Assembly (NCBI RefSeq): GCF_039645565.1
Contig: NZ_CP147914.1
Location: 434,001 to 498,000, forward strand
Direction: 5' to 3'
Source: Sulfurimonas sp. HSL1-2
Lineage (GTDB): Bacteria; Campylobacterota; Campylobacteria; Campylobacterales; Sulfurimonadaceae
Length of the DNA: 64,000 nucleotides
Numbering within the stretch: the first letter of the stretch is position 1; every line of letters starts with the position of its first letter. The translations under genes and the position numbers were made by a program. The notes beneath the pieces were generated by a model, which did no database searches, had not been told where the DNA came from, and saw only the letters and a list, made by a program, of their open reading frames with translations. This document shows, one piece after another, positions 1 to 64,000 of this stretch.

Positions 1-382
1 CGCCGTACGCCTCGCAATAAGCGTCGACAAGCCGGTACTCGTCGGCGTGTGCTTTGACGTCTTCAGGGCTCTGGGCCCGGATGACCCGGACATAGGGGCA
101 CTCCAGGGCGTCAAAGAGGCTTTCGGGCGCGTCGAAATGGATCTGGGCGAGGGTGATGCCGCTCGTCTTCGCCGCCGCGTTGATGGCGGGAGCCTCCTCG
201 TTGACGAAGAGACCGACTTTTTCGACGAAGGGGGGGAGGCGTTTGATGATGTCGGCAGCCGCTTCGGGGGTGATATGGCGCGGCGAGGGGGGATAGAAAA
301 CGAAACCGAGCGCGTCGGCCCCGGCCTCGATTGCACTCATCGCGTCTTCATAGGAGGTGATGCCGCAGATCTTGACGCGCAC
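1..382 (-). CDS. trpF: Phosphoribosylanthranilate isomerase (3' end outside window)
   Basis: Isomerises N-(5-phosphoribosyl)anthranilate to the carboxyphenylamino-deoxyribulose phosphate in cytoplasmic tryptophan synthesis. Translating the minus strand from a GTG start gives VRVKICGIT, the typical TrpF beginning with the catalytic Cys in KICG. A GADALGFVFYPPSPR stretch follows, typical of strand 2, and then VGLFVNE. About 127 residues of an expected ~200 are present and the rest runs off the left edge. The GTG lies 7 bases after the rpe stop, so the two genes are probably co-transcribed. No strong ribosome-binding site is visible and translation may be coupled. The family assignment is secure; the exact start is inferred. 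Confidence 0.9.
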   Translation of the reverse strand, partial: MRVKICGITSYEDAMSAIEAGADALGFVFYPPSPRHITPEAAADIIKRLPPFVEKVGLFVNEEAPAINAAAKTSGITLAQIHFDAPESLFDALECPYVRVIRAQSPEDVKAHADEYRLVDAYCEAYG

Positions 383-389
383 GGAAGGC

Positions 390-1031
390 TCAGACTTTCA
401 GGCTGTCAATGGCCGCTTTGAGGCCGTCTGCATGTTTGAAAACGTAGCTGCCGGCGACGCAGACGTCTACACCCGCTTCGGCGAGCGCGGCGATATTGGC
501 ATCGTTGACCCCGCCGTCAACCTCGATAAGGCAGTCGGGGTTGAGACGGTCGCGCAGGTCGCGCAGGCGGCGCACCTTCTCGTATACGTCGATGAATTTC
601 TGACCGCCGAAGCCGGGGTTGACGCTCATGACGAGGACCATGTCAATGTAGGGCAGCAGGTATTCGAGGCTCTCTGCCGGCGTGTGCGGGTTCAGCACGA
701 TGGCCGGTTTGATGCCGAGGCTGCGGATATACTGCGCCAGGCGGTGCGGGTGTTTCTCCTCTTCAATATGGAAGGAGATGTACGCCGGTTTCAGCGGGGC
801 GAAGAGGTCGACGAAGAAGGTGTTGTTCTCGACCATCAGGTGGATGTCGAGGGGTTTGGTGGCCGCTTCGGCTACCGCGGAGACGACGACGGGCCCGATG
901 GTGAGGTTCGGGACGAAATGGCCGTCCATGACGTCGACGTGCACCAGGTCGCACCCGGCGTCGCAGATTGCGTTGACGTCGCGCGCGAGGTTGCCGAAAT
1001 CGGCGGAGAGAATACTGGGGGCTACAAGCAT
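390..1031 (-). CDS. rpe: Ribulose-phosphate 3-epimerase
   Basis: Interconverts ribulose-5-phosphate and xylulose-5-phosphate in the pentose phosphate and Calvin pathways. The protein (213 aa) opens with MLVAPSILSADFGNL, the family signature with the catalytic first Asp. It carries HVDVMDGHFVPN with metal-binding His and Asp, then the HLMV strand, MSVNPGFGGQ and EVDGGVN with the second catalytic Asp. It is a complete TIM barrel of normal length. An upstream in-frame ATG would add 12 residues, but the chosen ATG follows AGAAAGGG at good spacing and matches family starts. It sits 7 bases upstream of trpF. A carbon-fixation role is possible but not shown by the neighbours. Confidence 0.96.
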   Translation of the reverse strand: MLVAPSILSADFGNLARDVNAICDAGCDLVHVDVMDGHFVPNLTIGPVVVSAVAEAATKPLDIHLMVENNTFFVDLFAPLKPAYISFHIEEEKHPHRLAQYIRSLGIKPAIVLNPHTPAESLEYLLPYIDMVLVMSVNPGFGGQKFIDVYEKVRRLRDLRDRLNPDCLIEVDGGVNDANIAALAEAGVDVCVAGSYVFKHADGLKAAIDSLKV

Positions 1032-1148
1032 TGCGCTACCCTTTCTTTTTTGTGGCATTTTATCCAAATAGTGCGTGTATTGCGATAAAATGTCGGGACA
1101 CCAAAGTGCTACAGTGGCTATTTAAGGAACTCTTTTGATTTGAGAGGA

Positions 1149-1154
1149 TATAAT
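1149..1154 (+). promoter_or_regulatory. Probable -10 box upstream of rpmB
   Basis: A perfect TATAAT lies 32 bases before the rpmB start codon, in the divergent gap between rpe and rpmB. No good -35 box is visible, which is common for sigma-70 promoters in Campylobacterota. Position and sequence are seen; promoter function is inferred. Confidence 0.5.
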
Positions 1155-1185
1155 GCGCCACTAAATTTACGCAAGGAGCCTTCAT

Positions 1186-1377
1186 ATGGCAAGAAAATGT
1201 GCTATTAGCGGTAAGGGCCCAATGAGCGGAAACAACGTTTCTCACGCGAAAAATCGCACGAAAAGACGTTTCATGCCTAATCTTCGCACCGTCCGCGTCC
1301 AGATGGAAGACGGTACGACTAAGAAGATTAAGATCTCTGCTTCTGAGCTTCGTACTATGAAGAAAAAGCAGGCGTAA
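1186..1377 (+). CDS. rpmB: 50S ribosomal protein L28
   Basis: Structural protein of the large ribosomal subunit. The 63-residue product begins [20 protein letters not shown], the standard L28 N-terminus, continues with [10 protein letters not shown], and ends in a Lys-rich tail. Length is normal for the short epsilon-type L28. Start choice is supported by AAGGAG 6 bases upstream of the ATG. The gene is first in a plus-strand run followed 27 bases later by a potassium channel gene, an association common in this lineage. Only one Cys (residue 5) is present, so it appears to be the zinc-free form, but that is an inference. Confidence 0.97.
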
Positions 1378-1404
1378 CCCCTTACGCCTAAAATAGAGCG
1401 CCGT

Positions 1405-2535
1405 TTGAATCTAATTGAAAAGATTCGGGCCTTTCTTCACTGGGAGACCCCTCCCAAACCCCAATACGATCTACTTCCCGATATTTACAGCCATCTCAAA
1501 CCGTTTAGACTGCCGCTGATTTTTACGGCAATCATCATGTTCCTCGGTACCATCGGCTACATGGTCATCGACGACTTTTCGCTCATCGACGCCATCTACC
1601 AGACGGGGATCACCTTTACGACGGTCGGCTTCGGGGAGATCGCCCCCATCTCCGATGCGGGAAGGCTCTTTACGATCACGCTGATCATTACCGGGTTCGC
1701 CGTCTTCTCGATGGCGGTCGGTATTCTGGTCAACGAGATCAACCGCGGCAACATCTACAAAACCATAAAGGAGCGGGACATGCTCTACAAGATCGCGCGC
1801 TTGAAAAAGCATTTTGTCATCTGCTACCACAACGATTACACCATCGAAGTCACGAAGGAGCTGCGCCGTTCGCACATCCCCTTCGTCGTGATCGATCCCC
1901 GCGAGGAGATCGAGGCGTGGGCGAAACAGCACAAGTACCCCTATTTTCTCCGCGAAGAGCCCCACACCGAGGTGGCGATGCTCAAGGGGCACCTGAGCTC
2001 TGCAAGCGGGGTGATCACCCTCTCGCCGCTCATCGCGGACAACATCGCGATCATCGCCTCCGTGCGCCTCTTCGAGAAGGAGCACCAGCTGCCGCGGCCG
2101 TACAACCTGATCAGCTCGGCCGAGACGATGAGCGACGTCGAGAAGCTGAAAAAACTCGGGGCAGATACCGTCGTCTCCCCGACGAAGCTGACGGCACAGC
2201 GTATCACCTCCATGGCGGCGCGCCCCGATATGGAAAACCTCCTCGAGGAGTTCCTCTACCGCAGCGACACCCCGCTTGATATGGAGGAGATCTTCGTACC
2301 CAAATACAGCTGGATGGTGCTCAACCGCCTCAAGGAGACCCATCTCCGCGAGATCGCGAACGTCTCCGTCGTCGGGGTCACGCGCAAAGACGGCAAGTTC
2401 GTCGCCATGCCCAAAGGCGACGACCTCGTCACCAGCGAGTCGAAACTGCTGGTCGTCGGGACCGAGAAGGGGATCAAAATGACCAAAGAGCTGGTGAAAC
2501 AGCGTAAAAAACCGCAGGAGTTGCGTTATGTTTGA
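1405..2535 (+). CDS. Two-TM potassium channel with RCK domain
   Basis: Inner-membrane ion channel of the Kch/MthK class. After a cytoplasmic N-terminus, TM1 covers about residues 35-55. The pore loop has the selectivity filter TTVGFGE (72-78) and TM2 covers about 85-108. A cytoplasmic RCK unit follows: a TrkA-N-like Rossmann region (about 133-255) and a TrkA-C-like region (about 285-365). The first Rossmann strand reads HFVICYHNDYTIE, so the usual glycine-rich nucleotide-binding loop is replaced and ligand gating may differ. The start is a TTG with no strong ribosome-binding site. The stop overlaps the argJ start by 8 bases. Potassium selectivity is inferred from the filter; the gating ligand cannot be read. 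Confidence 0.9.
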   Translation: MNLIEKIRAFLHWETPPKPQYDLLPDIYSHLKPFRLPLIFTAIIMFLGTIGYMVIDDFSLIDAIYQTGITFTTVGFGEIAPISDAGRLFTITLIITGFAVFSMAVGILVNEINRGNIYKTIKERDMLYKIARLKKHFVICYHNDYTIEVTKELRRSHIPFVVIDPREEIEAWAKQHKYPYFLREEPHTEVAMLKGHLSSASGVITLSPLIADNIAIIASVRLFEKEHQLPRPYNLISSAETMSDVEKLKKLGADTVVSPTKLTAQRITSMAARPDMENLLEEFLYRSDTPLDMEEIFVPKYSWMVLNRLKETHLREIANVSVVGVTRKDGKFVAMPKGDDLVTSESKLLVVGTEKGIKMTKELVKQRKKPQELRYV

Positions 2536-3715
2536 GATGAAAAAAGTCGGTGGCGGCGTCTGCGCGCCGGAGGGGTTCTTTGCGGGGGCGGCGAGTGCCG
2601 GCCTGCGCCCGAACGGGGCGGACGACGTCGCCTTTATCTATGCCGACACCCCCTGTGAAATGGCGGCGGTCTTCACGACCAACAAGATGACGGCGGCTCC
2701 GATCCGCCACTACCGTGCGAAAGGGAGTTTCAAGAGCAACTTTGTGCTGATGAACGCCAAAAATGCCAACGCCATGACGGGCCCCGCCGGGATCAGCGAT
2801 ATCGACGAGGTCCTCGGGGAGCTGCAGGCGCATTACGGCGTCCTTCAGAACCCGGTGATGAGTTCCACGGGGGTCATCGGTGTCCGCATGCCCAAAGCCA
2901 AGATCACGGCGGCGGCAAAGACCTTCGACCTCTCCGTCAAAGACAGCCTGGCGGCCGCGAAAGCGATCATGACGACGGACACCTTTTACAAAATGGTGTC
3001 GACCGAGGTCGTCCTGGAGGGCGGCAAGCGTTTCCGCCTCGGTGCGATCGCCAAAGGGGCGGGGATGATCAACCCGGCGATGGCGACGATGCTCTGTTTT
3101 GTCACCACCGACGCCGATGCCGGTGCGGAAGCGCTGCAGGCTTGCCTCGAAGCGGTCATCCCGACGACCTTCAACGCGGCCAGCGTCGACGGCGATACGT
3201 CGACGAACGATACGGTGATGCTCTTTTCCAACCGCAAGAGCGGTGCGTTTGACGCCGAGGCGTTCACGACAGCCCTGCACGAAATGCTGCTTGAACTGGC
3301 CCAGATGATGGTCAGCGACGGCGAGGGGGCGACGAAGATGGTCACCTTCCACGTGACGGGCGCCGCCAGCGATGAAGAGGCGGAGACGGCGGCGAAGGCA
3401 CTCTCCAACTCGCTGCTGATGAAAACGGCCATCTTCGGCGAGGACCCCAACTGGGGCCGGGTCGCATCGACGATCGGTGCCAGCGGCGTTGCGTGTGACG
3501 AGGCGACGCTCACGGTCAGTTTCGACGAGGTCTGCGTCTACGACAGGGGGACGATCCTCTTTGATGCGGAATCGGAAAAGCTGGCGGCGGCGGTGATGAA
3601 ACGCGAACGCTTTACGATCAGCTGTGACCTGGGAATGGGTGAGGGAGCGTTTGACGCCTACGGCTGCGATCTCGGGCACGAGTACGTCAAGATCAACGCC
3701 GACTACAGAACGTAG
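2528..3715 (+). CDS. argJ: Bifunctional glutamate N-acetyltransferase / amino-acid acetyltransferase
   Basis: Transfers the acetyl group from N-acetylornithine to glutamate in the cyclic arginine pathway, and in many bacteria also makes N-acetylglutamate from acetyl-CoA. The 395-residue product has the self-cleavage and nucleophile site KGAGMINPAMATML, with cleavage expected between Ala186 and Thr187 and Thr187 becoming the catalytic residue of the beta chain. The oxyanion-hole segment SSTGVIG (112-118) and the GEDPNWGR segment are present. GCAGGAG precedes the ATG by about 7 bases. Overlap with the channel gene points to coupled translation. Whether the enzyme is mono- or bifunctional cannot be decided from sequence. 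Confidence 0.96.
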   Translation: MFEMKKVGGGVCAPEGFFAGAASAGLRPNGADDVAFIYADTPCEMAAVFTTNKMTAAPIRHYRAKGSFKSNFVLMNAKNANAMTGPAGISDIDEVLGELQAHYGVLQNPVMSSTGVIGVRMPKAKITAAAKTFDLSVKDSLAAAKAIMTTDTFYKMVSTEVVLEGGKRFRLGAIAKGAGMINPAMATMLCFVTTDADAGAEALQACLEAVIPTTFNAASVDGDTSTNDTVMLFSNRKSGAFDAEAFTTALHEMLLELAQMMVSDGEGATKMVTFHVTGAASDEEAETAAKALSNSLLMKTAIFGEDPNWGRVASTIGASGVACDEATLTVSFDEVCVYDRGTILFDAESEKLAAAVMKRERFTISCDLGMGEGAFDAYGCDLGHEYVKINADYRT

Positions 3716-3733
3716 CGGCGATTTGAAGGAGAA

Positions 3734-3755
3734 GACGGCGGCCTGCGCGGCCGTC
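3734..3755. terminator. Possible bidirectional terminator hairpin
   Basis: GACGGC and GCCGTC (6 bases each) can pair around a GC-rich 10-base loop, in the short gap between the convergent argJ and outer-membrane protein genes. There is no clear T run on either side, so an intrinsic terminator is only possible. Confidence 0.35.
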
Positions 3756-3756
3756 G

Positions 3757-4380
3757 TCAGAAGCGGTAGCCTACCTTGAGAAGGGTCCGCAGATTGTCGA
3801 GGCTGTATTTCTTCGTACCGCCGAAATCGTTTTCGGTGGTCCATGTGCGGCGGATATCCACACCCGCCAGGAAACTTCCCATATAGTATTTCAGACCCGC
3901 GCCGGCCTGCAGCGTAAAGAGCCAGTCATTCTGGGTATCGGTGGATGTCGTCGGGAACAGTCCGCCTGTAGTCGTGGTCACGGGGTATTCGGTATACATT
4001 GCACCGATGCCGGGTCCGAAGCCGAGGACGAGGTTCTTGGTGAAATGGATGAAATAGTAGGGGTTCATTTCGATTGCAGTAATCGTCACGTCATTTTTAT
4101 CGTAACGGCTCAGGCTCAGCTGCTGGCGAAGCAGGTTGTCGCCGGGAAGGGTGAATACGGGGCAGTCGAAAGAGAACTGGAGACCGTAGTTGTAGTCATC
4201 CTTGACGGAACCATTGTCAAAGTTCATCGTCCCGCCGACGGCGGCGAGTTCGATGTTCGCTTTCCAGTCCGGATCAGTGAAGATGGGCAGCAGGACGAAT
4301 TTGTCTGCGGCGGTTGCCGCCGATGCAGACAAAATCGCGGCGCCTGCCAGGACGCTGAGCAGTTGGGTCGTTTTCTTCAT
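3757..4380 (-). CDS. Outer-membrane beta-barrel protein, function unknown
   Basis: Small exported protein (207 aa). The signal peptide is MKKTTQLLSVLAGAAILSA with probable cleavage after ATAA. The mature part alternates polar and hydrophobic residues and is rich in Tyr, Phe and Asn. It ends in TLLKVGYRF, a typical C-terminal beta-signal with a final Phe for BAM-mediated insertion. This suggests an OmpW/OprF-like barrel of about eight strands. The start follows AGAGGAG; an in-frame ATG 18 codons upstream lacks a signal-peptide logic and is not preferred. It is an isolated convergent gene next to argJ. No ligand or substrate can be assigned. Confidence 0.75.
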   Translation of the reverse strand: MKKTTQLLSVLAGAAILSASAATAADKFVLLPIFTDPDWKANIELAAVGGTMNFDNGSVKDDYNYGLQFSFDCPVFTLPGDNLLRQQLSLSRYDKNDVTITAIEMNPYYFIHFTKNLVLGFGPGIGAMYTEYPVTTTTGGLFPTTSTDTQNDWLFTLQAGAGLKYYMGSFLAGVDIRRTWTTENDFGGTKKYSLDNLRTLLKVGYRF

Positions 4381-4519
4381 TTTTACTCCTCTCTTGAAGA
4401 AAAATCGTGTGCACGATAGGCAAACTTTTTCCATTTATCATACAGACAATCACATTTTATTCACATTTTTCTGAAAAATAATAAAAAGTTATCTGAGTGC
4501 CCCCGTGAAAGTACGGGTT

Positions 4520-5140
4520 TCAGCGTGGGGGAAGGTCGAGGTGGGGGAGGTGCCAGCCGCGGTAATGGGCGACCAGGCGGAGCACGGTGGCAAAGAGGGC
4601 GACGGCGAGAATGGCCGTGTCGTTCAGCCAGCCGAGGGCATCGAGCAGGATCAGCAGGACGGCGACGATGACGGCGATGGTGCCGTAGAAGTCGCTGGTG
4701 AGGATGGCGGGAACGGTATTGACGAGAACGTCGCGGGTCACCCCGCCGCCGATGGCGGTGAGGAAGCTGACGATGATGATGCCGAAAAAGTTGAATTCCG
4801 CCGCGAGGCCCAGCAGGGCGCCGGTGATGCTGAAGGCGACGAGGCCCACCGTGTCGCTGATGATAAAGAGCCATTTGCGTTCCAGCGCGTCCCGGCGGTA
4901 GAGGCGGAGGGCCAGGGCTAGCACGACGCTGGCAATGACGGTCACTGCCGGGTAGTAGTGGGTAAAGGCGAAGGGGGTGCGGTCAAGCATGAGGTCGCGG
5001 ATGACCCCGCCGCCGAGCGCCGTCAGGGAAGCGACGATAATCAGCCCCAGCAGGTCAAGCCGGTGGCGTACCCCGGCGAGGAAACCGCTCAGGGCAAAGG
5101 CAACGATGCCGATGATGTCGGCGAGGATAAAAAAGTCCAT
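4520..5140 (-). CDS. TRIC-family (UPF0126) inner-membrane channel protein
   Basis: Predicted seven-helix inner-membrane protein (206 aa) of the prokaryotic TRIC cation-channel family, also annotated as UPF0126 or glycine-transporter-like. Two internally repeated halves are visible. Each has a Gly-rich kink: LTALGGGVIRDLML around residue 45 and LTAIGGGVTRDVLV around residue 130. These match the two PF03458 units. The protein begins MDFFILADIIGIVAFALSG, a direct membrane segment without signal peptide. Twelve bases separate its start from the carbonic anhydrase stop upstream, so the two likely share a transcript. Potassium-channel activity is known for some homologues; here it is inferred. Confidence 0.85.
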   Translation of the reverse strand: MDFFILADIIGIVAFALSGFLAGVRHRLDLLGLIIVASLTALGGGVIRDLMLDRTPFAFTHYYPAVTVIASVVLALALRLYRRDALERKWLFIISDTVGLVAFSITGALLGLAAEFNFFGIIIVSFLTAIGGGVTRDVLVNTVPAILTSDFYGTIAVIVAVLLILLDALGWLNDTAILAVALFATVLRLVAHYRGWHLPHLDLPPR

Positions 5141-5152
5141 GGTCCCGGTGTG

Positions 5153-5689
5153 TCAGGCACCCGCGATGCGGAAATCCTCTTTGAACGCGACATAGCGTTC
5201 TGCGGAGGCGTAAAGCTCTTTGACCTCTTCATCGGACAGTTCACGGACGACTTTGGCCGGGGAGCCCATGATGAGCGAACGGGGCGGGAAGACTTTGTTC
5301 TTCGTGACCAGCGCCCCGGCACCGACGATGGACTCCTTGCCGATGACGGCGCCGTCGAGGATGGTCGCGCTCATGCCGATCAGACAGGCGTCTTCGATCG
5401 TGCAGCCGTGGAGCATGACGCGGTGGCCGATGGTGACGTCGCTGCCGATGATGGTCGGGTGGCCGTCGCTCATGTCGGGCTTTTTGTAGTGGGTGACGTG
5501 GATCATGGAGAGGTCCTGAACATTGGTCCGGTCGCCGATGACGATGCGGTGGACGTCCCCGCGCACGACGCAGCCGAACCAGACGGCGCAGGATTCACCC
5601 ATGGTGACATTCCCGATGACGTCGGCGCTCTTTGCGATCCAGGAATCGTCGCCGATCTGGGGTTCCCATTGTTTGAAAGGGTAGGTCAT
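5153..5689 (-). CDS. Gamma-carbonic anhydrase family protein (YrdA type)
   Basis: Left-handed beta-helix protein (178 aa) with hexapeptide repeats across most of its length. Putative zinc ligands match the family pattern: His64 in MIHVTH, then His89 and His94 in the GHRVMLHGC segment. VRGDV, with its structural Arg and Asp, and NVQDLS are also typical. The C-terminal segment [10 protein letters not shown] is characteristic. Family members form trimers and may hydrate CO2, but many YrdA-like proteins show weak or no activity, so the reaction is uncertain. It lies between ppk1 and the TRIC-type gene on the same strand, 20 bases after ppk1 in that direction. Confidence 0.9.
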
Positions 5690-5709
5690 TGCTGCTCCTT
5701 GCGGCGGCC

Positions 5710-7803
5710 TCAGCTCTCTTTGAAGAGGCGGGAGGCCAGTTTGTTGATGTAGTTCGTATCGCGTTTTTTCGACGACTTGTAGAGTTTGGTCGTATGCTGT
5801 TCGAGCAGGAGCTGGGAGTTGACCGGGTTTTCGCCGGACTCGACCCTGTGGTAGCTTCCGTCGCTCTGCAGTTCATGGGAAAGGACGTTGTCCGTGAGCT
5901 GGAGGGTGAGCAGCTGCAGGAGCTTCTCTTTGGACTCTTCGTCCTCGATTCCCGTCATCAGTTCGATACGGCGCACGAGGTTCCGCGGCATCCAGTCGGC
6001 GCTGGAGATGTACATCTGCGGGTGGCCGTGTTTGAAGTAGAAGACACGGGCATGCTCGAGGTACTTCCCGATCAGCGAGGTGACCCGGATATTTTCGCTC
6101 ACCCCTTCGATGCCCGGGACGAGGCAGCAGATCCCGCGGACGATCAGGTCGATTTTGACCCCGGCCTGCGAGGCCTTGTAGAGGGCACGGATGACATCCT
6201 CGTCGACGAGGGAGTTGACCTTGACGATGATGCGCCCCTCCGTCCCCATGCGGGTCTCGTTCTGGATCAGCGAGAGGATCTTCGGCTTCGTCTGTGTCGG
6301 GGACATGTAAAGCTTGTTCAGTTTCCCTTTCTTGCTGAATCCCGTCAGGAAGTGGAAGAAGCGTGTCATATCGTTCGTGATCGCCTCGTTGGAGGTCATA
6401 TAGCTGACGTCCGTATAGATCTTCGCCGTACCGGGGTTGTAGTTCCCCGTGCCCAGGTGGGCGTACTGTTTGAGCTTGTCGCCGACCTTGCGGGTGACGA
6501 GGGCGGCCTTGGCGTGGACCTTGAAGCCGGGGATGCCGTAGATGACGTGCGCCCCCGCGCTCTCCAGCGCCTTGGCCCAGATGAGGTTGTTCTCCTCGTC
6601 GAAACGCGCCTTGAGTTCGACCATGGTCGTGACCTGCTTGCCCGATTCGGCCGCCTGCATCAGGGCGTTGACGATGGGGGAGTTCGTCCCGCTGCGGTAG
6701 AGCGTCATCCGGATGGAGACGACATCGGGGTCTTTGGCCGCCGCCTGGATGAATTTGACGATAGGCTCGAAGCTCTCGTAGGGGTGGTAGAGCAAGACGT
6801 CCTGTTTGTCGAGGACGGAGTAGATGCTGTCCTCGGAATCCAGCGGGGGCAGGTTCCGCGGTTTGTACGGCGCCGCGACGAGGTGCGCAAAATCCTTGTT
6901 GCCGACGATCTGCCAGAGGCTGGCGAGGTTCAGCACGATCTTGAAGCGGTAGAGGTCGTCTTTATAGACGTTGGTATGGCGGTTGAAGAAGTCGATAAGC
7001 TCGTCGTCGGCGTCGACCCCGATCTCGAGACGGACCAGCTCCCCTTTTTTACGGAGCTTGAGCCCCTCTTCGAGCATCTCCATGAAGTCGTCGGCCTCCT
7101 CCTCTTCGATGGTGATGTCGGCGTTGCGCGTGACGCGGAAAGGAGTGTACTGCAGCAGGGTGTAGCCCGGGAAGAGCTCATCGATGTGCTGGGCGACGAT
7201 GCTGCCGATGGGGACGTAAATGCCGGTACCGATCTGTACGAAGCGTGGCAGAACCCGCGGGATGCGCACCAGGCCGTAGCGCTGGACGTTTGGATCGTCG
7301 TTGTCCTGGAGTTTGACGATGAGGCCGAAGCTGAGGTTGTTCAGGTGCGGGAAGGGGTGGGTGCCGTCGACGGCGATCGGGACGATGACCGGGTAGATAT
7401 GTTCATGGAAGTAACGGTTGACTTCCCCCTTCTCCTGGTTGTTCAGCTCCGAATAGCGTTTGAGGAAGATCCCCTCGTCTTTCAGGCCGGACATGATCTC
7501 GATAAAGGTATGTTCGACGACCTGCAGCTCCCGGTGGAGGTACTTGCGGATCTCGCGCAGCTGCTGCAGCGGGGTGAGGCGGTCGGGGCCGGAGAGGATG
7601 ATCCCGGAGGTGAAGAGCTTTTTAAGCCCCGCAACGCGGATCATGTAAAACTCGTCGAGGTTGGTTCCGTAGATGGCAAGGAACTTCAGGCGCTCGAGCA
7701 GCGGCTGTTTTTTGTCCTGGGCCTGCTGCAGCACACGGGTGTTGAACTGCAGCCAGGAGAGTTCACGGTTAAAATAGAATTTTGGGTCTTTCAGATTGGT
7801 CAT
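5710..7803 (-). CDS. ppk1: Polyphosphate kinase 1
   Basis: Reversibly polymerises the terminal phosphate of ATP into inorganic polyphosphate. The 697-residue protein has the full PPK1 layout. The N-terminal domain opens with [12 protein letters not shown] head domain follows, then two phospholipase-D-like domains. The autophosphorylated His is His430 in [11 protein letters not shown], followed by [18 protein letters not shown]. The second conserved His lies in [18 protein letters not shown] near residue 590. Length is normal (about 690). The gene is transcribed with the downstream carbonic-anhydrase-like gene (20-base gap). Polyphosphate storage fits a lithotroph facing variable conditions, but this is inference. 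Confidence 0.97.
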
Positions 7804-7865
7804 AGGCAGCTCGGGAAAAATATTGGAATGGGTTATATTATAGCGAAGAATTGTTATCGAAGCGG

Positions 7866-8744
7866 TTACGGAACGCGCGCTGCTGGGGCGGGACGGGTGA
7901 TGAGGTAGGCGCCGAGCAGGATCGGGAGGGTGCCGAGCATCTGCCGCAGCGTCGGGATCTCCCCCAGGGTCGGGTAGGCAAAGATCAGCGTAAAAAGCGG
8001 CATGAAGGCGATCATGGCACTGAGCTTGGTGATGCCGATACGGTGCAGGGCTTCGATCCAGAGGATCTTGGCCAGGACGTAGACAAGGAGCGCGACAGCG
8101 GCGATGGCGGGGAGGACCTTCAGGAGCGCTTCGAAGGTGGGCAGGCCCTCGAAGAGCAGTGCGGCGCCGAAGAGCACGGGTAGGGCCGCCAGGTTACGGA
8201 AGGTGAGGATGGTGAGGGCGCTGACCCGCTGGCGGGCACGCTTCTGGTAGAAGTTCGCCAGCGGGGCGGTCGCGGCGGCAATGAGGATGAGCAGGTCGCC
8301 CGGGTTGAAGATGAAGGTCGCGGGAAAGAGAATAATGACGGCCCCCGATCCCATCAAAAAGGCGGCGAAGGTATGCAACGCATCGAGCTTCTCCCGTCCC
8401 GGCAGATTGAAATAGAGGTAGGAGAAGAAGAGCTGAAGCGTCAGGATGACAGCCATGTTCCCTGCCGTCGTATAGCGCAGCCCGATAAAAACGAGGGTGA
8501 AGAGCAGGGTGATATAAAAGGAGGTCCACAGCAGGTCGGGAAGGGCCTCCCTGTCGGCAAGCCCGCCGAACCCCTCCCGCACATAGAGCAGGAGCAGCAG
8601 TACGGCGGTGGCGATAATAAGGATGAAGCCGTAGGTGTTCAGCGGACCGATGGACTGGACGGCAACGAGGGCGAGAATGGGAAACCAGCTCTCCAGCAGC
8701 GAGAGCACGACGGCGTAGAGCTCGCCCTGGCGCTGCGGGGTCAC
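7866..8744 (-). CDS. EamA/DMT-family inner-membrane transporter
   Basis: Drug/metabolite-transporter superfamily permease (292 aa) with about ten hydrophobic helices arranged as two five-helix EamA repeats. The second repeat ends [29 protein letters not shown], with the usual Pro and Glu before the last helix. The short loops and short C-terminal tail are typical. The start is GTG, whose GTGA overlaps the stop of the upstream glycosyltransferase, so translation is probably coupled. Substrates of this family range from amino acids to nucleotide sugars. Pairing with a glycosyltransferase hints at lipid or sugar export, but nothing in the sequence decides it. Confidence 0.85.
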
Positions 8745-9898
8745 CGGTGCAGCCGCTTCAGGGCATCGCTGTGGGTCTCTATAAAGTGCGTGAACGAGAC
8801 TTTGATGTCGAAATGCTGCATGTTCTCATACCCACGACGTGCGAAATTTTGCCGTAGTGTAGCATTTTCAAGCAGGGCTTCCAAGGCATCAATCCAGGCG
8901 TCGGCGTCATTGCCCCTGACGACCATGCCTCCGGCCCCGCCGCCGTGGTTGACGATGCTCTGCGGACCGCCCACGTCCGACACAAGGCAGCAGACCCGGC
9001 TCGCCTGTGCCTCCATTACGACCTGGCCGAGCGTATCGGTGACGGAGGGGAAGACGAAAAGATCGCTCGAAGCGTAGAGCATGGAGAGGTCGTCGCCGAT
9101 GACGGGGCCGGCAAAGGTGACGTCATCGAGGGCGAGGTTGGCGCGCTTGTGGCGCAGAAAGCCCTCGCCTACGAGCAGCAGTTCGGCCGTACTATCGGGG
9201 TTGCAGGCCTTGTAGCGCTGCCAGACATCCAGCAGAAAGGGGACGTTTTTCTCTTTGGAGATCCGCCCGACATAGAGCACTTTCGGGCCTTCTCCCGTTA
9301 CGCCGTATTTGGCGAAGACAGTCGTGTCTTTATGGGAGGGGTGGAAGCGGGTCCGGTTGGTGCCCGGGGGGAGCAGTGCGCTGCGTGTGCGGTCGATCCC
9401 GATCTCCTTTTCCATAATGTCAAGGTATTCGGACGAGCGGGTAAAGACCCGTTCAAACGGCAGGTAGAAGCGCTGCATGACCCGGTCGGCGGCCCGCTTG
9501 GCCCAGGCGAGCCCCGTATTGTCGCGGATATAGGCGGGAAAGTCCGTATGGTAGGTGCCGAGCACGGGCAGCTTGTGTTTAACGGCCAGTTTCTTGGCGA
9601 TGATGCCGACCGGCCCCGGGGTGGAGATATGCAGGATGTCAGGGCGCAGCTCCCTCAGGACCCTCTCGAGCGCTTCGGAAGAGGGATAGGCCAGGTCCAG
9701 TTCACGGTAGAAGGGCATAGGGACCCTCCAGCGGGGAGGCAGGTTGTGGACATTGGGAAGATTGGGACAGTATTTGGCGGTTGAGGCGACAATATGGAGG
9801 TCGATACCGTTTGCGAGGGCCTGTTCCCCCATATCCTGGATAAAACGCGAGACGCCGTTAAGATCACCGAGGGTGTCGGTAAAAATGCAGATGCGCAT
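8741..9898 (-). CDS. Glycosyltransferase family 4 protein
   Basis: GT-B fold glycosyltransferase (385 aa), probably membrane-associated. The N-terminal domain starts MRICIFTDTLGDLNGVSRF and includes LHISTPGPVG and a HTDFPAYI segment as in diacylglycerol glucosyltransferase-like enzymes. The C-terminal nucleotide-sugar domain has KVLYVGRISKEKN and the acidic pair region SSDLFVFPSVTDTLGQVVMEAQA, with Glu expected to bind the donor ribose. Retaining chemistry is typical for GT4. Acceptor and sugar donor are unknown; glycolipid synthesis is one candidate. It is first in a two-gene unit with the EamA permease and is preceded by a long AT-rich divergent region. Confidence 0.9.
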   Translation of the reverse strand: MRICIFTDTLGDLNGVSRFIQDMGEQALANGIDLHIVASTAKYCPNLPNVHNLPPRWRVPMPFYRELDLAYPSSEALERVLRELRPDILHISTPGPVGIIAKKLAVKHKLPVLGTYHTDFPAYIRDNTGLAWAKRAADRVMQRFYLPFERVFTRSSEYLDIMEKEIGIDRTRSALLPPGTNRTRFHPSHKDTTVFAKYGVTGEGPKVLYVGRISKEKNVPFLLDVWQRYKACNPDSTAELLLVGEGFLRHKRANLALDDVTFAGPVIGDDLSMLYASSDLFVFPSVTDTLGQVVMEAQASRVCCLVSDVGGPQSIVNHGGGAGGMVVRGNDADAWIDALEALLENATLRQNFARRGYENMQHFDIKVSFTHFIETHSDALKRLHR

Positions 9899-10027
9899 AG
9901 TTGCTTGCTCCGTGACGATAAGTCGGAAATCGTAACGCGCAGGTGTTTCAAAGGGGTTACAGCCGGCAGCGGCATCAATGTCAAAGGATAAAAAATAGTA
10001 ACAAAAGCAATAAATATTAATAAATAA

Positions 10028-10036
10028 TGTTATAGT
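10028..10036 (+). promoter_or_regulatory. Candidate extended -10 promoter upstream of the secreted-protein locus
   Basis: The 288-base gap between the glycosyltransferase and the first small secreted gene is very AT-rich, unlike its surroundings. It contains TGTTATAGT, close to an extended -10 (TGnTATAAT), about 150 bases before the start codon. A second weaker candidate, TGGTAAAAT, lies near 10079-10087. A GAGGAC/GTCTTC hairpin with a nine-base loop precedes the ribosome-binding site. All promoter calls here are inferred from sequence only. Confidence 0.35.
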
Positions 10037-10187
10037 GTGTGTAAAGATGAAAAAAAGTTAAACAAAAACATTACAGTTTGGTAAAATAGTTAGGAAACTG
10101 TTAAATTCAATTCTATTTAATAAAAAAGAAAATAATATTTTGCAGAGGACGGCTCAACGGTCTTCAGATTTTTACAGGAGTGTATAT

Positions 10188-10523
10188 ATGAAAAAGATGA
10201 TGATGGGTGTCGCAGCAGCGGCAGGTATCACTTCAGTTGCATCTGCAGCAGAACTGGCAGCTACTGATGCGCAGTTTATGTTCGGTGCGAGCAATGTAGA
10301 TGCAGTCGCAATGACTGGTGCTGAAATGGTCGGTACGCAGGGACAACTGCTCGGTCTGACTATCCTCGACCCGGTTCTTAACATTGTCGGCAGCCTGCCG
10401 CTCGTCGGACCAATCGTTTCTGGTCTGCTCGATACTGTTGACGGTCTGCTTTCAGGTCTGCTCGGCGGCGGTCTTCCGCTCGTTGGCGGTCTGCTCGGCG
10501 GCGGCCTCCCGCTGCTCGGTTAA
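10188..10523 (+). CDS. Small secreted Leu/Gly-rich protein with leader-like motif, copy 1
   Basis: Function unknown. The 111-residue product has a Sec signal peptide (MKKMMMGVAAAAGITSVASA). A segment TDAQFMFGASNVDAVAMTG follows, then AEMVGTQGQLL, and then a hydrophobic Gly/Leu/Pro tail with two copies of GLLGGGLPL. After the signal peptide there is no Lys, Arg or His. The motif around residues 25-53 is shared with the next gene and resembles a bacteriocin-type leader (see findings). ACAGGAG precedes the ATG, favouring this start over an upstream one. A terminator-like hairpin follows directly. Downstream lie an outer-membrane barrel and a C39-type peptidase, the likely export and processing partners. 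An amyloid-like or bacteriocin-like product is conceivable; neither is proven. Confidence 0.7.
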   Translation: MKKMMMGVAAAAGITSVASAAELAATDAQFMFGASNVDAVAMTGAEMVGTQGQLLGLTILDPVLNIVGSLPLVGPIVSGLLDTVDGLLSGLLGGGLPLVGGLLGGGLPLLG

Positions 10524-10542
10524 CACACCCCTCTTACCCTTA

Positions 10543-10560
10543 CCCTCCCTCCGGGGAGGG
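10543..10560 (+). terminator. Terminator hairpin after secreted protein 1
   Basis: CCCTCCC and GGGAGGG form a perfect 7-base stem with a TCCG loop, 20 bases after the stop, followed by a pyrimidine-rich GTTCTTCTTT. It probably gives partial termination, making secreted protein 1 the most abundant product of the locus. Confidence 0.65.
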
Positions 10561-10746
10561 GTTCTTCTTTCCCTATTCCAAATCAACCTTCTTTTAACGA
10601 CAGCAACAGCACGGTTCTGATCCGTATCACATTGATATTTTTGTGATGAAAAGAAAAAAAATTTCTGTTTTTCAATGTTTTAATTGTGATTTCTATACGA
10701 AAGGCTAAATTATTTAAAAATTGTTGTATTTTTAACAATAGTTTAA

Positions 10747-10803
10747 TGTGATACGGTATAAAGTTTACGTACGAACGTTAATTCAAACGCTTCAGGTATC
10801 ACA
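10747..10803 (+). promoter_or_regulatory. Inverted repeat TGTGATAC...GTATCACA before secreted protein 2
   Basis: A perfect 8-base inverted repeat (10747-10754 and 10796-10803) flanks 41 bases just upstream of the ribosome-binding site. A third copy, GTATCACA, is at 10624-10631. The arms could form a stem in the 5' leader or be protein-binding half-sites; TATAAA lies just inside the left arm. The rest of the 258-base gap after the terminator is AT-rich and shows no gene. Confidence 0.4.
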
Positions 10804-10818
10804 TCTAAAGGAGAAAAG

Positions 10819-11223
10819 ATGAAAAAAGTGTTGGCAAGTATTGCAGTTGCAGGTATGATCACAAGCGTTAGCGCTGCAGATTTCGGCACAGCGGATGCAC
10901 AGTTCATGTTTGGTCAGGACAGTGTCAATGTCGTAACGATGAGTGGTGCGGAAATGGCACAGACGGAAGGTCAACTCCTCGAAGCACTCGGTGCACTCGG
11001 CGCGATCCCGGTTGCAGGTCCGATCCTGACGGATCTGCTCGCTAGCCTCAACCTCGGCGCACTGCTCGGGCTGGTACCGGCTGCACTCGGCGCGGCATTC
11101 CCGATCACGGCTGACCTCGATGTCAACGTCGGCGGCCTGCTGAGCATTGATACAGGTAGAGATCCGCTTACCATCGACTCCGGACTCCCGGCACTGGTCG
11201 GTGCGGTCGTTTCCTCACTGTAA
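10819..11223 (+). CDS. Small secreted Leu/Ala-rich protein with leader-like motif, copy 2
   Basis: Paralogue of the preceding secreted protein (134 aa). Its signal peptide is MKKVLASIAVAGMITSVSA. It has the same TADAQFMFG, then V-V-M-SGAEM and TEGQLL. The C-terminal part diverges: it is rich in Leu, Ala and Gly without the GLLGGG repeats and has a single basic residue (Arg in TGRDPL). AAAGGAG precedes the ATG. The conserved part ends exactly where a C39 peptidase would be expected to cut, supporting processing into leader and mature domain. It is separated from copy 1 by a terminator and a leader with inverted repeats, so the two may be differently expressed. Function is unknown; a surface fibre or bacteriocin-like role is possible. 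Confidence 0.68.
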   Translation: MKKVLASIAVAGMITSVSAADFGTADAQFMFGQDSVNVVTMSGAEMAQTEGQLLEALGALGAIPVAGPILTDLLASLNLGALLGLVPAALGAAFPITADLDVNVGGLLSIDTGRDPLTIDSGLPALVGAVVSSL

Positions 11224-11234
11224 CATACCCCGGT

Positions 11235-11254
11235 GTGCAGGTGTCAACCTGCAC
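11235..11254 (+). terminator. Hairpin after secreted protein 2
   Basis: GTGCAGGT and ACCTGCAC form a perfect 8-base stem with a GTCA loop 11 bases after the stop. CCCCTTTTCTGCTTTTACTTTTT follows, T-rich but not a clean run. It probably acts as an attenuator between the peptide gene and the barrel-peptidase pair. Confidence 0.55.
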
Positions 11255-11328
11255 GCCACCCCTTTTCTGCTTTTACTTTTTAAGTTGAATCCCCCTAAAA
11301 TCATGATGAAATTACACAAAGGTTATTT

Positions 11329-12258
11329 ATGTTCAACAAAAAAGCATTATTTGGCTTTTTAGGTGCGGCGACACTGCTCTCGACACTGCTGCACGCGGAC
11401 GGCCAGACTCCGCTGAAAGTCGAAGAGCTTCTTTCCAAAAAGAATGCGTTCAACGTCGATGTCTCCGTCGCGTATTCCAACATCGACCAAAAAACGGCGA
11501 TGAGTACGGTGGTCCCGGTCTCGACGCTGCTTTCGTTCATCTACATCCCGGCGTACGCGGGCGAGCAGGTCCTCGACCAGGACGTGGTCGTTACATCCCT
11601 CAACCTCAAGTACGGTCTGACCGATTGGCTTGAACTGGTCATGTATGCCAACGGGCATAATACTTCCAGCCGCGTGCAGCTCGGCGACGCGATCGCGAAC
11701 CAGGCCGACACGGATTTTGACCATGCCGGTATCGGGGCGACGTTCAGGGTCAAGGATGAGGGTGTATACCCCTCGCTGCTGGTGGGGGTCTCGACCAACG
11801 TGATCGGCCGGCTGACCTTTGCAGACCGCGATGTCGACGGCAACGTCATCGGGACGACGAAGCAGGACAAGACGTTTGAATCGTTCAACTTCTATGCGCT
11901 CTCCTACTACACGGTGGACCCGGTTGTTTTCGTCTTCAAAGCGCAGTACCAGTGGAGTGTGGAAGAGGATTACAAAGGCGATACGGGTGACCGTCCGGAT
12001 ATCCTGGCGATTTCGCCGCAGGTCTACTTTGCCGTCAACCCCTATACCAACCTCAGCTGGGGTGTGACCTACCGCTACCAGACGGAGCAGCGCTTTAACG
12101 GCAAAGTGGAGACGATTGCGGAATCCTCCATCGGCTACAACATCGGGGTGAGCTACGAGGTCTCCCGGGGCAACATCATCTCTCTGGATGCCAGCAACAA
12201 CGAAACGGCCACGTACAGCCAGAACACGATCAACCTTATCTACTCAAAGCGGTTCTGA
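11329..12258 (+). CDS. Outer-membrane beta-barrel protein, FapF/transporter-like
   Basis: Exported barrel of 309 aa. The signal peptide is MFNKKALFGFLGAATLLSTLLHA. A short segment with VEELLSKKNAFNVDVSVAYS follows, then many amphipathic strands. The protein ends in NLIYSKRF, a C-terminal beta-signal with final Phe. LKYGLTDWLELVMYA is the periodic strand pattern seen in PF13557-type barrels and in Pseudomonas FapF. The stop shares one base with the start of the C39 peptidase gene (TGATG), so the pair is translationally coupled. In Fap systems the barrel secretes amyloid subunits with help from a periplasmic C39 protein; the same arrangement here suggests secretion of the upstream small proteins. 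The long FapF coiled coil is absent. Likely, not certain. Confidence 0.65.
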   Translation: MFNKKALFGFLGAATLLSTLLHADGQTPLKVEELLSKKNAFNVDVSVAYSNIDQKTAMSTVVPVSTLLSFIYIPAYAGEQVLDQDVVVTSLNLKYGLTDWLELVMYANGHNTSSRVQLGDAIANQADTDFDHAGIGATFRVKDEGVYPSLLVGVSTNVIGRLTFADRDVDGNVIGTTKQDKTFESFNFYALSYYTVDPVVFVFKAQYQWSVEEDYKGDTGDRPDILAISPQVYFAVNPYTNLSWGVTYRYQTEQRFNGKVETIAESSIGYNIGVSYEVSRGNIISLDASNNETATYSQNTINLIYSKRF

Positions 12259-12974
12259 TGAAACGGGCATTGCAGGCACTCTTCCCGGCACTCTGGCTGC
12301 TCGCGGCGGCTGATGTGTATGCCGGCCAGGCGGAGGGCGAGGTGAAAACCGCCATGCCGATCATCGAGCAGGAGTACACCGTCAGGGTTCCGGTGAAAAG
12401 CTGGAGCGAGCTCAAAGAGCAGGATGTCGTACGCCAGCGCTACGACTTCTCGTGCGGTGCGGCGTCGATGGCGACGATCATGAACCATTTTTACGAGCAG
12501 AACGTGACCGAGAACGGTATCGTGCAGACGGTCCTGAAAATGAAAGGCGTCGGAAGCGATGCCCACAAACTTGAGAAGAGCGATTTCGCCCTCTCGTTTG
12601 CCGATCTCGCCGATTACGGGCAGACCATCGGGTTCAGGGGCGTGGGTGTTGCGATGGATATCGATGCCCTGCGCAAGCTGCGGATTCCGGTCATCCTCTA
12701 TGTCAAGATCCGCCGCTTCGAACACTTTACCGTCTTCAAGGGGATCCGCGGCGACTTCGTCTACCTGGCCGACCCCTCATTCGGCAATATGAAGGTGAAG
12801 ATGGCAAAGTTCCTGGAGATGTTCTACCAGCGTGATGACCTCAAACACCCCGGGCGGGTGCTCGCGTTTATACCGGTGGACAAAGAGGCTGTTCATCCCG
12901 ACAAAACGTTTATGACCGTCCCCGACTCCACCGATTATCTCTACCAGTACATCGAAAACAGGATCGACCACTAG
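12258..12974 (+). CDS. Periplasmic C39-family cysteine peptidase (FapD-like)
   Basis: Stand-alone C39 peptidase domain (238 aa) with an N-terminal signal peptide (about residues 1-22, ending DVYA), so it acts in the periplasm and is not fused to an ABC transporter. Active-site residues are all visible: oxyanion Gln60 in VVRQRYDFSCG, Cys66, His156 in FEHFTVFKG and Asp172 in YLADPSFG. The length and layout match periplasmic C39 proteins such as FapD. It overlaps the barrel gene by one base and follows two small secreted proteins with leader-like motifs, its most probable substrates. C39 enzymes normally cleave after Gly-Gly-type leaders; the motif here is a variant. The peptidase call is strong, the substrate inferred. 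Confidence 0.88.
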   Translation: MKRALQALFPALWLLAAADVYAGQAEGEVKTAMPIIEQEYTVRVPVKSWSELKEQDVVRQRYDFSCGAASMATIMNHFYEQNVTENGIVQTVLKMKGVGSDAHKLEKSDFALSFADLADYGQTIGFRGVGVAMDIDALRKLRIPVILYVKIRRFEHFTVFKGIRGDFVYLADPSFGNMKVKMAKFLEMFYQRDDLKHPGRVLAFIPVDKEAVHPDKTFMTVPDSTDYLYQYIENRIDH

Positions 12975-13006
12975 GTCCCTGAGCGCACGCACCCGCGCGC
13001 GTTTTG

Positions 13007-13600
13007 TTAAAAGAGGAAGTTGATCCCGCCGTAGTAGCGTACGGAGTTGTCATCCGTCGAGAGCTTGGTGTAGCTTGGCGTGTAATACGTGATGTCCTGC
13101 CATGTGCGCCACTGAAAATCGACGCCGCCCATCAGCTCCAGCTGCGGCGCGATGCGGAAGATAAGTCCTGCCCCGATCTTGAGACTGAGTTCGTTGATAC
13201 GGTCGTCATCAGGGTAGTAATAGCTGTCAAGCCGCATCGAGCCGCTGCCGATTCCCGCCTGGATAAAGGGCATCAGTGCCGAGTACGTTTCGAAGGTTTT
13301 CATGACATCCAGCCCGAGCTCGTACAGCTCGTCGTTCGAGTAGTCAAAGAGCGGCTCGTCGAAGAGTTCACCGAGCAGATAGCCCTGCAGGCGCCACCCG
13401 TCGTAGAGGACGGCCCCGAATTTAAGGGCGAAACCTTTACTGCCGATCGATGGTCTTTCATGATAGCCGTTGGCTTCAAAATCGAATTTGTTTTCGCTGC
13501 CGAAAAGGTTCAGACCGAAATAGAGGTCCGCCCGCTGCGCCCAGGCATTGGCCGAGAGGGTCCCCAGCAGCAGCGGGATAAAAAGCATGGATTTACGCAT
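13007..13600 (-). CDS. Outer-membrane beta-barrel protein, function unknown
   Basis: Exported 197-residue protein with signal peptide MRKSMLFIPLLLGTLSANAWA followed by QRADLYFGLNLFGSENKF. Alternating strands run to the C-terminus, which ends YYGGINFLF, a beta-signal with terminal Phe. It is about the size of an eight-stranded OmpX/OmpW-like barrel. AAGGATT precedes the ATG; an adjacent TTG codon one residue earlier is not preferred. It converges with the C39 peptidase gene (32-base gap) and diverges from a thioesterase gene. Whether it belongs to the secretion locus is unclear because it is on the opposite strand. No substrate can be named. Confidence 0.75.
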   Translation of the reverse strand: MRKSMLFIPLLLGTLSANAWAQRADLYFGLNLFGSENKFDFEANGYHERPSIGSKGFALKFGAVLYDGWRLQGYLLGELFDEPLFDYSNDELYELGLDVMKTFETYSALMPFIQAGIGSGSMRLDSYYYPDDDRINELSLKIGAGLIFRIAPQLELMGGVDFQWRTWQDITYYTPSYTKLSTDDNSVRYYGGINFLF

Positions 13601-13733
13601 CAAGAATCCTTTGACGTAGTCTATTGATGTATTATTTTACTGTAAATGGCCACGGATGGAAATGAAGCTATGGGTCTGCTGCTACGGATTTGCTACGTTT
13701 CCCGGGTAAAATCGCTCCAAAAAAGGAGATGCA

Positions 13734-14123
13734 ATGCAGGCAATCAAATTCCCTTTTCTCGAACACACCGGCGCGACACTGAAGCGCGCGGAGCAGGGCG
13801 AAGCGGAGGTGGAGCTTCACGTCCAGCCGCACCATCTGCAGCACCTGGGCTTCGTGCACGGCGGGGTCATCTCGACGCTCATGGACAACACCGGCTGGTA
13901 CGCCGCCGTCTCCAACCTGGACGAGGGCTATACGGCTGTGACCATGGAGATCAAGATCAACTACCTCAAACCGGCATCTGGCAAGCACCTGCTGGCCTCG
14001 GCCGCCGTGAAGAGACAGGGACGCAAGACGGCCTTTGTCACGATCGAACTGCACGACGAAGGCAAGCTCGTCGCCTTTGCTACGGGCACCTACGCCATCA
14101 TGGAAGACCCGCAGCACGCCTGA
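13734..14123 (+). CDS. PaaI-type hotdog-fold thioesterase
   Basis: Small acyl-CoA thioesterase family member (129 aa). The hotdog signature is clear: LQHLGFVHGGVISTLMDNTGWYAA, with the His-Gly-Gly turn and the catalytic-type Asp on the central helix, then TAVTMEIKINYLKPA. The length is standard. AAGGAG lies 5 bases before the ATG. The protein acts in the cytoplasm and the acyl group is unknown. It stands alone between divergent and convergent neighbours, so context gives no pathway. Confidence 0.88.
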   Translation: MQAIKFPFLEHTGATLKRAEQGEAEVELHVQPHHLQHLGFVHGGVISTLMDNTGWYAAVSNLDEGYTAVTMEIKINYLKPASGKHLLASAAVKRQGRKTAFVTIELHDEGKLVAFATGTYAIMEDPQHA

Positions 14124-14126
14124 GCA

Positions 14127-14348
14127 TCACATGACGAGGTCCGAGTTGTAGTGGCACACGAAGCACTCGGGGCGCTCGTCGAGTACTTCCGCCAGGATCT
14201 CGGCAAAATCGGGGAGCACGATACTCCTCAGTCCCGCTTCCTGCGCTTCCACTATCTTGATCAGCTCTTCGGGCCAGTAGACGTAGGTGGTCGTCCGCGC
14301 CGCATTTTTGTAAATATGGATTTTCTCGTCGATGATGTCGTATTCCAT
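14127..14348 (-). CDS. Hypothetical small protein
   Basis: Not recognised. The 73-residue product MEYDIIDEKIHIYKNAARTT... is acidic, has no membrane segment or signal peptide, and ends CFVCHYNSDLVM with a CxxC pair. It lies three bases from the convergent thioesterase stop and eight bases downstream of another small gene on the same strand, so the two small genes may be a pair. The aromatic and charged pattern looks like a small globular protein. Codon use resembles its GC-rich neighbours, which supports coding. Confidence 0.55.
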   Translation of the reverse strand: MEYDIIDEKIHIYKNAARTTTYVYWPEELIKIVEAQEAGLRSIVLPDFAEILAEVLDERPECFVCHYNSDLVM

Positions 14349-14356
14349 GGGTCAAT

Positions 14357-14590
14357 TCAGTCCGGCGTGTGCTGCATGGCCTCGATGACGGCGTTTCTGT
14401 ACGTCTCCGCCTCGGCCACCGTGCTGTAATAGCGTGTCCACACGATGCCCGCGATGATTTTGAAGTAGTAGAGTTTCTCATCCATCTTGTTGCTGTTCGC
14501 GACATAGTTCTCGTTTTCATAGATCCCGGTGACCCCCGAGATGTTCCTGACGGCGATGACGTTGCCGTAGCTGTCCTCAAGCAGTTGCAT
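14357..14590 (-). CDS. Hypothetical small protein
   Basis: Not recognised. The 77-residue product MQLLEDSYGNVIAVRNISGV... has no signal peptide or hydrophobic helix. The start is chosen at an ATG preceded by AGAGGAG at good spacing; an upstream ATG would add ten residues and has no such site. The segment KLYYFKIIAGIVWTRYYSTVAEAE looks like a beta strand followed by a helix. It probably forms a small operon with the adjacent 73-residue gene. Both sit at the edge of the irregular 14.6-17.3 kb region. Confidence 0.5.
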   Translation of the reverse strand: MQLLEDSYGNVIAVRNISGVTGIYENENYVANSNKMDEKLYYFKIIAGIVWTRYYSTVAEAETYRNAVIEAMQHTPD

Positions 14591-14784
14591 TTCCGCTCCT
14601 CTGTAGTGGCATTTGAACAATTATATATGCAAGCCCCTCTCTTGCGGACGAACTTATTGCATAGTATTTGGCGTTTTGGAGAAGAGTTTTTACTGAGGAT
14701 GTTTTGGGGTTTGAAAGATTAAAGAACGAAGTTTCTGTTTGGATAGTTTGATCGGCGGGATCTGCAAAAACAGACCCTGCATGA

Positions 14785-14810
14785 CGGACCCAATGCCTAG
14801 GATTGGTCCG
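14785..14810. terminator. Strong hairpin downstream of the 66-residue gene
   Basis: CGGACC-AAT and ATT-GGTCCG pair with one bulged C around a seven-base loop. No T run follows on the minus strand, so this may be a Rho-independent terminator remnant or a structured repeat. The remaining 14591-14825 stretch shows no gene. Confidence 0.35.
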
Positions 14811-14825
14811 ACAAGGGGGTGTCTA

Positions 14826-15026
14826 CTATCTGCTACACATCGGTGAGCAGTAGTCGCATCCATCTACGGCCGGGTAGAATACTTTTGCTGCCTCAAGCGC
14901 ATTCAGACAGTGTGAAAAGCCGCCCAGGAAAATTCTCTCACTCGGTAACTGTGTGCAACCCTCTTTATGAACTGCGTGTTCACCTGAATTCCCTGCTTCT
15001 TTGCTTACATAGTATTTTGCTGCCAT
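14826..15026 (-). CDS. Conserved small cysteine-rich protein
   Basis: The 66-residue product MAAKYYVSKEAGNSGEHAVHKEG... has four Cys: one in KEGCTQLP, one in FSHCLNA, and a C-terminal GCDYCSPMCSR. Together with His17 and His20 this looks like a metal- or disulfide-stabilised fold. Its pattern (V-H-x-E-x-C, then G-x-F-x-x-C, then DGCxYC) recalls a small orphan protein found sporadically in unrelated bacteria, suggesting horizontal transfer; this recall was not checked by a search. AAGGATC precedes the ATG. It lies in the irregular region next to other orphan genes. Function is unknown; a role in DNA or nucleotide metabolism cannot be claimed. Confidence 0.6.
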   Translation of the reverse strand: MAAKYYVSKEAGNSGEHAVHKEGCTQLPSERIFLGGFSHCLNALEAAKVFYPAVDGCDYCSPMCSR

Positions 15027-15083
15027 ATCTTGATCCTTATGCTGCCAGCATAAGTGGTGAGACGTGACATATTAGTCTGTTTA

Positions 15084-15311
15084 TTAGGGTAATCTTAGAT
15101 TTTCAGCCCTAATTTCTAGTCCACAGACTAAAATATGTTTTGCGTTATAGTCTAAAACCACTTCTACTGGTTTTGATTCTGACCGGAGTGCCATTCCCAG
15201 TGGCACTCTAATCACACCTGCAATGCTACTTTCATCTGAGACGGATTGGTGCCGTTCAAAATAATCACCCTGGCTTTCAAAATTAAGTGCAATCAAATTT
15301 CTACTTGCCAT
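15084..15311 (-). CDS. Hypothetical small protein, possibly degraded
   Basis: Not recognised. It encodes MASRNLIALNFESQGDYFER... (75 aa); an upstream ATG would give 81 residues. Neither start has a ribosome-binding site. The middle, IAGVIRVPLGMALRSESKPVEVVLDY, reads like real beta-strand protein. Base composition is lower in GC than the housekeeping genes. It lies 57 bases upstream of the Cys-rich gene on the same strand. It could be a genuine orphan or the remnant of a longer gene. Confidence 0.35.
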   Translation of the reverse strand: MASRNLIALNFESQGDYFERHQSVSDESSIAGVIRVPLGMALRSESKPVEVVLDYNAKHILVCGLEIRAENLRLP

Positions 15312-15485
15312 GTCATGAAGTACATCCACATCAATGACTCAAAATGCGGGATGCATAAATTATTCAAGAACGTTATATTTCCGGCGCTTTGTTTTCATTT
15401 TGTGACATAACTTTTTACACTTTTGGAACAAGCTTTACAGAGCTTTAATAATGGAGAATATTTATTATTTGCAAGAGTGTGAATT

Positions 15486-15575
15486 ATGCCTGCCATGGTA
15501 CGTTCATATAAAGTGTGTTTAGGAAAGCCCGAAATTCAGGCGTTTGAACCGGTTCGTATTATTGAGAAAATCTGA
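15486..15575 (+). pseudogene. Gene-end fragment (C-terminus of an unknown protein)
   Basis: A 29-codon frame ends KPEIQAFEPVRIIEKI and stop. The last 16 residues match the C-terminus of the frame ending at 17239 (KLEIQVFEPARIIEKI), and similarity continues at DNA level past the stop. It is therefore read as the truncated 3' end of a second copy of that gene. The parental family is not recognised. Confidence 0.5.
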
Positions 15576-15709
15576 ATAATTTGTTGCTTGTATCCTTAAT
15601 GTCGATGCACTTTCCAATTAGGAGTGGTTTTGGAATTAAACGATAATGATCTGTTTTGTTGAAATTGTAAATTTTTTGAAAAGTTTCTAGTTTGGAAGTT
15701 TTTGCTTTG

Positions 15710-15733
15710 ATGGCGCGACCGGCAAGATTTGAA
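15710..15733 (-). other. Partial tRNA-Leu 3' end, candidate attachment site
   Basis: ATGGCGCGACCGGCAAGATTTGAA matches 22 of 24 bases of 20331-20354, the 3' tail (T-loop, T-stem, acceptor stem and CCA) of the intact tRNA-Leu. The copies share orientation and lie about 4.6 kb apart, the copy being downstream of the tRNA. This is the expected layout for an element integrated at a tRNA 3' end. Integration is inferred. Confidence 0.5.
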
Positions 15734-15850
15734 AAAATACACCGTTTTTCGTAAGGAGGGATTCGAATAAAAACCACCGGTTTAGATCAGTGATATTTAA
15801 AATATACTATTAATCTAGACTAAATAGTTTTGAACTTAATTCTTAGCTTC

Positions 15851-16900
15851 TTAATTGTCAGTATAAATAAAATCTGTGAATTTTTTATATATTTCAAAAT
15901 TTTTACTAGGTACAAATTCTTCATTAATAACTTTTGCATCTATTAGAAGATCTAAAATAGTTTTTTCATTTTTTTCGAGAAAATCTTTTGTTTTTTGAGA
16001 AATCGAATCATTATGTAGATTTAATATTTGTGTAGGGACAAATGTACCTTCTTCTATTTTTTTAATAATTCTATATGATTGAATTAAAGAGGTCCCATTA
16101 TCATGATATTCTTTGATAATTATCTCAAAATCTTTATCTATATCTTCATGTTTTTGTTTGAAATTTTCTATTAGTTTCTTTCTAGCATTCACAAAAATAT
16201 TTTTGTCCATGAAACCATAAGAATATCCTGTAAACATAATCATTAGTATCAAAATGAAAAAAAAGAAAAAGAATCGACTTATTTGAATTAAAGGACTTCC
16301 AGAAAATATTTCTTTTATGTAATCTGTTTTTTGCTCATTTTCTTTTATTTCCAAAGTTGGAACGTATGCTAGTTTTCCATTCACTTTATAAAAAAGTTTT
16401 GTTTTTGCATCGTGTAGTACTCTAACTTTTATGTCATAAAATTCGTCTGGCTCAAGTATTACTTTTGACAAAGTAAGAGTGTTCTCATTTATTATTTTAG
16501 GGATGGCATTCTTTTGTAGATATTCATTGCTAGATGTTAATACTTCTGTTTTGAGAATTTTTCCATTTGATACATTAATTTTAATAGGATAATTGTCATC
16601 GTAGTATGAAATAATAATAGGCTTATTTCCCTCATTTTTTATTTTAAAAATTATTGATGATATTGTTTTTTGAATCTTGTCGATATCTTTTTCTTTATAT
16701 AGAATTGTTAATTCTTCTATATCTTCTTTGATATCGATTAGGTTCTGTTCTTTTTCAACTCGAATACTGAAGATCGGATCGTCATTTTTAAAATAAGTTG
16801 TGTAAATAGCAAAAAGAATTGAAGCTACAGCGAAAAGAAAACTAATAGTATTGAATTTATGATTATTTACTAATGCTAAAAAAATATGAAATATTTTCAT
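15851..16900 (-). CDS. AT-rich two-TM membrane protein, probably acquired
   Basis: Not recognised. The 349-residue product starts MKIFHIFLALVNNHKFNTIS after a GGAG site. TM1 is about residues 18-37 and TM2 about 210-228 (six consecutive Phe then ILILMIMF). The roughly 170-residue region between them is probably extracytoplasmic, with beta-rich segments such as NGKLAYVPTLEIKE. The C-terminal 120 residues are charged and helical and would be cytoplasmic. The gene is strikingly AT-rich compared with the window, with AAA, ATT and TTT codons dominating, a clear sign of foreign origin. It lies between two related gene-end fragments near a tRNA remnant. An abortive-infection or other defence role is a guess only. 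Confidence 0.7.
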   Translation of the reverse strand: MKIFHIFLALVNNHKFNTISFLFAVASILFAIYTTYFKNDDPIFSIRVEKEQNLIDIKEDIEELTILYKEKDIDKIQKTISSIIFKIKNEGNKPIIISYYDDNYPIKINVSNGKILKTEVLTSSNEYLQKNAIPKIINENTLTLSKVILEPDEFYDIKVRVLHDAKTKLFYKVNGKLAYVPTLEIKENEQKTDYIKEIFSGSPLIQISRFFFFFFILILMIMFTGYSYGFMDKNIFVNARKKLIENFKQKHEDIDKDFEIIIKEYHDNGTSLIQSYRIIKKIEEGTFVPTQILNLHNDSISQKTKDFLEKNEKTILDLLIDAKVINEEFVPSKNFEIYKKFTDFIYTDN

Positions 16901-17239
16901 AGGTCCAACTCCTATTTATTGAAGACAAATCTACCAGACCCTTCCTTGTTTCTTGATATTTTTAATGGAATTGCCATACATTCAGTTCTAGTTCGTTCAT
17001 TGATTTATCATTTGAGTATGCAGACCTTCAAGCCTTTTACCTTGCCAGCTCTTAGCTTTTATGGGCCGTCAGAACTCTTTACTAACGTAGATCAGCTCTA
17101 CAGATTTTTGAGCATGCAGAATATTCGATATTTAAGAGAATATGAAAAGTGGTTGCCTTGGTATATCCATATTAAGAACGTTGGATCAAAGCTTGAAATA
17201 CAAGTGTTTGAACCAGCTCGTATTATTGAAAAGATCTGA
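16886..17239 (+). pseudogene. Orphan frame, probably the 3' part of a broken gene
   Basis: The open frame (117 codons) begins inside the divergent AT-rich gene and lacks a ribosome-binding site at its first ATG. It encodes TNLPDPSLFLDIFNGIAIHS... and ends KLEIQVFEPARIIEKI. That end is shared with the shorter fragment near 15575, and 100 bases of flanking DNA are also similar. The best reading is the C-terminal part of a protein whose 5' end was replaced when the AT-rich gene arrived. An intact small gene remains possible. The family is unknown. Confidence 0.4.
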
Positions 17240-17304
17240 ATAATTTGTTTTGTTGAAATTGTCGATTTATAGAAGAGTTTTGTTTTTGGAAGTAAAGCTC
17301 TTTA

Positions 17305-17325
17305 CCCAAGAAGAGACTTCTTGGG
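17305..17325. terminator. Terminator hairpin
   Basis: CCCAAGAAG and CTTCTTGGG form a perfect 9-base stem with an AGA loop, followed on the plus strand by ATACTTTGTTTATTTATT. It lies between the broken gene (plus) and the lipoprotein gene (minus), so it can serve either direction. Confidence 0.6.
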
Positions 17326-17361
17326 ATACTTTGTTTATTTATTCAATGTGCAACGGCTCTG

Positions 17362-20145
17362 TCATATTGGACAACCGTTGCCCGGGTAGACAAGTGGGTC
17401 ATTGTCGTCGCAGTCTCCGGTCGGGTCGGCAGCGGTGGCTTCACCGTAGTCTACGCAGTCCAGGTCCGAAGAGAGGACGGTGCTCGTGCTGTCGGGGCGG
17501 TAGCCGTCGTTGTCGGCATCCTTGTAGCAGAGTTCGCGGGTGTCGCAGTTGCTGTCGATGCCGTCATCCACCGTTTCCGTCGCACCCGGATAGGCCGTTG
17601 CATCGGCATCAGCACAGTCCATGCTGTTGTCCGCATAGCCGTCAACGGCGCTGCTGCCGCATGCGCCGGCGGTCAGACTGGTACCGTTTAAAGCAGGATA
17701 GGCTTCCTCGGAGGTAAAGGAACCGTAAGTGTCGTGGTCCGCATCTATGAAACAGGCGACCAAGTCGTTGCAGTTCTCATCTTTGTCATTGCCGGCGACT
17801 TCTGTTTCACCCGGATTGATCGCGGCATTGGTATCGTCACAGTCATCGGTATTAGGGGCGCTACCACCGGCATTGGCGTTATAAGCTGAAGCGACATAAG
17901 TGTCGCCGTCCTGGTCGTAGTCGTTCATATTGTCACAGTTCGCATCGATGCCGTCGTACCAGATCTCCGTCGCTCCGGGATTGACCGTGGCATCGGCATC
18001 GTCGCAGTCGCTCAGGGTTGCGCAGTAACCGTCCACGTCGGCGTCGGTACAGCTGGTACCGCTGTAGGGAATGCGATTGGGCGCATAGGCGCCTTCACTG
18101 GTCCCTCCCGCCAATTTCATCGCCGAGGAGCTGTCTGGTGCCAGCGGATGCGGGTCGCTGCCGTCGGCGAGGGCGTCGTCGTCCGTATCGGCATCGGCGG
18201 GGTCCGTCTCGGAAGCGCCGACGGCGCCGTTGGTGTCCATGTCCTCGCCGCCCGTGCAGACCGGGGCGACCGTGGCCGACCCGTCGCAAAGGCCGTCGTT
18301 GTCGCTGTCGGGGTCGAGGGGGTCGGTATGCGTGGTGGGGTCGGTGTCCGGCTGCCAGAGTGCGAGGTTCGTCCCGCTGTAGGCAATGGCGGCCGCGCCG
18401 TCGCTGGTGCCGCCTGAAATACCTGAAGACTTTCCGATCTCGAGACCGTCGTTGAGGCCGTCGTTGTCGCTGTCATTGTCGAGCGGATTGAGTGAGTAGG
18501 TGACTTCAAGGCCATCCATGATGCCGTCATCATCGGTGTCGGCGTCGAGCGCGTCGGTATTGGCGCTGAGCTCCTGGCCGTCGTTGAGACCGTCGTTGTC
18601 CGTATCGGCATCGTTCGGGTCTGTCCCGTTGATGGTCTCCGCGGCGTCTGAAACCCCGTCGCTGTCGGCATCGGGAGAAGGCGTACCGCTGCAGACCCCG
18701 GCGCCGTCGCAGACATCGTCCACCGTCAGCGGGTCAAGGTCATCACAGGCGGTGCCGGCGACGAGATAGTACATATTGCACCCTGCGGTATCGCATGAGC
18801 CGGTCGTCGGGTCGCAGTAAGGGGCCGTACACGGGTTGCCGTCGTCGCAGAAGGCGTCGTTGGGCGTATTGGCACACGCCCCGGCGGTACAGACATCTGT
18901 CGTACAGGCGTAGCCGTCGTCACAGGAGACTACCCCGTTCTCATCCGTAGCGCCGTCACAGTCGTTGTCGAGACTGTCACATGGGTCCAGGGAACTGTTA
19001 TAGTTGGGATCATGTGCAAGGTAAACGGCGTCGTCGCAGGGGAGCCATCCGGCAGCGCCGCCACAGGTTTTGGTGGCTCCGCTGCAGACCCCGTCCTGTA
19101 ATGCGCAAAGCGGCGCGATGAGGTCCGGATCGGCACTGTCGATCAGGCCGTCACCGTCGTTGTCGTCGCCGTCACAGACCTCGACTTCGACTTCGTCGAT
19201 CATACCGTTACAGTTGTCGTCGATGTTGTTCCCAATGATTTCGATTGCGCCCGGATAGACATTGGGGTTGGTATCGTTACAGTCGGTGGTAAAGGGGTAG
19301 CCGTCCGCATCGGCATCGGCGGGGGCCGTCACCGTGTAGGAGAGCGCGAGCTGATCCAGGGCATTGGCGCCGGTGTCGTTGACGTCGATGACGAGGGTCT
19401 GGGCCCCTTCCGTCCAGTAGGTTTTGGCAGATAAGGTCAGGCGGTCATTGGCATGGACGTCCGCGCTCCAGGCTCCGCCGTTGCTCTGGGGACTCATCGT
19501 GCCGGAGAGCAGGAGGCTGGTCGTATCCATGCTCCGGGTGAAAACGACGGCGATGGTGTCGTTGACCTCAATGTCCGAACCGCTTTCGGGAACGGCGATC
19601 GCCGTGAGCGGGACGGTCATGCCCACGGCCGCCATCCCTTCGCCCAGCGCGTGCATCGCTTCGACCGCCCCGACCAGCGTGATCCCCAGTGCCGCTTCGA
19701 CATCTGCGGCGAAAGTGGGGGAACTGAAATCCGTCCCCGCAGGAAGGGAGGCGATCAATGTGCTGTTGAGATCGATGAGCCCGTTGTTCGGGTCGCCGTC
19801 CCCGTCAAGCGACTGCAGCAGCCGTGCCAGGTTGACGGCGGCCACGGTGTCGGTAGGGAAGAAGCTGTAGGGCGCGACCGGGCCGTTTTCGGCCGTGACG
19901 GTTCCGATGGTGACGGCGCCGACCGAGAAGGTGACGGTGTCGCCGTCCGGGCAGGTGTACCCGCCGCCGGCATCGGTCGTACCGGCCGTACCGGAAGAAC
20001 AGGCATAGGAGAGCCCCTGGACGGGGGCGTCTATAAACTGGCCGGTCACCGTCGGGGTACTGCTTCCCCCGCCGCCACCGCCACACGCAGCCAATAAAAT
20101 CAACGCCGTGAAGGCGGGTAAGAGTATTCCCATCCGGATCATCAT
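17362..20145 (-). CDS. Large lipoprotein with MopE-type and thrombospondin type 3-like repeats
   Basis: Exported lipoprotein of 927 aa. The signal peptide ends in the lipobox LAAC, followed by a Gly linker. Residues of about 35-270 form an unknown domain with a SMDTTSLLLSG segment as in bacterial Ig-like repeats. The remainder is Asp/Asn-rich. Several DCNDTNPNVYPGAIEI-like units (D-C-x-D-x-x-x-x-x-x-P-G-A-x-E) match the MopE-type metal-binding motif. A central block of D-x-D-x-DG repeats resembles thrombospondin type 3 calcium sites, and Cys-rich parts are also present. It is expected on the cell surface, binding calcium or copper. AAGGAT precedes ATGATG. It lies inside the putative tRNA-Leu element but has GC content like the host. 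Confidence 0.82.
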   Translation of the reverse strand: MMIRMGILLPAFTALILLAACGGGGGGSSTPTVTGQFIDAPVQGLSYACSSGTAGTTDAGGGYTCPDGDTVTFSVGAVTIGTVTAENGPVAPYSFFPTDTVAAVNLARLLQSLDGDGDPNNGLIDLNSTLIASLPAGTDFSSPTFAADVEAALGITLVGAVEAMHALGEGMAAVGMTVPLTAIAVPESGSDIEVNDTIAVVFTRSMDTTSLLLSGTMSPQSNGGAWSADVHANDRLTLSAKTYWTEGAQTLVIDVNDTGANALDQLALSYTVTAPADADADGYPFTTDCNDTNPNVYPGAIEIIGNNIDDNCNGMIDEVEVEVCDGDDNDGDGLIDSADPDLIAPLCALQDGVCSGATKTCGGAAGWLPCDDAVYLAHDPNYNSSLDPCDSLDNDCDGATDENGVVSCDDGYACTTDVCTAGACANTPNDAFCDDGNPCTAPYCDPTTGSCDTAGCNMYYLVAGTACDDLDPLTVDDVCDGAGVCSGTPSPDADSDGVSDAAETINGTDPNDADTDNDGLNDGQELSANTDALDADTDDDGIMDGLEVTYSLNPLDNDSDNDGLNDGLEIGKSSGISGGTSDGAAAIAYSGTNLALWQPDTDPTTHTDPLDPDSDNDGLCDGSATVAPVCTGGEDMDTNGAVGASETDPADADTDDDALADGSDPHPLAPDSSSAMKLAGGTSEGAYAPNRIPYSGTSCTDADVDGYCATLSDCDDADATVNPGATEIWYDGIDANCDNMNDYDQDGDTYVASAYNANAGGSAPNTDDCDDTNAAINPGETEVAGNDKDENCNDLVACFIDADHDTYGSFTSEEAYPALNGTSLTAGACGSSAVDGYADNSMDCADADATAYPGATETVDDGIDSNCDTRELCYKDADNDGYRPDSTSTVLSSDLDCVDYGEATAADPTGDCDDNDPLVYPGNGCPI

Positions 20146-20331
20146 GCCATCCTTTGTAAGAGCAATAATTTTATTATTAAACGATCCCTCTTAGAAGCAT
20201 ATAAAAATGATGACAGAAGGGGTGGGATCTGCAGCAAAGACGGCAGCATTGCGTATAGAGAAATAAGCGATGTTTTTTTTGTTTCAGGGTTTTGAGTCGG
20301 ATTTGAATGATGTTGTGAAAAAATTAGAAGA

Positions 20332-20417
20332 TGGTGCGACCGGCGAGATTTGAACTCGCACACCAAGTTGGCACTACCCCCTCAAGATAGCGTGTCTACC
20401 AATTCCACCACGGTCGC
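20332..20417 (-). tRNA. tRNA-Leu (anticodon GAG)
   Basis: Read on the minus strand, the gene starts GCGACCG and ends CGGTCGC-A-CCA, with CCA encoded. The anticodon stem CTATC/GGTAG encloses TTGAGGG, giving anticodon GAG, which reads CTC and CTT. The T-arm is GCGAG-TTCAAAT-CTCGC and the long variable arm is typical of a class II tRNA. At 86 bases the length fits. Its 3' end is duplicated near 15.7 kb. Confidence 0.95.
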
Positions 20418-20495
20418 GTTTTAACAGTAAGTTTTAAAAGACCAGAATTATACTGGCGAGAATGTTATAAACAGCTTAAATTTCTTCAGACTGTC

Positions 20496-20521
20496 AAAAA
20501 AAACGAAGGCCGAAGCCTTCG
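20496..20521 (-). terminator. Rho-independent terminator of atpE
   Basis: On the minus strand CGAAGGC-TTCG-GCCTTCG is followed by eight T residues, 17 bases after the atpE stop. This is a textbook intrinsic terminator and separates atpE from the tRNA gene. Confidence 0.9.
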
Positions 20522-20537
20522 CGGGTTTTTCGGCTGA

Positions 20538-20852
20538 TTAGCCGAGGTACGGGTTAGCGTACAGAGCGATCAGGGCAATAACGAGTGTATAGATGACCTG
20601 AGCTTCGATCATCGCGAGGGCGATGAACATAGTCGTCATGAGCTTACCACCCAGACCCGGGTTGCGAGCAGTACCTGCGATAGTCGCAGCAGCAGTGTGA
20701 CCCATACCGATAGCGCCACCGAGAGCAGCGAGACCGAGGCCGACGCCTGCAGCGATCATAGAGTAAGCTTTGAGTGTCTGGTTTGCAACATCAGCGTCAG
20801 CTGCGAAAGCAGCGCCAGCGAAAGCAACCATCAGAAAAAGAATCTTTTTCAT
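20538..20852 (-). CDS. atpE: F0F1 ATP synthase subunit c
   Basis: Forms the rotating c-ring of the membrane ATP synthase. The 104-residue product has an extra N-terminal hydrophobic segment (MKKILFLMVAFAGAAFA) that looks like a signal peptide, a feature typical of Campylobacterota c subunits. Helix 1 (about 30-58) is Gly/Ala-rich. The polar loop is ARNPG (62-66). Helix 2 carries the ion-binding carboxylate Glu83 in MIEAQVIY. No Gln/Thr sodium-site residues are evident, so proton coupling is likely. GGAGAAC precedes this ATG, and a longer reading of 21 residues is rejected. It is monocistronic, with its own terminator, away from other atp genes, as usual in the phylum. Confidence 0.96.
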   Translation of the reverse strand: MKKILFLMVAFAGAAFAADADVANQTLKAYSMIAAGVGLGLAALGGAIGMGHTAAATIAGTARNPGLGGKLMTTMFIALAMIEAQVIYTLVIALIALYANPYLG

Positions 20853-20963
20853 GGAGTTCTCCAATAAATTTTTTTGTGTCAAAGTCCGTTCGGCTTGCGT
20901 ATCCCTACTTGTCACTTTGCGGGCGAATTATAGATACTGCACGCTTAAGAGGCGCTTTGTTGT

Positions 20964-22136
20964 CTATAAAGTGATAGGGATGACTTTTCCGAAGGGGACC
21001 GTCCTGTCGGTCTCGGGGGTGATCCAGACGGTGTCGATAAGGGGCTCCGTGTCCGGAAAACGGCCGTCGCAGTCGGTAAAGTAGAGCAGCAGCGGGGCCA
21101 TCGGGGCATGGCGCTCCGTCCATTCGAAGACGGGGCGGAAGTCGGTGCCGCCCCCGCCTTTGAGGTCGAAGACGAGCGGTTCGCCGGGGTAGAACTGGTG
21201 GTGCGACTGCACCTTCGCATCGCTTACAAGCAGCTCGATGCGGTAGTCGGCAAAGGTCTCCAGCAGGGACTCGACCTCGGCGATGAAGCGCCCCAGCAGC
21301 ACCTCGTCGACGGAGCCGGAGCTGTCGATGGCGATGACAAGGTCGAGGGTCTCCGAAGTGGGCGAAGGGAGGTAGATGTGGCTGTAGAGCAGTTTCTTTG
21401 AGGGCGGGAGCATGCGGTAGTCGCTGCGCAGGTGGCGGTTGAGGGCATGGGCGAGTTCGCTGCGCCAGTCGATGACGCTCTTCGTCGTGGGGATGAAAAA
21501 GCGCTCCAGCCCCAGCGGGGTGTCTCCTTGCTGCTCCAGCATTTCGCGGACGGCCTTTTCAAAATGTTCGAATAAAGACTCTTCGACGCTGTTCTCCACC
21601 TCCATCTGCGGCCGTTTTTTGTCCGGATCGTGGTCCCCCTCGGCGTTTTTCAGCTCGTCGCGCTTGCGCTGGTTGTTCTCGTTGAAGCCGGTGTCGTTGC
21701 TCTCGTCGTCGCTGTACTCTTCGTTTCTGATTTCGTCTTTGAGCTGGGCGTAGATCGCCTCGGCGTACATCCCCTCGAAACGGGGGTCGTAATTGACCTG
21801 CGGCGGCAGGGCAAAGCCGTTTTGCACGAGCATGGCGTTGATGGCGTGGTCGGTGGCCAGCTGCCACAGCCAACTCATGCGGCCGTTCTGACGCCGTTCA
21901 TGCACGAGCGCGGCGTGCATGGCGCCGTTGGCGAGCATGAATTCGCACTCCTGCGCATCCAGGTTCTCGACATAGTCGGGGTTGTACTCCAGCCGGAGGC
22001 CGTTGCTGAGAAAGCCCGGGATGTCGTCGCTGGTGTCCAGCTCCAGGCGGCTGGCGAGGGTGCCGAAGTAGGGGGAGTTGAGCAGGAGGGTGGCCTTGGC
22101 CTTGCCCAGTTTTTCGGCGGCGACTTTTTCAGACAT
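20964..22136 (-). CDS. VWA-like metallopeptidase-domain protein (DUF2201 type)
   Basis: Partner of a MoxR-type ATPase (390 aa). The N-terminal half (about 1-190) resembles the DUF2201 putative metallopeptidase domain, with ANGAMHAALVHERR as the possible zinc helix; it lacks a canonical HExxH. An acidic linker (EEYSDDESND) follows. The C-terminal half is a VWA-like domain with a MIDAS-type DLVIAIDSSGSVDE, LLVSDAKV and GGGGTDFRPVFEW. MoxR-VWA pairs act as AAA+ chaperones that insert cofactors or remodel complexes. The MoxR gene lies 156 bases upstream on the same strand, the gap holding a hairpin repeat. The target complex is unknown. Confidence 0.85.
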   Translation of the reverse strand: MSEKVAAEKLGKAKATLLLNSPYFGTLASRLELDTSDDIPGFLSNGLRLEYNPDYVENLDAQECEFMLANGAMHAALVHERRQNGRMSWLWQLATDHAINAMLVQNGFALPPQVNYDPRFEGMYAEAIYAQLKDEIRNEEYSDDESNDTGFNENNQRKRDELKNAEGDHDPDKKRPQMEVENSVEESLFEHFEKAVREMLEQQGDTPLGLERFFIPTTKSVIDWRSELAHALNRHLRSDYRMLPPSKKLLYSHIYLPSPTSETLDLVIAIDSSGSVDEVLLGRFIAEVESLLETFADYRIELLVSDAKVQSHHQFYPGEPLVFDLKGGGGTDFRPVFEWTERHAPMAPLLLYFTDCDGRFPDTEPLIDTVWITPETDRTVPFGKVIPITL

Positions 22137-22153
22137 GGGTTAGATCCGAAGTG

Positions 22154-22227
22154 TTTGTTCCCCTTCTTCTTTGTTTGCCCAAAGAAGAAGCCGAACCGGG
22201 AAGAAGAAAGGGCAAATCGGCTGCCGC
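22154..22227 (+). repeat. Interspersed hairpin repeat, copy A
   Basis: This segment contains TTCTTCTTTG and CAAAGAAGAA (perfect 10-base arms, six-base loop) followed by CCGAACC, GAAGAAGAAAG and GGCTGCCGC. A second copy at 33843-33915 shares the arms and flanking words in the same order. It lies between the MoxR and VWA genes and is probably a dispersed intergenic repeat. Confidence 0.7.
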
Positions 22228-22292
22228 GCATGAATGGTGTTGATCGGTTGTCAACCTTTTTCTATTACGTGCGCGCGCCATGCTGTACCTTT

Positions 22293-23288
22293 TTATTGCA
22301 GAAGAAAGGCGAACTTGCCGACCCACTTGCCGTAGGCGTCGAGGTGGTCCATCATGACACCGTTTTTCTGGAGATCCTGGACGATGAGGACGGCGAACTC
22401 CGGCGGGAGGAGGTGCGTGTAGTCGAGCAGGCGTGCCAGTACGTCGTCATCGGGGGCTTTGAGCACCTTTGCGACGAGGGCGGAGGCGAGGGCGTAGAGG
22501 GCGCTGAGATCCTCCGGGACCTCGTGCGACTCCCCGCGCAAAACGGCGTCGGTGTCGGGCAGGAGGTGCATCACTTTGGCAAAGGCCATGAAATCGACGG
22601 CGCGCTCCTCGCCTATGGCCCCGGCGATGGCGTTCAGGGCCAGCTGATCGCGCATGCCCGAAGCAAGGATGCCGTTGACGAACTCCCAGCTGCGCGGGGT
22701 GGGGAAGCTCTTGGTGTCGCTGGCGGGGTCGAAACCGAAGAGGGCCGCGTTGTTGGCGCTGATGTAGCCGATGATGCGCTCGTCGATTCCCCGCCCGTAA
22801 GCCCAGCGGCGCCAGTCGTCGACGTTGACGTCCATCTCCAGGTGGATGAAGCGGTTGGCCAGCGGCAGCGGCATGCGGTAGACGACGCCCCGGTCGTTTT
22901 CGCGGTTGCCCGCCGCGACGATGGCCCACCCCTCGGGCAGTTCGTACTCGCCGACTTTGCGGTCGAGGATGAGCTGGTAGGCCGAGGCCTGTACGGAGGG
23001 GGCGGCGGTGTTGAGCTCGTCGAGGAAGAGGATCCCGCTTCCCTCCCGCGGCAGGAACGACGGCGGCGCCCAGACGGCCTGGTGCGCCTGGTTTTCGTAA
23101 AAGGGGATCCCCTTGAGGTCGGTCGGGTCCATCAGCGAGAGGCGCAGGTCGATAAAGCCCATGCCTTTCGCTTCGGCGATCTGCTTGACGACGGAGGATT
23201 TGCCGATGCCCGGTGCCCCCCACAAAAAGGTCGGAAGCTTCTGCTCGACCAGGGCGTCCAGGGTTTCAATGATCTCTTGACTTCTCAA
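22293..23288 (-). CDS. MoxR-family AAA+ ATPase
   Basis: AAA+ ATPase (331 aa) of the MoxR/RavA class. Walker A is GAPGIGKS (24-31) and Walker B is GILFLDELN. Sensor 1 lies around AAGNREND and an Arg-finger region follows in PLANRF. The C-terminal lid includes FPTPRSWEFVNGIL. The start is taken as a TTG (MRSQEIIETLD) because GGAGGTG lies just upstream; an earlier TTG would place that ribosome-binding site inside the gene. It pairs with the downstream VWA protein, and MoxR proteins act on such partners to mature enzyme complexes. The complex served here cannot be told from the neighbours. Confidence 0.88.
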   Translation of the reverse strand: MRSQEIIETLDALVEQKLPTFLWGAPGIGKSSVVKQIAEAKGMGFIDLRLSLMDPTDLKGIPFYENQAHQAVWAPPSFLPREGSGILFLDELNTAAPSVQASAYQLILDRKVGEYELPEGWAIVAAGNRENDRGVVYRMPLPLANRFIHLEMDVNVDDWRRWAYGRGIDERIIGYISANNAALFGFDPASDTKSFPTPRSWEFVNGILASGMRDQLALNAIAGAIGEERAVDFMAFAKVMHLLPDTDAVLRGESHEVPEDLSALYALASALVAKVLKAPDDDVLARLLDYTHLLPPEFAVLIVQDLQKNGVMMDHLDAYGKWVGKFAFLLQ

Positions 23289-23300
23289 GGGCACCTCCAA

Positions 23301-23553
23301 TTTCCCTGCGTGAATTTCAGAAAGGATTTGAGGTATGAGATTTTTTTGGAGCGCTTTGCAGGCATAGCGGGAGCTACGTCAAAAAGTGAACCAAGGAAAG
23401 ATCGTGCCTCAAATGCTTTCCCGCAGGGCGTTGCAGAGAAAACTCTCTTCAGGATTGTACTATGCCTCAGGTATTTGACAAACCTTGGAGGGTAGATTCC
23501 GATGAGAACTTTCTCTGTAACGCTGAAAACGCGGAGGGGAGTTGGATGTGCCC
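23301..23553. other. Intergenic stretch without gene
   Basis: This 253-base gap separates the MoxR gene from the repeat-protein gene, both minus strand. A minus-strand open frame crosses it but has no ribosome-binding site and overlaps the MoxR start, so it is not called. No promoter stands out. Confidence 0.4.
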
Positions 23554-24903
23554 TCATAACCATCCTATGTTTTCGCGTTGAATGAACTGCCCGAAGGCGT
23601 CGTTGGTCCGCACGGCGCGCTCGAAACGCGCATCGAGCTGCAATTGCTGCAGGATCGCGACGGGGGTGGCCTGGTTGGCCGCGAGGGCAAGCAGGACGTC
23701 GCTATCGCCTTTGGCGTAGAGCGCTTCGAGCAGCGTTGCAGGGGCTGAGCCGTTCCCCGCCAGCGCCCTGTCGCAGCAGGCCGTGCCGGCCAGGGCTTCG
23801 AGCTGCGCCGCGCTCAGCGACGGGTTGGCGGCGAGCGCCTGCATGACGCTTTCATCTGCGTCGGCAATGAGTGTGTCCGCGATCTGCAAGGCGGGGTTGG
23901 CGGCCAGGGCGCACCGGACGGCGTGATCGCCGCTTGCATAGAGCTGCCGCTGCATGCCCTCTGTCAGTAAGGGATTGGCGGCCAGCGCTGCGGCGTGGTT
24001 GGTGAGGCCTTTTTCATAGCGCCCGCCGTCGAGGCGGATGTGGGCGTAACCGACGTCGGCGAGGCTGTCGTCGGCAAAGAGGGTGTCAGCCAGTGCCGGG
24101 CTGAGGTCGGGGTTGGCGGCGAGCGCCGCATTGATCTGCGGAACGTTCATGCCGGCGAGCTCCTGCTGCAGGGCAGGGTCAAGCGTTGGGCGTGCGGCCA
24201 CGAGCGTGCGCAGGGCGTCGTCGCCCTGGCGGATGAAGTGTTTGAGGGTCGGTTCGTCCGTGTCGGGGTGCAGGGCAAGCGCTTCGAGCACGGCGCGCAT
24301 CTGGCGGTCGCCGGAGCTGACGGCTTTGCGAAGAGGCGGCAGTCCGCCGATCACGCGGATGAGCCGGGGGCGGCGGGTCTGCCGGAGCAGGTGCATGAGT
24401 CCGAGGGTGGAGTACTGGACGTTGTGGTTGCGTTCGATGTTCTCGTAGTAGCGGCCGATCAGTGCGGCCGTAACGTCGCGGTTCTCATCGCTGTCGAAGA
24501 AGCCCTCTCCGCCCCAGTCGTAGAGCTGCAGCAGTTTCAGGAAAAAGTCGTTGTCGATATGGGGGTTCTGCAAAAAAGCGCGGAGCCGGTCGCGGTCGCG
24601 CGTAAGCTTGAGGCTCATGATGATACGGTCGGGTTCGATCTGCGAACAGAGCGTCTTTTCGAATTCATCGATGGGGACGGGGACGACCTTGTGCGTTTCG
24701 TAAAGACGGTCGAGTACTTCCTGCTCGATCGGGTTGATAAGCCGGCCCTCGATGACGGCGTCGACACTGTCGTCGTACGCGTCGGCCAGGGTGATCTGTG
24801 CCGCCTGCAGCAGCCGGTCGAACTCATCGCGCGAAAAGGCGCGTGGGGCACCGAAAAGCATAATGCGTTTGTGGGTGAATGTTCGCAGTTTCATAACCGT
24901 CAT
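23554..24903 (-). CDS. Leucine-rich repeat variant (LRV)-like helical repeat protein
   Basis: Cytoplasmic repeat protein (449 aa) with no signal peptide or membrane segment. Residues of about 1-200 form an unknown N-terminal region. From about 200 to 430 there are repeated helical units built on ALAANPxL...LxxLxxD, with at least six occurrences of AxxANPxL-like motifs such as NAALAANPDLSPALAD and ALAANPLLTEGMQRQL. This matches LRV or HEAT-like alpha-solenoids that bind proteins. It lies upstream of the MoxR-VWA pair on the same strand, so it may take part in the same assembly process, though the 253-base gap weakens this. No ribosome-binding site is visible; a second ATG three codons on is an alternative start. 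Confidence 0.7.
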   Translation of the reverse strand: MTVMKLRTFTHKRIMLFGAPRAFSRDEFDRLLQAAQITLADAYDDSVDAVIEGRLINPIEQEVLDRLYETHKVVPVPIDEFEKTLCSQIEPDRIIMSLKLTRDRDRLRAFLQNPHIDNDFFLKLLQLYDWGGEGFFDSDENRDVTAALIGRYYENIERNHNVQYSTLGLMHLLRQTRRPRLIRVIGGLPPLRKAVSSGDRQMRAVLEALALHPDTDEPTLKHFIRQGDDALRTLVAARPTLDPALQQELAGMNVPQINAALAANPDLSPALADTLFADDSLADVGYAHIRLDGGRYEKGLTNHAAALAANPLLTEGMQRQLYASGDHAVRCALAANPALQIADTLIADADESVMQALAANPSLSAAQLEALAGTACCDRALAGNGSAPATLLEALYAKGDSDVLLALAANQATPVAILQQLQLDARFERAVRTNDAFGQFIQRENIGWL

Positions 24904-25025
24904 TATAGCCGTGTATGCTTATCCACATGGGAATGGCAAATGCATTTAAGGTTGACATCTGTCAAAATACACGTAAAAACATAGTTAAATACTATAGATT
25001 ACAGATAATTTCTCATGGCTTCGTC

Positions 25026-25031
25026 TATAAT
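25026..25031 (+). promoter_or_regulatory. Candidate -10 box of cysK
   Basis: TATAAT lies 28 bases before the cysK start. A TTGACA near 24952 is too far away to pair with it. The -10 call rests on sequence and position only. Confidence 0.45.
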
Positions 25032-25059
25032 AGCACGAAGCAACAATAAAGGATAAGGA

Positions 25060-25980
25060 ATGATAGCGTCAAACATCACTGAACTGATCGGCAACACGCC
25101 GCTGATTCGTCTTAACACCCCTTCCGAGCAGACCGGAGCGACGATCCTCGGCAAATGCGAGTTTATGAACCCGACGAGCTCCGTCAAGGACCGGATCGGT
25201 TTCAACATGATCAAAACGGCGATGGATGACGGCATCATCAATTCCCAGACGACGATTATCGAGCCGACCAGCGGCAATACGGGGATCGCGCTTGCCTCGA
25301 TCTGTGCCGCACTGGGGCTGAAACTGATCCTCACCATGCCCGAGTCCATGAGTATCGAGCGTCGCAATATCCTCAAGGCCCTCGGCGCGGAGCTGGTATT
25401 GACCCCGGCAATGTCCGGCATGAAGGGGGCCATCGAGAAGGCGGAAGAGCTCAAAGAGAGCCTGGGCAACGCCGTCATCCTGCAGCAGTTCCAGAACCCC
25501 GCCAACCCGGCGGTGCATATCAAAACGACGGCCGAAGAGATCCTGCGCGATACGGACGGCAAGCTCGATATCTTCGTCGCGGCCGTCGGGACCGGCGGCA
25601 CGCTGACGGGAACGGGTACGCGCCTCAAAGAGGTGATCCCCTCCATCGAGATCATCGCCGTGGAACCGACGGACTCGGCGGTCCTCTCCGGCGGCAAAGC
25701 GGGCCCGCACAAGATCCAGGGGATCGGCGCGGGCTTTGTGCCGGACGTCCTCAACACGCAGATCTACGGCGAGGTCGTCACCGTCAGCAACGACGATGCG
25801 ATGGCAACGTCGCGGATGCTGGCCAAAGAGGAGGGGCTGCTCGTGGGCATCTCCGCCGGGGCCAACGTCTACGCCGCCATGCAGGTGGCCGCCCGCCCGG
25901 AGAACAAGGGCAAGACCATCGTCACCATCCTCTGCGACACGGCCGAACGCTACCTCTCGACGGCACTTTTCAGCGAATAG
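25060..25980 (+). CDS. cysK: Cysteine synthase A (O-acetylserine sulfhydrylase)
   Basis: PLP enzyme making cysteine from O-acetylserine and sulfide. The 306-residue protein carries the PLP Lys in [14 protein letters not shown] (Lys44), the substrate loop [10 protein letters not shown], the phosphate-binding [10 protein letters not shown] and GISAGAN near the C-terminus. NTPLIRL near the N-terminus is standard. AAGGATAAGG precedes the ATG. The gene begins a short plus-strand run with an aminotransferase-class-IV gene four bases downstream. Sulfide assimilation fits a sulfur-oxidising Campylobacterota lifestyle. CysM activity cannot be excluded, but length and motifs favour CysK. Confidence 0.95.
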
Positions 25981-25983
25981 GCC

Positions 25984-26565
25984 ATGCCCTTTCTGGAGAC
26001 GATCCTGGCCGACGAGGGGCGTTTCCCCTATCTTGAGTGGCATCAGCAGCGTCTGGAACGGACGCTGAAACGCCACGGCATCGTCACCCAATACGACCTT
26101 ATAAACCGTCTTGAAGCCCCGGAAACAGGGTGCTGGCGATGCCGCGTCCAGTATGATGAACATCTGTTCATATATGAACTTCTCCCTTACACCCCCCGTA
26201 TCATCACCTCGTTGCAGCCGGTGACAGATGAGGCGATTGCCTACCGCGACAAAACGACCGAGCGTGAACAGCTTGACCGGCTCTTTGCCCGGCGCGGCAG
26301 TGCGGACGACGTCCTCATCGTGCAGGCGGGTCTCATCACCGATACGACCATCGCCAATGTCGCCTGTCTGATCGGGGGGCAGTGGCTGACCCCGAAACGG
26401 CCGCTGCTCGAAGGCACGGCGCGTGCCCGTCTGATCGCCGAAGGGAAGCTTATCTGCGCCGACATCACCCTCGACGCGGCACGGCAGGCGGAGCGGGTGG
26501 CCGTGATGAATGCCCTGTCAGGCTTTGTCGAGGTGAGCGGTGGTATACTTCCCCCGATTAATTAA
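25984..26565 (+). CDS. Aminotransferase class IV family protein (PabC-like)
   Basis: PLP fold-type IV protein (193 aa). It starts MPFLETILADEGRFPYLEWHQQRLERTL as in short PabC/IlvE relatives. The PLP Lys is probably in YRDKTTEREQLDR. VLIVQAGLITDTTIANVACLIGGQWLTP and LLEGTARARLI match the C-terminal cofactor-binding part. It is shorter than standard PabC (about 270), as often seen in Campylobacterota. The likely activity is 4-amino-4-deoxychorismate lyase for p-aminobenzoate and folate, but a branched-chain or D-amino-acid role is possible. It sits four bases after cysK and is probably co-transcribed. Confidence 0.75.
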   Translation: MPFLETILADEGRFPYLEWHQQRLERTLKRHGIVTQYDLINRLEAPETGCWRCRVQYDEHLFIYELLPYTPRIITSLQPVTDEAIAYRDKTTEREQLDRLFARRGSADDVLIVQAGLITDTTIANVACLIGGQWLTPKRPLLEGTARARLIAEGKLICADITLDAARQAERVAVMNALSGFVEVSGGILPPIN

Positions 26566-26574
26566 CTGGGAGAG

Positions 26575-27039
26575 ATGATGCTCATCAATATTCTCAATGA
26601 TGAAAAATTTGTCGATTTAATGCAGCGGCATGTCGAGGAGCTGATGCTCTACCTGTTCGAACACGACCAGTCTTTCGGCATTCTTTGCAAGATCGAGCAT
26701 CTGAGCTTCGAACCGGCGCTGCCCGAGCACATCACCGAGTCCTTCCGGCCGATGACCCTGTTCTATCTGGCGGGCTACACCTTCGACAGTGCGCGCATCG
26801 ACGGGAACCGCCTCATCTTCGAAGCGGGCTTCGGTGCGGAGAACATCGGCAGTTTCGTGACGGTGCCCCTGCCGAGCATCATGCAGATCATTATCGACGA
26901 GACACCGATATTCATCAATCACGCCGTGTATAAAAGCGGTGCGGAAGAAGCGGAAGCGGTCGATGACGGCGGGATCGAGAATTCGATGGCGGCGTTTTTG
27001 TCGAATCCGGAAAACGAGAAGTTTCTGAAGAAGAAGTAG
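26575..27039 (+). CDS. Conserved hypothetical protein, possible SspB-like fold
   Basis: Function not known. The protein is 154 aa, cytoplasmic, with no signal peptide. Residues of about 5-110 alternate helices and strands. LPEHITESFRPMTLFYLAGY and FEAGFGAENIGSFVTVPLPSIMQI resemble the order of strands in SspB, the ClpXP specificity adaptor, where a G-F-G/x-V-P-L pattern occurs. The C-terminal part is acidic (EEAEAVDDGG) and ends in FLKKK, reminiscent of an adaptor with a flexible tail. This resemblance is by eye only. The start is the first of two ATGs after GGGAGAG. It follows the aminotransferase gene by nine bases and is probably in the cysK operon. Confidence 0.5.
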   Translation: MMLINILNDEKFVDLMQRHVEELMLYLFEHDQSFGILCKIEHLSFEPALPEHITESFRPMTLFYLAGYTFDSARIDGNRLIFEAGFGAENIGSFVTVPLPSIMQIIIDETPIFINHAVYKSGAEEAEAVDDGGIENSMAAFLSNPENEKFLKKK

Positions 27040-27090
27040 CCGTACCGGATGGTACGGCCGAGATAACGGCGACGCTTGTCTGCGCCGAAG

Positions 27091-27990
27091 TTACATCCGC
27101 ATGGTGAGCAGGAAGTCGACGACGTTGTTGACGAAGGCGTCGTGCTTGCGGTCTTTGGAGTAGGCGATGTAGAACTTGCGGTGTACGCGGAAGTTGCGCA
27201 TGCGCGATTCGTACAGTTTGCCCTCGGCGATCTCGTCCTCGATGACGTGGCGGGAGATGACCGATACGATCGGGCGCTCCGCGTTTTTGGGAGAGCGCAT
27301 GATCGTCTCTTTGACGGCCGTCGGCGACTGGACGACCCCGATGACGTTGAACGTCGAACAGTCGATCTCAAGCTCTTCGAAGGCTTCGGAAACGAGCTTG
27401 CGGGTGTGGGAGTTCTCGTCGCGGCAGATCCAGTCGAAGGTAAAGAAGTCCTCTTTTTTCAGGTATTTCGGCAGCGGCTGGTTGGAGAAGAGGACGAGTT
27501 CGTCCTCCATCCATTCGCGGTAGATGATCCCGTCGCGGAAGACCGGGGATTCGATCAGTGCGACATCGATCTTCTTGTCTTCGAGCTCGTCGATGATCTC
27601 GTTGGAGAGGCCGACGTGCATGTAGACTTCGTTGTGGATCTTCTCTTTGATGGCACCGAGGTAGGTCGGGATGACGTAGTTCCCGATCGCGTAGGAGGCA
27701 CCCAGGATAAAGGTGAAGTCTTTGTTGATGATCTTGAGCAGCTCTTTCTGGCTCGTGTTGATCGCTTTTTCGAGTTTGATCGCGATGCGGTAAAGGTCTT
27801 CGCCCTCTTTGGTCAGCTTGATCCCGTTCTTCTTGCGCTCGACGATGCGGGTGTCAAGATACTCTTCGATAAATTTGATCTGTTGGGTGACGGCGGGTTG
27901 GGAGATGCCCAGTTTTGCAGACGCCTTGGAAAAGCTCTTCTCTTTGACGACGGTCAAAAAAGTTTGGAGTTTGGCGAAGTCTTTCAGCAT
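27091..27990 (-). CDS. LysR-family transcriptional regulator
   Basis: Regulator of 299 aa. The N-terminal winged helix-turn-helix (about 1-62) reads LQTFLTVVKEKSFSKASAKLGISQPAVTQQIKFIE, the LysR consensus. The effector domain (about 90-295) has a periplasmic-binding-protein-like fold, starting FTFILGASYAIGNYVIPTYL. The gene diverges from the helicase gene across a 247-base AT-rich gap, where its own site might lie. It converges with the cysK group. LysR proteins usually control a divergent or nearby gene; here regulation of cysK is a possibility only, since no binding site is identified. Confidence 0.93.
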   Translation of the reverse strand: MLKDFAKLQTFLTVVKEKSFSKASAKLGISQPAVTQQIKFIEEYLDTRIVERKKNGIKLTKEGEDLYRIAIKLEKAINTSQKELLKIINKDFTFILGASYAIGNYVIPTYLGAIKEKIHNEVYMHVGLSNEIIDELEDKKIDVALIESPVFRDGIIYREWMEDELVLFSNQPLPKYLKKEDFFTFDWICRDENSHTRKLVSEAFEELEIDCSTFNVIGVVQSPTAVKETIMRSPKNAERPIVSVISRHVIEDEIAEGKLYESRMRNFRVHRKFYIAYSKDRKHDAFVNNVVDFLLTMRM

Positions 27991-28198
27991 TCAGATATCC
28001 TTGGCAATGGGCCGTATTTGTCTTTGTTATAAAGCGTCCGCTTTTGGATAACAGGGCACCATAAAAATAAAACATCAGAATTATAACGTACAATGATAGT
28101 CATTTCAATAAGAGAGATTAGTTTTGATTACTTTTTTTATAATTTTCCGCTGAAGTAACGCCAAATTGACATCAAACAATGAGAGCTTAAAAATTTAT

Positions 28199-28207
28199 TG
28201 ATATAAT
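28199..28207 (+). promoter_or_regulatory. Extended -10 promoter of the helicase gene
   Basis: TGATATAAT, a perfect extended -10, lies 31 bases before the helicase start codon. TTGACA near 28166 is too distant to serve as -35. The rest of the 247-base divergent gap with the LysR gene shows no gene. Confidence 0.55.
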
Positions 28208-28237
28208 AGATTAACCTAAAAACACGAAAAACGGAAG

Positions 28238-30286
28238 ATGGAACATATTTTCAAAAACCTCAACGAACAGCAGGCCGAAGCGGTCAAAAAGATCGACGGC
28301 CCCTTACTGATACTGGCGGGAGCGGGCAGCGGAAAAACGACGACAATCACCTCGCGCCTCGCCTACCTGCTGGACGTTGTGGGAATCCCCGCGAGCAATA
28401 CGCTGACGCTGACCTTTACCAACAAAGCGGCAAAGGAGATGCGCGAGCGCGCCCTCAAGATGATCGACGCGAACAGCTATCCGCCGCTGCTGTGTACGTT
28501 CCACAAGTTCGGCCTGCTCTTCCTGAAGTTCCATATCCACCGTCTCAGCCGTGAGAACAACTTCGTCGTCATCGACACCGACGACAAGAAGCGGATTCTG
28601 AAAAAGCTCAACGGCGATCTGCCGCTGCCGCTGGTCGCCAGCGAGATATCCCGCTATAAAAACTCGCTCATCACGCCCGAGGAGGCCCATGCCCAGGCCG
28701 AGCAGAAAAATTACGAGCAGATCGCAAAGGTCTACAAGGAGTACGAGGCCTACCTCGTCGAAAACAACCTCGTGGATTTCGATGACCTGATCTCCCTGAC
28801 CTATAAACTGCTCGACGAGCATCCGGAACTGGCCGAAGAGACCAGCAAGCGCTACCAGTACATCATGATCGACGAGTACCAGGATACGAACGAGCTGCAG
28901 TTCAAGCTGCTGCAGAAACTCTGCACTGCCCACAACAACCTCTGTGTCGTCGGCGACGACGACCAGAGCATCTACGGCTGGCGCGGGGCGCACGTGCGTA
29001 ACATCCTGGAGTTCGACCAGGATTTCGAGGATGCGATGGTCGTCAAACTCGAACACAACTACCGCTCGCGCACGCCTATTCTGACCGTCGCCAACGCGCT
29101 GATCGAGCACAACCGTTCCCGGCTGGGCAAGACGCTGCTGCCGACCCGCGGCGACGGGGAAGCGGTGAAGATGCTCTCCTCGAACGACGAGAACGAAGAG
29201 GCGAGCAAGATCGCGCTGCAGATCAAAAAACTGATCAGCGAAGGGGTCCGCCCCAACGAGATCGCTGTGCTTTACCGCATCAATGCGCTCAGCCGCTCCC
29301 TCGAAGAGGGGCTCAACCGTGCGGGGATCCCCTACAAGCTCGTCGGCGGGCTGCGCTTTTACGACCGGGCCGAGATCAAGGATATCATCAGCTACCTGCG
29401 CGTCATCACGAACCACCATGACAACTTCTCGATGAAGCGTATCATCAACAAGCCCAAACGCGGGATCGGCAAAGCGTCTATAGACAAGCTGGAACTGGCG
29501 GCCATCGAGCAGGAGCGTTCCCTCTACGATCTGGTACGCCTCAGTGCCGCGGCAGAGCTCGAAGGCCTGGTGCGCAAGAAGAACGCCACGACCCTCAAGC
29601 AGTTCGTCAGCGAACTGGAACAGATGCGCGCCGTTGCGGACGAATCGCTCTACAGCTTTGCCGAGCGCATCGACGAGATTTTCAAGATCAAGGCCTTCTA
29701 CGAGGCGATGCCAGACGGGACGGAGAGGGTGCAGAACATCGACGAGTTTTTCGGCCTCTTCCGCGACTTTATTAAGCAGAACCCCGAAGCGAGCCTCGAC
29801 GCCTTTCTGAACGAAGTCTCATTGCAGAGCGAACAGGACCAGGTGGAGGGGGAGAGCATCTACATCATGAGTATCCACGCCTCCAAGGGGCTGGAGTTCG
29901 AACACCTCTTCATCATCGGCCTCGAAGAGGGCTTCCTGCCGCTGATCGGTGACGGGAGCGACCTGGAGGAGGAGCGCCGCCTGGGGTACGTCTCCTTTAC
30001 GCGCGCCAAGGATTCGCTGACCCTGTCACATGTCCAGAGCCGCTACTACAAGGGACGCCGTACGGAACTGGAAAAGAGCCGTTTCTTCGGTGAAGCCGGG
30101 CTGTGCGAAAGCTCCCTCAAGATCGAGAAGAACACGGCGTTCAAAAAAGGGGACCTCGTCCGTCACAAGATCTTCGGTGCCGGCCGCGTGATCGGGGTGA
30201 GCAAAGCCGGGCGCGAATTCAAGCTCAATATCAACTTCGGCGGCAACAAGCGGGAGATCCTCGCTTCCTTCGTAGAAAGGCTGTAA
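28238..30286 (+). CDS. UvrD/Rep-family ATP-dependent DNA helicase
   Basis: Superfamily 1A 3'-5' helicase (682 aa). The motifs appear in order: Q-motif LNEQQAEAV; Walker A GAGSGKTTT (residues about 28-36); TLTFTNKAAKEM; motif II DEYQDTN; GDDDQSIYGWRGA; the EHNYRS motif IV region; VLYRINALSRSLE; SIHASKGLEFEH and the final YVSFTRAKDSL. This is the full set for Rep, PcrA or UvrD. The C-terminal tail has a Tudor-like GDLVRHKIFGAGRVIG, as in PcrA/UvrD proteins that bind RNA polymerase. A role in replication restart and repair is expected. Which of the names applies is uncertain. Confidence 0.95.
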   Translation: MEHIFKNLNEQQAEAVKKIDGPLLILAGAGSGKTTTITSRLAYLLDVVGIPASNTLTLTFTNKAAKEMRERALKMIDANSYPPLLCTFHKFGLLFLKFHIHRLSRENNFVVIDTDDKKRILKKLNGDLPLPLVASEISRYKNSLITPEEAHAQAEQKNYEQIAKVYKEYEAYLVENNLVDFDDLISLTYKLLDEHPELAEETSKRYQYIMIDEYQDTNELQFKLLQKLCTAHNNLCVVGDDDQSIYGWRGAHVRNILEFDQDFEDAMVVKLEHNYRSRTPILTVANALIEHNRSRLGKTLLPTRGDGEAVKMLSSNDENEEASKIALQIKKLISEGVRPNEIAVLYRINALSRSLEEGLNRAGIPYKLVGGLRFYDRAEIKDIISYLRVITNHHDNFSMKRIINKPKRGIGKASIDKLELAAIEQERSLYDLVRLSAAAELEGLVRKKNATTLKQFVSELEQMRAVADESLYSFAERIDEIFKIKAFYEAMPDGTERVQNIDEFFGLFRDFIKQNPEASLDAFLNEVSLQSEQDQVEGESIYIMSIHASKGLEFEHLFIIGLEEGFLPLIGDGSDLEEERRLGYVSFTRAKDSLTLSHVQSRYYKGRRTELEKSRFFGEAGLCESSLKIEKNTAFKKGDLVRHKIFGAGRVIGVSKAGREFKLNINFGGNKREILASFVERL

Positions 30287-30442
30287 TTAGTGAAAAGTGC
30301 GGTTTACTGCACGCGCCCCGGAGGAAGTACTTTCGGAGTGTGGGTCTCCTGCCGAAGATGCAGCTTGCGGAATTTCGCTGGAACGAGGACAAAACTCAGC
30401 GTTAGCGTAACGAAGGTGGGCTTTGCTCGCCGGAGTGTATGA

Positions 30443-31264
30443 ATGAATAGACTCTTTGTCGCTTACAAGCCTTCCGGGCTCAGTTCCAACCAGTTCCTGC
30501 GCACCCTGAAGCGCAAATACGGGGTGAAAAAAGCGGGGTACTCCGGTACCCTCGACCCCTTTGCGAAGGGGGTGCTCATCATCGCCTTCGGAAAATACAC
30601 CTCGCTCTTCCGTTTCCTGGATAAGACCCCGAAACGCTACCGGGCGACGCTCTGGCTCGGGGCACACTCCGATACGCTCGACATCGAAGGGGTCGAGCAG
30701 ATCGACGACATCGTGCCGTTGCCGGAAGCGAAGGTCCGGGAGGCCGTCGAATCCCTGAAGGGGGAGCAGGCCTATCCCCCGCCGATTTTCAGTGCGAAGC
30801 GGATCAACGGACGGAGGGCCTACGATCTGGCCAGGGCGGGCATCCCCTTTGAGCTGGAGACGATACACTCGACCGTGTATGATGTGAAACTCCTGCACTA
30901 CTGTCACCCTTTCGTGACCTTTGAGGCGACGGTCTCCGAGGGGACCTATATCCGATCGCTCGGACGCCTCGTGTATGAGCGGCTGGGGCTCGACGGAGGG
31001 GCGCTCAGTATGCTCGAACGGCTCTGCGAAGGGCAGTTCGTCTATGAGGGAGAACGCCCACTCGATATCCGAAGCTGCCTGCGTCTTCCTCCGGTCGAAT
31101 ACCGGGGCGAGTGGCGGAAAATCACTCTGGGGCAGCCGTTGACGCGTGACGAGTTTGCCCCCGTGGAGGACGGGGTCTACCGTGTCGACGACGGGCGGGA
31201 GATGGCGGTCTTCGCCTTTGACGGCGAAGGCGTGCATTATGTATTGAACAAGGTGGCACTATGA
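30443..31264 (+). CDS. truB: tRNA pseudouridine(55) synthase
   Basis: Converts U55 in the T-loop of tRNAs to pseudouridine. The 273-residue protein has the TruB motif GYSGTLDPFAKGVL with catalytic Asp38, plus YRATLWLGAHSDTLDIEG, PPIFSAKRINGRRAYDLAR and EGTYIRSLGR. The start ATG follows GCCGGAGTGT; the 156-base gap after the helicase is GC-rich and shows no gene or clear promoter. The stop overlaps ispE by four bases (ATGA), so translation is coupled. Confidence 0.95.
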   Translation: MNRLFVAYKPSGLSSNQFLRTLKRKYGVKKAGYSGTLDPFAKGVLIIAFGKYTSLFRFLDKTPKRYRATLWLGAHSDTLDIEGVEQIDDIVPLPEAKVREAVESLKGEQAYPPPIFSAKRINGRRAYDLARAGIPFELETIHSTVYDVKLLHYCHPFVTFEATVSEGTYIRSLGRLVYERLGLDGGALSMLERLCEGQFVYEGERPLDIRSCLRLPPVEYRGEWRKITLGQPLTRDEFAPVEDGVYRVDDGREMAVFAFDGEGVHYVLNKVAL

Positions 31265-32034
31265 AGCACTACAAGGCACCGGCAAAGGTCAATATCTTTT
31301 TGAAGGTCACGGGAAAGCGGGGGGAGTACCACGAGATCCTGTCGCGTTTCATGGTCGTAGAGCAGCTGCATGACCTGCTCTATTTCTTCCCGAAGGAGAC
31401 GGAGGGCTTCGTCATCGACGGCGATTTCGCCTGTGCGACGGAACAGAATACGATCTACAAAGCTTACGCTGCCCTGCTCGAAGCGACGGGTTCGACGGAA
31501 CTCGAGCGGTTGATGCAGACCCACGGGATCGCCGTGAACAAACATATTCCGGCGTTTGCGGGACTGGGAGGAGGCAGTTCGGATGCGGCCACCTACCTGA
31601 AGATGTGCAACGAAGTGCTGCACCTGGGCCTGGACGTCAGCGAGCTGGCCGCCATCGGTGCCAGGGTCGGGGCGGATGTCCCCTTTTTCGTCTACGGGTA
31701 CCCCAGCGCGAATGTCTCCGGGATCGGCGAGATCGTGGAGCCCTTCGATGAAGCCCCGCTGCATCTCGAGACGCGCACCCCGCCGATCGAGATCAGTACC
31801 CCCGCCGTCTACCGCCGTTTCCGGGAGAGCTTTTACAGGGAGCTCTCACCCGAGGCTTACGACTATTTTGCCGCCACAGACTCCAAAACGCTGCTTTCCG
31901 AACTGAGTGCCGACGATGCGAACGACCTGTTCGAACCGGCGCTGTCGCTCTATCCGGAGCTCAAAGAGCATTTTCGCCACGGCTGGTTCTTCTCCGGCAG
32001 CGGGAGCAGTTTTTTCAAAGCGGTCGAGGCGTAG
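31261..32034 (+). CDS. ispE: 4-diphosphocytidyl-2-C-methyl-D-erythritol kinase
   Basis: GHMP-family kinase of the non-mevalonate isoprenoid pathway, phosphorylating CDP-methylerythritol at the 2-hydroxyl. The 257-residue protein has APAKVNIFLKV (Lys8 in the active site) and the ATP-binding PAFAGLGGGSSDAATYL (97-113). GADVPFFVYGYPSANVSGIGE and FSGSGSSFFKA near the C-terminus complete the family signature. It overlaps truB by four bases. Its stop lies five bases from the convergent histidine-kinase stop. Confidence 0.95.
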   Translation: MKHYKAPAKVNIFLKVTGKRGEYHEILSRFMVVEQLHDLLYFFPKETEGFVIDGDFACATEQNTIYKAYAALLEATGSTELERLMQTHGIAVNKHIPAFAGLGGGSSDAATYLKMCNEVLHLGLDVSELAAIGARVGADVPFFVYGYPSANVSGIGEIVEPFDEAPLHLETRTPPIEISTPAVYRRFRESFYRELSPEAYDYFAATDSKTLLSELSADDANDLFEPALSLYPELKEHFRHGWFFSGSGSSFFKAVEA

Positions 32035-32039
32035 GTCGG

Positions 32040-33050
32040 TTACGTTTCAGGTTTACAGTAGACGGACGTCGGCAGCATGATGGCGAAGCGCGTCTCGCCG
32101 GGCACACTGGAAACGATGATCGTGCCGTGGAAGAGCTTCTGGATGATTTGGCGGCTCATATGCAGGCCGATCCCGCTCCCTTTGAGGTTGCCCTTCGTCG
32201 TGAAATAGGGATCGAAGATCTTCCCCTGGATCGCCGGGTCGATGCCGGGGCCGTTGTCGAAAACGCAGATACGAAGTTGGTCCCCGCCCGGAGGGTACTC
32301 AAACGCTATGCGGATCTGTTTGTTCTTTTGGTCCAGGGATTCGAGGGCGTCTTTGGCGTTGTTGATGAGGTTGAGAAGGACCTGGGAGATCGCCGTAGCG
32401 ATCTGCAGCCGGTGGATCGTATCGCTGTTCCATGTGATCTCCAGTGCGATGTTATTGGCTTCGAGCGTCGGCGTGATGATGCGGTGCAGTTCGTAGACGA
32501 TCTGATGCAGCGGCAGGAGCTTTGTTGGGGCCTTGTTCTGAAAGAACGAGCGGAAATCCTCGATCGTTTCGGAGAGGTGCAGGGTGTTCTGTTCGATCGT
32601 CTCAAAGGCATGGTCGAGTGCCTCGTCATCCAGACGCCCCGTCGCCTTTGCCAGTTTGGCGGAGAGCAGCGTCAGGTTGATCGCATTGAGAGGCTGGCGC
32701 CACTGATGGGAGATGTTCGAGAGCATCTCCCCCATCAGGGCGAAGCGTTCCTGCTCGAAAAGGAGCATATCTTTCTCCCGGTTCTTCTCGATTTCATCGT
32801 GCAGCGCGTTTTTGTACGTTTCGAGCCGCATAACGAGCTTGATGACGATGACGAGAATCGGCGGGGTCATCAGCAGCGGCATCAGGATGGAGAAGCCCAG
32901 AATGACCGGCGGAAGCGTGCCGGTCAGTAGCGTGTAGAATATCCCGACACAGAGGACGGAGACGAGGGTGGTGGCCAGTGTCACGCCCGTGACGATCTTC
33001 AAAGGGCTGTGCATACCGAGTTTGTCGATAAAACGGTTAAGGTGTATCAT
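32040..33050 (-). CDS. Sensor histidine kinase
   Basis: Two-component membrane sensor (336 aa). Two hydrophobic helices (about 20-40 and 50-72) enclose only a short loop, so no large periplasmic sensor is present. A short linker coiled coil follows. The dimerisation and phosphoacceptor helix contains NISHQWRQPLN with His115. The ATPase domain has the N box in NLINNAKDALE, G1 FDNGPGID, the F box DPYFTTK and G2 GSGIGLHMSRQII. This HisKA type, with HQWRQPL, is common in Campylobacterota. No response regulator is adjacent, so the partner is encoded elsewhere. The signal is unknown. Confidence 0.93.
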   Translation of the reverse strand: MIHLNRFIDKLGMHSPLKIVTGVTLATTLVSVLCVGIFYTLLTGTLPPVILGFSILMPLLMTPPILVIVIKLVMRLETYKNALHDEIEKNREKDMLLFEQERFALMGEMLSNISHQWRQPLNAINLTLLSAKLAKATGRLDDEALDHAFETIEQNTLHLSETIEDFRSFFQNKAPTKLLPLHQIVYELHRIITPTLEANNIALEITWNSDTIHRLQIATAISQVLLNLINNAKDALESLDQKNKQIRIAFEYPPGGDQLRICVFDNGPGIDPAIQGKIFDPYFTTKGNLKGSGIGLHMSRQIIQKLFHGTIIVSSVPGETRFAIMLPTSVYCKPET

Positions 33051-33171
33051 GCCGTATTATAGGAAAAGTTCCCTGTCGGCGTCCGCACCCGGCATGGAGA
33101 TTTCCAAGGAAGAGGATTCACCGAAGGTCGGGTTTTCGCTATGATTGCATCACTGATTCAAAGGACTGCAA

Positions 33172-33624
33172 GTGGGCGAAACGATTGCCAAAAACAAAAA
33201 AGCCTTTCACGATTACGAGATCCTCGAGAAATTCGAGGCGGGTATCGTGCTAAAGGGCAGTGAGGTCAAAGGGATCCGTGCCGGCCGTGTCAACCTCAAG
33301 GACAGTTTCGTCAAGCTTGTCAGGGGCGAGGCTTTTTTGTTCAACGCCCACATCGGCCGCCTGGAGACGACGCACCACTATTACGGCCACGAGGAACGCG
33401 GCAGCCGGAAGCTCCTGCTGCACAAAAAACAAATCGCCAAACTGGCGGATGCCGTGGAGAAAGAGGGGCATACGATCGTACCCCTGCAGATGTACTTCAA
33501 CAACAAGAACATCATCAAGCTTGAGATCGCCATCGCGCGGGGTAAAAAGCTGCACGACAAACGCGCCGATATGAAAGAGAAGGATATGAAGCGCGACATC
33601 GAACGGGCGCTCAAAGACTACTAG
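33172..33624 (+). CDS. smpB: SsrA-binding protein (tmRNA partner)
   Basis: Binds tmRNA and delivers it to stalled ribosomes. The 150-residue protein starts from [27 protein letters not shown], and carries [23 protein letters not shown], then VPLQMYFNN and [30 protein letters not shown], the standard SmpB core and C-terminal tail. AAGGACTGCA precedes the start. Its last 25 codons are duplicated 168 bases downstream (see repeat). No tmRNA gene was seen in the window. Confidence 0.97.
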
Positions 33625-33719
33625 CAGCTTTTTGCGGCTCGGGAAGAGCCGCCTTCAGTGCCATAGCGGCCAGCGAAAGTCCGCGGGGCTTTGCTCCGGG
33701 GACGGCGATAAAAGTGGTC

Positions 33720-33798
33720 GCACGACAAACGCGCCGATATGAAAGAGAAGGATATGAAGCGCGATATCGAACGGGCGCTCAAAGACTACTAGCAGCTT
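33720..33798 (+). repeat. Duplicated 3' end of smpB
   Basis: This segment repeats 33552-33630 with one difference (C33597 against T33765). It contains the last codons and stop of smpB plus the following AGCAGCTT. The copy has no start and is a non-functional fragment. The 89 bases between the copies include a GCGGCTC/GAGCCGC hairpin, the likely original smpB terminator; a similar weaker hairpin follows the second copy. Confidence 0.9.
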
Positions 33799-33842
33799 CT
33801 TATCGGCTTGTACTGAGCCGTGTTTTCCAAGATCATTTATGT

Positions 33843-33915
33843 TTTGTTCCCTTTCTTCTTTGCTCGCACAAAGAAGAAACCGAACCCGAAAGAAGAAAGT
33901 GCGAAGGGCTGCCGC
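33843..33915 (+). repeat. Interspersed hairpin repeat, copy B
   Basis: TTCTTCTTTG, a six-base loop and CAAAGAAGAA are followed by CCGAACC, GAAGAAAG and GGCTGCCGC, matching the element at 22154-22227 in order and orientation. It lies in the 400-base gap between smpB and the next gene; the rest of that gap shows no gene. Confidence 0.7.
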
Positions 33916-34026
33916 TTTCGGGACATTCCACTCCCTGGCAATCCGTTCGACACGCTAATTACCGTTTCTGACTCAACAGAAGCAGCGGGTAGCGATTGCT
34001 TTCATGTATGGTTTATTGGATAAGTG

Positions 34027-34362
34027 TCATCCAGCTGTCCGCATTACTTCTATGAGGGTGATGAGTATGGCGACGACGGCGGAGGCGATGGCGACCCTGT
34101 CCGCTCTTTTGATGGCTTTGTAGATGCGTTCGAGTTCCGGGTCGTCGAGGTCGGCGAACTTGTGGGCACGGATGTATTTGACGGCTTCGCGGAAGCGGGG
34201 GTCGCCGAACTGGATGTTCCAGCGCGGGCGTCCCATCGCTTCGTAGCGAGAAGGATGGTGGTCGCGAAGGCGGTTCAGAAAGGCATTTGTTTCCAGCAGC
34301 TGTTTCAGTACGGCGATGATGAAGAGGGCGGTGGCAGTGATGAAAAACAGGTTAAGCGTCAT
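34027..34362 (-). CDS. Small two-TM membrane protein, UspB-like
   Basis: Inner-membrane protein (111 aa). A helix of about residues 3-22 (LNLFFITATALFIIAVL) and one of about 90-107 (VAIASAVVAILITLIEV) flank a charged cytoplasmic middle with RPRWNIQFGDPRFREAVKYI. This two-helix layout with a basic and acidic core resembles UspB, the universal stress protein B, but the match is by topology only. It is downstream of rplS on the same strand with a 77-base gap. It could be a small membrane protein of unknown function. Confidence 0.55.
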   Translation of the reverse strand: MTLNLFFITATALFIIAVLKQLLETNAFLNRLRDHHPSRYEAMGRPRWNIQFGDPRFREAVKYIRAHKFADLDDPELERIYKAIKRADRVAIASAVVAILITLIEVMRTAG

Positions 34363-34439
34363 ACGGATTCCTTTTGCAGGAAGCGGTTGGTGGTAAAAAG
34401 TTGGTGGGGAAGTGTGTTGGGTGTGAAGGGCGTCCGCAA

Positions 34440-34796
34440 TTACTTGCGGAGCTCTTTGATACGTGCAGATTTACCGGCACGGTCGCGCAGGTAAAAGAGT
34501 TTCGCACGGCGTACACGGCCGCGGCGAAGCACTTTGATTTCGTTGATGCTGTCGCTGTAGATCGGGAAAACGCGCTCGATACCGACGCCGTTGGCACCGA
34601 TTTTACGAACTGTGATGGTTTTACCCGTTCCCTGACCGCGCATTGCGATACATACACCCTCGTAGTTCTGAACACGAGTTTTGTCACCCTCTTTAATGGT
34701 AACAGCGAGGCGTACGGTATCACCGGCGCGGAATTCTGGGACGTTCTTTTCAGCGACTTGAGCATTTTCGAAATTTTCGATGTATTTATTTCTCAT
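34440..34796 (-). CDS. rplS: 50S ribosomal protein L19
   Basis: Large-subunit protein at the 30S-50S interface (118 aa). [12 protein letters not shown] begins the protein, and [19 protein letters not shown] and [16 protein letters not shown] are the L19 signature, followed by [21 protein letters not shown]. The start follows AAGGACAT; a longer reading upstream is not supported. The trmD stop overlaps its start by 11 bases. It is the last gene of the rpsP-KH-rimM-trmD-rplS unit, read from high to low coordinates. Confidence 0.96.
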
Positions 34797-35490
34797 ACAA
34801 TGTCCTTTTTCTATGCCTTTTAAGCTGCTCAGGCCTGAAGAATTTAGTCTTGCATTCTGACAAGGCAATTTTGAGTGCCGCAATTTTACTGTGGTTTCCC
34901 TTTAAGAATTCTGATGGCACGCCCTTATCGTCAAAAAGCGGCGGCTTTCCGAACGAGGGGGCTTCCAGCAGGTGGGTCTCAAAGCTCTCCGTCTCCAGTG
35001 ACTCGCTGTTTCCGAGTACACCTTCGAGATTGCGGGCAATGGCATCGGTCATCACCAGCGAGGGCAGCTCCCCGCCGGTCAGGATATAGTCGCCGATGCT
35101 GAAGAGTTCGTCCGCAAAGGTCTCGATGACCCTTTCGTCGATGCCTTCGTATCGGCCGCTGACAAATGCAACATGGTTTTTCTTGGCAAGCCGTTTGGCG
35201 TCGTTCTGCACAAAGGGCTTGCCGACAGGGGTCGCGAAAACGATATGGACGTCCGGATCGTTTTCGCGGAGCTGTTTGAGTGTGTCGTAGAGCGGCTGTG
35301 GCGTCATCACCATTCCGGCGCCTCCGCCGACGGCCGTGTCGTCGACCTTCCCGTGCTTGTTCGTCGTAAAATCGCGCGGGTTGAGGTAGGCGACGCTGAA
35401 AAGCCCCTTCTCCTGCGCACGTTTGAGGATGGAGTCCTGGAAATAGCCCTCGATCAGGTTTGAGAAGAGGGTGACATAGGTAAAGGTCAC
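34786..35490 (-). CDS. trmD: tRNA (guanine(37)-N1)-methyltransferase
   Basis: Adds a methyl group to G37 of tRNAs next to the anticodon, using S-adenosylmethionine. The 234-residue protein starts from GTG ([17 protein letters not shown]). It has [20 protein letters not shown] and the knot region [14 protein letters not shown], then [18 protein letters not shown], typical of the SPOUT fold. GGAGGAG precedes the GTG, which overlaps the rimM stop (GTGA). The C-terminal [15 protein letters not shown] is normal for this family. Confidence 0.96.
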
Positions 35491-36032
35491 GACTCCTCCA
35501 GGATGGCCATCGCCCCGTGCGCGGTGATGAGACCTGCTTCGGTATCGACATGCTCGACGAATGGCAGCTGCTTTGGTAGCAGGAACTGCTTGGGCAGCCG
35601 CCGTTTGGCCAGGGCATCGTCGGTCTTGATCTGCAGATAGTCGACCGCGCCGATCCGTTCGATCTCGATCACCTTGCCCAGCACGACACCCTCTTCCGTG
35701 ACGGTACACCCGATCAGGTCGAACCAGAAGTGTTCCCCCTCATCGAGGTGGCACATTTCGCGGGTGCGTCCGTAGGTCGTGTAGAGCATGACATTGGTGA
35801 AGCGCTTGGCCTCTTCGGGCGTGTCGATGCCTTCGAGTTTGACCAGTTCGCGTTCCATGTTGACGGTTTCAAACACCAGGGGCGTGCGCTCTTTGGTATA
35901 GAAGGTCTCGCCGGGGACGAACTGTTCGGGGAAATCGGTGAAGAGGTGCAGCTTCATCTCGCCGTGCAGACCGACGGTGCGGCCCAGCGTGGCGATATGG
36001 AGCAGACGGTCGTTATTCTGCCGCTTCGACAT
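35487..36032 (-). CDS. rimM: Ribosome maturation factor RimM
   Basis: Assists assembly of the 30S head by binding S19. The 181-residue protein has an N-terminal RimM barrel starting LHIATLGRTVGLHGEMKLHLFTD. A PRC-barrel domain follows, with LDEGEHFWFDLIGCTVTEEGVVLGKVIEIER and LLPKQLPFVEHVD. Its start overlaps the KH gene by 20 bases and its stop overlaps trmD by four, so translation along the operon is coupled. Confidence 0.95.
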   Translation of the reverse strand: MSKRQNNDRLLHIATLGRTVGLHGEMKLHLFTDFPEQFVPGETFYTKERTPLVFETVNMERELVKLEGIDTPEEAKRFTNVMLYTTYGRTREMCHLDEGEHFWFDLIGCTVTEEGVVLGKVIEIERIGAVDYLQIKTDDALAKRRLPKQFLLPKQLPFVEHVDTEAGLITAHGAMAILEES

Positions 36033-36252
36033 TGATGCGGTAGCTCTTGCCGTCTTTGGCTTTGCAGCCGGAGATGACGGTTTTGATGGCGCCGATCATC
36101 TTGCCCTCTTTGCCGATCAGTTTGCCGATATCGGCACCGTTGGCATAGAGGACAATTTCGGCGATCTCGTCACCTTCGAACATCTCGACGCGGATGTCCT
36201 CGGGATGGGAGGCGATGAGACGTGCGTATTCGGCGACGAAATCGGTGACCAT
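36013..36252 (-). CDS. khpA: KH-domain RNA-binding protein
   Basis: Small RNA-binding protein (79 aa) of the KhpA/YlqC family. A single KH domain carries the GxxG loop in ADIGKLIGKEGKMIGAIKTV. It lies between rpsP and rimM, the usual position in this operon, two bases after the rpsP stop. Homologues bind mRNA and small RNAs and influence cell shape; here the role is inferred from the family. Confidence 0.92.
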   Translation of the reverse strand: MVTDFVAEYARLIASHPEDIRVEMFEGDEIAEIVLYANGADIGKLIGKEGKMIGAIKTVISGCKAKDGKSYRINVEAAE

Positions 36253-36254
36253 AA

Positions 36255-36476
36255 TTATTTGCCGGTGATCTTTTTGACGCGGTCGCTCATTGTCGCGCCG
36301 ACGCCGATCCAGTAGTTCAGACGCTCTTCGTCGATCTTCTGCTCTTTGGTCATCGGGTTGTACCAGCCGATCAGTTCGATCCAGCCGCCGTCACGGCGCT
36401 TGCGGGAGTCAGTAACCGCAACGCGGTAGAAAGGCTGTTTTTTGCGTCCCATACGGGTAAGACGGATTGTTGTCAT
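36255..36476 (-). CDS. rpsP: 30S ribosomal protein S16
   Basis: Small-subunit assembly protein (73 aa). [21 protein letters not shown] is the family start, followed by [14 protein letters not shown] and the segment ending [18 protein letters not shown] precedes the ATG; a much longer upstream frame is spurious. It is first in the rpsP-khpA-rimM-trmD-rplS operon. The 294-base gap upstream, up to the CARDB gene stop, shows no gene. Confidence 0.97.
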
Positions 36477-36770
36477 TGTTCGTTCCTTCGATAAAAAATG
36501 GGTGAATGGTTTTCGGGAACGTTGGGAAAAGGGGGTAGGGCTGCGGGACGATGAAGGAGTCACTCTAACATTGATACCGCGGCCTCTAACCGTCTTATCG
36601 GAGACGTTCCGTGCAAACCGTTCGGGTATGCGATACGCCAATGTCATAGAGGTATTGTTCATAAGCGTAAAACGATGGCGAAATTATAGCGAATAATTCT
36701 GGATAGCACAAGGAGGGGGTTGCCCCCGCCTCATTGAGCGAAGGAGACTTGCTTTGAGGGCTGTGCTTCC

Positions 36771-37322
36771 TCAGGGTCTCGCCTCTACCCTGATCTCCAG
36801 TTCGTCGGCATTGTTGTTTTCGTTACGCTCTGCGATCGCGTGCCCCGCATCGGCAATGACTTTGACGTAAAGTACGTCCGGTGTGTTTTTGACCCTGCCG
36901 TAGATCATGTGCTGTGTAATGGACTCTCCGGGTTCAAGGTTTTTGGTGACCCAGATGGTCTTCTCCTGGTGCACCGGGCCGGAGTAGCCGTACCTGAACT
37001 GGACGGTAATCTTGAACTTTTTGCGGCTGTGCCCGTCATAGGCAAAGACGTTTTCGATGGTGGTGTCCAGTTCAAGCGGCTCATTGACGTAGAGCTTGCG
37101 GACATGACCCAGTATGGTGCCGCCTCTTTGGGTGTAGGCCGTGATACCGGTCACCGTCAGATCCGGTTTTTCGACAGGCTGCTGGGTAGAAGAAGACGGG
37201 GGCACGATTTTCTGGGGCACCTTGGTCGAGACGGCGGGGCGCTGTATCTGCACCTGGGGCTCTATGGAAAATGCGGCAAGCGGCAAGAGAAACAGGGGGA
37301 GGTAAAGAAGGCGTGTACGCAT
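36771..37322 (-). CDS. Exported CARDB-type protein
   Basis: Secreted or periplasmic protein of 183 aa. The signal peptide is MRTRLLYLPLFLLPLAAFS. A Pro/Thr/Ser/Gln-rich linker follows (about 25-60), then one Ig-like domain of CARDB type beginning KPDLTVTGITAY and ending IAERNENNNADELEIRV. The E-x-N-E-x-NN motif near the end is the CARDB hallmark. AAGGAGAG precedes the ATG. Such domains mediate adhesion; no partner is adjacent. It is separated by about 120 bases from ffh on the same strand, so co-transcription is possible but not certain. Confidence 0.78.
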   Translation of the reverse strand: MRTRLLYLPLFLLPLAAFSIEPQVQIQRPAVSTKVPQKIVPPSSSTQQPVEKPDLTVTGITAYTQRGGTILGHVRKLYVNEPLELDTTIENVFAYDGHSRKKFKITVQFRYGYSGPVHQEKTIWVTKNLEPGESITQHMIYGRVKNTPDVLYVKVIADAGHAIAERNENNNADELEIRVEARP

Positions 37323-37442
37323 GATCTCTCCTTGTGGGAAAATGCACGAAGATGTGACCATTATAACAGTTTCGCTGCGACGGAAAAAATCGATAAAAAG
37401 GGTAAAGCAGGAAGTGCCGCATGCAAACGGCGCGGCGGGGGA

Positions 37443-38789
37443 TCAGCGCGGGAATTTCCCGCCCTGCATCTGGCTCATCATGTTCTGCAGGTCCTGCATC
37501 CCTTTTTTGCCGGAGAACTTCTTCGCCATCTTCGCGGCATTTTTGAACTGCTTGAGGATGCGGTTGACGTCCATCTGGTCCATCCCCGCCCCTTTGGCCA
37601 GACGCTGTTTGCGGCTGTTGTTGAGCAGGTCGGGGTTTTCGCGCTCTTTGTGGGTCATGGAGCTGACCAGTGCCTTGATCTGTTTGAGCTCCTGGGAGTT
37701 TTCCAGGTCGAAATCCTTGAGCGCCTTGGACATATCGCCCATCCCGGGGATCATCCCCAGCAGGGATTTCATGGAGCCGAGTTTTTTCATGCTCTCCATC
37801 TGCTCGAGAAAGTCGTTGAAATTGAACTGTCCCTTCTTGATCTTCTGGGTCAGCTTCTTCGCCTGTTTCTCATCGATGACGCTCGAAGCCTTCTCCGCCA
37901 GCCCCTCGATGTCCCCCAGGCCCATGAGGCGGTTGACGATACGGTCGGGAAGGAAGACCTCCAGGTCCGCCATCTTTTCGCCGGCCCCGATGAAACGCAG
38001 CGGCACCTGGACCTGCGAGGCGATGCCGAGGGCGACCCCGCCCTTGGCGTCACCGTCGTACTTGCTCAGGATGACCCCGTCGATACCGATCTGCTCTTTG
38101 AAGCTCTGGGCGGTACGGACGGCATCCTGCCCCGTCATGGAGTCGGCGACGTAGAAGATCTCGCTCGGCTTGGCAGCATCACGTACCTGCTTCAGCTCGC
38201 TCATCAGTTCTTCGTCGATGGCCAGGCGTCCGGCGGTATCGACGAGGACGACGTCGTACAGGCTGTTTTTCGCTTTGGCCATGGCGGCCGTGACGACCTC
38301 CACCGGGTTTTTGGTCGCCTCGTCTTCATAGAGGTCGACGCCGATCTGGGCCGTGATCTGTCGGAGCTGCTCGACGGCGGCCATACGCTGCAGGTCCGCC
38401 GCGACGATCAGGACCTTTTTCTTTTTCTGCTCTTTGAGGTAGGTGGCGAGTTTTCCCGTTGTCGTCGTTTTTCCCGACCCCTGGAGGCCCGTCATCAGGA
38501 TAACGGTAGGAGGGTTGGCGGCGAACACGAACCCCTGGTGCCCCTCGGTTTTCAGCAGGTCATGCAGGGTGAAACGCATCGCATCCAGGAACTGGTCCTT
38601 GCCGATGCCGGCTTTCTTCGTATCCAGTTCGACGCGTTCGATGAGCTCTTTAACGACCTTGTGATGGACATCGGCTTTGAGCAGGGCTTTTTTCAGTTCG
38701 GCAAGCGCCTTTTTAAGTGCCTTCTCATCGTCGTGGAATCGGATCTTCTTAATGGCGGATGTAAATGAATCCGTCAAGGTATCAAACAC
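37443..38789 (-). CDS. ffh: Signal recognition particle GTPase
   Basis: Binds signal sequences on nascent chains and targets them to FtsY and SecYEG. The 448-residue protein has an N domain (about 1-90), a G domain with GLQGSGKTTTTGKLA, VDTAGRLAIDEELM, KYDGDAKGG and FIGAGEKMADLEVF, and a Met-rich M domain (about 300-448) with GMGDMSKALKD and a GGKFPR end. The start is GTG, VFDTLTDSFTSAI, preceded by AAGGAG. The 4.5S RNA gene was not found in the window. Confidence 0.96.
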   Translation of the reverse strand: MFDTLTDSFTSAIKKIRFHDDEKALKKALAELKKALLKADVHHKVVKELIERVELDTKKAGIGKDQFLDAMRFTLHDLLKTEGHQGFVFAANPPTVILMTGLQGSGKTTTTGKLATYLKEQKKKKVLIVAADLQRMAAVEQLRQITAQIGVDLYEDEATKNPVEVVTAAMAKAKNSLYDVVLVDTAGRLAIDEELMSELKQVRDAAKPSEIFYVADSMTGQDAVRTAQSFKEQIGIDGVILSKYDGDAKGGVALGIASQVQVPLRFIGAGEKMADLEVFLPDRIVNRLMGLGDIEGLAEKASSVIDEKQAKKLTQKIKKGQFNFNDFLEQMESMKKLGSMKSLLGMIPGMGDMSKALKDFDLENSQELKQIKALVSSMTHKERENPDLLNNSRKQRLAKGAGMDQMDVNRILKQFKNAAKMAKKFSGKKGMQDLQNMMSQMQGGKFPR

Positions 38790-39488
38790 GGGTGCTCCTT
38801 GTACTCTGCATCGCAACGAATGATGGTGGGTGCAAAATGATGAAGGCGCATTATAGCGAAACACCCTTTGCAGGATGTTTGGTGTGTTGAGAAACAACCC
38901 TATATTAAAGTATGACGGCGGTGGTAAAAGTCTTGTCGATATGAGATGGGTTCATACGGGTATCAGATATAGAAGAGTGAAAAGTGTGATTTTATTGTAG
39001 AAAAAAACCGTTAAAAGACGTTCAAAAAAAGCCAATATAAGAGAATCTTTTAAAACAAATTTACTCAGCAGCATAAAATACACTAAAAAATAATATAAAC
39101 AAACATATATAAGAAAAAGTTGTAATTCACCGCCATCGAAAATGGGCATAGTGTGTAAATAGGTAACATGAGGTGAAGGCAATATAACGGTTTCTTCTAT
39201 AGATGTGGGCTAAGAAAGGGTAGACAATGGCATAATTTTCTTACCACGACTCTAAAGACGATTTGGCATCAGGTTTCAGTCAAATGCAGGCAAATGAGAA
39301 AGGGTAAGAGGTGGCATCGGTGAGGGCTGATCGCTGCTGCGTGTTTAACTATTGAAATGACCGAGGCGAACCGACTGGCTTCTGTGCGAGCCCTCCGGTT
39401 TTGGGCGGATTGAACCGATCCGTGCTGTGAAATCTGCATAGACTGCTATTGTGCACGACAGACTTCTACATTATATAAGGAAAAAACA
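38790..39488. other. Long AT-rich intergenic region before the surface-protein locus
   Basis: About 700 bases separate divergent ffh and the 665-residue lipoprotein gene. The left two thirds are AT-rich with no convincing gene; an open frame around 38952-39182 starts at TTG without a ribosome-binding site and is not called. The last 150 bases are more GC-rich and can pair in places, such as GGCT/AGCC near 39377-39392 and CGGTT/AACCG near 39406-39416. It probably holds the promoter and a structured 5' leader for the locus. Confidence 0.45.
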
Positions 39489-41486
39489 ATGAAACAATCA
39501 CTAAATGGCGTACGGGGTATTTTGATGTCAAGTGCTGTGGGGGCAGCACTTCTGTTTTCTGGATGTGGTTCCTCATCTTCAACAACAACGACATCCGGTA
39601 CCGTAGTCGGTGCAGAACAGGCGACGGCGCTTCTCGGTACGCTTGAGTGTGTGCTCAATACGGCAACCGGTACGCTTACCAATGCGCTGAGCGCAGCAGA
39701 CCTCAGCCTGCTGACTTCAATCCCGCTCAACCTTACAACGGTTGCCAACGCGATGGTTGAACTCGGTCTGACGACGACGGATGTCACCGTCGGTGCAATG
39801 CTTGAGACAAGCGTTTCCCTGAGCCAGGTACTCGATATCATCGGTCTCATCGGCGGTACGCCGGATGTCCTGGCTATCGTTGCTTCCATTAAAGATGCAC
39901 TGGACCCTGCAACGCTGCTGCAGACGCTGCCGCTGGGTGATCTGCTGACGGTTGCACCGAGCCTGCTGACACAGGTACTGAGCACGGTAACCGATGCGAC
40001 TGCCGGTGTGGCAGAAACTGGTATCGATGCGCTGACATTCCTGGACGACACGGTTATGGGTGTCGGCTACGATGTCGCTGCCTGTATCCCGCAGCTTGAA
40101 CCTGTTGTCGCAACGCTTGACTGTGCGACAGACAGCGTACTGGGCGGTGCCGAACTGACAGCTGCCAACCTGAAGACCCTCGCCGTCGCCCTGCCGCTGG
40201 GCGATCTGCTTGGTGCCGTTCAGAGCGCAACAGGTCTTCTTGATACTGCGACACTCTCAGACCTTCTTGCCGCTCCGCTGAGCGCAGGCGATCTTCTCGG
40301 TATTCTCGGTACGCTGGCATCAGGCGATCCGGCTGCTGTCCTGTCAACACTGACAGGCGCTCTCGATCCGTCCCAGCTGACAAACCTGCTGAGCCTCGGT
40401 GACCTTATCACCGTACCGCAGGAACTGCTCGGCACGACACTCGGCAGCCTGCCGGCAACCCTGCTGACAACGACAACAGGTCTGCTCGGTACGGTTGAAG
40501 GTCTGCTCGCCCAGGTCGCTGGCGACCTCACATCCTGTCTTGATCCGAACCTCCTGGTCGGCTCCCTGACAAGTCTGCTCGGTGCGCTCCCGCTTGACGG
40601 CGGTGCGCTTGCGCTGGATCCTGCAGGGCTCCTGAGCCTGGTCAGTACTGACACGACGATCAATGACATTATCGCCGCGGCGAAAACACTCCCGGTCCTC
40701 AGTGCACTTCCGCTGGATGAGCTGATGGCAACGAAACTGAGCGTCGCGCAGCTGATGGACATCATTAATGCGCTGCCGATCCCCGCGCCGGTCTCTACAG
40801 TGCTGACGACAGTACTCGGTGCGGTACCGGATCTGAACCTTCCGGCACTGTCACTGAACGATATCCTTGCCCTGCCGGGTGAAGTCCTGCCGTTCGGTCT
40901 CGATCCGATGGATACAAGCGTGAACGGTCTGCTGACGACATCCGTCAATATGCTGGCACTGCTGGAATCTGTAGCGCACGGCCTGAATGCTGAAGGTGCA
41001 TCGTTCCTGCTCAACGCTGCGGTCGTTATGCCGATCGTCACGACGATCGACAAGCTCGGCGGTTTTGGCATCCTCGGCGGTCTCATGACCAACGTCCCGT
41101 ACCTGACGCAGACGCTGCCGCTGTCCGACCTGAGCGGTCTGCTTGTAAACGGTAACCCGCTCAGCGCGCTTGACCTGGCGAACCTGACAAGCCTGCTTGA
41201 TACGATCCTCGGCAGCGGCGATCCGACCGGTGTCCTCGAAGCGATCCTCGGAACGCTGACAGCAGGCGGTCTCGACGGCCTGCTTGGCAGCCTGCTCGGT
41301 ACCGTGAGCGACCTGCTCGGCGGAAACCTGCTTGGTGATCTGCTGAATACGCTGACAGGTCTGCTCGGCGGCGACCTTGCCGGCACGATTACGTCACTGC
41401 TCGGAAGCCTGACAACGGATCCGACGGCGATCCTGCAGACGCTCCTGAGCCTTCTGAACGCTCAGAACCTGGCGCTGCCGCTCTAA
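39489..41486 (+). CDS. Large Leu/Gly/Thr-rich lipoprotein without arginine
   Basis: Function unknown. The protein is 665 aa with signal peptide MKQSLNGVRGILMSSAVGAALLFSGC; the lipobox FSGC makes it a lipoprotein. The mature part is dominated by Leu, Gly, Thr, Ala and Asp. By eye it has only five Lys, one His and no Arg. Degenerate units recur, such as LPLGDLL, LSLGDLI and LTxLLGxLxxGDPxAVLxTLTGAL, and the C-terminal 100 residues are almost a LLG/LLGDL repeat. Four further Cys are present. AAGGAAAA precedes the ATG. It is first of five exported-protein genes and is followed by a hairpin terminator. Amphipathic solenoid, fibre or matrix subunit roles are all possible. Confidence 0.72.
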   Translation: MKQSLNGVRGILMSSAVGAALLFSGCGSSSSTTTTSGTVVGAEQATALLGTLECVLNTATGTLTNALSAADLSLLTSIPLNLTTVANAMVELGLTTTDVTVGAMLETSVSLSQVLDIIGLIGGTPDVLAIVASIKDALDPATLLQTLPLGDLLTVAPSLLTQVLSTVTDATAGVAETGIDALTFLDDTVMGVGYDVAACIPQLEPVVATLDCATDSVLGGAELTAANLKTLAVALPLGDLLGAVQSATGLLDTATLSDLLAAPLSAGDLLGILGTLASGDPAAVLSTLTGALDPSQLTNLLSLGDLITVPQELLGTTLGSLPATLLTTTTGLLGTVEGLLAQVAGDLTSCLDPNLLVGSLTSLLGALPLDGGALALDPAGLLSLVSTDTTINDIIAAAKTLPVLSALPLDELMATKLSVAQLMDIINALPIPAPVSTVLTTVLGAVPDLNLPALSLNDILALPGEVLPFGLDPMDTSVNGLLTTSVNMLALLESVAHGLNAEGASFLLNAAVVMPIVTTIDKLGGFGILGGLMTNVPYLTQTLPLSDLSGLLVNGNPLSALDLANLTSLLDTILGSGDPTGVLEAILGTLTAGGLDGLLGSLLGTVSDLLGGNLLGDLLNTLTGLLGGDLAGTITSLLGSLTTDPTAILQTLLSLLNAQNLALPL

Positions 41487-41507
41487 CACCAACCTCTTAC
41501 CATCCAT

Positions 41508-41528
41508 CCGCAGCATGACCTGCTGCGG
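41508..41528 (+). terminator. Hairpin after the 665-residue lipoprotein gene
   Basis: CCGCAGCA and TGCTGCGG form a perfect 8-base stem around five bases, 21 bases after the stop. A T-rich but interrupted tail follows. Termination may be partial, leaving this gene expressed above those downstream. The rest of the 286-base gap to the next gene is AT-rich, without a gene. Confidence 0.55.
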
Positions 41529-41772
41529 GTAGGATTCGTCTATACATTTCTTTACTTTCCCTCCTCCGAAAAATCGTTTTCAGCTCCTTGAATTCCGAAA
41601 ATATTGCCTGATATCACAATATGAAATGTTGTTATAATCGATACTAATTTCTTTGTTTAACTTCAGCTTTGTGTGCTATTATTAATTGAATTTTCCCAAG
41701 TATTTTGCACGGGGAGAACGGCGCGAAGCGGCCTTAAACGAGGGAACAGCTTCACGAATGAAGGAGTATATA

Positions 41773-44430
41773 ATGCAATTGTTCTTGCAAACGAAGAGGG
41801 GGTTGGCACTCTTCCTCGGCACGATCATGATGATCATGCTGGCGGGTTGCGGTGCGGACAGTGTTTTTGACAACAATGTCAAAGGCAGTGGTCTTACGGT
41901 GGATGTTAAACCTGCCGATGGGACAACAAACGTTTTCCTGAATACGGATATTACGGGAACGTTCAACAAAGATATTCAGCAGGCAACGTTGATCGAGGGG
42001 ACGACGTTCTACCTGCTTGATCCGAATGACAATATGGTTGCGGGTTCGTGGTCTTACCTGAACAAGGTACTGCGCTTCAAGCCCGATGCCAATCTGACCG
42101 CGAACACGACATACCGGTTCGTCACGACGAACGGCATCCGCGGTACGGATTACTCGCGCCTGGGCGGGGATGTCGTCACGACATTTACGACAGGAACGGG
42201 CCTGGGACTGACGGTAACGCTCAACCCGCAGCATGGGGACACGAACGTATCGCTCAACCCCAATATCACGGCAACGTTCAACGAACCGATCGATTTTGCG
42301 ACCGTCACGAACAACAGCTTCTATCTGCTGGATTCGCTCAGTGCAAAAGTCCCGGTCACAAAGATCGAACATACTGACGACAATGCGACGGTCATTCTGA
42401 AACTGGCATCGAACCTTGCACCTTTCAGTACCTATACAACCGTCGTGACGACGGACGTTTCGGCTCCGAACGGTCATACGCTCGCCGCCAACGAGCAAGC
42501 GATGTTCGTGACCGGCAACTGGCTGCGCCTGGCAGTTTCGATCAATCCGCCGGACGGCGCAACGAATGTGCCGATCAATACGATGATCACCGCCTCCTTC
42601 AACAAACCGATGGATCTGTCGACGCTGAATTCGGGCAATATCTACCTGATGGATGAAAACGGCACCCATGTCCCGGGTACGCTGCATACCGCTACGGATG
42701 CAAACGGCAACACGGTCGTGACCTTCATCCTGGAGCCGGGCACGACGCTGGCACCGAACAGCGACTATACGTTTGTCGTTGAGAACGATGTGACGTCCCT
42801 TGACGGTGAGCAGCTCGGCACGGATGAGACTTCGACGTTCACGACGGGTACCCAGACGGAACTGCAGGTCTATATCGTACCGGCTGACGGAGAAACAGGC
42901 GTCGCCGTCACGGACAATATCGTTGCCTACTTCAATGAAGATGTGAATGATACGACGCTTGACGGTACGACTTTCTATCTTGAGAACAATGTAAGCGGCG
43001 TTCTCCCGGGAGCGATCAGCTATGACGGCGCTAATTACATTGCCGTCTTCAACCCGGATGCGAACCTCACGGCGTATACGACCTATACGTTCACGGTTAC
43101 AACCGGTGTTGAGGCTGTCAACGGCGATACGCTGGCCAGTGATGAAAGTTCAACATTTACGACCGGTAACCTGATCCGCGTCATCGATGCAGCCGTCTTC
43201 AGTATGGGCAGTAACGCCGTGGCAGTCGATACAAACGAATCGGCCCTCAACGGCGTTACGGGTAACCTGCTCGGGACAAATATCTCCCTGGGGGTCGATG
43301 GTGTACAAGGGCTGGCTTCGGCGACGATCAACTACGAGGGGCTTGTTGCCGCTCTCGCCGGAGAAACCAATTCAACGACGGTACAGGAACTCGTGGACAG
43401 TAACGTCAGTCTGACGACTCTTCTGCAGATTATTTCAGACCAGATGCCGGCAGGTCCGGGCAAAGATGCTGTGGATCAGATCGCGCAGGCAGTGGCTGAC
43501 CAGGGTCTTGATCAGCCGGTATCGATCGGGGAGCTGCTGCAGTTCCCTGACAGCGTTCTCCCCGGGGGTGTGCAAGATGTCCTGGACATGGCGGGTGTTT
43601 CGGCTGCAGAGGCGAATGTAGTCTCTCTGCTGGGTTCGATAAACGGCGCACTCGCGCCGATCACAGAAAGTGTCATCGAAATACCACTCTCCATCCCGGG
43701 TCTTACAGACGGCAGCAGTATGCTTCGTGCGCAGCTGGTGAGTCCGCCGGCGATTGCACTGATGGTTGAGGGGGATACGATCCGCGCTTCCCAGGCCAGA
43801 ATCCAGCTGAAGCTTGCACTGACCGGTTCGGCGCTTACTGACCTGTTGTCGCTGCTTGGTCTCGGTACAGGTGAGATCCTCAATCTCCCGCTGTATATCG
43901 TGCTGGGGGCTGCTGAAGGTAACTTGACGACGCTTTCAGTTAACGATGTCGCGATGGCGGTACAGAACGGGCTTGCCTCAATCTACCTCGGGACGATTCC
44001 GGATGATCAGTTCTTCTCCGACCAGCCGTTGACGGTCGACAGTTTCGCACCGGTAGACCTTATCAATCTTCTTGGGCTTGCAACCGTCACTGCCAAGGCA
44101 TATGCTGTTGGGGATGCAAACAATACGACGATGCACTTCTTACCGGTCAATGTGCCGCAGATGGAGAGTGCCTTCGCACCGTTGGGAGATACGACTGGAT
44201 CATTGCTTGGAACATTGACAAGCAATCTTGAAGTGCAAGTGACACTGCTCGGTATTCCGTTGCTTGATGTCAGTAGTCTTGTGGGGGCGTTGAGCGATCT
44301 GCTGGTGAATACGCTTGCACCGGCGCTGTCGCCGATCCTTAATATGCTGAGTGACGCGCTCGGGGCGTATAGCGGTCAGGCCGATGTCACGATGCTCAGT
44401 CTGATCGAGCACTATATTGTGCAGCCGTAA
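41773..44430 (+). CDS. Lipoprotein with Big_5-type Ig repeats and a TadG-like C-terminal domain, copy 1
   Basis: Exported lipoprotein of 885 aa; the lipobox LAGC follows a hydrophobic signal peptide. Four Ig-like SbsA/Big_5 repeats fill about residues 25-465. Each opens with a V-x-P-x-D/H-G-x-T-x-V segment and has an aTFNkpi-like turn, ending ADxTTxFTTG. From about 470 a second domain starts AAVFSMGSNAVAVDT. It contains PPAIALMVEGDTIRASQARIQLKL, LNLPLYIVLGAAEGNL and DVAMAVQNGLASIYLG, a set resembling the variable-part domain of TadG-like pilus proteins. AAGGAG precedes the chosen ATG. The following OmpA gene is 47 bases away. A homologue lies further downstream. Adhesin or fibre-anchor role inferred. 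Confidence 0.75.
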   Translation: MQLFLQTKRGLALFLGTIMMIMLAGCGADSVFDNNVKGSGLTVDVKPADGTTNVFLNTDITGTFNKDIQQATLIEGTTFYLLDPNDNMVAGSWSYLNKVLRFKPDANLTANTTYRFVTTNGIRGTDYSRLGGDVVTTFTTGTGLGLTVTLNPQHGDTNVSLNPNITATFNEPIDFATVTNNSFYLLDSLSAKVPVTKIEHTDDNATVILKLASNLAPFSTYTTVVTTDVSAPNGHTLAANEQAMFVTGNWLRLAVSINPPDGATNVPINTMITASFNKPMDLSTLNSGNIYLMDENGTHVPGTLHTATDANGNTVVTFILEPGTTLAPNSDYTFVVENDVTSLDGEQLGTDETSTFTTGTQTELQVYIVPADGETGVAVTDNIVAYFNEDVNDTTLDGTTFYLENNVSGVLPGAISYDGANYIAVFNPDANLTAYTTYTFTVTTGVEAVNGDTLASDESSTFTTGNLIRVIDAAVFSMGSNAVAVDTNESALNGVTGNLLGTNISLGVDGVQGLASATINYEGLVAALAGETNSTTVQELVDSNVSLTTLLQIISDQMPAGPGKDAVDQIAQAVADQGLDQPVSIGELLQFPDSVLPGGVQDVLDMAGVSAAEANVVSLLGSINGALAPITESVIEIPLSIPGLTDGSSMLRAQLVSPPAIALMVEGDTIRASQARIQLKLALTGSALTDLLSLLGLGTGEILNLPLYIVLGAAEGNLTTLSVNDVAMAVQNGLASIYLGTIPDDQFFSDQPLTVDSFAPVDLINLLGLATVTAKAYAVGDANNTTMHFLPVNVPQMESAFAPLGDTTGSLLGTLTSNLEVQVTLLGIPLLDVSSLVGALSDLLVNTLAPALSPILNMLSDALGAYSGQADVTMLSLIEHYIVQP

Positions 44431-44447
44431 AGCACAGAGAATGAAAC

Positions 44448-44460
44448 GGGGCTGTGCCCC
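44448..44460 (+). promoter_or_regulatory. Hairpin in the leader of the first OmpA-type gene
   Basis: GGGGC-TGT-GCCCC lies in the 47-base gap between the lipoprotein stop and the OmpA-type start, 17 bases before the ATG. It could stabilise the mRNA or tune translation. A comparable GC hairpin (CGGG...CCCG, about 48191-48206) precedes the second OmpA-type gene. Confidence 0.35.
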
Positions 44461-44477
44461 ACGAACGAAGGATTAAA

Positions 44478-45716
44478 ATGAAGAGTTTATATTCAGTGGC
44501 AGCGGCGGCGGTACTGCTTGCTTCTGCGGCACACGCCGATTTTCCGGCGAAACGCATTGCATTCCCGGGCCTCTATATCGGGGGCAATGTCGGTTATGCA
44601 ACCAGCAGGGTCAATGAGACCGATACGGCACAGGAAGCATGCGACGGCGACCCGGCCTGTACCGTCATCAGCTCCTCGATCGATGAGAACGCTTTCGGGC
44701 TCAAGCTGTTCGGAGGCTACCTCTTCAACGACTATTTCGCCGTTGAAGGCGGCTATTTCAACCTCGGCGAGGTGTCGTTCAAGCATGTGACCAACACGGG
44801 TGAGACCTATAAGGGCAGCGCGAAGATGCAGGGGCTCAATGCTGACGTGGTTGGGCACCTACCCATCCTCGAACAGCTGACCGTCTTCGGCCGTCTCGGT
44901 GTCATGTACGCCGAAGTTAACAAAGAGTACTCCTATTCGGGCGGTACGCTCTATATCAACGGTGTTCCGAAAGACATGAGCCCGGGACAGTGGGGTGCAG
45001 GCCTGAAGCTCGGTGCCGGTGTGCAGTACGACTTCACCCCGCGCCTCGGAGTCCGCGGTGAATGGGAAGGGTACCACATGGAAGAGGATGCCTCCGATTC
45101 GGGGATGGATATGAGCTTCTGGTCCGTCGGTATTGTCTACCGCTTCGGCGAGGATCCGAACGCACCGGTGCCGCCGCCGGAACCGGAAAAGGTCATCGTC
45201 GTCAAAGAGGTCCCGGTCCCGGCTGAGCCTGTTGTCGTTGAAAAAGTCGTTGAGAAAGAGGTCATCAAAGAGGTCCCGGCCGAACCGGTCGTCATTCGCA
45301 AACCGGTCGAACGTGTCGTCCTGGCGACGGATGCCCTCTTTGACTTCAACAAGGCTGTCGTCAAGCCCGAAGGTAAAGCTGCGATCAGAGATCTGGTGGC
45401 CAAGCTCCAAAAAGATGACAAGCTGATCGTCACGGGCCATACGGACAGTATCGGTTCGGAACTGTACAACCTGAAGCTCTCCCAGCGCCGTGCAGACGCG
45501 GTCAAGAACGAGCTGATCGTCAATGGTATTGAAGCCGACCGCATCGAAACGAAGGCCAAAGGTGAAAGCGATCCGGTCGCAACCAATGAGACCGATGAAG
45601 GTCGCGCGCAGAACCGCCGTGTCGATATCGACATCATCGCCGCACCGAAAGCACCGGAAGAGGAGGTTACACCTCCGGCCGATGAAGTCACCCTCCCGGC
45701 AGGGGAAGCGAAGTAA
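44478..45716 (+). CDS. OmpA-family outer-membrane protein, copy 1
   Basis: Two-domain protein of 412 aa. A signal peptide (MKSLYSVAAAAVLLASAAHA) precedes an eight-stranded OmpA-like barrel (about 25-215, starting with IAFPGLYIGGNVGYATS and ending VGIVYRFGEDP). A Val/Lys/Glu/Pro linker with EVPVPAEPVVVEKVVEKEV follows. The peptidoglycan-binding OmpA C-terminal domain (about 295-395) has TDALFDFNKAVVKPEG, GHTDSIGSELYN and LSQRRADAVKN. Asp and Arg of the NxxLSxxRA motif are present as SQRRADAVK, expected to bind diaminopimelate. GAAGGATT precedes the ATG. It is coupled to the preceding lipoprotein gene and is followed by a terminator. Likely role: anchoring the surface assembly to the cell wall. 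Confidence 0.88.
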   Translation: MKSLYSVAAAAVLLASAAHADFPAKRIAFPGLYIGGNVGYATSRVNETDTAQEACDGDPACTVISSSIDENAFGLKLFGGYLFNDYFAVEGGYFNLGEVSFKHVTNTGETYKGSAKMQGLNADVVGHLPILEQLTVFGRLGVMYAEVNKEYSYSGGTLYINGVPKDMSPGQWGAGLKLGAGVQYDFTPRLGVRGEWEGYHMEEDASDSGMDMSFWSVGIVYRFGEDPNAPVPPPEPEKVIVVKEVPVPAEPVVVEKVVEKEVIKEVPAEPVVIRKPVERVVLATDALFDFNKAVVKPEGKAAIRDLVAKLQKDDKLIVTGHTDSIGSELYNLKLSQRRADAVKNELIVNGIEADRIETKAKGESDPVATNETDEGRAQNRRVDIDIIAAPKAPEEEVTPPADEVTLPAGEAK

Positions 45717-45738
45717 CAATCACTTACAGTGCATATAG

Positions 45739-45754
45739 GGGCGCTTAGGCGCCC
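45739..45754 (+). terminator. Terminator after first OmpA-type gene
   Basis: GGGCGC-TTAG-GCGCCC is followed by TTT. It closes the first lipoprotein-OmpA unit. The remaining 390 bases to the next gene are AT-rich and probably hold a promoter for the second unit. Confidence 0.65.
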
Positions 45755-46146
45755 TTTGTACCGGGAGCCAGGTGCTTCCTCCCTCTTTTCGAATCATTTC
45801 AATTTCCTTTTTACTATTTTTTTTCTGCTTGGCACACTCGGTTGGTCTGCCGCATCCCCATCGTTGTTTTCCGAGTTTTTTACCCTCCGCATTGACTGGT
45901 GGATAAAGCCTGCTACGTCATAACCATAATCCAGCATGATATTTTTGATAATAATTTGATAAAAACATATAAAAAAACAAAAAAATATATATATTGATCT
46001 TTATTAAGTTTAATGTAGATATGCTTCAAAATGTTATTTTTGTGACATTGTCGGGAAAACAGAACGCAATCTGTATTCTTCCGGCGCTATCAGGCGGCTG
46101 CCGAATGAACGGCGAAAAAGTGTAATACGGGAAAAGGGAGTACAAC

Positions 46147-48174
46147 ATGGTGCGATCGGTGTATCGATGGGGGCTGATGGGGATCATCGGCGTAGGAATG
46201 ATGCTGCTGCTGGCTGCCTGCGGGCGGGACAGTGCATTTGACGGACCGGTCAACGGCGGTGAACTGCAGGTGACGATAGATCCGGCGGAGGGGGATGTCA
46301 ACATCCCGATCAATAAAGTCATTACGGCCAAATTCAACAAAGAGATGAATGTCTCGACGGTGAACAATGGCACATTCTATCTGCTGGACGAAAACGGAAC
46401 CAAAGTCTCTGCCGACATCAAATTCTACGGAACAGATACCCGGCTCTTCACCTTGACGTCACAGAGCGATCTCGCAAAAGATTCGAATTACACCGTCTAT
46501 GTCACCCGGGGCGTCAAAGCGAGTGACGGCTACCTGCTTGCAGATGACAATGTGATCCATTTCACGACGGGGACGCTGAAATACCTGCAGGTAACAGTGC
46601 TGCCCAGTGACGGCGATACCAACGTCTCCGTCGGGGCGCACATGCTGGGCAGTTTCAACGAAGCGGTCAATACGGCGACGCTTAACAGTACCAATGTGTT
46701 CCTGCGCGACGGTAACGGCAGCCTCGTCGACGGTACGATCGATTACGCCGACATCGGCAGCGATCACCTGATGACCTTTACGCCGTCGTCACCGCTCGAT
46801 TACAATGCGACGTATACCTTTACGATCAAGCAGCCCGTCACGGCGCTTAGCGGAATCGAGCTGGAGTATGACAGTGTGAACAGCTTTACGACGGGCCCGC
46901 TGAAGCTGGTCAAGGCGGCCGTCTTCTCCATGGCGTCGACCCCCGTCTCTGTCGATACGAACAACTCCGACCTGCTCGGCGGCGTACTCGGCGGGCTTGT
47001 GGGAGCACAGGCAACCGTGGATGTCGCCGGAACGGGCGGCCTGGTCGACATCGGCCTCGGCTTTCCGGCGCTGGTATCGGACCTGGGCAGCGAGCTGAAT
47101 GTGACAACGGTGCAGGAGCTTCTCGACAGCAACATTACACTGGATGCGATGCTGCATGTCATTGCGGAGCAGCTGGGCGGTATTGATGCTGTTGAGGCGC
47201 AAAAGTTTATCAATGCGCTCATGGCTGATGTGGAAGCTTCAGAGCTTAGCAACACCCCCATCAGTATCGGCAGCCTGCTGCAGTTCCCGGTCGACATGCT
47301 GCCGCTTGATTTGAACGACGTACTGGCGATGACAGGTGTCTCCTCGGCGCAGTTGAGTGTGCAGTCGCTGCTCTCCGGCGTCAACCAGGCACTGGCCCCG
47401 GTCCTGAATGCACCGATTGAAATCCCGCTCTATCTGCCGCTCCTGACGGATGAAACCAGCGGGCTGAGACTGCAGGTCGTTGCTCCGCCGGCAATCGCAC
47501 TGATGGCAGAAGGGGATACGATCCACTCCGCATCGACGCGTCTGCAGCTCAATCTGAAAGTCGGCGGTATTCTCGGGGATCTTCTCGGCGCACTGAACAC
47601 GGGGCTGGACGGAGAGGGATCGGTCAGTTCCGATCTGGTCAACCTGCCGCTCTACCTGGAACTCGGCTCATCAATCGGGAGTCTGACGACGCTTAACAAC
47701 GATGAAGTTGCCATGAGCGTCCAGAACGGTTTGGCCACACTCGTGATCGGAACGATCCCTGACGATCAGTTCTTTTCGCAGACCCCGCTCTCCCCGGAAG
47801 ATGTCGGTGCGGCCGATCTTGTCAATCTCCTGGGGCTGGTGAAAGTGAGTGTCAAAGCCTATGCCGCCGGGGTGGCCAACAGCGGCGCGATCAATTTTGC
47901 CCCGGTCGACATGATGCAGATGCAGAGCATTAATGCGCCGACGGGGTCGACGACGGATGCCCTGCTTAACACCCTGATCGGGAACCTGGAGCTCACCATC
48001 ACGCTGCTGGGCATTCCGCTTGACGTTTCCGGTCTGCTGGGCGACCTGCTTAATCCGCTGCTCTCCATTCTGCTGCCGCTGCTCACTCCGCTGCTTGACA
48101 CGGTCACGGGGCTGCTGGGGGCCAGCATCGGCAAGGCGGACGTGACCATGATGAGTCTGGTGTACGGCTATTAA
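46147..48174 (+). CDS. Lipoprotein with Big_5-type Ig repeats and a TadG-like C-terminal domain, copy 2
   Basis: Paralogue of the 885-residue lipoprotein (675 aa). Signal peptide ends in the lipobox LAAC. It has two Ig-like repeats instead of four (from about residues 33 and 143), with TIDPAEGDVNIPINKVITAKFNK and TVLPSDGDTNVSVG. The C-terminal domain from about 258 (AAVFSMASTPVSVDT) matches throughout: PPAIALMAEGDTIHSASTRLQLNL, VNLPLYLELGSS, EVAMSVQNGLATLVIGTIPDDQFFS. It ends with a Leu-rich stretch like that of the 665-residue protein. GGGAAAAGGGAG precedes the ATG. It forms the second lipoprotein-OmpA unit of a duplicated module. Confidence 0.75.
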   Translation: MVRSVYRWGLMGIIGVGMMLLLAACGRDSAFDGPVNGGELQVTIDPAEGDVNIPINKVITAKFNKEMNVSTVNNGTFYLLDENGTKVSADIKFYGTDTRLFTLTSQSDLAKDSNYTVYVTRGVKASDGYLLADDNVIHFTTGTLKYLQVTVLPSDGDTNVSVGAHMLGSFNEAVNTATLNSTNVFLRDGNGSLVDGTIDYADIGSDHLMTFTPSSPLDYNATYTFTIKQPVTALSGIELEYDSVNSFTTGPLKLVKAAVFSMASTPVSVDTNNSDLLGGVLGGLVGAQATVDVAGTGGLVDIGLGFPALVSDLGSELNVTTVQELLDSNITLDAMLHVIAEQLGGIDAVEAQKFINALMADVEASELSNTPISIGSLLQFPVDMLPLDLNDVLAMTGVSSAQLSVQSLLSGVNQALAPVLNAPIEIPLYLPLLTDETSGLRLQVVAPPAIALMAEGDTIHSASTRLQLNLKVGGILGDLLGALNTGLDGEGSVSSDLVNLPLYLELGSSIGSLTTLNNDEVAMSVQNGLATLVIGTIPDDQFFSQTPLSPEDVGAADLVNLLGLVKVSVKAYAAGVANSGAINFAPVDMMQMQSINAPTGSTTDALLNTLIGNLELTITLLGIPLDVSGLLGDLLNPLLSILLPLLTPLLDTVTGLLGASIGKADVTMMSLVYGY

Positions 48175-48222
48175 TCCAAAGGGAACTCTGCGGGGTGCAT
48201 TCCCGGCAACAGAAGGAAGAAG

Positions 48223-49404
48223 ATGAAAATGAAACGGACGGCGGCGACGGTATTTTTGGTGGCGGCAGCCCTGCAGGGAGAGGCGGTCGAACGCATTGCT
48301 ATGCCCGGCCCCTACCTGGGGGCGAACCTGGGGTATGCGACGGGATCGGTCTCACTGTCGACGGCCGAAAAAGAGGTGTGCCAGGGCGACCCCGCCTGCT
48401 ATGTAACGAATGGATCGACGGATGAGGATTCGTTCGGTGCGAAACTCTTCGGAGGGTATCTGTTCAACCAGTATTTTGCCGTCGAAGGGGGCTATTTCAA
48501 CCTCGGCGAACTCTCGTTCAAAAGTGTCACCAATACGGCGGAGACCTATAAAGGCACCCTGTCGGGGCAGGGGATCAACATGGACGTTGTCGGCCACCTC
48601 CCGCTCTTAGACGCGCTTTCGCTCTTTGCGCGTGTCGGTGTACTGTACGGCGAGATGAGCAAAGATTACAGTTACAGCGGCGGCACGCTGCTGGTGAACG
48701 GGGTGCCCAAAGACATGCATGTCACCAAATGGGATGTCGGCTACAAACTCGGTGCCGGCGTGCAGTTCGACTTCACCCCGGCGCTCGGCGTACGCGGCGA
48801 ATGGGAAGGGTACCACCTTGCCGAGGCCGGTTCCAGTTCGGATTATGACGTCAACCTCTACTCCGTCGGCGTCGTCTACCGCTTCGGGATCCCGGAGCCG
48901 GAGCCGGAAAAAGTCGTCGTGGTGAAAGAGGTGCCGGTCCCGGGCGAGGGAACGGTCCTGGAAAAAGAGGTCGTCAAAGAGGTGGAGGTTGTCAAAGAGG
49001 TCGAAGTCGTGAAAGAGGTGCCCAAACCGGTGATTATCAAAAAACCGACCGAGCGGGTTGTTCTGGCATCGGATACCCTTTTCGATTTCGACAAGTCCGA
49101 CGTCAAGCCGCAGGGGGACGCTGCACTCAAACAGCTGGTCCAGCGGCTGCAGAAGAATGACCGCCTTGTGGTCGTCGGGCATACGGACAGCGTCGGGACG
49201 GAAGTGTACAATATGAAACTTTCCCAGCGGCGTGCAAACGCCGTCCGCAGCAGGCTCATCGGACTCGGCATCGCGGCGGGCCAGATCGAAACCCGTGCCA
49301 TGGGTGAAAGCAGCCCGGTGGCGACGAATGAAACGGATGCGGGGCGTACCGCCAACCGCCGCGTCGAGATCGAAGTCTACGCCGCGCCTAAAAACGAGGA
49401 GTAG
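48223..49404 (+). CDS. OmpA-family outer-membrane protein, copy 2
   Basis: Paralogue of the other OmpA-type protein (393 aa). Signal peptide (MKMKRTAATVFLVAAALQGEA), then a barrel whose first strand PGPYLGANLGYATGSV and later TNTAETYKGTLSG mirror copy 1. The linker carries a run of KEVEVV repeats. The C-terminal OmpA domain shows SDTLFDFDKSDVKPQG, GHTDSVGTEVYNMK, LSQRRANAVRSRL and TAGRTANRRVEIEVYA. It lies 48 bases after the second lipoprotein gene. A palindromic terminator separates it from the convergent pseudouridine synthase gene. Divergence between the copies is moderate, so the duplication is not recent. Confidence 0.88.
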   Translation: MKMKRTAATVFLVAAALQGEAVERIAMPGPYLGANLGYATGSVSLSTAEKEVCQGDPACYVTNGSTDEDSFGAKLFGGYLFNQYFAVEGGYFNLGELSFKSVTNTAETYKGTLSGQGINMDVVGHLPLLDALSLFARVGVLYGEMSKDYSYSGGTLLVNGVPKDMHVTKWDVGYKLGAGVQFDFTPALGVRGEWEGYHLAEAGSSSDYDVNLYSVGVVYRFGIPEPEPEKVVVVKEVPVPGEGTVLEKEVVKEVEVVKEVEVVKEVPKPVIIKKPTERVVLASDTLFDFDKSDVKPQGDAALKQLVQRLQKNDRLVVVGHTDSVGTEVYNMKLSQRRANAVRSRLIGLGIAAGQIETRAMGESSPVATNETDAGRTANRRVEIEVYAAPKNEE

Positions 49405-49408
49405 CCCC

Positions 49409-49430
49409 CGGGGGCGGCATGCCGTCCCCG
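49409..49430. terminator. Bidirectional GC-rich terminator
   Basis: A 22-base near-perfect palindrome, CGGGGGCGGCATGCCGTCCCCG, lies between the stops of the convergent OmpA-type gene and the pseudouridine synthase gene. It has a strong stem but no T run. Confidence 0.5.
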
Positions 49431-49443
49431 GCAAAGGGGTGTG

Positions 49444-50352
49444 TCAGGCCGAGAAGTGGATGAAGAGCTTCGGTTCGGGCGTTTCGAACGTCATGCCGAG
49501 GAGTTCGACTTTCTTGGCGTGCAGCATCACGCGCTGGCTGCGGCGCCCGCCGTACTGCTCGTCGCCGATGATCGGGTGTCCGAAAGCGCGCAGGTGGACA
49601 CGGATCTGGTGGGTCCGCCCGTGGTGGATGATCAGTTTGAGTTTGCTTTTTTTGGCGGAAACTTCCAGGGGGAAGATCTCGGTGACGGCCGGCTTCCCTT
49701 TTTTGGAGATCTTGGAGTGGGCTTTGCCGTGGCGTTTCTCCGTCAGAATGGGCTCATCCATCACGGCCTCTTCGGTCACGACCCCTTCGACCCAGGCGAT
49801 ATACTCTTTATAGACCTCGTCGTTCTTGAAGGCTTCGATCGCCTTCTCGCGGAACGCTTCATTCTTGACCAGCATCAGCACCCCGCTCGTTTCCCGGTCG
49901 AGCCGGTGCAGCAGACGGGTCCCCTTGAACTGGCGTTCGACTTCGTCGGCGTTGAGGAAGGCGGGCTTGTCGACGACGATCAGATCGTCGTTCTCGAAGA
50001 TCGGCCGGATGCGCTCGACTTTCTGGACTCTGAACTCCGTCTTGAGCGACAGTTCGCCCCGTGCGATCATCACCTTCTGGTTCCCGACGTAGACGAGGCC
50101 GCGGTCGATCAGCTCCTTGGCTTTGGCATTGGAGATCCCCTCCTGCGCGGCCAGCAGTTTATAGGCTTTGTCGGAGGGGCCGCTCGGACGCGCCTGGACG
50201 TAACGGCTCTCCTGCTCATCGGCAGTCCCGGCGCGCTGCGGGGCGGCTTTTTTGCGGCCGGCGTCTTTTTTGGCGAAGGCCTTGGATTTGATCTTGTTTT
50301 TGGCTTCGAGTTTTTTGCTCTGGCCGCGGTAGTCGTTCGGGGATTTTTTCAT
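49444..50352 (-). CDS. RluA-family 23S rRNA/tRNA pseudouridine synthase
   Basis: RNA pseudouridine synthase of 302 aa. It has a basic N-terminal tail (about 1-60), an S4 RNA-binding domain (about 65-110), then the catalytic domain. The active site HRLDRETSGVLML contains Asp152. KLIIHHGRTHQIRVHLRAFGHPIIGDEQYGG is the second family signature. It is closer to RluC/RluD than to TruC, but the target uridines cannot be assigned. The start ATG overlaps the waaA stop by four bases (ATGA). Confidence 0.92.
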   Translation of the reverse strand: MKKSPNDYRGQSKKLEAKNKIKSKAFAKKDAGRKKAAPQRAGTADEQESRYVQARPSGPSDKAYKLLAAQEGISNAKAKELIDRGLVYVGNQKVMIARGELSLKTEFRVQKVERIRPIFENDDLIVVDKPAFLNADEVERQFKGTRLLHRLDRETSGVLMLVKNEAFREKAIEAFKNDEVYKEYIAWVEGVVTEEAVMDEPILTEKRHGKAHSKISKKGKPAVTEIFPLEVSAKKSKLKLIIHHGRTHQIRVHLRAFGHPIIGDEQYGGRRSQRVMLHAKKVELLGMTFETPEPKLFIHFSA

Positions 50353-51530
50353 GAGATGTTCTCCTTGTCGAGATAGTCAAAAAAGGGTTGGAGATCGACG
50401 CTTCCGTTGATGGCGGCGGGGCGGAGCTGTTCGGCCTGTCCCAGCGCTTCGGTAAGCGCGTCGTTCTCGACGACGGAAATATTATCGACGTAGCGCATCA
50501 GTTCGCGCTGGTTGAAAAAGTGGGTCCCCGTAATGGTCCGGCAGCCGAAATGGGCCGGTTCGAGCGGGTTGTGGCCTCCGACGTCCGCTTTGAAGGCACC
50601 GCCGAGGACGGCGATGTCGCTGATGGCGTAGAGGTTGTTGAGCTCGCCCATGACGTCCACGAGCACGATGACATTCTCTGTGAGCGCTTCGATCCCGCCG
50701 TCCCTGCTCCAGCGGGCGATGCGTTCGCCGTCGCACTGCTGGTGCAGCATCTCCCAGACGGCGTCGAAGCGCTCCGGGTGGCGGGGGACGACGAGCAGAC
50801 GGCTGTCGGGGTGCGCGGCATAGCGGGAGCGGAAGGCTTCGAGGATCATCGCCTCCTCCCCCTCATGGGTGCTTGCGGCGACGATCGTCTCGCCCTCGGG
50901 TTTGGCGTACGTTTTCGCGGCGGTGACGCTTTGCGCCAGCTTGATATTGCCGATCACTTCGATGTTGGCGGCGCCCAGCTGCTCGAAGCGGGCCTTGTCG
51001 GCCTCGCTCTGGCAGAAGACCTTGTCGACCCGTGCAAAGAGGCGGCGGTAGAACCAGCGCAGCTTCAGGTATTTGGGGAAGCTGCGCTCGGAGAGCCGCG
51101 CATTGAGCAGGATGATGCGGGCCCCTCTGGCGCGGGCAACGGCAAAGAGGAGGTACCAGAACTCCGCTTCGAGCACGACGAGCGCGCGCTGGGGTCTGAC
51201 CCAGAACGGCATAAAAAGCTCGTAGGGGAGATAGCGGTGCTGCGCGCCGTACCCTCCGGCGACATCCTGCCCGGTCTGCGTGATGGTCGTGATGCGCACC
51301 TCCTCCGCAGGGAGCGGGTCCAGCAGCGGTTTCAGCGCGCGCGTTTCGCCGACGGAGCAGGCATGGAACCAGATCCCTCCCGGCGCCATCGGCGGGTTGC
51401 GTCTGAGAAAGAAGCGTGCCGGGATCGATCGGCGGTATTTCGGACGCAGGCTGAACAGCAACAGCAGGGGAAGTGCGGCAGCGTAGAGCAGGGCGCTGAG
51501 CAGGAAATAGATGAGTGAAAACGGCTTCAT
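50349..51530 (-). CDS. waaA: 3-deoxy-D-manno-octulosonic-acid transferase
   Basis: Adds Kdo to lipid A in lipopolysaccharide synthesis. The 393-residue protein starts with a membrane anchor (MKPFSLIYFLLSALLYAAALPLLLL). The GT-B fold then shows WFHACSVGETRALKPLLDPL with the catalytic-type Glu, the RPQRALVVLEAEFWYLLF region, QSEADKARFEQLGA, VAASTHEGEE and GGHNPLEPAHFG. Length is standard. No ribosome-binding site is seen before either start, and an upstream TTG would add five residues. It is coupled to the RluA-family gene downstream. Confidence 0.94.
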   Translation of the reverse strand: MKPFSLIYFLLSALLYAAALPLLLLFSLRPKYRRSIPARFFLRRNPPMAPGGIWFHACSVGETRALKPLLDPLPAEEVRITTITQTGQDVAGGYGAQHRYLPYELFMPFWVRPQRALVVLEAEFWYLLFAVARARGARIILLNARLSERSFPKYLKLRWFYRRLFARVDKVFCQSEADKARFEQLGAANIEVIGNIKLAQSVTAAKTYAKPEGETIVAASTHEGEEAMILEAFRSRYAAHPDSRLLVVPRHPERFDAVWEMLHQQCDGERIARWSRDGGIEALTENVIVLVDVMGELNNLYAISDIAVLGGAFKADVGGHNPLEPAHFGCRTITGTHFFNQRELMRYVDNISVVENDALTEALGQAEQLRPAAINGSVDLQPFFDYLDKENIS

Positions 51531-51560
51531 AAGGGTGCCGTGCAATAGGGGGTGCGAAGC

Positions 51561-52283
51561 TTACGCTTCGGCAGTCGCTTCCTCTTCGAGGTAGAGGATA
51601 CGTCCGCAGTGCGGACAGGTTGTGATCTCTTCACCCTTGATGACGTCGGCGTAGACCTTGTCGCTGATGACCATGAAACAGCCCATACACGCCTGGTTGC
51701 GTACCGGGACGGCCGTGGTGTTTTTCGCCCAGCGGCGGATCTTCTGGTAGAAGGAGAGCCCCTTCTGGTTCATCTGGGAAACAAGTTCCTGCTTGCGGGC
51801 AAAGACCTGCTGGCGTTCGCTGTCGATCTCGGCCAGTTTCGCATCGACATCCTCTTTGACGCTGCCGAGGTTCGCATCGAGCTCGTCCATCTGGACCTTG
51901 AGTTCATTGACACGCTCGGTCTTGCTCTCGATGATGCGGTCGAGGCGCTCGATCTCTTCGTTGGCGAAGCTGATCTGCTCCTTGGCGATCTCCTCTTCGA
52001 GCTGGAGGGATTTCATCTCTTTCTCGGTCTTGATCTCCGCGCTCTTTTTGCGGTTCTCTTCGAGTTTCTGGGAGAGTTCCGCGAGGTGCAGCTCGTTCTT
52101 CTTGTGCTTGAGCTGCTCGTCCTTGATCTCGTTTTCGAGACCGTCGATGTTGCTCTCGAGGCTCTCTTTTTTGACAAGAGCCGACTCGTATTTGTGGTTG
52201 GCCGCTTCGATCTGCGGGTCGAAAGCGTCGATCTCTTTGTCGATCTTGGAAAGGTCGATCAGTTGTTTGAGGTGCTTATTCAC
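51561..52283 (-). CDS. Coiled-coil zinc-ribbon protein (C4-type, Campylobacterota)
   Basis: 240-residue protein consisting of a long helical hairpin coiled coil (about 5-175, charged, with heptads of Glu and Lys) and a C-terminal zinc ribbon. The ribbon has ACMGCFMVISDKVYADVIKG followed by TTCPHCGRILY, giving two CxxC pairs about 28 residues apart. The architecture resembles CT398/FlgZ-type proteins (PF02591), which bind sigma-54 and flagellar export components in some bacteria; that is not demonstrated here. GTG start after AAGGAATC. It lies between Nif3 and waaA on the same strand. Confidence 0.8.
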   Translation of the reverse strand: MNKHLKQLIDLSKIDKEIDAFDPQIEAANHKYESALVKKESLESNIDGLENEIKDEQLKHKKNELHLAELSQKLEENRKKSAEIKTEKEMKSLQLEEEIAKEQISFANEEIERLDRIIESKTERVNELKVQMDELDANLGSVKEDVDAKLAEIDSERQQVFARKQELVSQMNQKGLSFYQKIRRWAKNTTAVPVRNQACMGCFMVISDKVYADVIKGEEITTCPHCGRILYLEEEATAEA

Positions 52284-52365
52284 AGAAGATTCCTTTATCC
52301 GTGGGAAAGTTTGAAACAGCATTGTTTGCAATGCCGCTACCCGTTGCCGTCGGAGGCTACTACGA

Positions 52366-53088
52366 TCAATAATATGTGAACGGGTTTTTCGATGACGAAA
52401 TTATAACCGTTAATCCGAAATTTTTCAAATGCGGGGCAAGGACCTCGGGGAAAAAGCGTTCGCTTTCAAAGTGGCCGATGTCGATCATGGAGCGTCCGAG
52501 GGCTTTGGCCTCCATGGCGTCGTGGTATTTGATGTCGCCGGTCAGCAAACAGTCGGCCTCGAGCCCGCGCATCAGGGAGGCGCCGGAGCCCGTCACCAGC
52601 GCGACGCGGCGGAGCCGCTCGTGGCATTTGACGGTTTTGAGCTGGGCAAGGCCGAAACGCTCCGCGACGTTGCGGGCGAAGCTGTCGAAATCCTCGTCGA
52701 CGTCGAAATAGGCGACGAAACCCTCCTGCTCGATCGCGCTCTGCCCAAGGATCTGCTCTGCGACCCAGCGGTTGAGGTGGGTCTGGTCAAAGTTGGTGTG
52801 CATGGCGATGTTGGCGATGTTTTTCTTGACCATCGTCTGCAGCAGTTTGGCCGGGTACTGGGTGAAATCGAGTGCGTCGAGCCCCCCGAAGATCAGGGGG
52901 TGGTGGGTGACGAGGAGGGTGCCCTCCTCGAGCCCCTCCAGCAGCGCCTCGTCGACGTCGATGCTCAGTACGATCGTCGTGATCTCCTGGGCCGGATCGC
53001 CGACGATGAGGCCGGAGTTGTCCCACTTCTCCTGCAGTTCAAAGGGCGAAAGGGCGTCGAGGGCGTCGTAAATGGCTCCCAGCGTCAT
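52366..53088 (-). CDS. Nif3-like dinuclear metal centre protein
   Basis: 240-residue member of the NIF3/YbgI (GTP cyclohydrolase 1 type 2 homologue) family, predicted to form a hexamer with two metal ions. Metal-site residues are in THHPLIFGGLD, AMHTNFDQTHLN, LLTGDIKYHDAM and IDIGHFESERFF. ATG start overlaps the NYN-gene stop (ATGA). The biological function of the family is unclear; hydrolase activity and metal trafficking have been suggested for homologues. Position next to the zinc-ribbon gene is common in this phylum. Confidence 0.92.
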   Translation of the reverse strand: MTLGAIYDALDALSPFELQEKWDNSGLIVGDPAQEITTIVLSIDVDEALLEGLEEGTLLVTHHPLIFGGLDALDFTQYPAKLLQTMVKKNIANIAMHTNFDQTHLNRWVAEQILGQSAIEQEGFVAYFDVDEDFDSFARNVAERFGLAQLKTVKCHERLRRVALVTGSGASLMRGLEADCLLTGDIKYHDAMEAKALGRSMIDIGHFESERFFPEVLAPHLKNFGLTVIISSSKNPFTYY

Positions 53089-53810
53089 GCGCGGTATCTC
53101 CTTTTCTTGTGTTTGTTCCGGATAAAGAGGCCGCGGGTATTGGTAAGAGGGTCTTCGTCTTTGAAATCGAACGCCTCCGTGGCGCGGATCAGTTCGCCGA
53201 GCTTTTTGAAACCGTAGCTGCGGGGGTCGAAGTCGGGGAGCTTGTTGGCGACGAGCTGCCCGACCATCCCGAGGTTGGCCCACCCCGAATCGTCGGCGGC
53301 GTCGTCGACGGCGTCGCGCAGGAGTTCAAGCAGCTTTTTCTCCTTCGTCACGTCGACGCTCTCTTTCGCGATGACGTCCCTGCGCAGGTTCTCGGTATAG
53401 ATGAATTTGTCGCAGGCGCTGAGGAAGGGCTTGGGCGTTTTGCGTTCGCCGAAGCCGTAGACGCTGACGCCGCTCTCCCTGATGCGGCTGGCCAGGCGGG
53501 TGAAGTCGCTGTCGCTGGAGACGATGCAGAAGCCTTCGAAATTCCCCGTGTAGAGCAGGTCCATCGCGTCGATGATCATCGCGCTGTCCGTCGCGTTCTT
53601 GCCCGTCGTGTAGCCGAACTGCTGGATGGGCTGGATGCCGTGTTCGAGCAGGTGGGCTTTCCACCCCTTGAGCTGGGTCGAGGTCCAGTCGCCGTAGATG
53701 CGCTTGACGCTGGCGATGCCGTACTGGGCGATCTCGTCGAGGAGCCCTTCGATAATGGAGGGCTGGGAGTTGTCCGCGTCGATGAGGACGGCGAGGCGCT
53801 GCTGGTTCAC
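53085..53810 (-). CDS. NYN-domain (LabA/DUF88-like) protein with OST-HTH
   Basis: 241-residue protein with an N-terminal NYN/PIN-like nuclease domain. It starts RLAVLIDADNSQPSII with Asp11 and Asp13, continues TGKNATDSAMIIDAMDLL, and has FCIVSSDSDFTRLASRIRESG. These acidic residues form a typical metal centre, so ribonuclease activity is likely. The C-terminal part (about 160-225) reads as an OST-HTH/LOTUS domain (LGMVGQLVANKLPDFDPRSYGFKKLGELIR), which binds RNA. GTG start overlaps the TPR gene stop. The substrate RNA is not known. Confidence 0.9.
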   Translation of the reverse strand: MNQQRLAVLIDADNSQPSIIEGLLDEIAQYGIASVKRIYGDWTSTQLKGWKAHLLEHGIQPIQQFGYTTGKNATDSAMIIDAMDLLYTGNFEGFCIVSSDSDFTRLASRIRESGVSVYGFGERKTPKPFLSACDKFIYTENLRRDVIAKESVDVTKEKKLLELLRDAVDDAADDSGWANLGMVGQLVANKLPDFDPRSYGFKKLGELIRATEAFDFKDEDPLTNTRGLFIRNKHKKRRYRA

Positions 53811-54415
53811 TGCAACCGCTCCAGGGCTTCAGTCGCCTCGGGGTAGTCCGGGCGCAGCTCCAGCGCTTTTTCGAACATCATGCGCGCCCCTTCCATGTCC
53901 CCTTTTTCGATAAGCAGCCGTCCGTAGTTGTAGTAGGTCTCTTCGAAACTGTCGTCGATGTCGACGGCACTCTTGTAGTGCTCCTGCGCCTCGTCCAGGC
54001 GCCCCAGCTTCCGCAGGACCGCGGCGACGGCGTTGTGGGTCAGGTCGTCGCCCGGATCGAGGGTGAGCGAACGGTTGTATTTCTGCAGGGCCTCTTCGTT
54101 CTCCCCCTCTTTAAAGAGGATGAAGGCGAGTTTGTTCAGCACCTCGGGGTTGTCCGGGTCCTGCTTCTCGGCCCGTTCCAGGTAAACCCGCGCTTCGGAA
54201 AGGTTCCCCTCGCCGTAGGCCGTATCGGCCTTGTCGATCAGGGTGTCGAGCTCCTGGGCGCCGGGATGGGAAGGGCGTGCGGGTTCGGACTGGGGCGGTG
54301 CGTCGGTATGGGAGGGGAGTTTCGTCTCTCCTTCACCGAGGGATTGGACAAATTTGTATATCTGCCAGGCGAAAAAGGCGGAAGCGGCAAAGAGGATAAT
54401 CTGGAAGAGGGTCAA
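53807..54415 (-). CDS. Membrane-anchored TPR protein
   Basis: 202-residue protein with an N-terminal membrane helix (about 3-20, LFQIILFAASAFFAWQIY), a Pro/Ser linker and about four tetratricopeptide repeats (about 55-200). The A-x-x-x-Y/A-x-G and LDP/LxP spacing fits TPR units, for example AQEHYKSAVDIDDSFEETYYNYG and ALELRPDYPEATEALERL. It starts at TTG with AAAAGGC upstream. Such proteins act as scaffolds on the inner membrane; partner unknown. It is coupled to the NYN gene by a GTGA overlap. Confidence 0.8.
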   Translation of the reverse strand: MTLFQIILFAASAFFAWQIYKFVQSLGEGETKLPSHTDAPPQSEPARPSHPGAQELDTLIDKADTAYGEGNLSEARVYLERAEKQDPDNPEVLNKLAFILFKEGENEEALQKYNRSLTLDPGDDLTHNAVAAVLRKLGRLDEAQEHYKSAVDIDDSFEETYYNYGRLLIEKGDMEGARMMFEKALELRPDYPEATEALERLQ

Positions 54416-54434
54416 TCGGGAGCCTTTTTGGGAA

Positions 54435-55184
54435 CTATTTTAGCATAATGATCCCCGCTTGTCGTCCCGTCGTGCCGCCCTCGGCCCGATAGGAGAAAAA
54501 GCGGTCGGTGCGGCAGGCGGTACAGCTGCCGATGTTCTCGATATGGCCGGCCGGAAGGCCCGCCGTTTCAAGCTGCTGCAGGAGGATGGCGTTGACGTCA
54601 AGATAGCGGCGCCCGTCCCGGAAAGAGAGAGCCGTGCCGCAGCCGGCCGCTTCGACCTCTGCGGCGACCTCCGGGCCGATCTCGTAGCAGCAGCGCCCGA
54701 TCGAAGGTCCCAGCACCGCCAGCAGGTCGGCCGGGTCGCTTCCGTAGGCGTCGTGCATCGCGGCCACGGTTTTGCCGACGATGTTCTTCAGCGCACCGGC
54801 CCGGCCGGCATGCACGGCGGCGACGGCGCGGCGGCGCGGATCGAAGAGCAGCACGGGGGTGCAGTCGGCGATCATCACCATCAGCGGCTGTCCCTCAAGG
54901 TCGGTCATCAGCGCGTCGCATTCGGGCCGGCTCTCGAAGCCCATCTCCGGGGTGCAGCGCACGATCCGGTCCGAATGGACCTGGCGCATATGGACGAGCC
55001 GTTCAGGTGTGTAGCCGAGCCGTTCGGCCAGCAGAACGTGGTTCGCATCGACGGCGGCGGCATCGTCCCCGACGTGGTAGGCGAGGTTGAGCGAGGCATA
55101 CGGGAGCGTACTGCCGCCCCCCTGCCGTTCGGTAAAGGCGTGCGAGAGGCCTTCAGCTTCGGCGAGGAGCTTGGACAGGATCAT
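54435..55184 (-). CDS. pgeF: Peptidoglycan editing factor PgeF (laccase-domain, YfiH family)
   Basis: 249-residue protein of the YfiH/DUF152 family. Metal-binding residues lie in AYHVGDD, DCTPVLLFDPRR, AVHAGRAGALKNIVG and PSIGRCCYEIG. Homologues remove mis-incorporated amino-acid changes in peptidoglycan precursors or act on purine nucleosides; which applies here is uncertain. Stop lies 19 bases from the TPR gene start, and its start overlaps the lnt stop by four bases. Confidence 0.88.
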   Translation of the reverse strand: MILSKLLAEAEGLSHAFTERQGGGSTLPYASLNLAYHVGDDAAAVDANHVLLAERLGYTPERLVHMRQVHSDRIVRCTPEMGFESRPECDALMTDLEGQPLMVMIADCTPVLLFDPRRRAVAAVHAGRAGALKNIVGKTVAAMHDAYGSDPADLLAVLGPSIGRCCYEIGPEVAAEVEAAGCGTALSFRDGRRYLDVNAILLQQLETAGLPAGHIENIGSCTACRTDRFFSYRAEGGTTGRQAGIIMLK

Positions 55185-56440
55185 TCGATTATTCCCGTCC
55201 CCGCGGCGTTGGCCACGTGGAAGATGAGGGTGTGGTGGCGCCGGGCGTAGTAGCGCATCAGCAGCTGCTGCAGCGTCGGTTCGATCGAGGGGGTGAACCA
55301 GGCGTTGTTGCTGATGGCGATCATGTACTCCGGATCACCGGCAAAAAGTGCGTCGGTCGTCGCCTCGTAGCAGACGGCGTTGCGGAAAAGGGTGCCGCCG
55401 AGCAGGAAGTCGGTGGGGTGGTCCGCGGCGAGGTAGTCGGAAGCGCCGTCGAAAACCACCTCGTTGACCCAGCCGCCCAGCCATTTGGGCAGGGGAATGT
55501 ATTCGCCGAAGGGCACGAGGACCATCTTCTTGGCGACTTCCATCTCCCCGTTGTGGAAGAAGTAGGTGACGTTGTAGTTGTTCCCGTCTTCAAACAGCAG
55601 GCCCCCCGTCACAATGGCGATCTTTTCCGAACGCGCTTTAAGTTCGTCGATCAGCTCCGGCGCCTTGTTCAAGAAAAGCGGGAAAACCGACTCCGGAAGA
55701 ATGATGAGGTCGTAGCCTTCCTGAGCGGCGTCGTCGATACGCGCCAAATTGCCCAGGATGGTCGGCATCCGGTTGGAGGGTTCCCATTTGAGCTCCTGGG
55801 GGACGGCCGTCGCGGCAAGCTTGATTTTGAGTGGCGGCGTGTAGGGCGGCGTGTAGGCGGGTGCGTAGGCGCCGGCGAGCAGCAGCAGGGCGGCGAAGCG
55901 CAGCGGCGTCTTTAACGTTGCCGCGGCGGCAAGGGCAATGAGGATGAGGGCGAACTGCCATTTTTCAACACCGAGATAGCTGTGCAGCAGTGGCAGCTCC
56001 GGGACCATCCAGTTGAAGCCCATCGGCGCGACGAAGGTGAGCCCGAAGAGCAGAACGGCACGTATTAACGGCTGTTCACTCAGGGCGAGGACGCCGAAAT
56101 AGAGAAGGTAGACGACCCCGAAAAGCAGGGTCATCAGCGGCATCGCCCAGGGCATGCCGTAGTAGCGGAAGCTGAAGCCGATCCAGTAGAACCAGAAGAT
56201 GCCGATCAGAAAGCCTGCCTGCAGCACGGTGCGGCGCGGGGCGGCGAGCAGCCCGTAGTAGGCGGCGAGGGCGAGGAGGGTTTCGACGGCGGCAATGTGC
56301 GGCAGGGCGAAATAGTCGACGTAGATAAAGGCCGAGAAGGCGAACGCGATCGTAAAGGCGACGGCCAGCGACTGGAAAAACGGCATCCGTTTCCGCGATG
56401 CTTCCATAGCCCGGTCCCCCTCTTTGGCGCGGAACATCAT
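55181..56440 (-). CDS. lnt: Apolipoprotein N-acyltransferase
   Basis: Adds the third acyl chain to the N-terminal Cys of lipoproteins. The 419-residue protein has about seven membrane helices (25-200, 385-419 region less clear) and a nitrilase-like domain. Its catalytic triad is Glu250 in LIILPESVFPLF, Lys305 in KKMVLVPFGEY and Cys357 in NAVCYEA. It is shorter than E. coli Lnt (about 510), as usual in Campylobacterota. It is relevant to the several lipoproteins in this window. Start ATGATG overlaps malQ by four bases. Confidence 0.94.
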   Translation of the reverse strand: MMFRAKEGDRAMEASRKRMPFFQSLAVAFTIAFAFSAFIYVDYFALPHIAAVETLLALAAYYGLLAAPRRTVLQAGFLIGIFWFYWIGFSFRYYGMPWAMPLMTLLFGVVYLLYFGVLALSEQPLIRAVLLFGLTFVAPMGFNWMVPELPLLHSYLGVEKWQFALILIALAAAATLKTPLRFAALLLLAGAYAPAYTPPYTPPLKIKLAATAVPQELKWEPSNRMPTILGNLARIDDAAQEGYDLIILPESVFPLFLNKAPELIDELKARSEKIAIVTGGLLFEDGNNYNVTYFFHNGEMEVAKKMVLVPFGEYIPLPKWLGGWVNEVVFDGASDYLAADHPTDFLLGGTLFRNAVCYEATTDALFAGDPEYMIAISNNAWFTPSIEPTLQQLLMRYYARRHHTLIFHVANAAGTGIIE

Positions 56441-57927
56441 GCCTGCGCCACCTGAAAGCGGCCGTAAAGATCAAGCATGCCCCGCAGGTTCTCCCAGGGG
56501 GCGTCGTCAAACTGCGGCGCCGTGACGCGCCAGTGCCAGTTCCCCTCCGCCGTGCCGGGCGTATTCATCCGCGCATCGGAGCCCAGCCCCAGCAGGTCCT
56601 GCAGCGGCAGCACCGCGAGGTTGGCCGTACTGGCGAGCGCCGTGCGGTTGAGGCTTTCGTGAAACGCCTCCCAGGGGCAGTGGAGGTAGCGCATCGTATG
56701 GGCGCGCTCGGCCTCTTCAGGCGGGGCCGCATAAAACCAGCCGTTGGTCGTATCGTTGTCGTGGGTACCCGTGTAAACGACGCAGTTGCGAATATGGTTG
56801 TGGGGCAGGTAGGGGTTGCCGGCGTCGCTGCCGAAGGCGAACTGCAGGATCTTCATCCCCGGCAGTCCGTAGTCGTCGCGCAGTGCCTCCACCTCGGGGG
56901 TGATGATGCCGAGGTCCTCGGCGATGATGGGCAGCTCCTGGCCGAGGGCGCGGCGGAAAGCGTCGAAGAGTTTGGCGCCCGGGCCGGTGATCCACTCGCC
57001 GTTCATCGCCGTCTCCTCGTCTGCGGGGACGGACCAGTAGGCCTCGAAGCCGCGGAAATGGTCGATACGCACCCAGTCGTGGAGCTCCAGGGCCCCCTTC
57101 AGGCGGGCGACCCACCACTCATACCCCTCCTGTTCCAGCCGTTCCCAGTCAAAAAGCGGGTTCCCCCAGCGCTGGCCGGTTGCGCTGAAGTAATCCGGCG
57201 GCACGCCCGCCACTGCGGTGGGCTGCAGGTCGTCATCAAGCTGAAAGTACTCGGGGTGCGCCCAGACGTCGGCGCTGTTCATCGCGACGTAAATGGGAAG
57301 GTCGCCGATGATCTTCACCCCCTTGGCGTTCGCGTATTCGCGCAGGGCCTCCCACTGGTCGTAAAAGCAGAACTGCACGAAACGGTGGTAAGCGGTTTCG
57401 TCTTTGAGAATATTCGCGTAGTAGGCCAGGGTTTCGGGCTCGCGTAGGCGGATGTTCTCCGGCCATTCGTTCCAGACGCGTTCGTTGAAGTAGGTTTTCA
57501 GCGCCATGAAAAGCGCGTAGTCATCAAGCCAGGCGGCATGGTCGCTACAAAAGGCGTCAAAAGCCGCTGTCGGGCGGAAACGGGCATGGGCTTTTTCCAG
57601 CATTGCCGTATTGCGGCTGATGACACTGTCAAAATCGACGGCACTGCCCCCATCGGAGCGGGGCGGGCGTTCGGACTCCTGCAGCAGGCCCGAGGCGACA
57701 AGAAGGTCGGGGTCGATCAGCAGGGCGTTGCCGGCAAAGGCGGAGTAGCACTGGTAGGGGGAGTGCCCGAAGCCCGTCGGGCCCAGCGGCAGGATCTGCC
57801 AGTAGCCGACCCCGGCGGCGGCGAGCCGGTCGACCCACGCCCGGGCCTCAGTGCCGAGGGTGCCGATGCCCCAGGGACCGGGCAGGGAGGTGGGGTGGAG
57901 CAGGAGTCCGGCGGCGCGCGGCATCAT
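56437..57927 (-). CDS. malQ: 4-alpha-glucanotransferase
   Basis: GH77 amylomaltase (496 aa) moving glucan chains between maltodextrins. Starts MMPRAAGLLLHPTSLPGPWGIG after AAGGACC. Catalytic residues sit in WVRIDHFRGFEAYW (nucleophile Asp), IIAEDLGIITPEV (acid/base Glu) and YTGTHDNDTTNGW (stabilising Asp). Length is standard for the bacterial form. Its presence suggests glycogen metabolism. It is first in the minus-strand run leading to pgeF. Confidence 0.95.
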   Translation of the reverse strand: MMPRAAGLLLHPTSLPGPWGIGTLGTEARAWVDRLAAAGVGYWQILPLGPTGFGHSPYQCYSAFAGNALLIDPDLLVASGLLQESERPPRSDGGSAVDFDSVISRNTAMLEKAHARFRPTAAFDAFCSDHAAWLDDYALFMALKTYFNERVWNEWPENIRLREPETLAYYANILKDETAYHRFVQFCFYDQWEALREYANAKGVKIIGDLPIYVAMNSADVWAHPEYFQLDDDLQPTAVAGVPPDYFSATGQRWGNPLFDWERLEQEGYEWWVARLKGALELHDWVRIDHFRGFEAYWSVPADEETAMNGEWITGPGAKLFDAFRRALGQELPIIAEDLGIITPEVEALRDDYGLPGMKILQFAFGSDAGNPYLPHNHIRNCVVYTGTHDNDTTNGWFYAAPPEEAERAHTMRYLHCPWEAFHESLNRTALASTANLAVLPLQDLLGLGSDARMNTPGTAEGNWHWRVTAPQFDDAPWENLRGMLDLYGRFQVAQA

Positions 57928-58050
57928 AAGAGGGTCCTTGAATCGGGGGTGTTCTTTATTGCGGATTATAGCCAATTGCGCGGAGTTGTGGTTGATACGT
58001 TTTCGGGCACGGTGATGAAACGGCGAGCCGTACTGCCGGCGCCGGTGCCG

Positions 58051-59352
58051 TTACCGCTCTTTGAGCTCTTTGATGACGAGCGTGCCGTCGGGCAGAATGC
58101 GGTAGGAGACAAAGGCGATCTCTTTCCCCCGTTTCCGTGCATTCTCTTCAAGCTGGGCATAGACGAGCATACTGTAAATTTGGGAGTCGCGTTTTTTGTC
58201 GAGGAGGTCTATCAGGCCCGTACCGTTGTTGTCCCTGACATGGATATCGGCGCCTCTGCGCAGGAGCGTGTTGATATAGTCGATGTTTCTGTTCAGGACG
58301 GCATAGTAGAGCGGTGTGCGTCCCAGCGCATCTTTGGCGTTGAGGTCCAGGTGGGTGTCCAGCAGGCGGGAGAAGGGTACGAAATACTCTGTCGGGTTCT
58401 TGACGAGCGCGAAAAGTTCGGCGGTGTATTGCGGTTCAAGCTGCTGCCGTTCCGCCCAGGTCACCGTAAGAAGATTGATTTTTTTGTCCTTGTGATCCTT
58501 TTGGTCCGTCGGGGAGGAAAGAATGATCATCAAAAATATCGAAAAACCAGCGGCGAGGATGACATATGCGGTAATCGTCTTGAACCGGCTGTAGAAATAC
58601 AGGAGGCTCATCATGTATTCGAACGGTTTGCCGAAGGAGAGATGGGATAACGGCGAGGGGGCCGGGATGTCGGAACGTGCATCCCACAGGGGCACCTCCA
58701 GAAAGTCGCTGATCCTCTGTCCCTGCTTTGTGACCGTATTGGCATCGTTGTGCTCGATCACGGCGGCGCGCTTCCCGTCGGCGAAGACCAGATTGAGTTC
58801 GTGCTTATAGTAGGATTTGCTGTCGTGGTCTCCCGGGATGAACCGCTTGAGCAGCTGCACGGCATGGACGTTTTTCAAGGAGTGGTACCCGTTGATGGCA
58901 TGCGGGTTGATTACCTTTGACGGTTCATCTTCCCCCCGCCAGAACGCGCTGACGGCCTTGTCGATGACGATCCGCTTCCTGCCGCTGAAATAGAAAAAGA
59001 CGCTCAGTCCGGTAAAGGAGAGTGTGAAGAGCAGGAAAAGCAAGGGGTCCGATTGGCTCCCCAAAACGTCGGAGAAGGCCAGAAAAAGGGAACCGGCGGC
59101 TCCGAAAGAAAAAAGAAGGGTGAACAGGAGCGACTGAAAACTTCTCCGAAACTCCATCCGGTCTTCATTGACGCGGACGAGACGGTGGGTCTTGAAAGCG
59201 TAGCCGCTGTTGCCCAGAGGCTTCCAGGTGGTTTTCAAGACGACGGGATCGTCCGTTCCGAGGTATTCCGGCATCTCGCTCGGCCGGATAGGAACGGTTC
59301 TTTCACCGTCGTCGGCAGTGTTGATCTGTATATAGTCACGAATATCCGGCAA
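58051..59352 (-). CDS. Membrane protein with ankyrin repeats
   Basis: Function unknown (433 aa). An N-terminal cytoplasmic segment precedes a helix pair (about 75-115: LLFTLLFSFGAAGSLFLAF and LLFLLFTLSFTGLSVFFYF). A domain of about 130 residues resembles a PH-like membrane-associated fold, with a further helix near 265-280 (TAYVILAAGFSIFLMIIL). At the C-terminus ankyrin-type repeats occur (about 340-405): LNAKDALGRTPLYYAVLNRNIDYINTLL and ADIHVRDNNGTGLIDLL. It starts at TTG with CAGGGAG upstream. It is isolated; no partner is adjacent. Confidence 0.7.
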   Translation of the reverse strand: MPDIRDYIQINTADDGERTVPIRPSEMPEYLGTDDPVVLKTTWKPLGNSGYAFKTHRLVRVNEDRMEFRRSFQSLLFTLLFSFGAAGSLFLAFSDVLGSQSDPLLFLLFTLSFTGLSVFFYFSGRKRIVIDKAVSAFWRGEDEPSKVINPHAINGYHSLKNVHAVQLLKRFIPGDHDSKSYYKHELNLVFADGKRAAVIEHNDANTVTKQGQRISDFLEVPLWDARSDIPAPSPLSHLSFGKPFEYMMSLLYFYSRFKTITAYVILAAGFSIFLMIILSSPTDQKDHKDKKINLLTVTWAERQQLEPQYTAELFALVKNPTEYFVPFSRLLDTHLDLNAKDALGRTPLYYAVLNRNIDYINTLLRRGADIHVRDNNGTGLIDLLDKKRDSQIYSMLVYAQLEENARKRGKEIAFVSYRILPDGTLVIKELKER

Positions 59353-59597
59353 AGCGGCTCCCTGTGTGATGACTTTTTCTCAATAACGTTCCCGTTCGCG
59401 GCGGCATGGCGCCGTTGACCGGTTTGGTAATTCTAACTGTAAACAGATGAAAATGTTAATAAAAAATAGAAAAAGTGCCAGAGAAACAGTGTGCGTACCC
59501 GGAATGCAAGCCAATGCAATGGAACGGTCGGAAGAAAGTGCAGGGGCGGTAATAGCTCTTGCAGGGCACACTAACTTCGTTTTTACGGTTGCTTAAG

Positions 59598-59603
59598 TAT
59601 AAT
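59598..59603 (+). promoter_or_regulatory. Candidate -10 box of the yajC-secDF operon
   Basis: TATAAT lies 48 bases before the yajC start. It lacks a TG extension and a clear -35. The 298-base gap upstream shows no gene. Confidence 0.5.
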
Positions 59604-59650
59604 GGCACGGATTTTGGGGCACGACCCCGCATAATAGAAGGATACACCCA

Positions 59651-59917
59651 ATGGAAATCATCGGACAGTTACTGCCCTTTATCTTTTTGATCGCGATCAT
59701 GTACTTCATCATCATCCGCCCGCAGCAGCAGCAGGCGAAGAAGCACAAGGAGATGGTTGAAAACCTGAAAAAAGGGGACAAGATCGTCACCTCCGGCGGT
59801 CTGATCGCCGAAGTCAAAAAGGTGGAAGAGACATTCTTCTCCGTTACGCTTGCCGACAACGTGACAGTGAAACTGACCAAAGACGCCGTTGCGCGAAAGT
59901 TCGAGGATGAAGCTTAA
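59651..59917 (+). CDS. yajC: Preprotein translocase accessory subunit YajC
   Basis: Small inner-membrane component of the SecDF-YajC complex (88 aa). One N-terminal helix (about 4-22, [22 protein letters not shown]) is followed by a small soluble domain with [19 protein letters not shown], the family signature. GAAGGAT precedes the ATG. Its stop overlaps secD by 11 bases. Confidence 0.95.
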
Positions 59918-61487
59918 CTTCAGAGTAATCGTCTTCGCAGCCGCGATCCTTTTCGGGGTGGTCTTCTCCGTCCCGTCGCTGCTGCAGACCGATAAAGGGA
60001 CGAAGATCACCCTCGGGCTTGACCTGCAGGGCGGTCTGCACATGCTGCTCGGCGTCAAGACCGAAGAGGCGGTCAACTCCCGTCTCAAGGCGATCGCTTC
60101 GGGAATCAACCACTTCAGCGAGCGCGAAGAGGTCCTCATCGACGGTCTTGCCGCCGACGACGAATCGGTCCGTTTCACGCTGCTCGACGGCGACGATGCG
60201 CCGGCGATGGACAAGATGCTGGCCGATATCGAAGGGCTCAGCGTCGTGCACGAGGCGGAGAGCTACCGTCTCTCCCTCACGCCCGAAGCGGTGCAGAAGA
60301 CCCAGAAGCAGGCGGTCGACCAGGCGATCGAGACGATCCGTAACCGTCTCGACCAGTTCGGCCTCGCCGAACCGACGGTCGCGCGACAGGGCGAGGATAA
60401 AATCCTCGTCGAACTGCCGGGGATCAAGAGTGCCGAAGAGGAGCAGCGCGCACGCGAGCTGATCTCCCGCGCGGCGAAGCTCGAGCTGATGGCCGTGGAC
60501 GAAGAGCGGAAGATGCGCGCCTATACGATGACAGCGGACGAGGCGGCACGCTTCGGCGATGTCATCCTTCCCGATGCGGAAAAGGCGGGCGGCAAGTACC
60601 TTGTCCGCGAGATTCCGATTCTTGACGGCTCCATGCTGACCGATGCCCAGGTGGCCTTCAACCAGAACAACCAGCCCGTCATCAACTTCTCGCTTAACTC
60701 CGAGGGTGCGCAGATCTTCGGCGACTTTACCGGCAAGAACGTCGGCAACCACCTCGCCATCGTCCTCGACGGCCAGGTCTACTCCGCCCCGGTCATCAAC
60801 GAGCGTATCGGCGGCGGCCACGGCCAGATCAGCGGGAGCTACACGGTCGAACAGGCCCAGGACCTCGCGATCGCGCTGCGTTCGGGTGCGCTGCTCGCCC
60901 CGATCTTTATGCTGGAGAAACGCTCCGTCGGACCGAGCCTCGGCGCCGACAGCATCAAGGCGAGCATGATCGCGCTGATCGGCGGTTTCGTCCTCGTTTT
61001 CGCCTTTATGATCGTCTATTACAAGATGGCGGGGATCATTGCGAACATCGCGCTGGTGGCGAACCTCTTCCTCATCATCGCGGTGATGGCGATGTTCGGC
61101 GCGACGCTGACCCTGCCGGGGATGGCGGGTATCGTCCTGACCGTCGGTATGGCGGTGGATGCCAACGTCATCATCTCCGAACGGATCCGCGAGCTGCTCT
61201 ACCAGGGCGTCTCCATCCATAAAGCGATTGAAGAGGGGTACGCCAACGCGATGCGCGCCATCCTCGACGCGAACATTACGACCCTGATCGCGGCGATCGT
61301 CCTTTACGTCTACGGGACGGGAGCCATCAAGGGCTTCGCGATTACGATCAGCATCGGTATCCTTGCTTCCATGCTGACGGCGATCCTCGGCACGCACGGC
61401 ATCTACGAGATGCTCGAAACACGTATTGCTAAGAGCAAGAACGTCGGCTTCTGGTTCGGCGTCAGTAAAAAGAAGGCGGCGGCATAA
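59907..61487 (+). CDS. secD: Protein translocase subunit SecD
   Basis: Proton-motive-force-driven accessory of the Sec translocon (526 aa). After TM1 comes the SecD-type motif [13 protein letters not shown], a periplasmic P1 domain with [25 protein letters not shown], and [15 protein letters not shown] at the start of the membrane domain. [16 protein letters not shown] marks TM4, with the conserved Asp. Start ATG lies inside yajC. TAATG links it to secF. Confidence 0.96.
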
Positions 61488-62458
61488 TGGAATTTTTCAG
61501 ACAGACGAAAACCATCAACTTTATGGGCCAGTCCAAGATCGCCATCGCGGTCTCCATCGTGCTGGTCCTCATCTCCTGGGGGATTTTGGCGGCCAAGGGG
61601 CTCAACTACGGCATCGACTTCGCCGGCGGTACGATCGTCCAGGTGAAATACGAGGGCGCGGCGCCCATTGACACGGTCCGCGACACCCTGGCCACCAACC
61701 CGCTCTACGAGGGGGCGCAGATCACCGAGTTCGGTTCGCCCGAAGAGATCATCATCCGCCTCAAAACTTCCAGCAAAGACGTCCAGTCCGATATGGGCGA
61801 CGTGACCCGTGAGGCCCTTAAGGGCACGGGCAGCTTCGAAGTCCGCCGGGTCGATATCGTCGGGCCGAAAGTCGGCGGCGAACTGCGCGAAAAAGGCGTC
61901 ATGGCGATGCTGCTGGCGATCCTGGGGATCCTCATCTACGTCGCAGTCCGCTTCGAGTGGCGCTTCGCCGTCGCCTCCATCGCGGCGCTGATCCACGACG
62001 TCTCCATCGCGATGGGCGCGATCTCGCTCTTCGCCATCGACGTCAACCTCGACGTCCTGGCGGCGCTGCTGACCCTGCTGGGCTATTCGCTCAACGACAC
62101 GATCATCGTCTTCGACCGTATCCGCGAAGGGGTGACCGCGTCGAAGAGCATCGAGCTCGCCGACGTCATCAACGAGTCGGTCACGAAGACCCTCTCGCGT
62201 ACGACGCTGACGTCACTGACGACCTTCTTCGTCGTCCTGACGCTCTTCATGTTCGGCGGGGAGATCATCCACGCCTTCGCCTTTACGCTGCTGGTGGGCA
62301 TCATCGTGGGGACCTACTCCTCCATCTTTGTCGCCTCGCCGATTCTGATGTGGTTCGGCTTCAATGTCGGCAACTACCGTACGAAACTGGCCGAAGCGGC
62401 CAGACGCCGCGCCGAAAAAGAGAAGATGCGGTCCATGTACGAACAGGGGACCGTTTAA
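61487..62458 (+). CDS. secF: Protein translocase subunit SecF
   Basis: Partner of SecD (323 aa). TM1 (about 18-37), GIDFAGGTIVQV, VGPKVGGELREKGV, then five further helices with GYSLNDTIIVFDRIRE in TM4 and SRTTLTSLTTFFVVLTLFMFGG. The complex helps complete export of the many secreted proteins in this window. It overlaps secD by one base. The 166 bases after the stop hold no gene. Confidence 0.96.
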   Translation: MEFFRQTKTINFMGQSKIAIAVSIVLVLISWGILAAKGLNYGIDFAGGTIVQVKYEGAAPIDTVRDTLATNPLYEGAQITEFGSPEEIIIRLKTSSKDVQSDMGDVTREALKGTGSFEVRRVDIVGPKVGGELREKGVMAMLLAILGILIYVAVRFEWRFAVASIAALIHDVSIAMGAISLFAIDVNLDVLAALLTLLGYSLNDTIIVFDRIREGVTASKSIELADVINESVTKTLSRTTLTSLTTFFVVLTLFMFGGEIIHAFAFTLLVGIIVGTYSSIFVASPILMWFGFNVGNYRTKLAEAARRRAEKEKMRSMYEQGTV

Positions 62459-62624
62459 TTTGAAACGGCATCCGGAACAAAACAAGGGTACCGCTCGCAA
62501 AGCGATGTTTCCTTGAAAGTCCCGTATGCCTACGCTTGGCGCTATGCCGCTAAAGCACAAAAATGCTTTCGGCATTTTCGTAGACCAGGGTTAATGGTAA
62601 AATTAGCCCAAAAAGGAGCAATCT

Positions 62625-62963
62625 ATGGATTGGGGTAAAGTAATCTACGTCTTTTTTACGCTGATGAGTCTGACGTCGACGGCGGGGTTCCTCTATGAAC
62701 ACGGTCCCGTCTCCCTCTTCGTCGCGGCGAGCCTGAACCTCGTCTCGACGATCCTCAAGATCGGGGTGCGCAACCTGCTCTCGGCCGAACTGCTCGCCAG
62801 TTCGCTCGTGGCGGACCTGCACCTGATCCCGGCGTTCATCTACCTTGTTGTCGTCGGCAACATGGACGTCGCGGTCGCCCTGACCATCGGCGCCCTGATC
62901 GCCAACGTCTTCTCCATGGGCCTCGTCTATATCGAAAGCTCCAAAACGCGAGAAGAGTACTAA
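62625..62963 (+). CDS. DUF6394-type small membrane protein
   Basis: 112-residue inner-membrane protein with four hydrophobic segments, starting MDWGKVIYVFFTLMSLTSTAG and ending in YIESSKTREEY. Matches a small family (DUF6394) seen mostly in Campylobacterota, recalled rather than searched. AAAGGAG precedes the ATG. It lies between secF and leuS, and its function is unknown. Confidence 0.75.
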   Translation: MDWGKVIYVFFTLMSLTSTAGFLYEHGPVSLFVAASLNLVSTILKIGVRNLLSAELLASSLVADLHLIPAFIYLVVVGNMDVAVALTIGALIANVFSMGLVYIESSKTREEY

Positions 62964-63028
62964 TCCGGCGCCCGGCGCCGGTTCCCGAAATACAGTGAGG
63001 GGGCTGCGGCCCGCCTCGAGGAGTCACC

Positions 63029-64000
63029 TTGCAATACAACCCGTCCGAAATCGAAACCAAGTGGCAGGCGTTCTGGGATGCCGAGCGCAGCTTTGAACCC
63101 TCCGATGATCTCACGAAGCCGAAAAAGTATGTCCTGAGCATGTTCCCCTACCCGTCGGGGCGTATCCACATGGGCCACGTGCGCAACTACACCATCGGCG
63201 ACGCCTTCGCGCGCTACTACCGCCAGCAGGGCCTGAACGTCCTGCACCCCATCGGATGGGACAGCTTCGGGATGCCGGCGGAGAACGCGGCGATCAAGCA
63301 CGGGGTGCACCCGAAAAAGTGGACCTACGAGAACATCGACTACATGCGCAAAGAGCTCGCCACCCTGGGGCTCTCCTTCTCCAAGGAGCGCGAGTTCGCC
63401 ACTTCCGACCCGCTCTATACGAAGTTCGAGCAGGGCTTCATCATCGACCTCTTCGAGAAGGGGCTGCTCTACCGCAAGAAAGCCTTCCTCAACTGGTGTC
63501 CGCACGACCTCACGGTCCTGGCCAACGAGCAGGTCGTCGACGGCTGCTGCTGGCGCTGCGACACCCCCATCGTCAAGAAAGAGATGCACCAGTACTACCT
63601 GCGCATCACCGACTACGCCGACGAGCTGATCGACGACCTTAAACAGCTGGAAAAGGGGTGGCCGAAGCAGGTCCTCTCCATGCAGGAGAACTGGATCGGC
63701 CGCAGCAGCGGGCTCGAGTTCACCCTGCACCTCGAGGAGCACTCCAAGAAACTGCTGCGCGACCGGTTCAACGGATTCGACGTCTACACGACGCGCCCGG
63801 ACACGATCTACGGCGTCAGCTACACGGCCCTCGCGCCGGAGCATGAACTGGTCACCTACATGATCGAGAACGGCCTGCTCGACCCGGAAGTCGCCGCCGC
63901 GATCACGGTCATGAAGAACAGCAGCTCCATCGACCGCCAGAAAGAGAAGCACGGTGTCGCGCTGGGCATCAATGTCGTCCACCCGCTCACGGGAGCGATG
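63029..64000 (+). CDS. leuS: Leucyl-tRNA synthetase (5' part)
   Basis: Charges tRNA-Leu with leucine. The first 324 codons are present and the frame runs off the right edge. It starts at TTG with GAGGAG upstream ([19 protein letters not shown]). HIGH motif is HMGH in [18 protein letters not shown], followed by [32 protein letters not shown] and zinc-type Cys residues in [10 protein letters not shown]. The CP1 editing domain begins with [19 protein letters not shown] is outside the window. Confidence 0.97.

Follow-up and report, generated by a model that had tools for sequence, protein, structure and literature searches.

Four genes on the forward strand make up the locus within the window (the whole 64,000-nucleotide stretch of DNA that was analysed): two small genes for predicted substrates, a gene for an outer-membrane barrel and a gene for a periplasmic C39 peptidase (Table 1). 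The small proteins are paralogous, with 42% identity over 107 aa (E 2e-21), and their N-termini pass a heuristic test for Sec signals, signal peptides here having been called by a home-made rule and not by SignalP. The TGA of the barrel gene and the ATG of the C39 gene have one base in common, in TGATG at 12256-12260. An earlier note, made from the sequence alone, had described this arrangement of two paralogous Sec-type small genes, a barrel gene and a one-base overlap with a signal-bearing C39 gene, and this held with the coordinates in agreement.

Gene order is kept in the 3-4 congeneric genomes that were compared, and comparison with two congeneric genomes gave dN/dS of 0.04-0.10 for all four genes, reflecting strong purifying selection and thus indicating that the four ORFs are real genes and not chance. 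Searches with PHROGs and PADLOC returned no useful match, and therefore no phage or defence link. Just downstream lies a convergent OMP_b-brl gene, overlooked by the earlier note, which is a neighbour in all four congeneric genomes; it is possible that it belongs to the export system proposed below, though this is uncertain.

Table 1 Features of the locus, in positions of the window
Feature	Position	Strand	Remarks
Predicted substrate 1	10188..10523	+	111 aa; Sec signal residues 1-20; propeptide with leader
Double-glycine-type leader of substrate 1, MTGAEMVGTQGQ	10311..10346	+	residues 42-53; matrix score 18.2
Terminator-like hairpin with T-rich tail, 3' of substrate 1	10543..10560	+	weak evidence
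Predicted substrate 2	10819..11223	+	134 aa; Sec signal residues 1-19; leader
Double-glycine-type leader of substrate 2, MSGAEMAQTEGQ	10939..10974	+	residues 41-52; matrix score 25.0
FapF-like outer-membrane barrel	11329..12258	+	309 aa; Sec signal; 12 strands; without N-terminal coiled-coil domain
Periplasmic C39 peptidase	12258..12974	+	238 aa; Sec-type signal
Gln60 codon, oxyanion-hole position of C39 peptidases	12435..12437	+	invariant
Catalytic Cys66 codon	12453..12455	+	invariant
Catalytic His156 codon	12723..12725	+	invariant
Catalytic Asp172 codon	12771..12773	+	invariant
OMP_b-brl, small outer-membrane barrel protein, convergent	13007..13600	-	198 aa

The peptidase and the barrel

The peptidase is identified as a C39 enzyme by Pfam PF03412 (E 1.9e-15) and has Gln60, Cys66, His156 and Asp172, all invariant in 30 homologues, which bears out the three catalytic residues Cys66, His156 and Asp172 that had been named earlier. 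Its structure model is nearest to leader-cutting C39 domains, among them 6mpz, which was solved with its leader peptide. The best-scoring curated model is FapD, at 101 bits against a cut-off of 330 for NF058616, and in a tree the protein falls outside the FapD clade in a separate clade.

The barrel protein matched no sequence family, with nothing in NCBIfam at E<=1 including the FapF model NF058560, with which the FapF of Guyparkeria as a positive comparison scores 394 bits. Searching PDB sequences with a profile of the barrel also gave no match, FapF included. It was the fold search alone that tied the barrel to FapF: the AlphaFold2 model (pLDDT 88.5), a barrel of 12 strands, has FapF structures as its nine best PDB fold matches, with E down to 9.5e-13. 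Approximately 20 residues separate the signal from the first strand and these are predicted to form a short helix only and no coiled coil. Barrel and C39 genes are only a few bases apart in most loci with this layout.

The FapF-like fold of the barrel, the rank of FapD as top curated model for the C39 protein and the presence of two paralogous secreted proteins could be taken to mean that the locus encodes a true Fap-type functional amyloid with the two peptides as fibre subunits. We consider this unlikely as the FapD score is far under its cut-off, the FapF model has no match, the C39 protein is outside the FapD clade, the barrel is without a coiled coil, no homologue of FapA, FapB, FapC or FapE was recognised and the mature parts of the two peptides have few Gln/Asn (1 and 2 in total). 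Profile searches with the Fap families, the FapE model NF058559 included, gave no match to either small protein. The description of the locus in the earlier note as Fap-like but distinct is therefore upheld.

The second leader and its association with C39 genes

Soon after the Sec signal both small proteins contain a second motif that had been overlooked by the earlier note, a double-glycine-type leader followed in each case by LL and with the consensus M-x-x-x-E-M-x-x-T-x-G-Q. The pattern of such leaders is a hydrophobic residue at -12, an acidic one at -8, hydrophobic ones at -7 and -4 and small ones at -2/-1; both leaders have M/E/M/T/G at -12/-8/-7/-4/-2 and Gln, not Gly, at -1. The residue preceding the predicted cut is Glu/Lys in near relatives and Gly in canonical C39 sites. 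The motif is present in 2 of the 21 signal-peptide ORFs of the whole window, both being the substrate genes, and over the whole genome the leader profile gives significant scores for these two proteins only.

Removal of the Sec signals is predicted to leave N-termini of AELAATDAQ... in substrate 1 and ADFGTADAQ... in substrate 2. Cleavage by the C39 peptidase right after each leader is likely, although inferred in the absence of cleavage data, and would fall between VAMTGAEMVGTQGQ and LLGLTIL in substrate 1, giving mature parts that start LLGL... and LLEA.... The mature part of substrate 1 would comprise 58 aa, Leu/Gly-rich with zero Lys/Arg, and that of substrate 2 would comprise 82 aa, Leu/Ala/Gly-rich with one Lys/Arg; both are strongly hydrophobic with GRAVY values of 1.43 and 1.19 respectively.

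Leaders of the same layout are found beside periplasmic C39 genes in Campylobacterota, Pseudomonadota, Thermodesulfobacteriota and Aquificota. The motif occurs in 68 of 318 signal-peptide ORFs <=3 kb from C39 genes, where shuffles expect 4.3, and in 2/59 beyond 5 kb. As the regular expression was drawn from some of the same loci these counts are partly post hoc, and for this reason a cross-phylum matrix test and a genome co-occurrence test were run. Applied to other phyla, a matrix trained on Campylobacterota leaders picked out 51 of 231 neighbours against 1.4 expected (0/58 beyond 5 kb), and the reverse matrix, from other phyla to Campylobacterota, recovered 38 of 161 (1.3 expected; 2/17 beyond 5 kb). 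Across 299 genomes, leader genes are present in 14 of the 17 with a C39 gene of the window's type versus 5 of the 282 others (Fisher 2e-17), with an association that remains when the profile-source genomes and the window's genus are left out (Fisher 5e-8). In relatives a canonical GG stands at the same place, as in LSLDEMKEVKGG of Campylobacter-type loci and LSQQEMKETEGG of Collimonas, and Collimonas relatives sharing the layout have GG/GA at the predicted cleavage site.

The earlier note held that its reading would be refuted if barrel and C39 genes regularly occurred without the small genes. This is not what we observed, with a leader gene in 23 of 31 loci of the window's type in the fetched stretches and approximately half of the exceptions at contig ends. 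One locus without a local leader gene has one on another contig. A matrix search of loci L046, L070, L076 and L084, with several kb of flank each, found no leader gene, though substrates can be encoded away from the C39 locus.

These data bear on two other readings of the small genes. One is that they encode unrelated periplasmic proteins that are chance neighbours of a barrel-C39 operon with other substrates. Separate transcription units are possible given the gaps of 295 and 105 nt around the small genes and the weak terminator-like site, shuffled sequence holding as many such sites. Against this stand the kept gene order, the association of leader and C39 gene over genomes and phyla and the lack of any further leader protein in the genome, and we regard it as very unlikely. 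The other is that the leader is an uncut structural part and the C39 protein acts on another protein, for example the barrel, or as a chaperone only. In its favour is the Gln instead of Gly at P1; Rouse et al. weighed FapF as a possible target of FapD and noted a chaperone role for inactive C39-like domains in some type 1 systems (PMC5557850). The catalytic residues are however invariant, the motif has the spacing of C39 leaders, relatives have GG and the motif is specific to the surroundings of this peptidase type and to genomes containing it, making this reading improbable.

Proposed export route and roles of the peptides

We propose that the locus is likely to be a compact two-step peptide export system, although that the predicted bond is cut, that the peptides pass through the barrel and what they do are matters of inference. 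Substrates 1 and 2 would be made as precursors with two targeting elements in series. The Sec signal would take them across the inner membrane and then be taken off by signal peptidase, after which the Sec-exported C39 enzyme, with its Gln60/Cys66/His156/Asp172 set, would recognise the double-glycine-type leader and, in the periplasm, cut behind it. The Leu/Gly-rich hydrophobic peptides set free in this way would then go through the co-translated barrel or be released by it at the surface. Gene order, conservation, the leader motif with its specific peptidase association and the intact catalytic residues are directly established, and the folds of barrel and peptidase are model predictions. The earlier note had inferred a Sec-then-barrel route with periplasmic trimming by the C39 enzyme; this fits all of the data, and the presence of a double-glycine-type leader in the two peptides as well as in relatives supports it independently, with cleavage and transport still inferred. 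Counting against the proposal are the lack of cleavage, secretion or surface data, the Gln at P1, the leaderless loci and the absence of a sequence-level match to FapF.

The cargo of many relatives is bacteriocin-like, with mature parts that are Gly-rich or cationic, and this raises the possibility of a Sec-routed bacteriocin or microcin whose mature peptides are membrane-active toxins on competitors, exported by the C39-barrel pair. Supporting this, the Collimonas LSQQEMKETEGG protein scores above the curated cut-off for class IIb bacteriocins (TIGR03949), 11 of 32 leader genes are followed directly by a small 2-4-TM gene, the place where an immunity gene would be expected, related loci are found on small mobilisable plasmids and the window's own mature parts are strongly hydrophobic. 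Against it, no immunity-type (small TM) gene was found adjoining either peptide gene at the locus, the mature parts have almost no Lys/Arg, both peptides keep 90-97% identity from species to species at a dN/dS of about 0.04-0.09, unlike arms-race toxins, and no activity of the nap peptides on competitors was seen (PMC11798529). Strong conservation, the lack of positive charge and the lack of an immunity-type gene together favour a structural or surface role over a bacteriocin here. Most probably, though this is inferred and uncertain, the cargo serves at the cell surface, either as a hydrophobic coat or matrix component or as a membrane-active peptide.

Csep1 of Campylobacter concisus was considered as cargo of the same type and dropped, its solved structure being a solenoid with no C39 link mentioned; the plasmid protein tested in that comparison had no PDB match.

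FapE homologues have, in the corresponding position, a leader with this layout, ending ...MRGR/K before F/Y, which our first motif expression, having no provision for Met at -4, overlooked. These homologues (67-120 bits) come from Gammaproteobacteria other than Pseudomonas, and the claim rests on them because no Pseudomonas FapE in the sampled genomes was over the curated cut-off. FapD is required for secretion of the Fap amyloid and its target is reported as unknown, and FapE is the sole Fap protein whose N-terminus was undetected by mass spectrometry (PMC5557850, PMC6173800). A bolder reading, towards which we lean only slightly and in which cleavage and transport are inferred, is that of one widespread undescribed pathway, from Sec to leader removal by a periplasmic stand-alone C39 enzyme to a FapF-like barrel, that would bring together the window's peptides, bacteriocin-like and Nap-like peptides, Campylobacter GG proteins, FilA/DUF6160 and FapE, with FapE as a FapD substrate cut after ...E-L/M-x-x-M-R-G-R/K. 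If true, the question of the FapD target reduces to a test of one bond, and a search rule of a Sec signal and then E-L/M-x-x-x-x-G-[G/Q/E/K] near a periplasmic C39 gene may uncover, across many phyla, secreted peptides and proteins currently annotated as hypothetical.

Comparison with known systems

The nearest published system is the nap island of Neisseria gonorrhoeae, with the C39 protein NapP, the FapF-like NapF, the GG peptides NapABC and NapI, for which it was proposed that periplasmic cutting is done by NapP and export by NapF, with entry to the periplasm perhaps via NapH (PMC11798529). This precedent corrects in part the earlier suggestion of a distinct class. In both, one locus combines a periplasmic-type C39 protein and a FapF-like channel with small peptides that have a site of double-glycine type. 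The Naps, which are cationic and have GG, are encoded on an island gained by horizontal transfer that includes a LagC-like immunity gene, whereas the window's cargo has almost no charge and is hydrophobic, with a leader that ends GQ and without an adjacent immunity-type gene. The window's cargo has a Sec signal; a text search of the nap paper found no mention of a signal peptide (PMC11798529). One gonococcal stretch (L155) has a C39 gene and by these profiles no barrel or leader, and is perhaps not the nap island.

With the Pseudomonas Fap system (FapA-F; PMC5557850, PMC6173800) the locus shares the barrel fold, a Sec-exported C39 protein with intact catalytic residues and Sec-exported cargo; it differs in the absence of FapA/B/C/E, in a barrel without coiled coil, in a C39 protein of another clade and in barrel and C39 genes that are adjacent and overlapping. 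The Fil system, comprising FilA/DUF6160, the C39 protein FilB and the barrel FilC (NCBIfam NF050077-79, Pfam PF19657), similarly has Sec-exported DUF6160 proteins with a leader ...E/D-L-xx-V-x-(G/A)-Q beside a C39 gene and often a barrel, but its cargo is larger, its leaders end mostly AQ/GQ and its C39 protein is in another clade. Export of class II microcins and class IIb bacteriocins (PCAT, LahT/AMS) shares the C39 fold and the leader logic, there with a cytosolic C39 domain fused to an ABC transporter, in contrast to the window's stand-alone 238 aa enzyme which is Sec-exported and paired with an outer-membrane barrel.

The four-gene locus and its leaders

The window represents bases 434001-498000 of a 2.52-Mb genome on a single contig, and the arrangement that the earlier note had described, with two paralogous small genes followed by a barrel gene and an overlapping C39 gene, was confirmed in full. 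The two small proteins share 42% identity across 107 aa, and the order of all four genes, whose recurrence the earlier note had left to be checked, is kept in three congeneric genomes, with dN/dS of 0.04-0.10 per gene for all four in comparison with two of these.

Features of the locus and its convergent neighbour
Feature	Position	Strand	Size	Remark
Small protein 1	10188-10523	+	111 aa	as the earlier note described
Small protein 2	10819-11223	+	134 aa	as the earlier note described
Barrel	11329-12258	+	309 aa	stop shares one base with ATG of C39 gene
C39 peptidase	12258-12974	+	238 aa	ATG overlaps barrel stop by one base
Small outer-membrane barrel (OMP_b-brl)	13007-13600	-	198 aa	convergent to C39 gene in all four genomes of the genus

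Directly behind their signal peptides, which were assigned by a simple rule throughout, the small proteins carry a second, leader-like motif, MTGAEMVGTQGQ and MSGAEMAQTEGQ. Double-glycine leaders have hydrophobic residues at -12, -7 and -4, an acidic residue at -8 and glycine at -2 and -1, and the clear departure of the window's leaders from this pattern is Gln at the last position. Leaders end in TEGE, TKGE, TDGE or IQGK in Campylobacterota relatives, in TEGG or TEGA in Collimonas and in VKGG in Campylobacter-type loci. One Collimonas protein matches TIGR03949 (class IIb bacteriocin; 23.4 bits, curated cut-off 21.5) over residues 47-74, its leader stretch, and is likely to bridge the window's motif and the accepted leader type, a reading from sequence alone in which cleavage is inferred.

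The C39 protein matches PF03412 (E 1.9e-15). Among curated models it scores best with FapD, at 101 bits where the cut-off is 330, and with FilB, at 79 bits where it is 475. The Cys66, His156 and Asp172 picked out by the earlier note are invariant in 30 homologues, as is Gln60, and the AlphaFold2 model (pLDDT 86.5) is most similar to C39 domains of peptidase-containing transporters, among them 6mpz, solved with a leader peptide. A tree of 112 C39 sequences places the window's protein among Campylobacterota loci that share its layout, outside the supported FapD (97/91) and Fil-type (99/96) clades, so that the suggestion of a distinct, Fap-like class held for the C39; support is weak (85/41) for a broader group that takes in betaproteobacterial loci. 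The C39 from a contig labelled Marinifilum (Bacteroidota; locus L074) nests among Campylobacterota, which could reflect either horizontal transfer or a binning error.

The barrel matched none of the sequence families searched. Its AlphaFold2 model has 12 strands (pLDDT 88.5) and the nine top PDB matches are all FapF structures (E down to 9.5e-13), followed by COG4313 4rl8; FapF, however, has an N-terminal coiled-coil domain that the window's barrel is predicted by the model to lack. An iterated profile found a barrel relative in 101 of 119 loci with a C39 match, although its database consisted of C39 neighbourhoods only and drift is possible, so this shows adjacency and not specificity. The barrel and C39 genes lie within a few bases of one another in most of the 31 loci of the window's layout.

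Association of leaders with C39 genes

Among the 21 signal-peptide ORFs of the window the motif is present in two, the two small genes. Within 3 kb of C39 genes it occurs in 68 of 318 such ORFs against 4.3 expected from shuffles, and beyond 5 kb in 2 of 59. The pattern was drawn partly from the counted loci and we therefore utilized two stricter tests, cross-phylum matrices and genome co-occurrence. In other phyla, a matrix trained on Campylobacterota leaders alone recovered 51 of 231 neighbours, where 1.4 were expected, and 0 of 58 farther off. One trained on non-Campylobacterota leaders recovered 38 of the 161 Campylobacterota neighbours, where 1.3 were expected, and 2 of 17 farther off. Across 299 genomes of the order, a leader-profile match was found in 14 of the 17 that encode a C39 of the window's type (E below 1e-26) compared with 5 of the 282 others (Fisher 2e-17; 1e-11 without the genomes feeding the profile, 5e-8 with the window's genus also removed), and in the window's own genome the profile finds just the two small genes. 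This evidence is wholly comparative; cleavage, passage through the barrel and function are inferred.

The proposal would have been refuted by barrel and C39 genes regularly occurring without small genes, which is not what we observed, a leader gene being present in 23 of the 31 loci. About half of the remaining eight, with none in the fetched stretch, run into a contig end. Helicobacter sp. 10-6591 has its leader gene on a separate contig (G281:C14) and in a Collimonas genome (G306) two of four leader genes are on contigs other than that of the C39 locus (L163, L165), and thus an absent neighbour does not equate to an absent substrate. One peptidase may possibly serve scattered substrates in this Collimonas. 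At four loci (L044, L045, L061, L212) barrel or C39 genes appear broken or shortened while a leader gene can remain, and the system may be decaying in some hosts. Small mobilisable plasmids of Acinetobacter (L152, 6.3 kb, additionally with a leader peptide and a 3-TM gene) and E. coli (L153, 6.2 kb) carry barrel and C39, and the system therefore moves as a compact cassette.

Leaders in FapE homologues and Fil-type proteins

FapD requires its active cysteine, its target is unclear and the canonical C39 site is absent from Fap proteins (Rouse et al., PMC5557850). In Fap-type operons the FapE homologues (NF058559, E 9e-22; L167-L184, L113, L119, L136) carry a conserved ELxxMRGR/K|F/Y behind the signal peptide, for example LTDPELAEMRGR|F, LTDEEMGDMRGR|Y and LSESRLSNIRGK|Y, with Arg-Gly invariant in 12 aligned homologues. 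Each lies beside a C39 gene, and a FapF-like barrel too where the stretch extends that far. We predict this motif, purely on sequence grounds, as the FapD cleavage site. As the leader agrees with published mass spectrometry, in which FapE alone gave no peptides from its first ~70 residues (PMC5557850), we lean towards FapE being a FapD substrate; the support is comparative, and the sampled genomes lack Pseudomonas FapE, the leader being seen in homologues.

Leaders of the VTGQ/VTAQ type are present in DUF6160/FilA-type proteins encoded next to Fil-type C39 genes. Some Campylobacterota (L047-L052; families f18 and f22 of the order) have a Fil-like version with large Sec proteins bearing LSDKDLGSVSAQG-type leaders, a C39 and a barrel whose N-terminal stretch appears coiled-coil-like.

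Cargo and comparison with known systems

With GRAVY values of 1.43 and 1.19, the predicted mature parts (58 and 82 aa) are very hydrophobic. They contain 0 and 1 Lys/Arg residues and 1 and 2 Gln/Asn residues respectively, and are unlike both the cationic Nap peptides and Fap subunits. The main rival to a surface or structural role is a bacteriocin system, as 11 of 32 leader genes in relatives have a small 2-4-TM gene immediately after them, in the layout of a bacteriocin and its immunity gene. The window, however, has no such gene behind its leader genes and its cargo is not Nap-like, and we consider this reading the weaker one. Given the cargo, the missing TM gene and the conserved neighbouring 198-aa barrel, an inferred surface or structural role is modestly favoured. 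Many Helicobacter-type leader genes are followed by a gene for a ~250-aa secreted protein in place of the 2-4-TM gene, and such proteins or second small barrels often lie beside leader genes in relatives (L043, L044-L046, L075, L079-L081). Campylobacter-type Sec plus GG proteins (L057-L066, L161) usually adjoin a leaderless protein, often starting MINSIN or MSIFSIN.

A 2018 paper reported FapD-FapF pairs from five additional phyla, without cargo (PMC6173800). Neither the Sec plus double-glycine two-signal layout nor the FapE leader was found described in the open-access literature searched, subscription papers being outside its scope. The closest published relative is the nap island (PMC11798529), whose authors suggested NapH for inner-membrane passage and whose paper, by text search, does not mention a signal peptide. 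The combination of a C39, a FapF-like channel and GG peptides is thus known from the nap island, and, as far as the open-access literature searched goes, the two-signal layout and the FapE leader appear undescribed.
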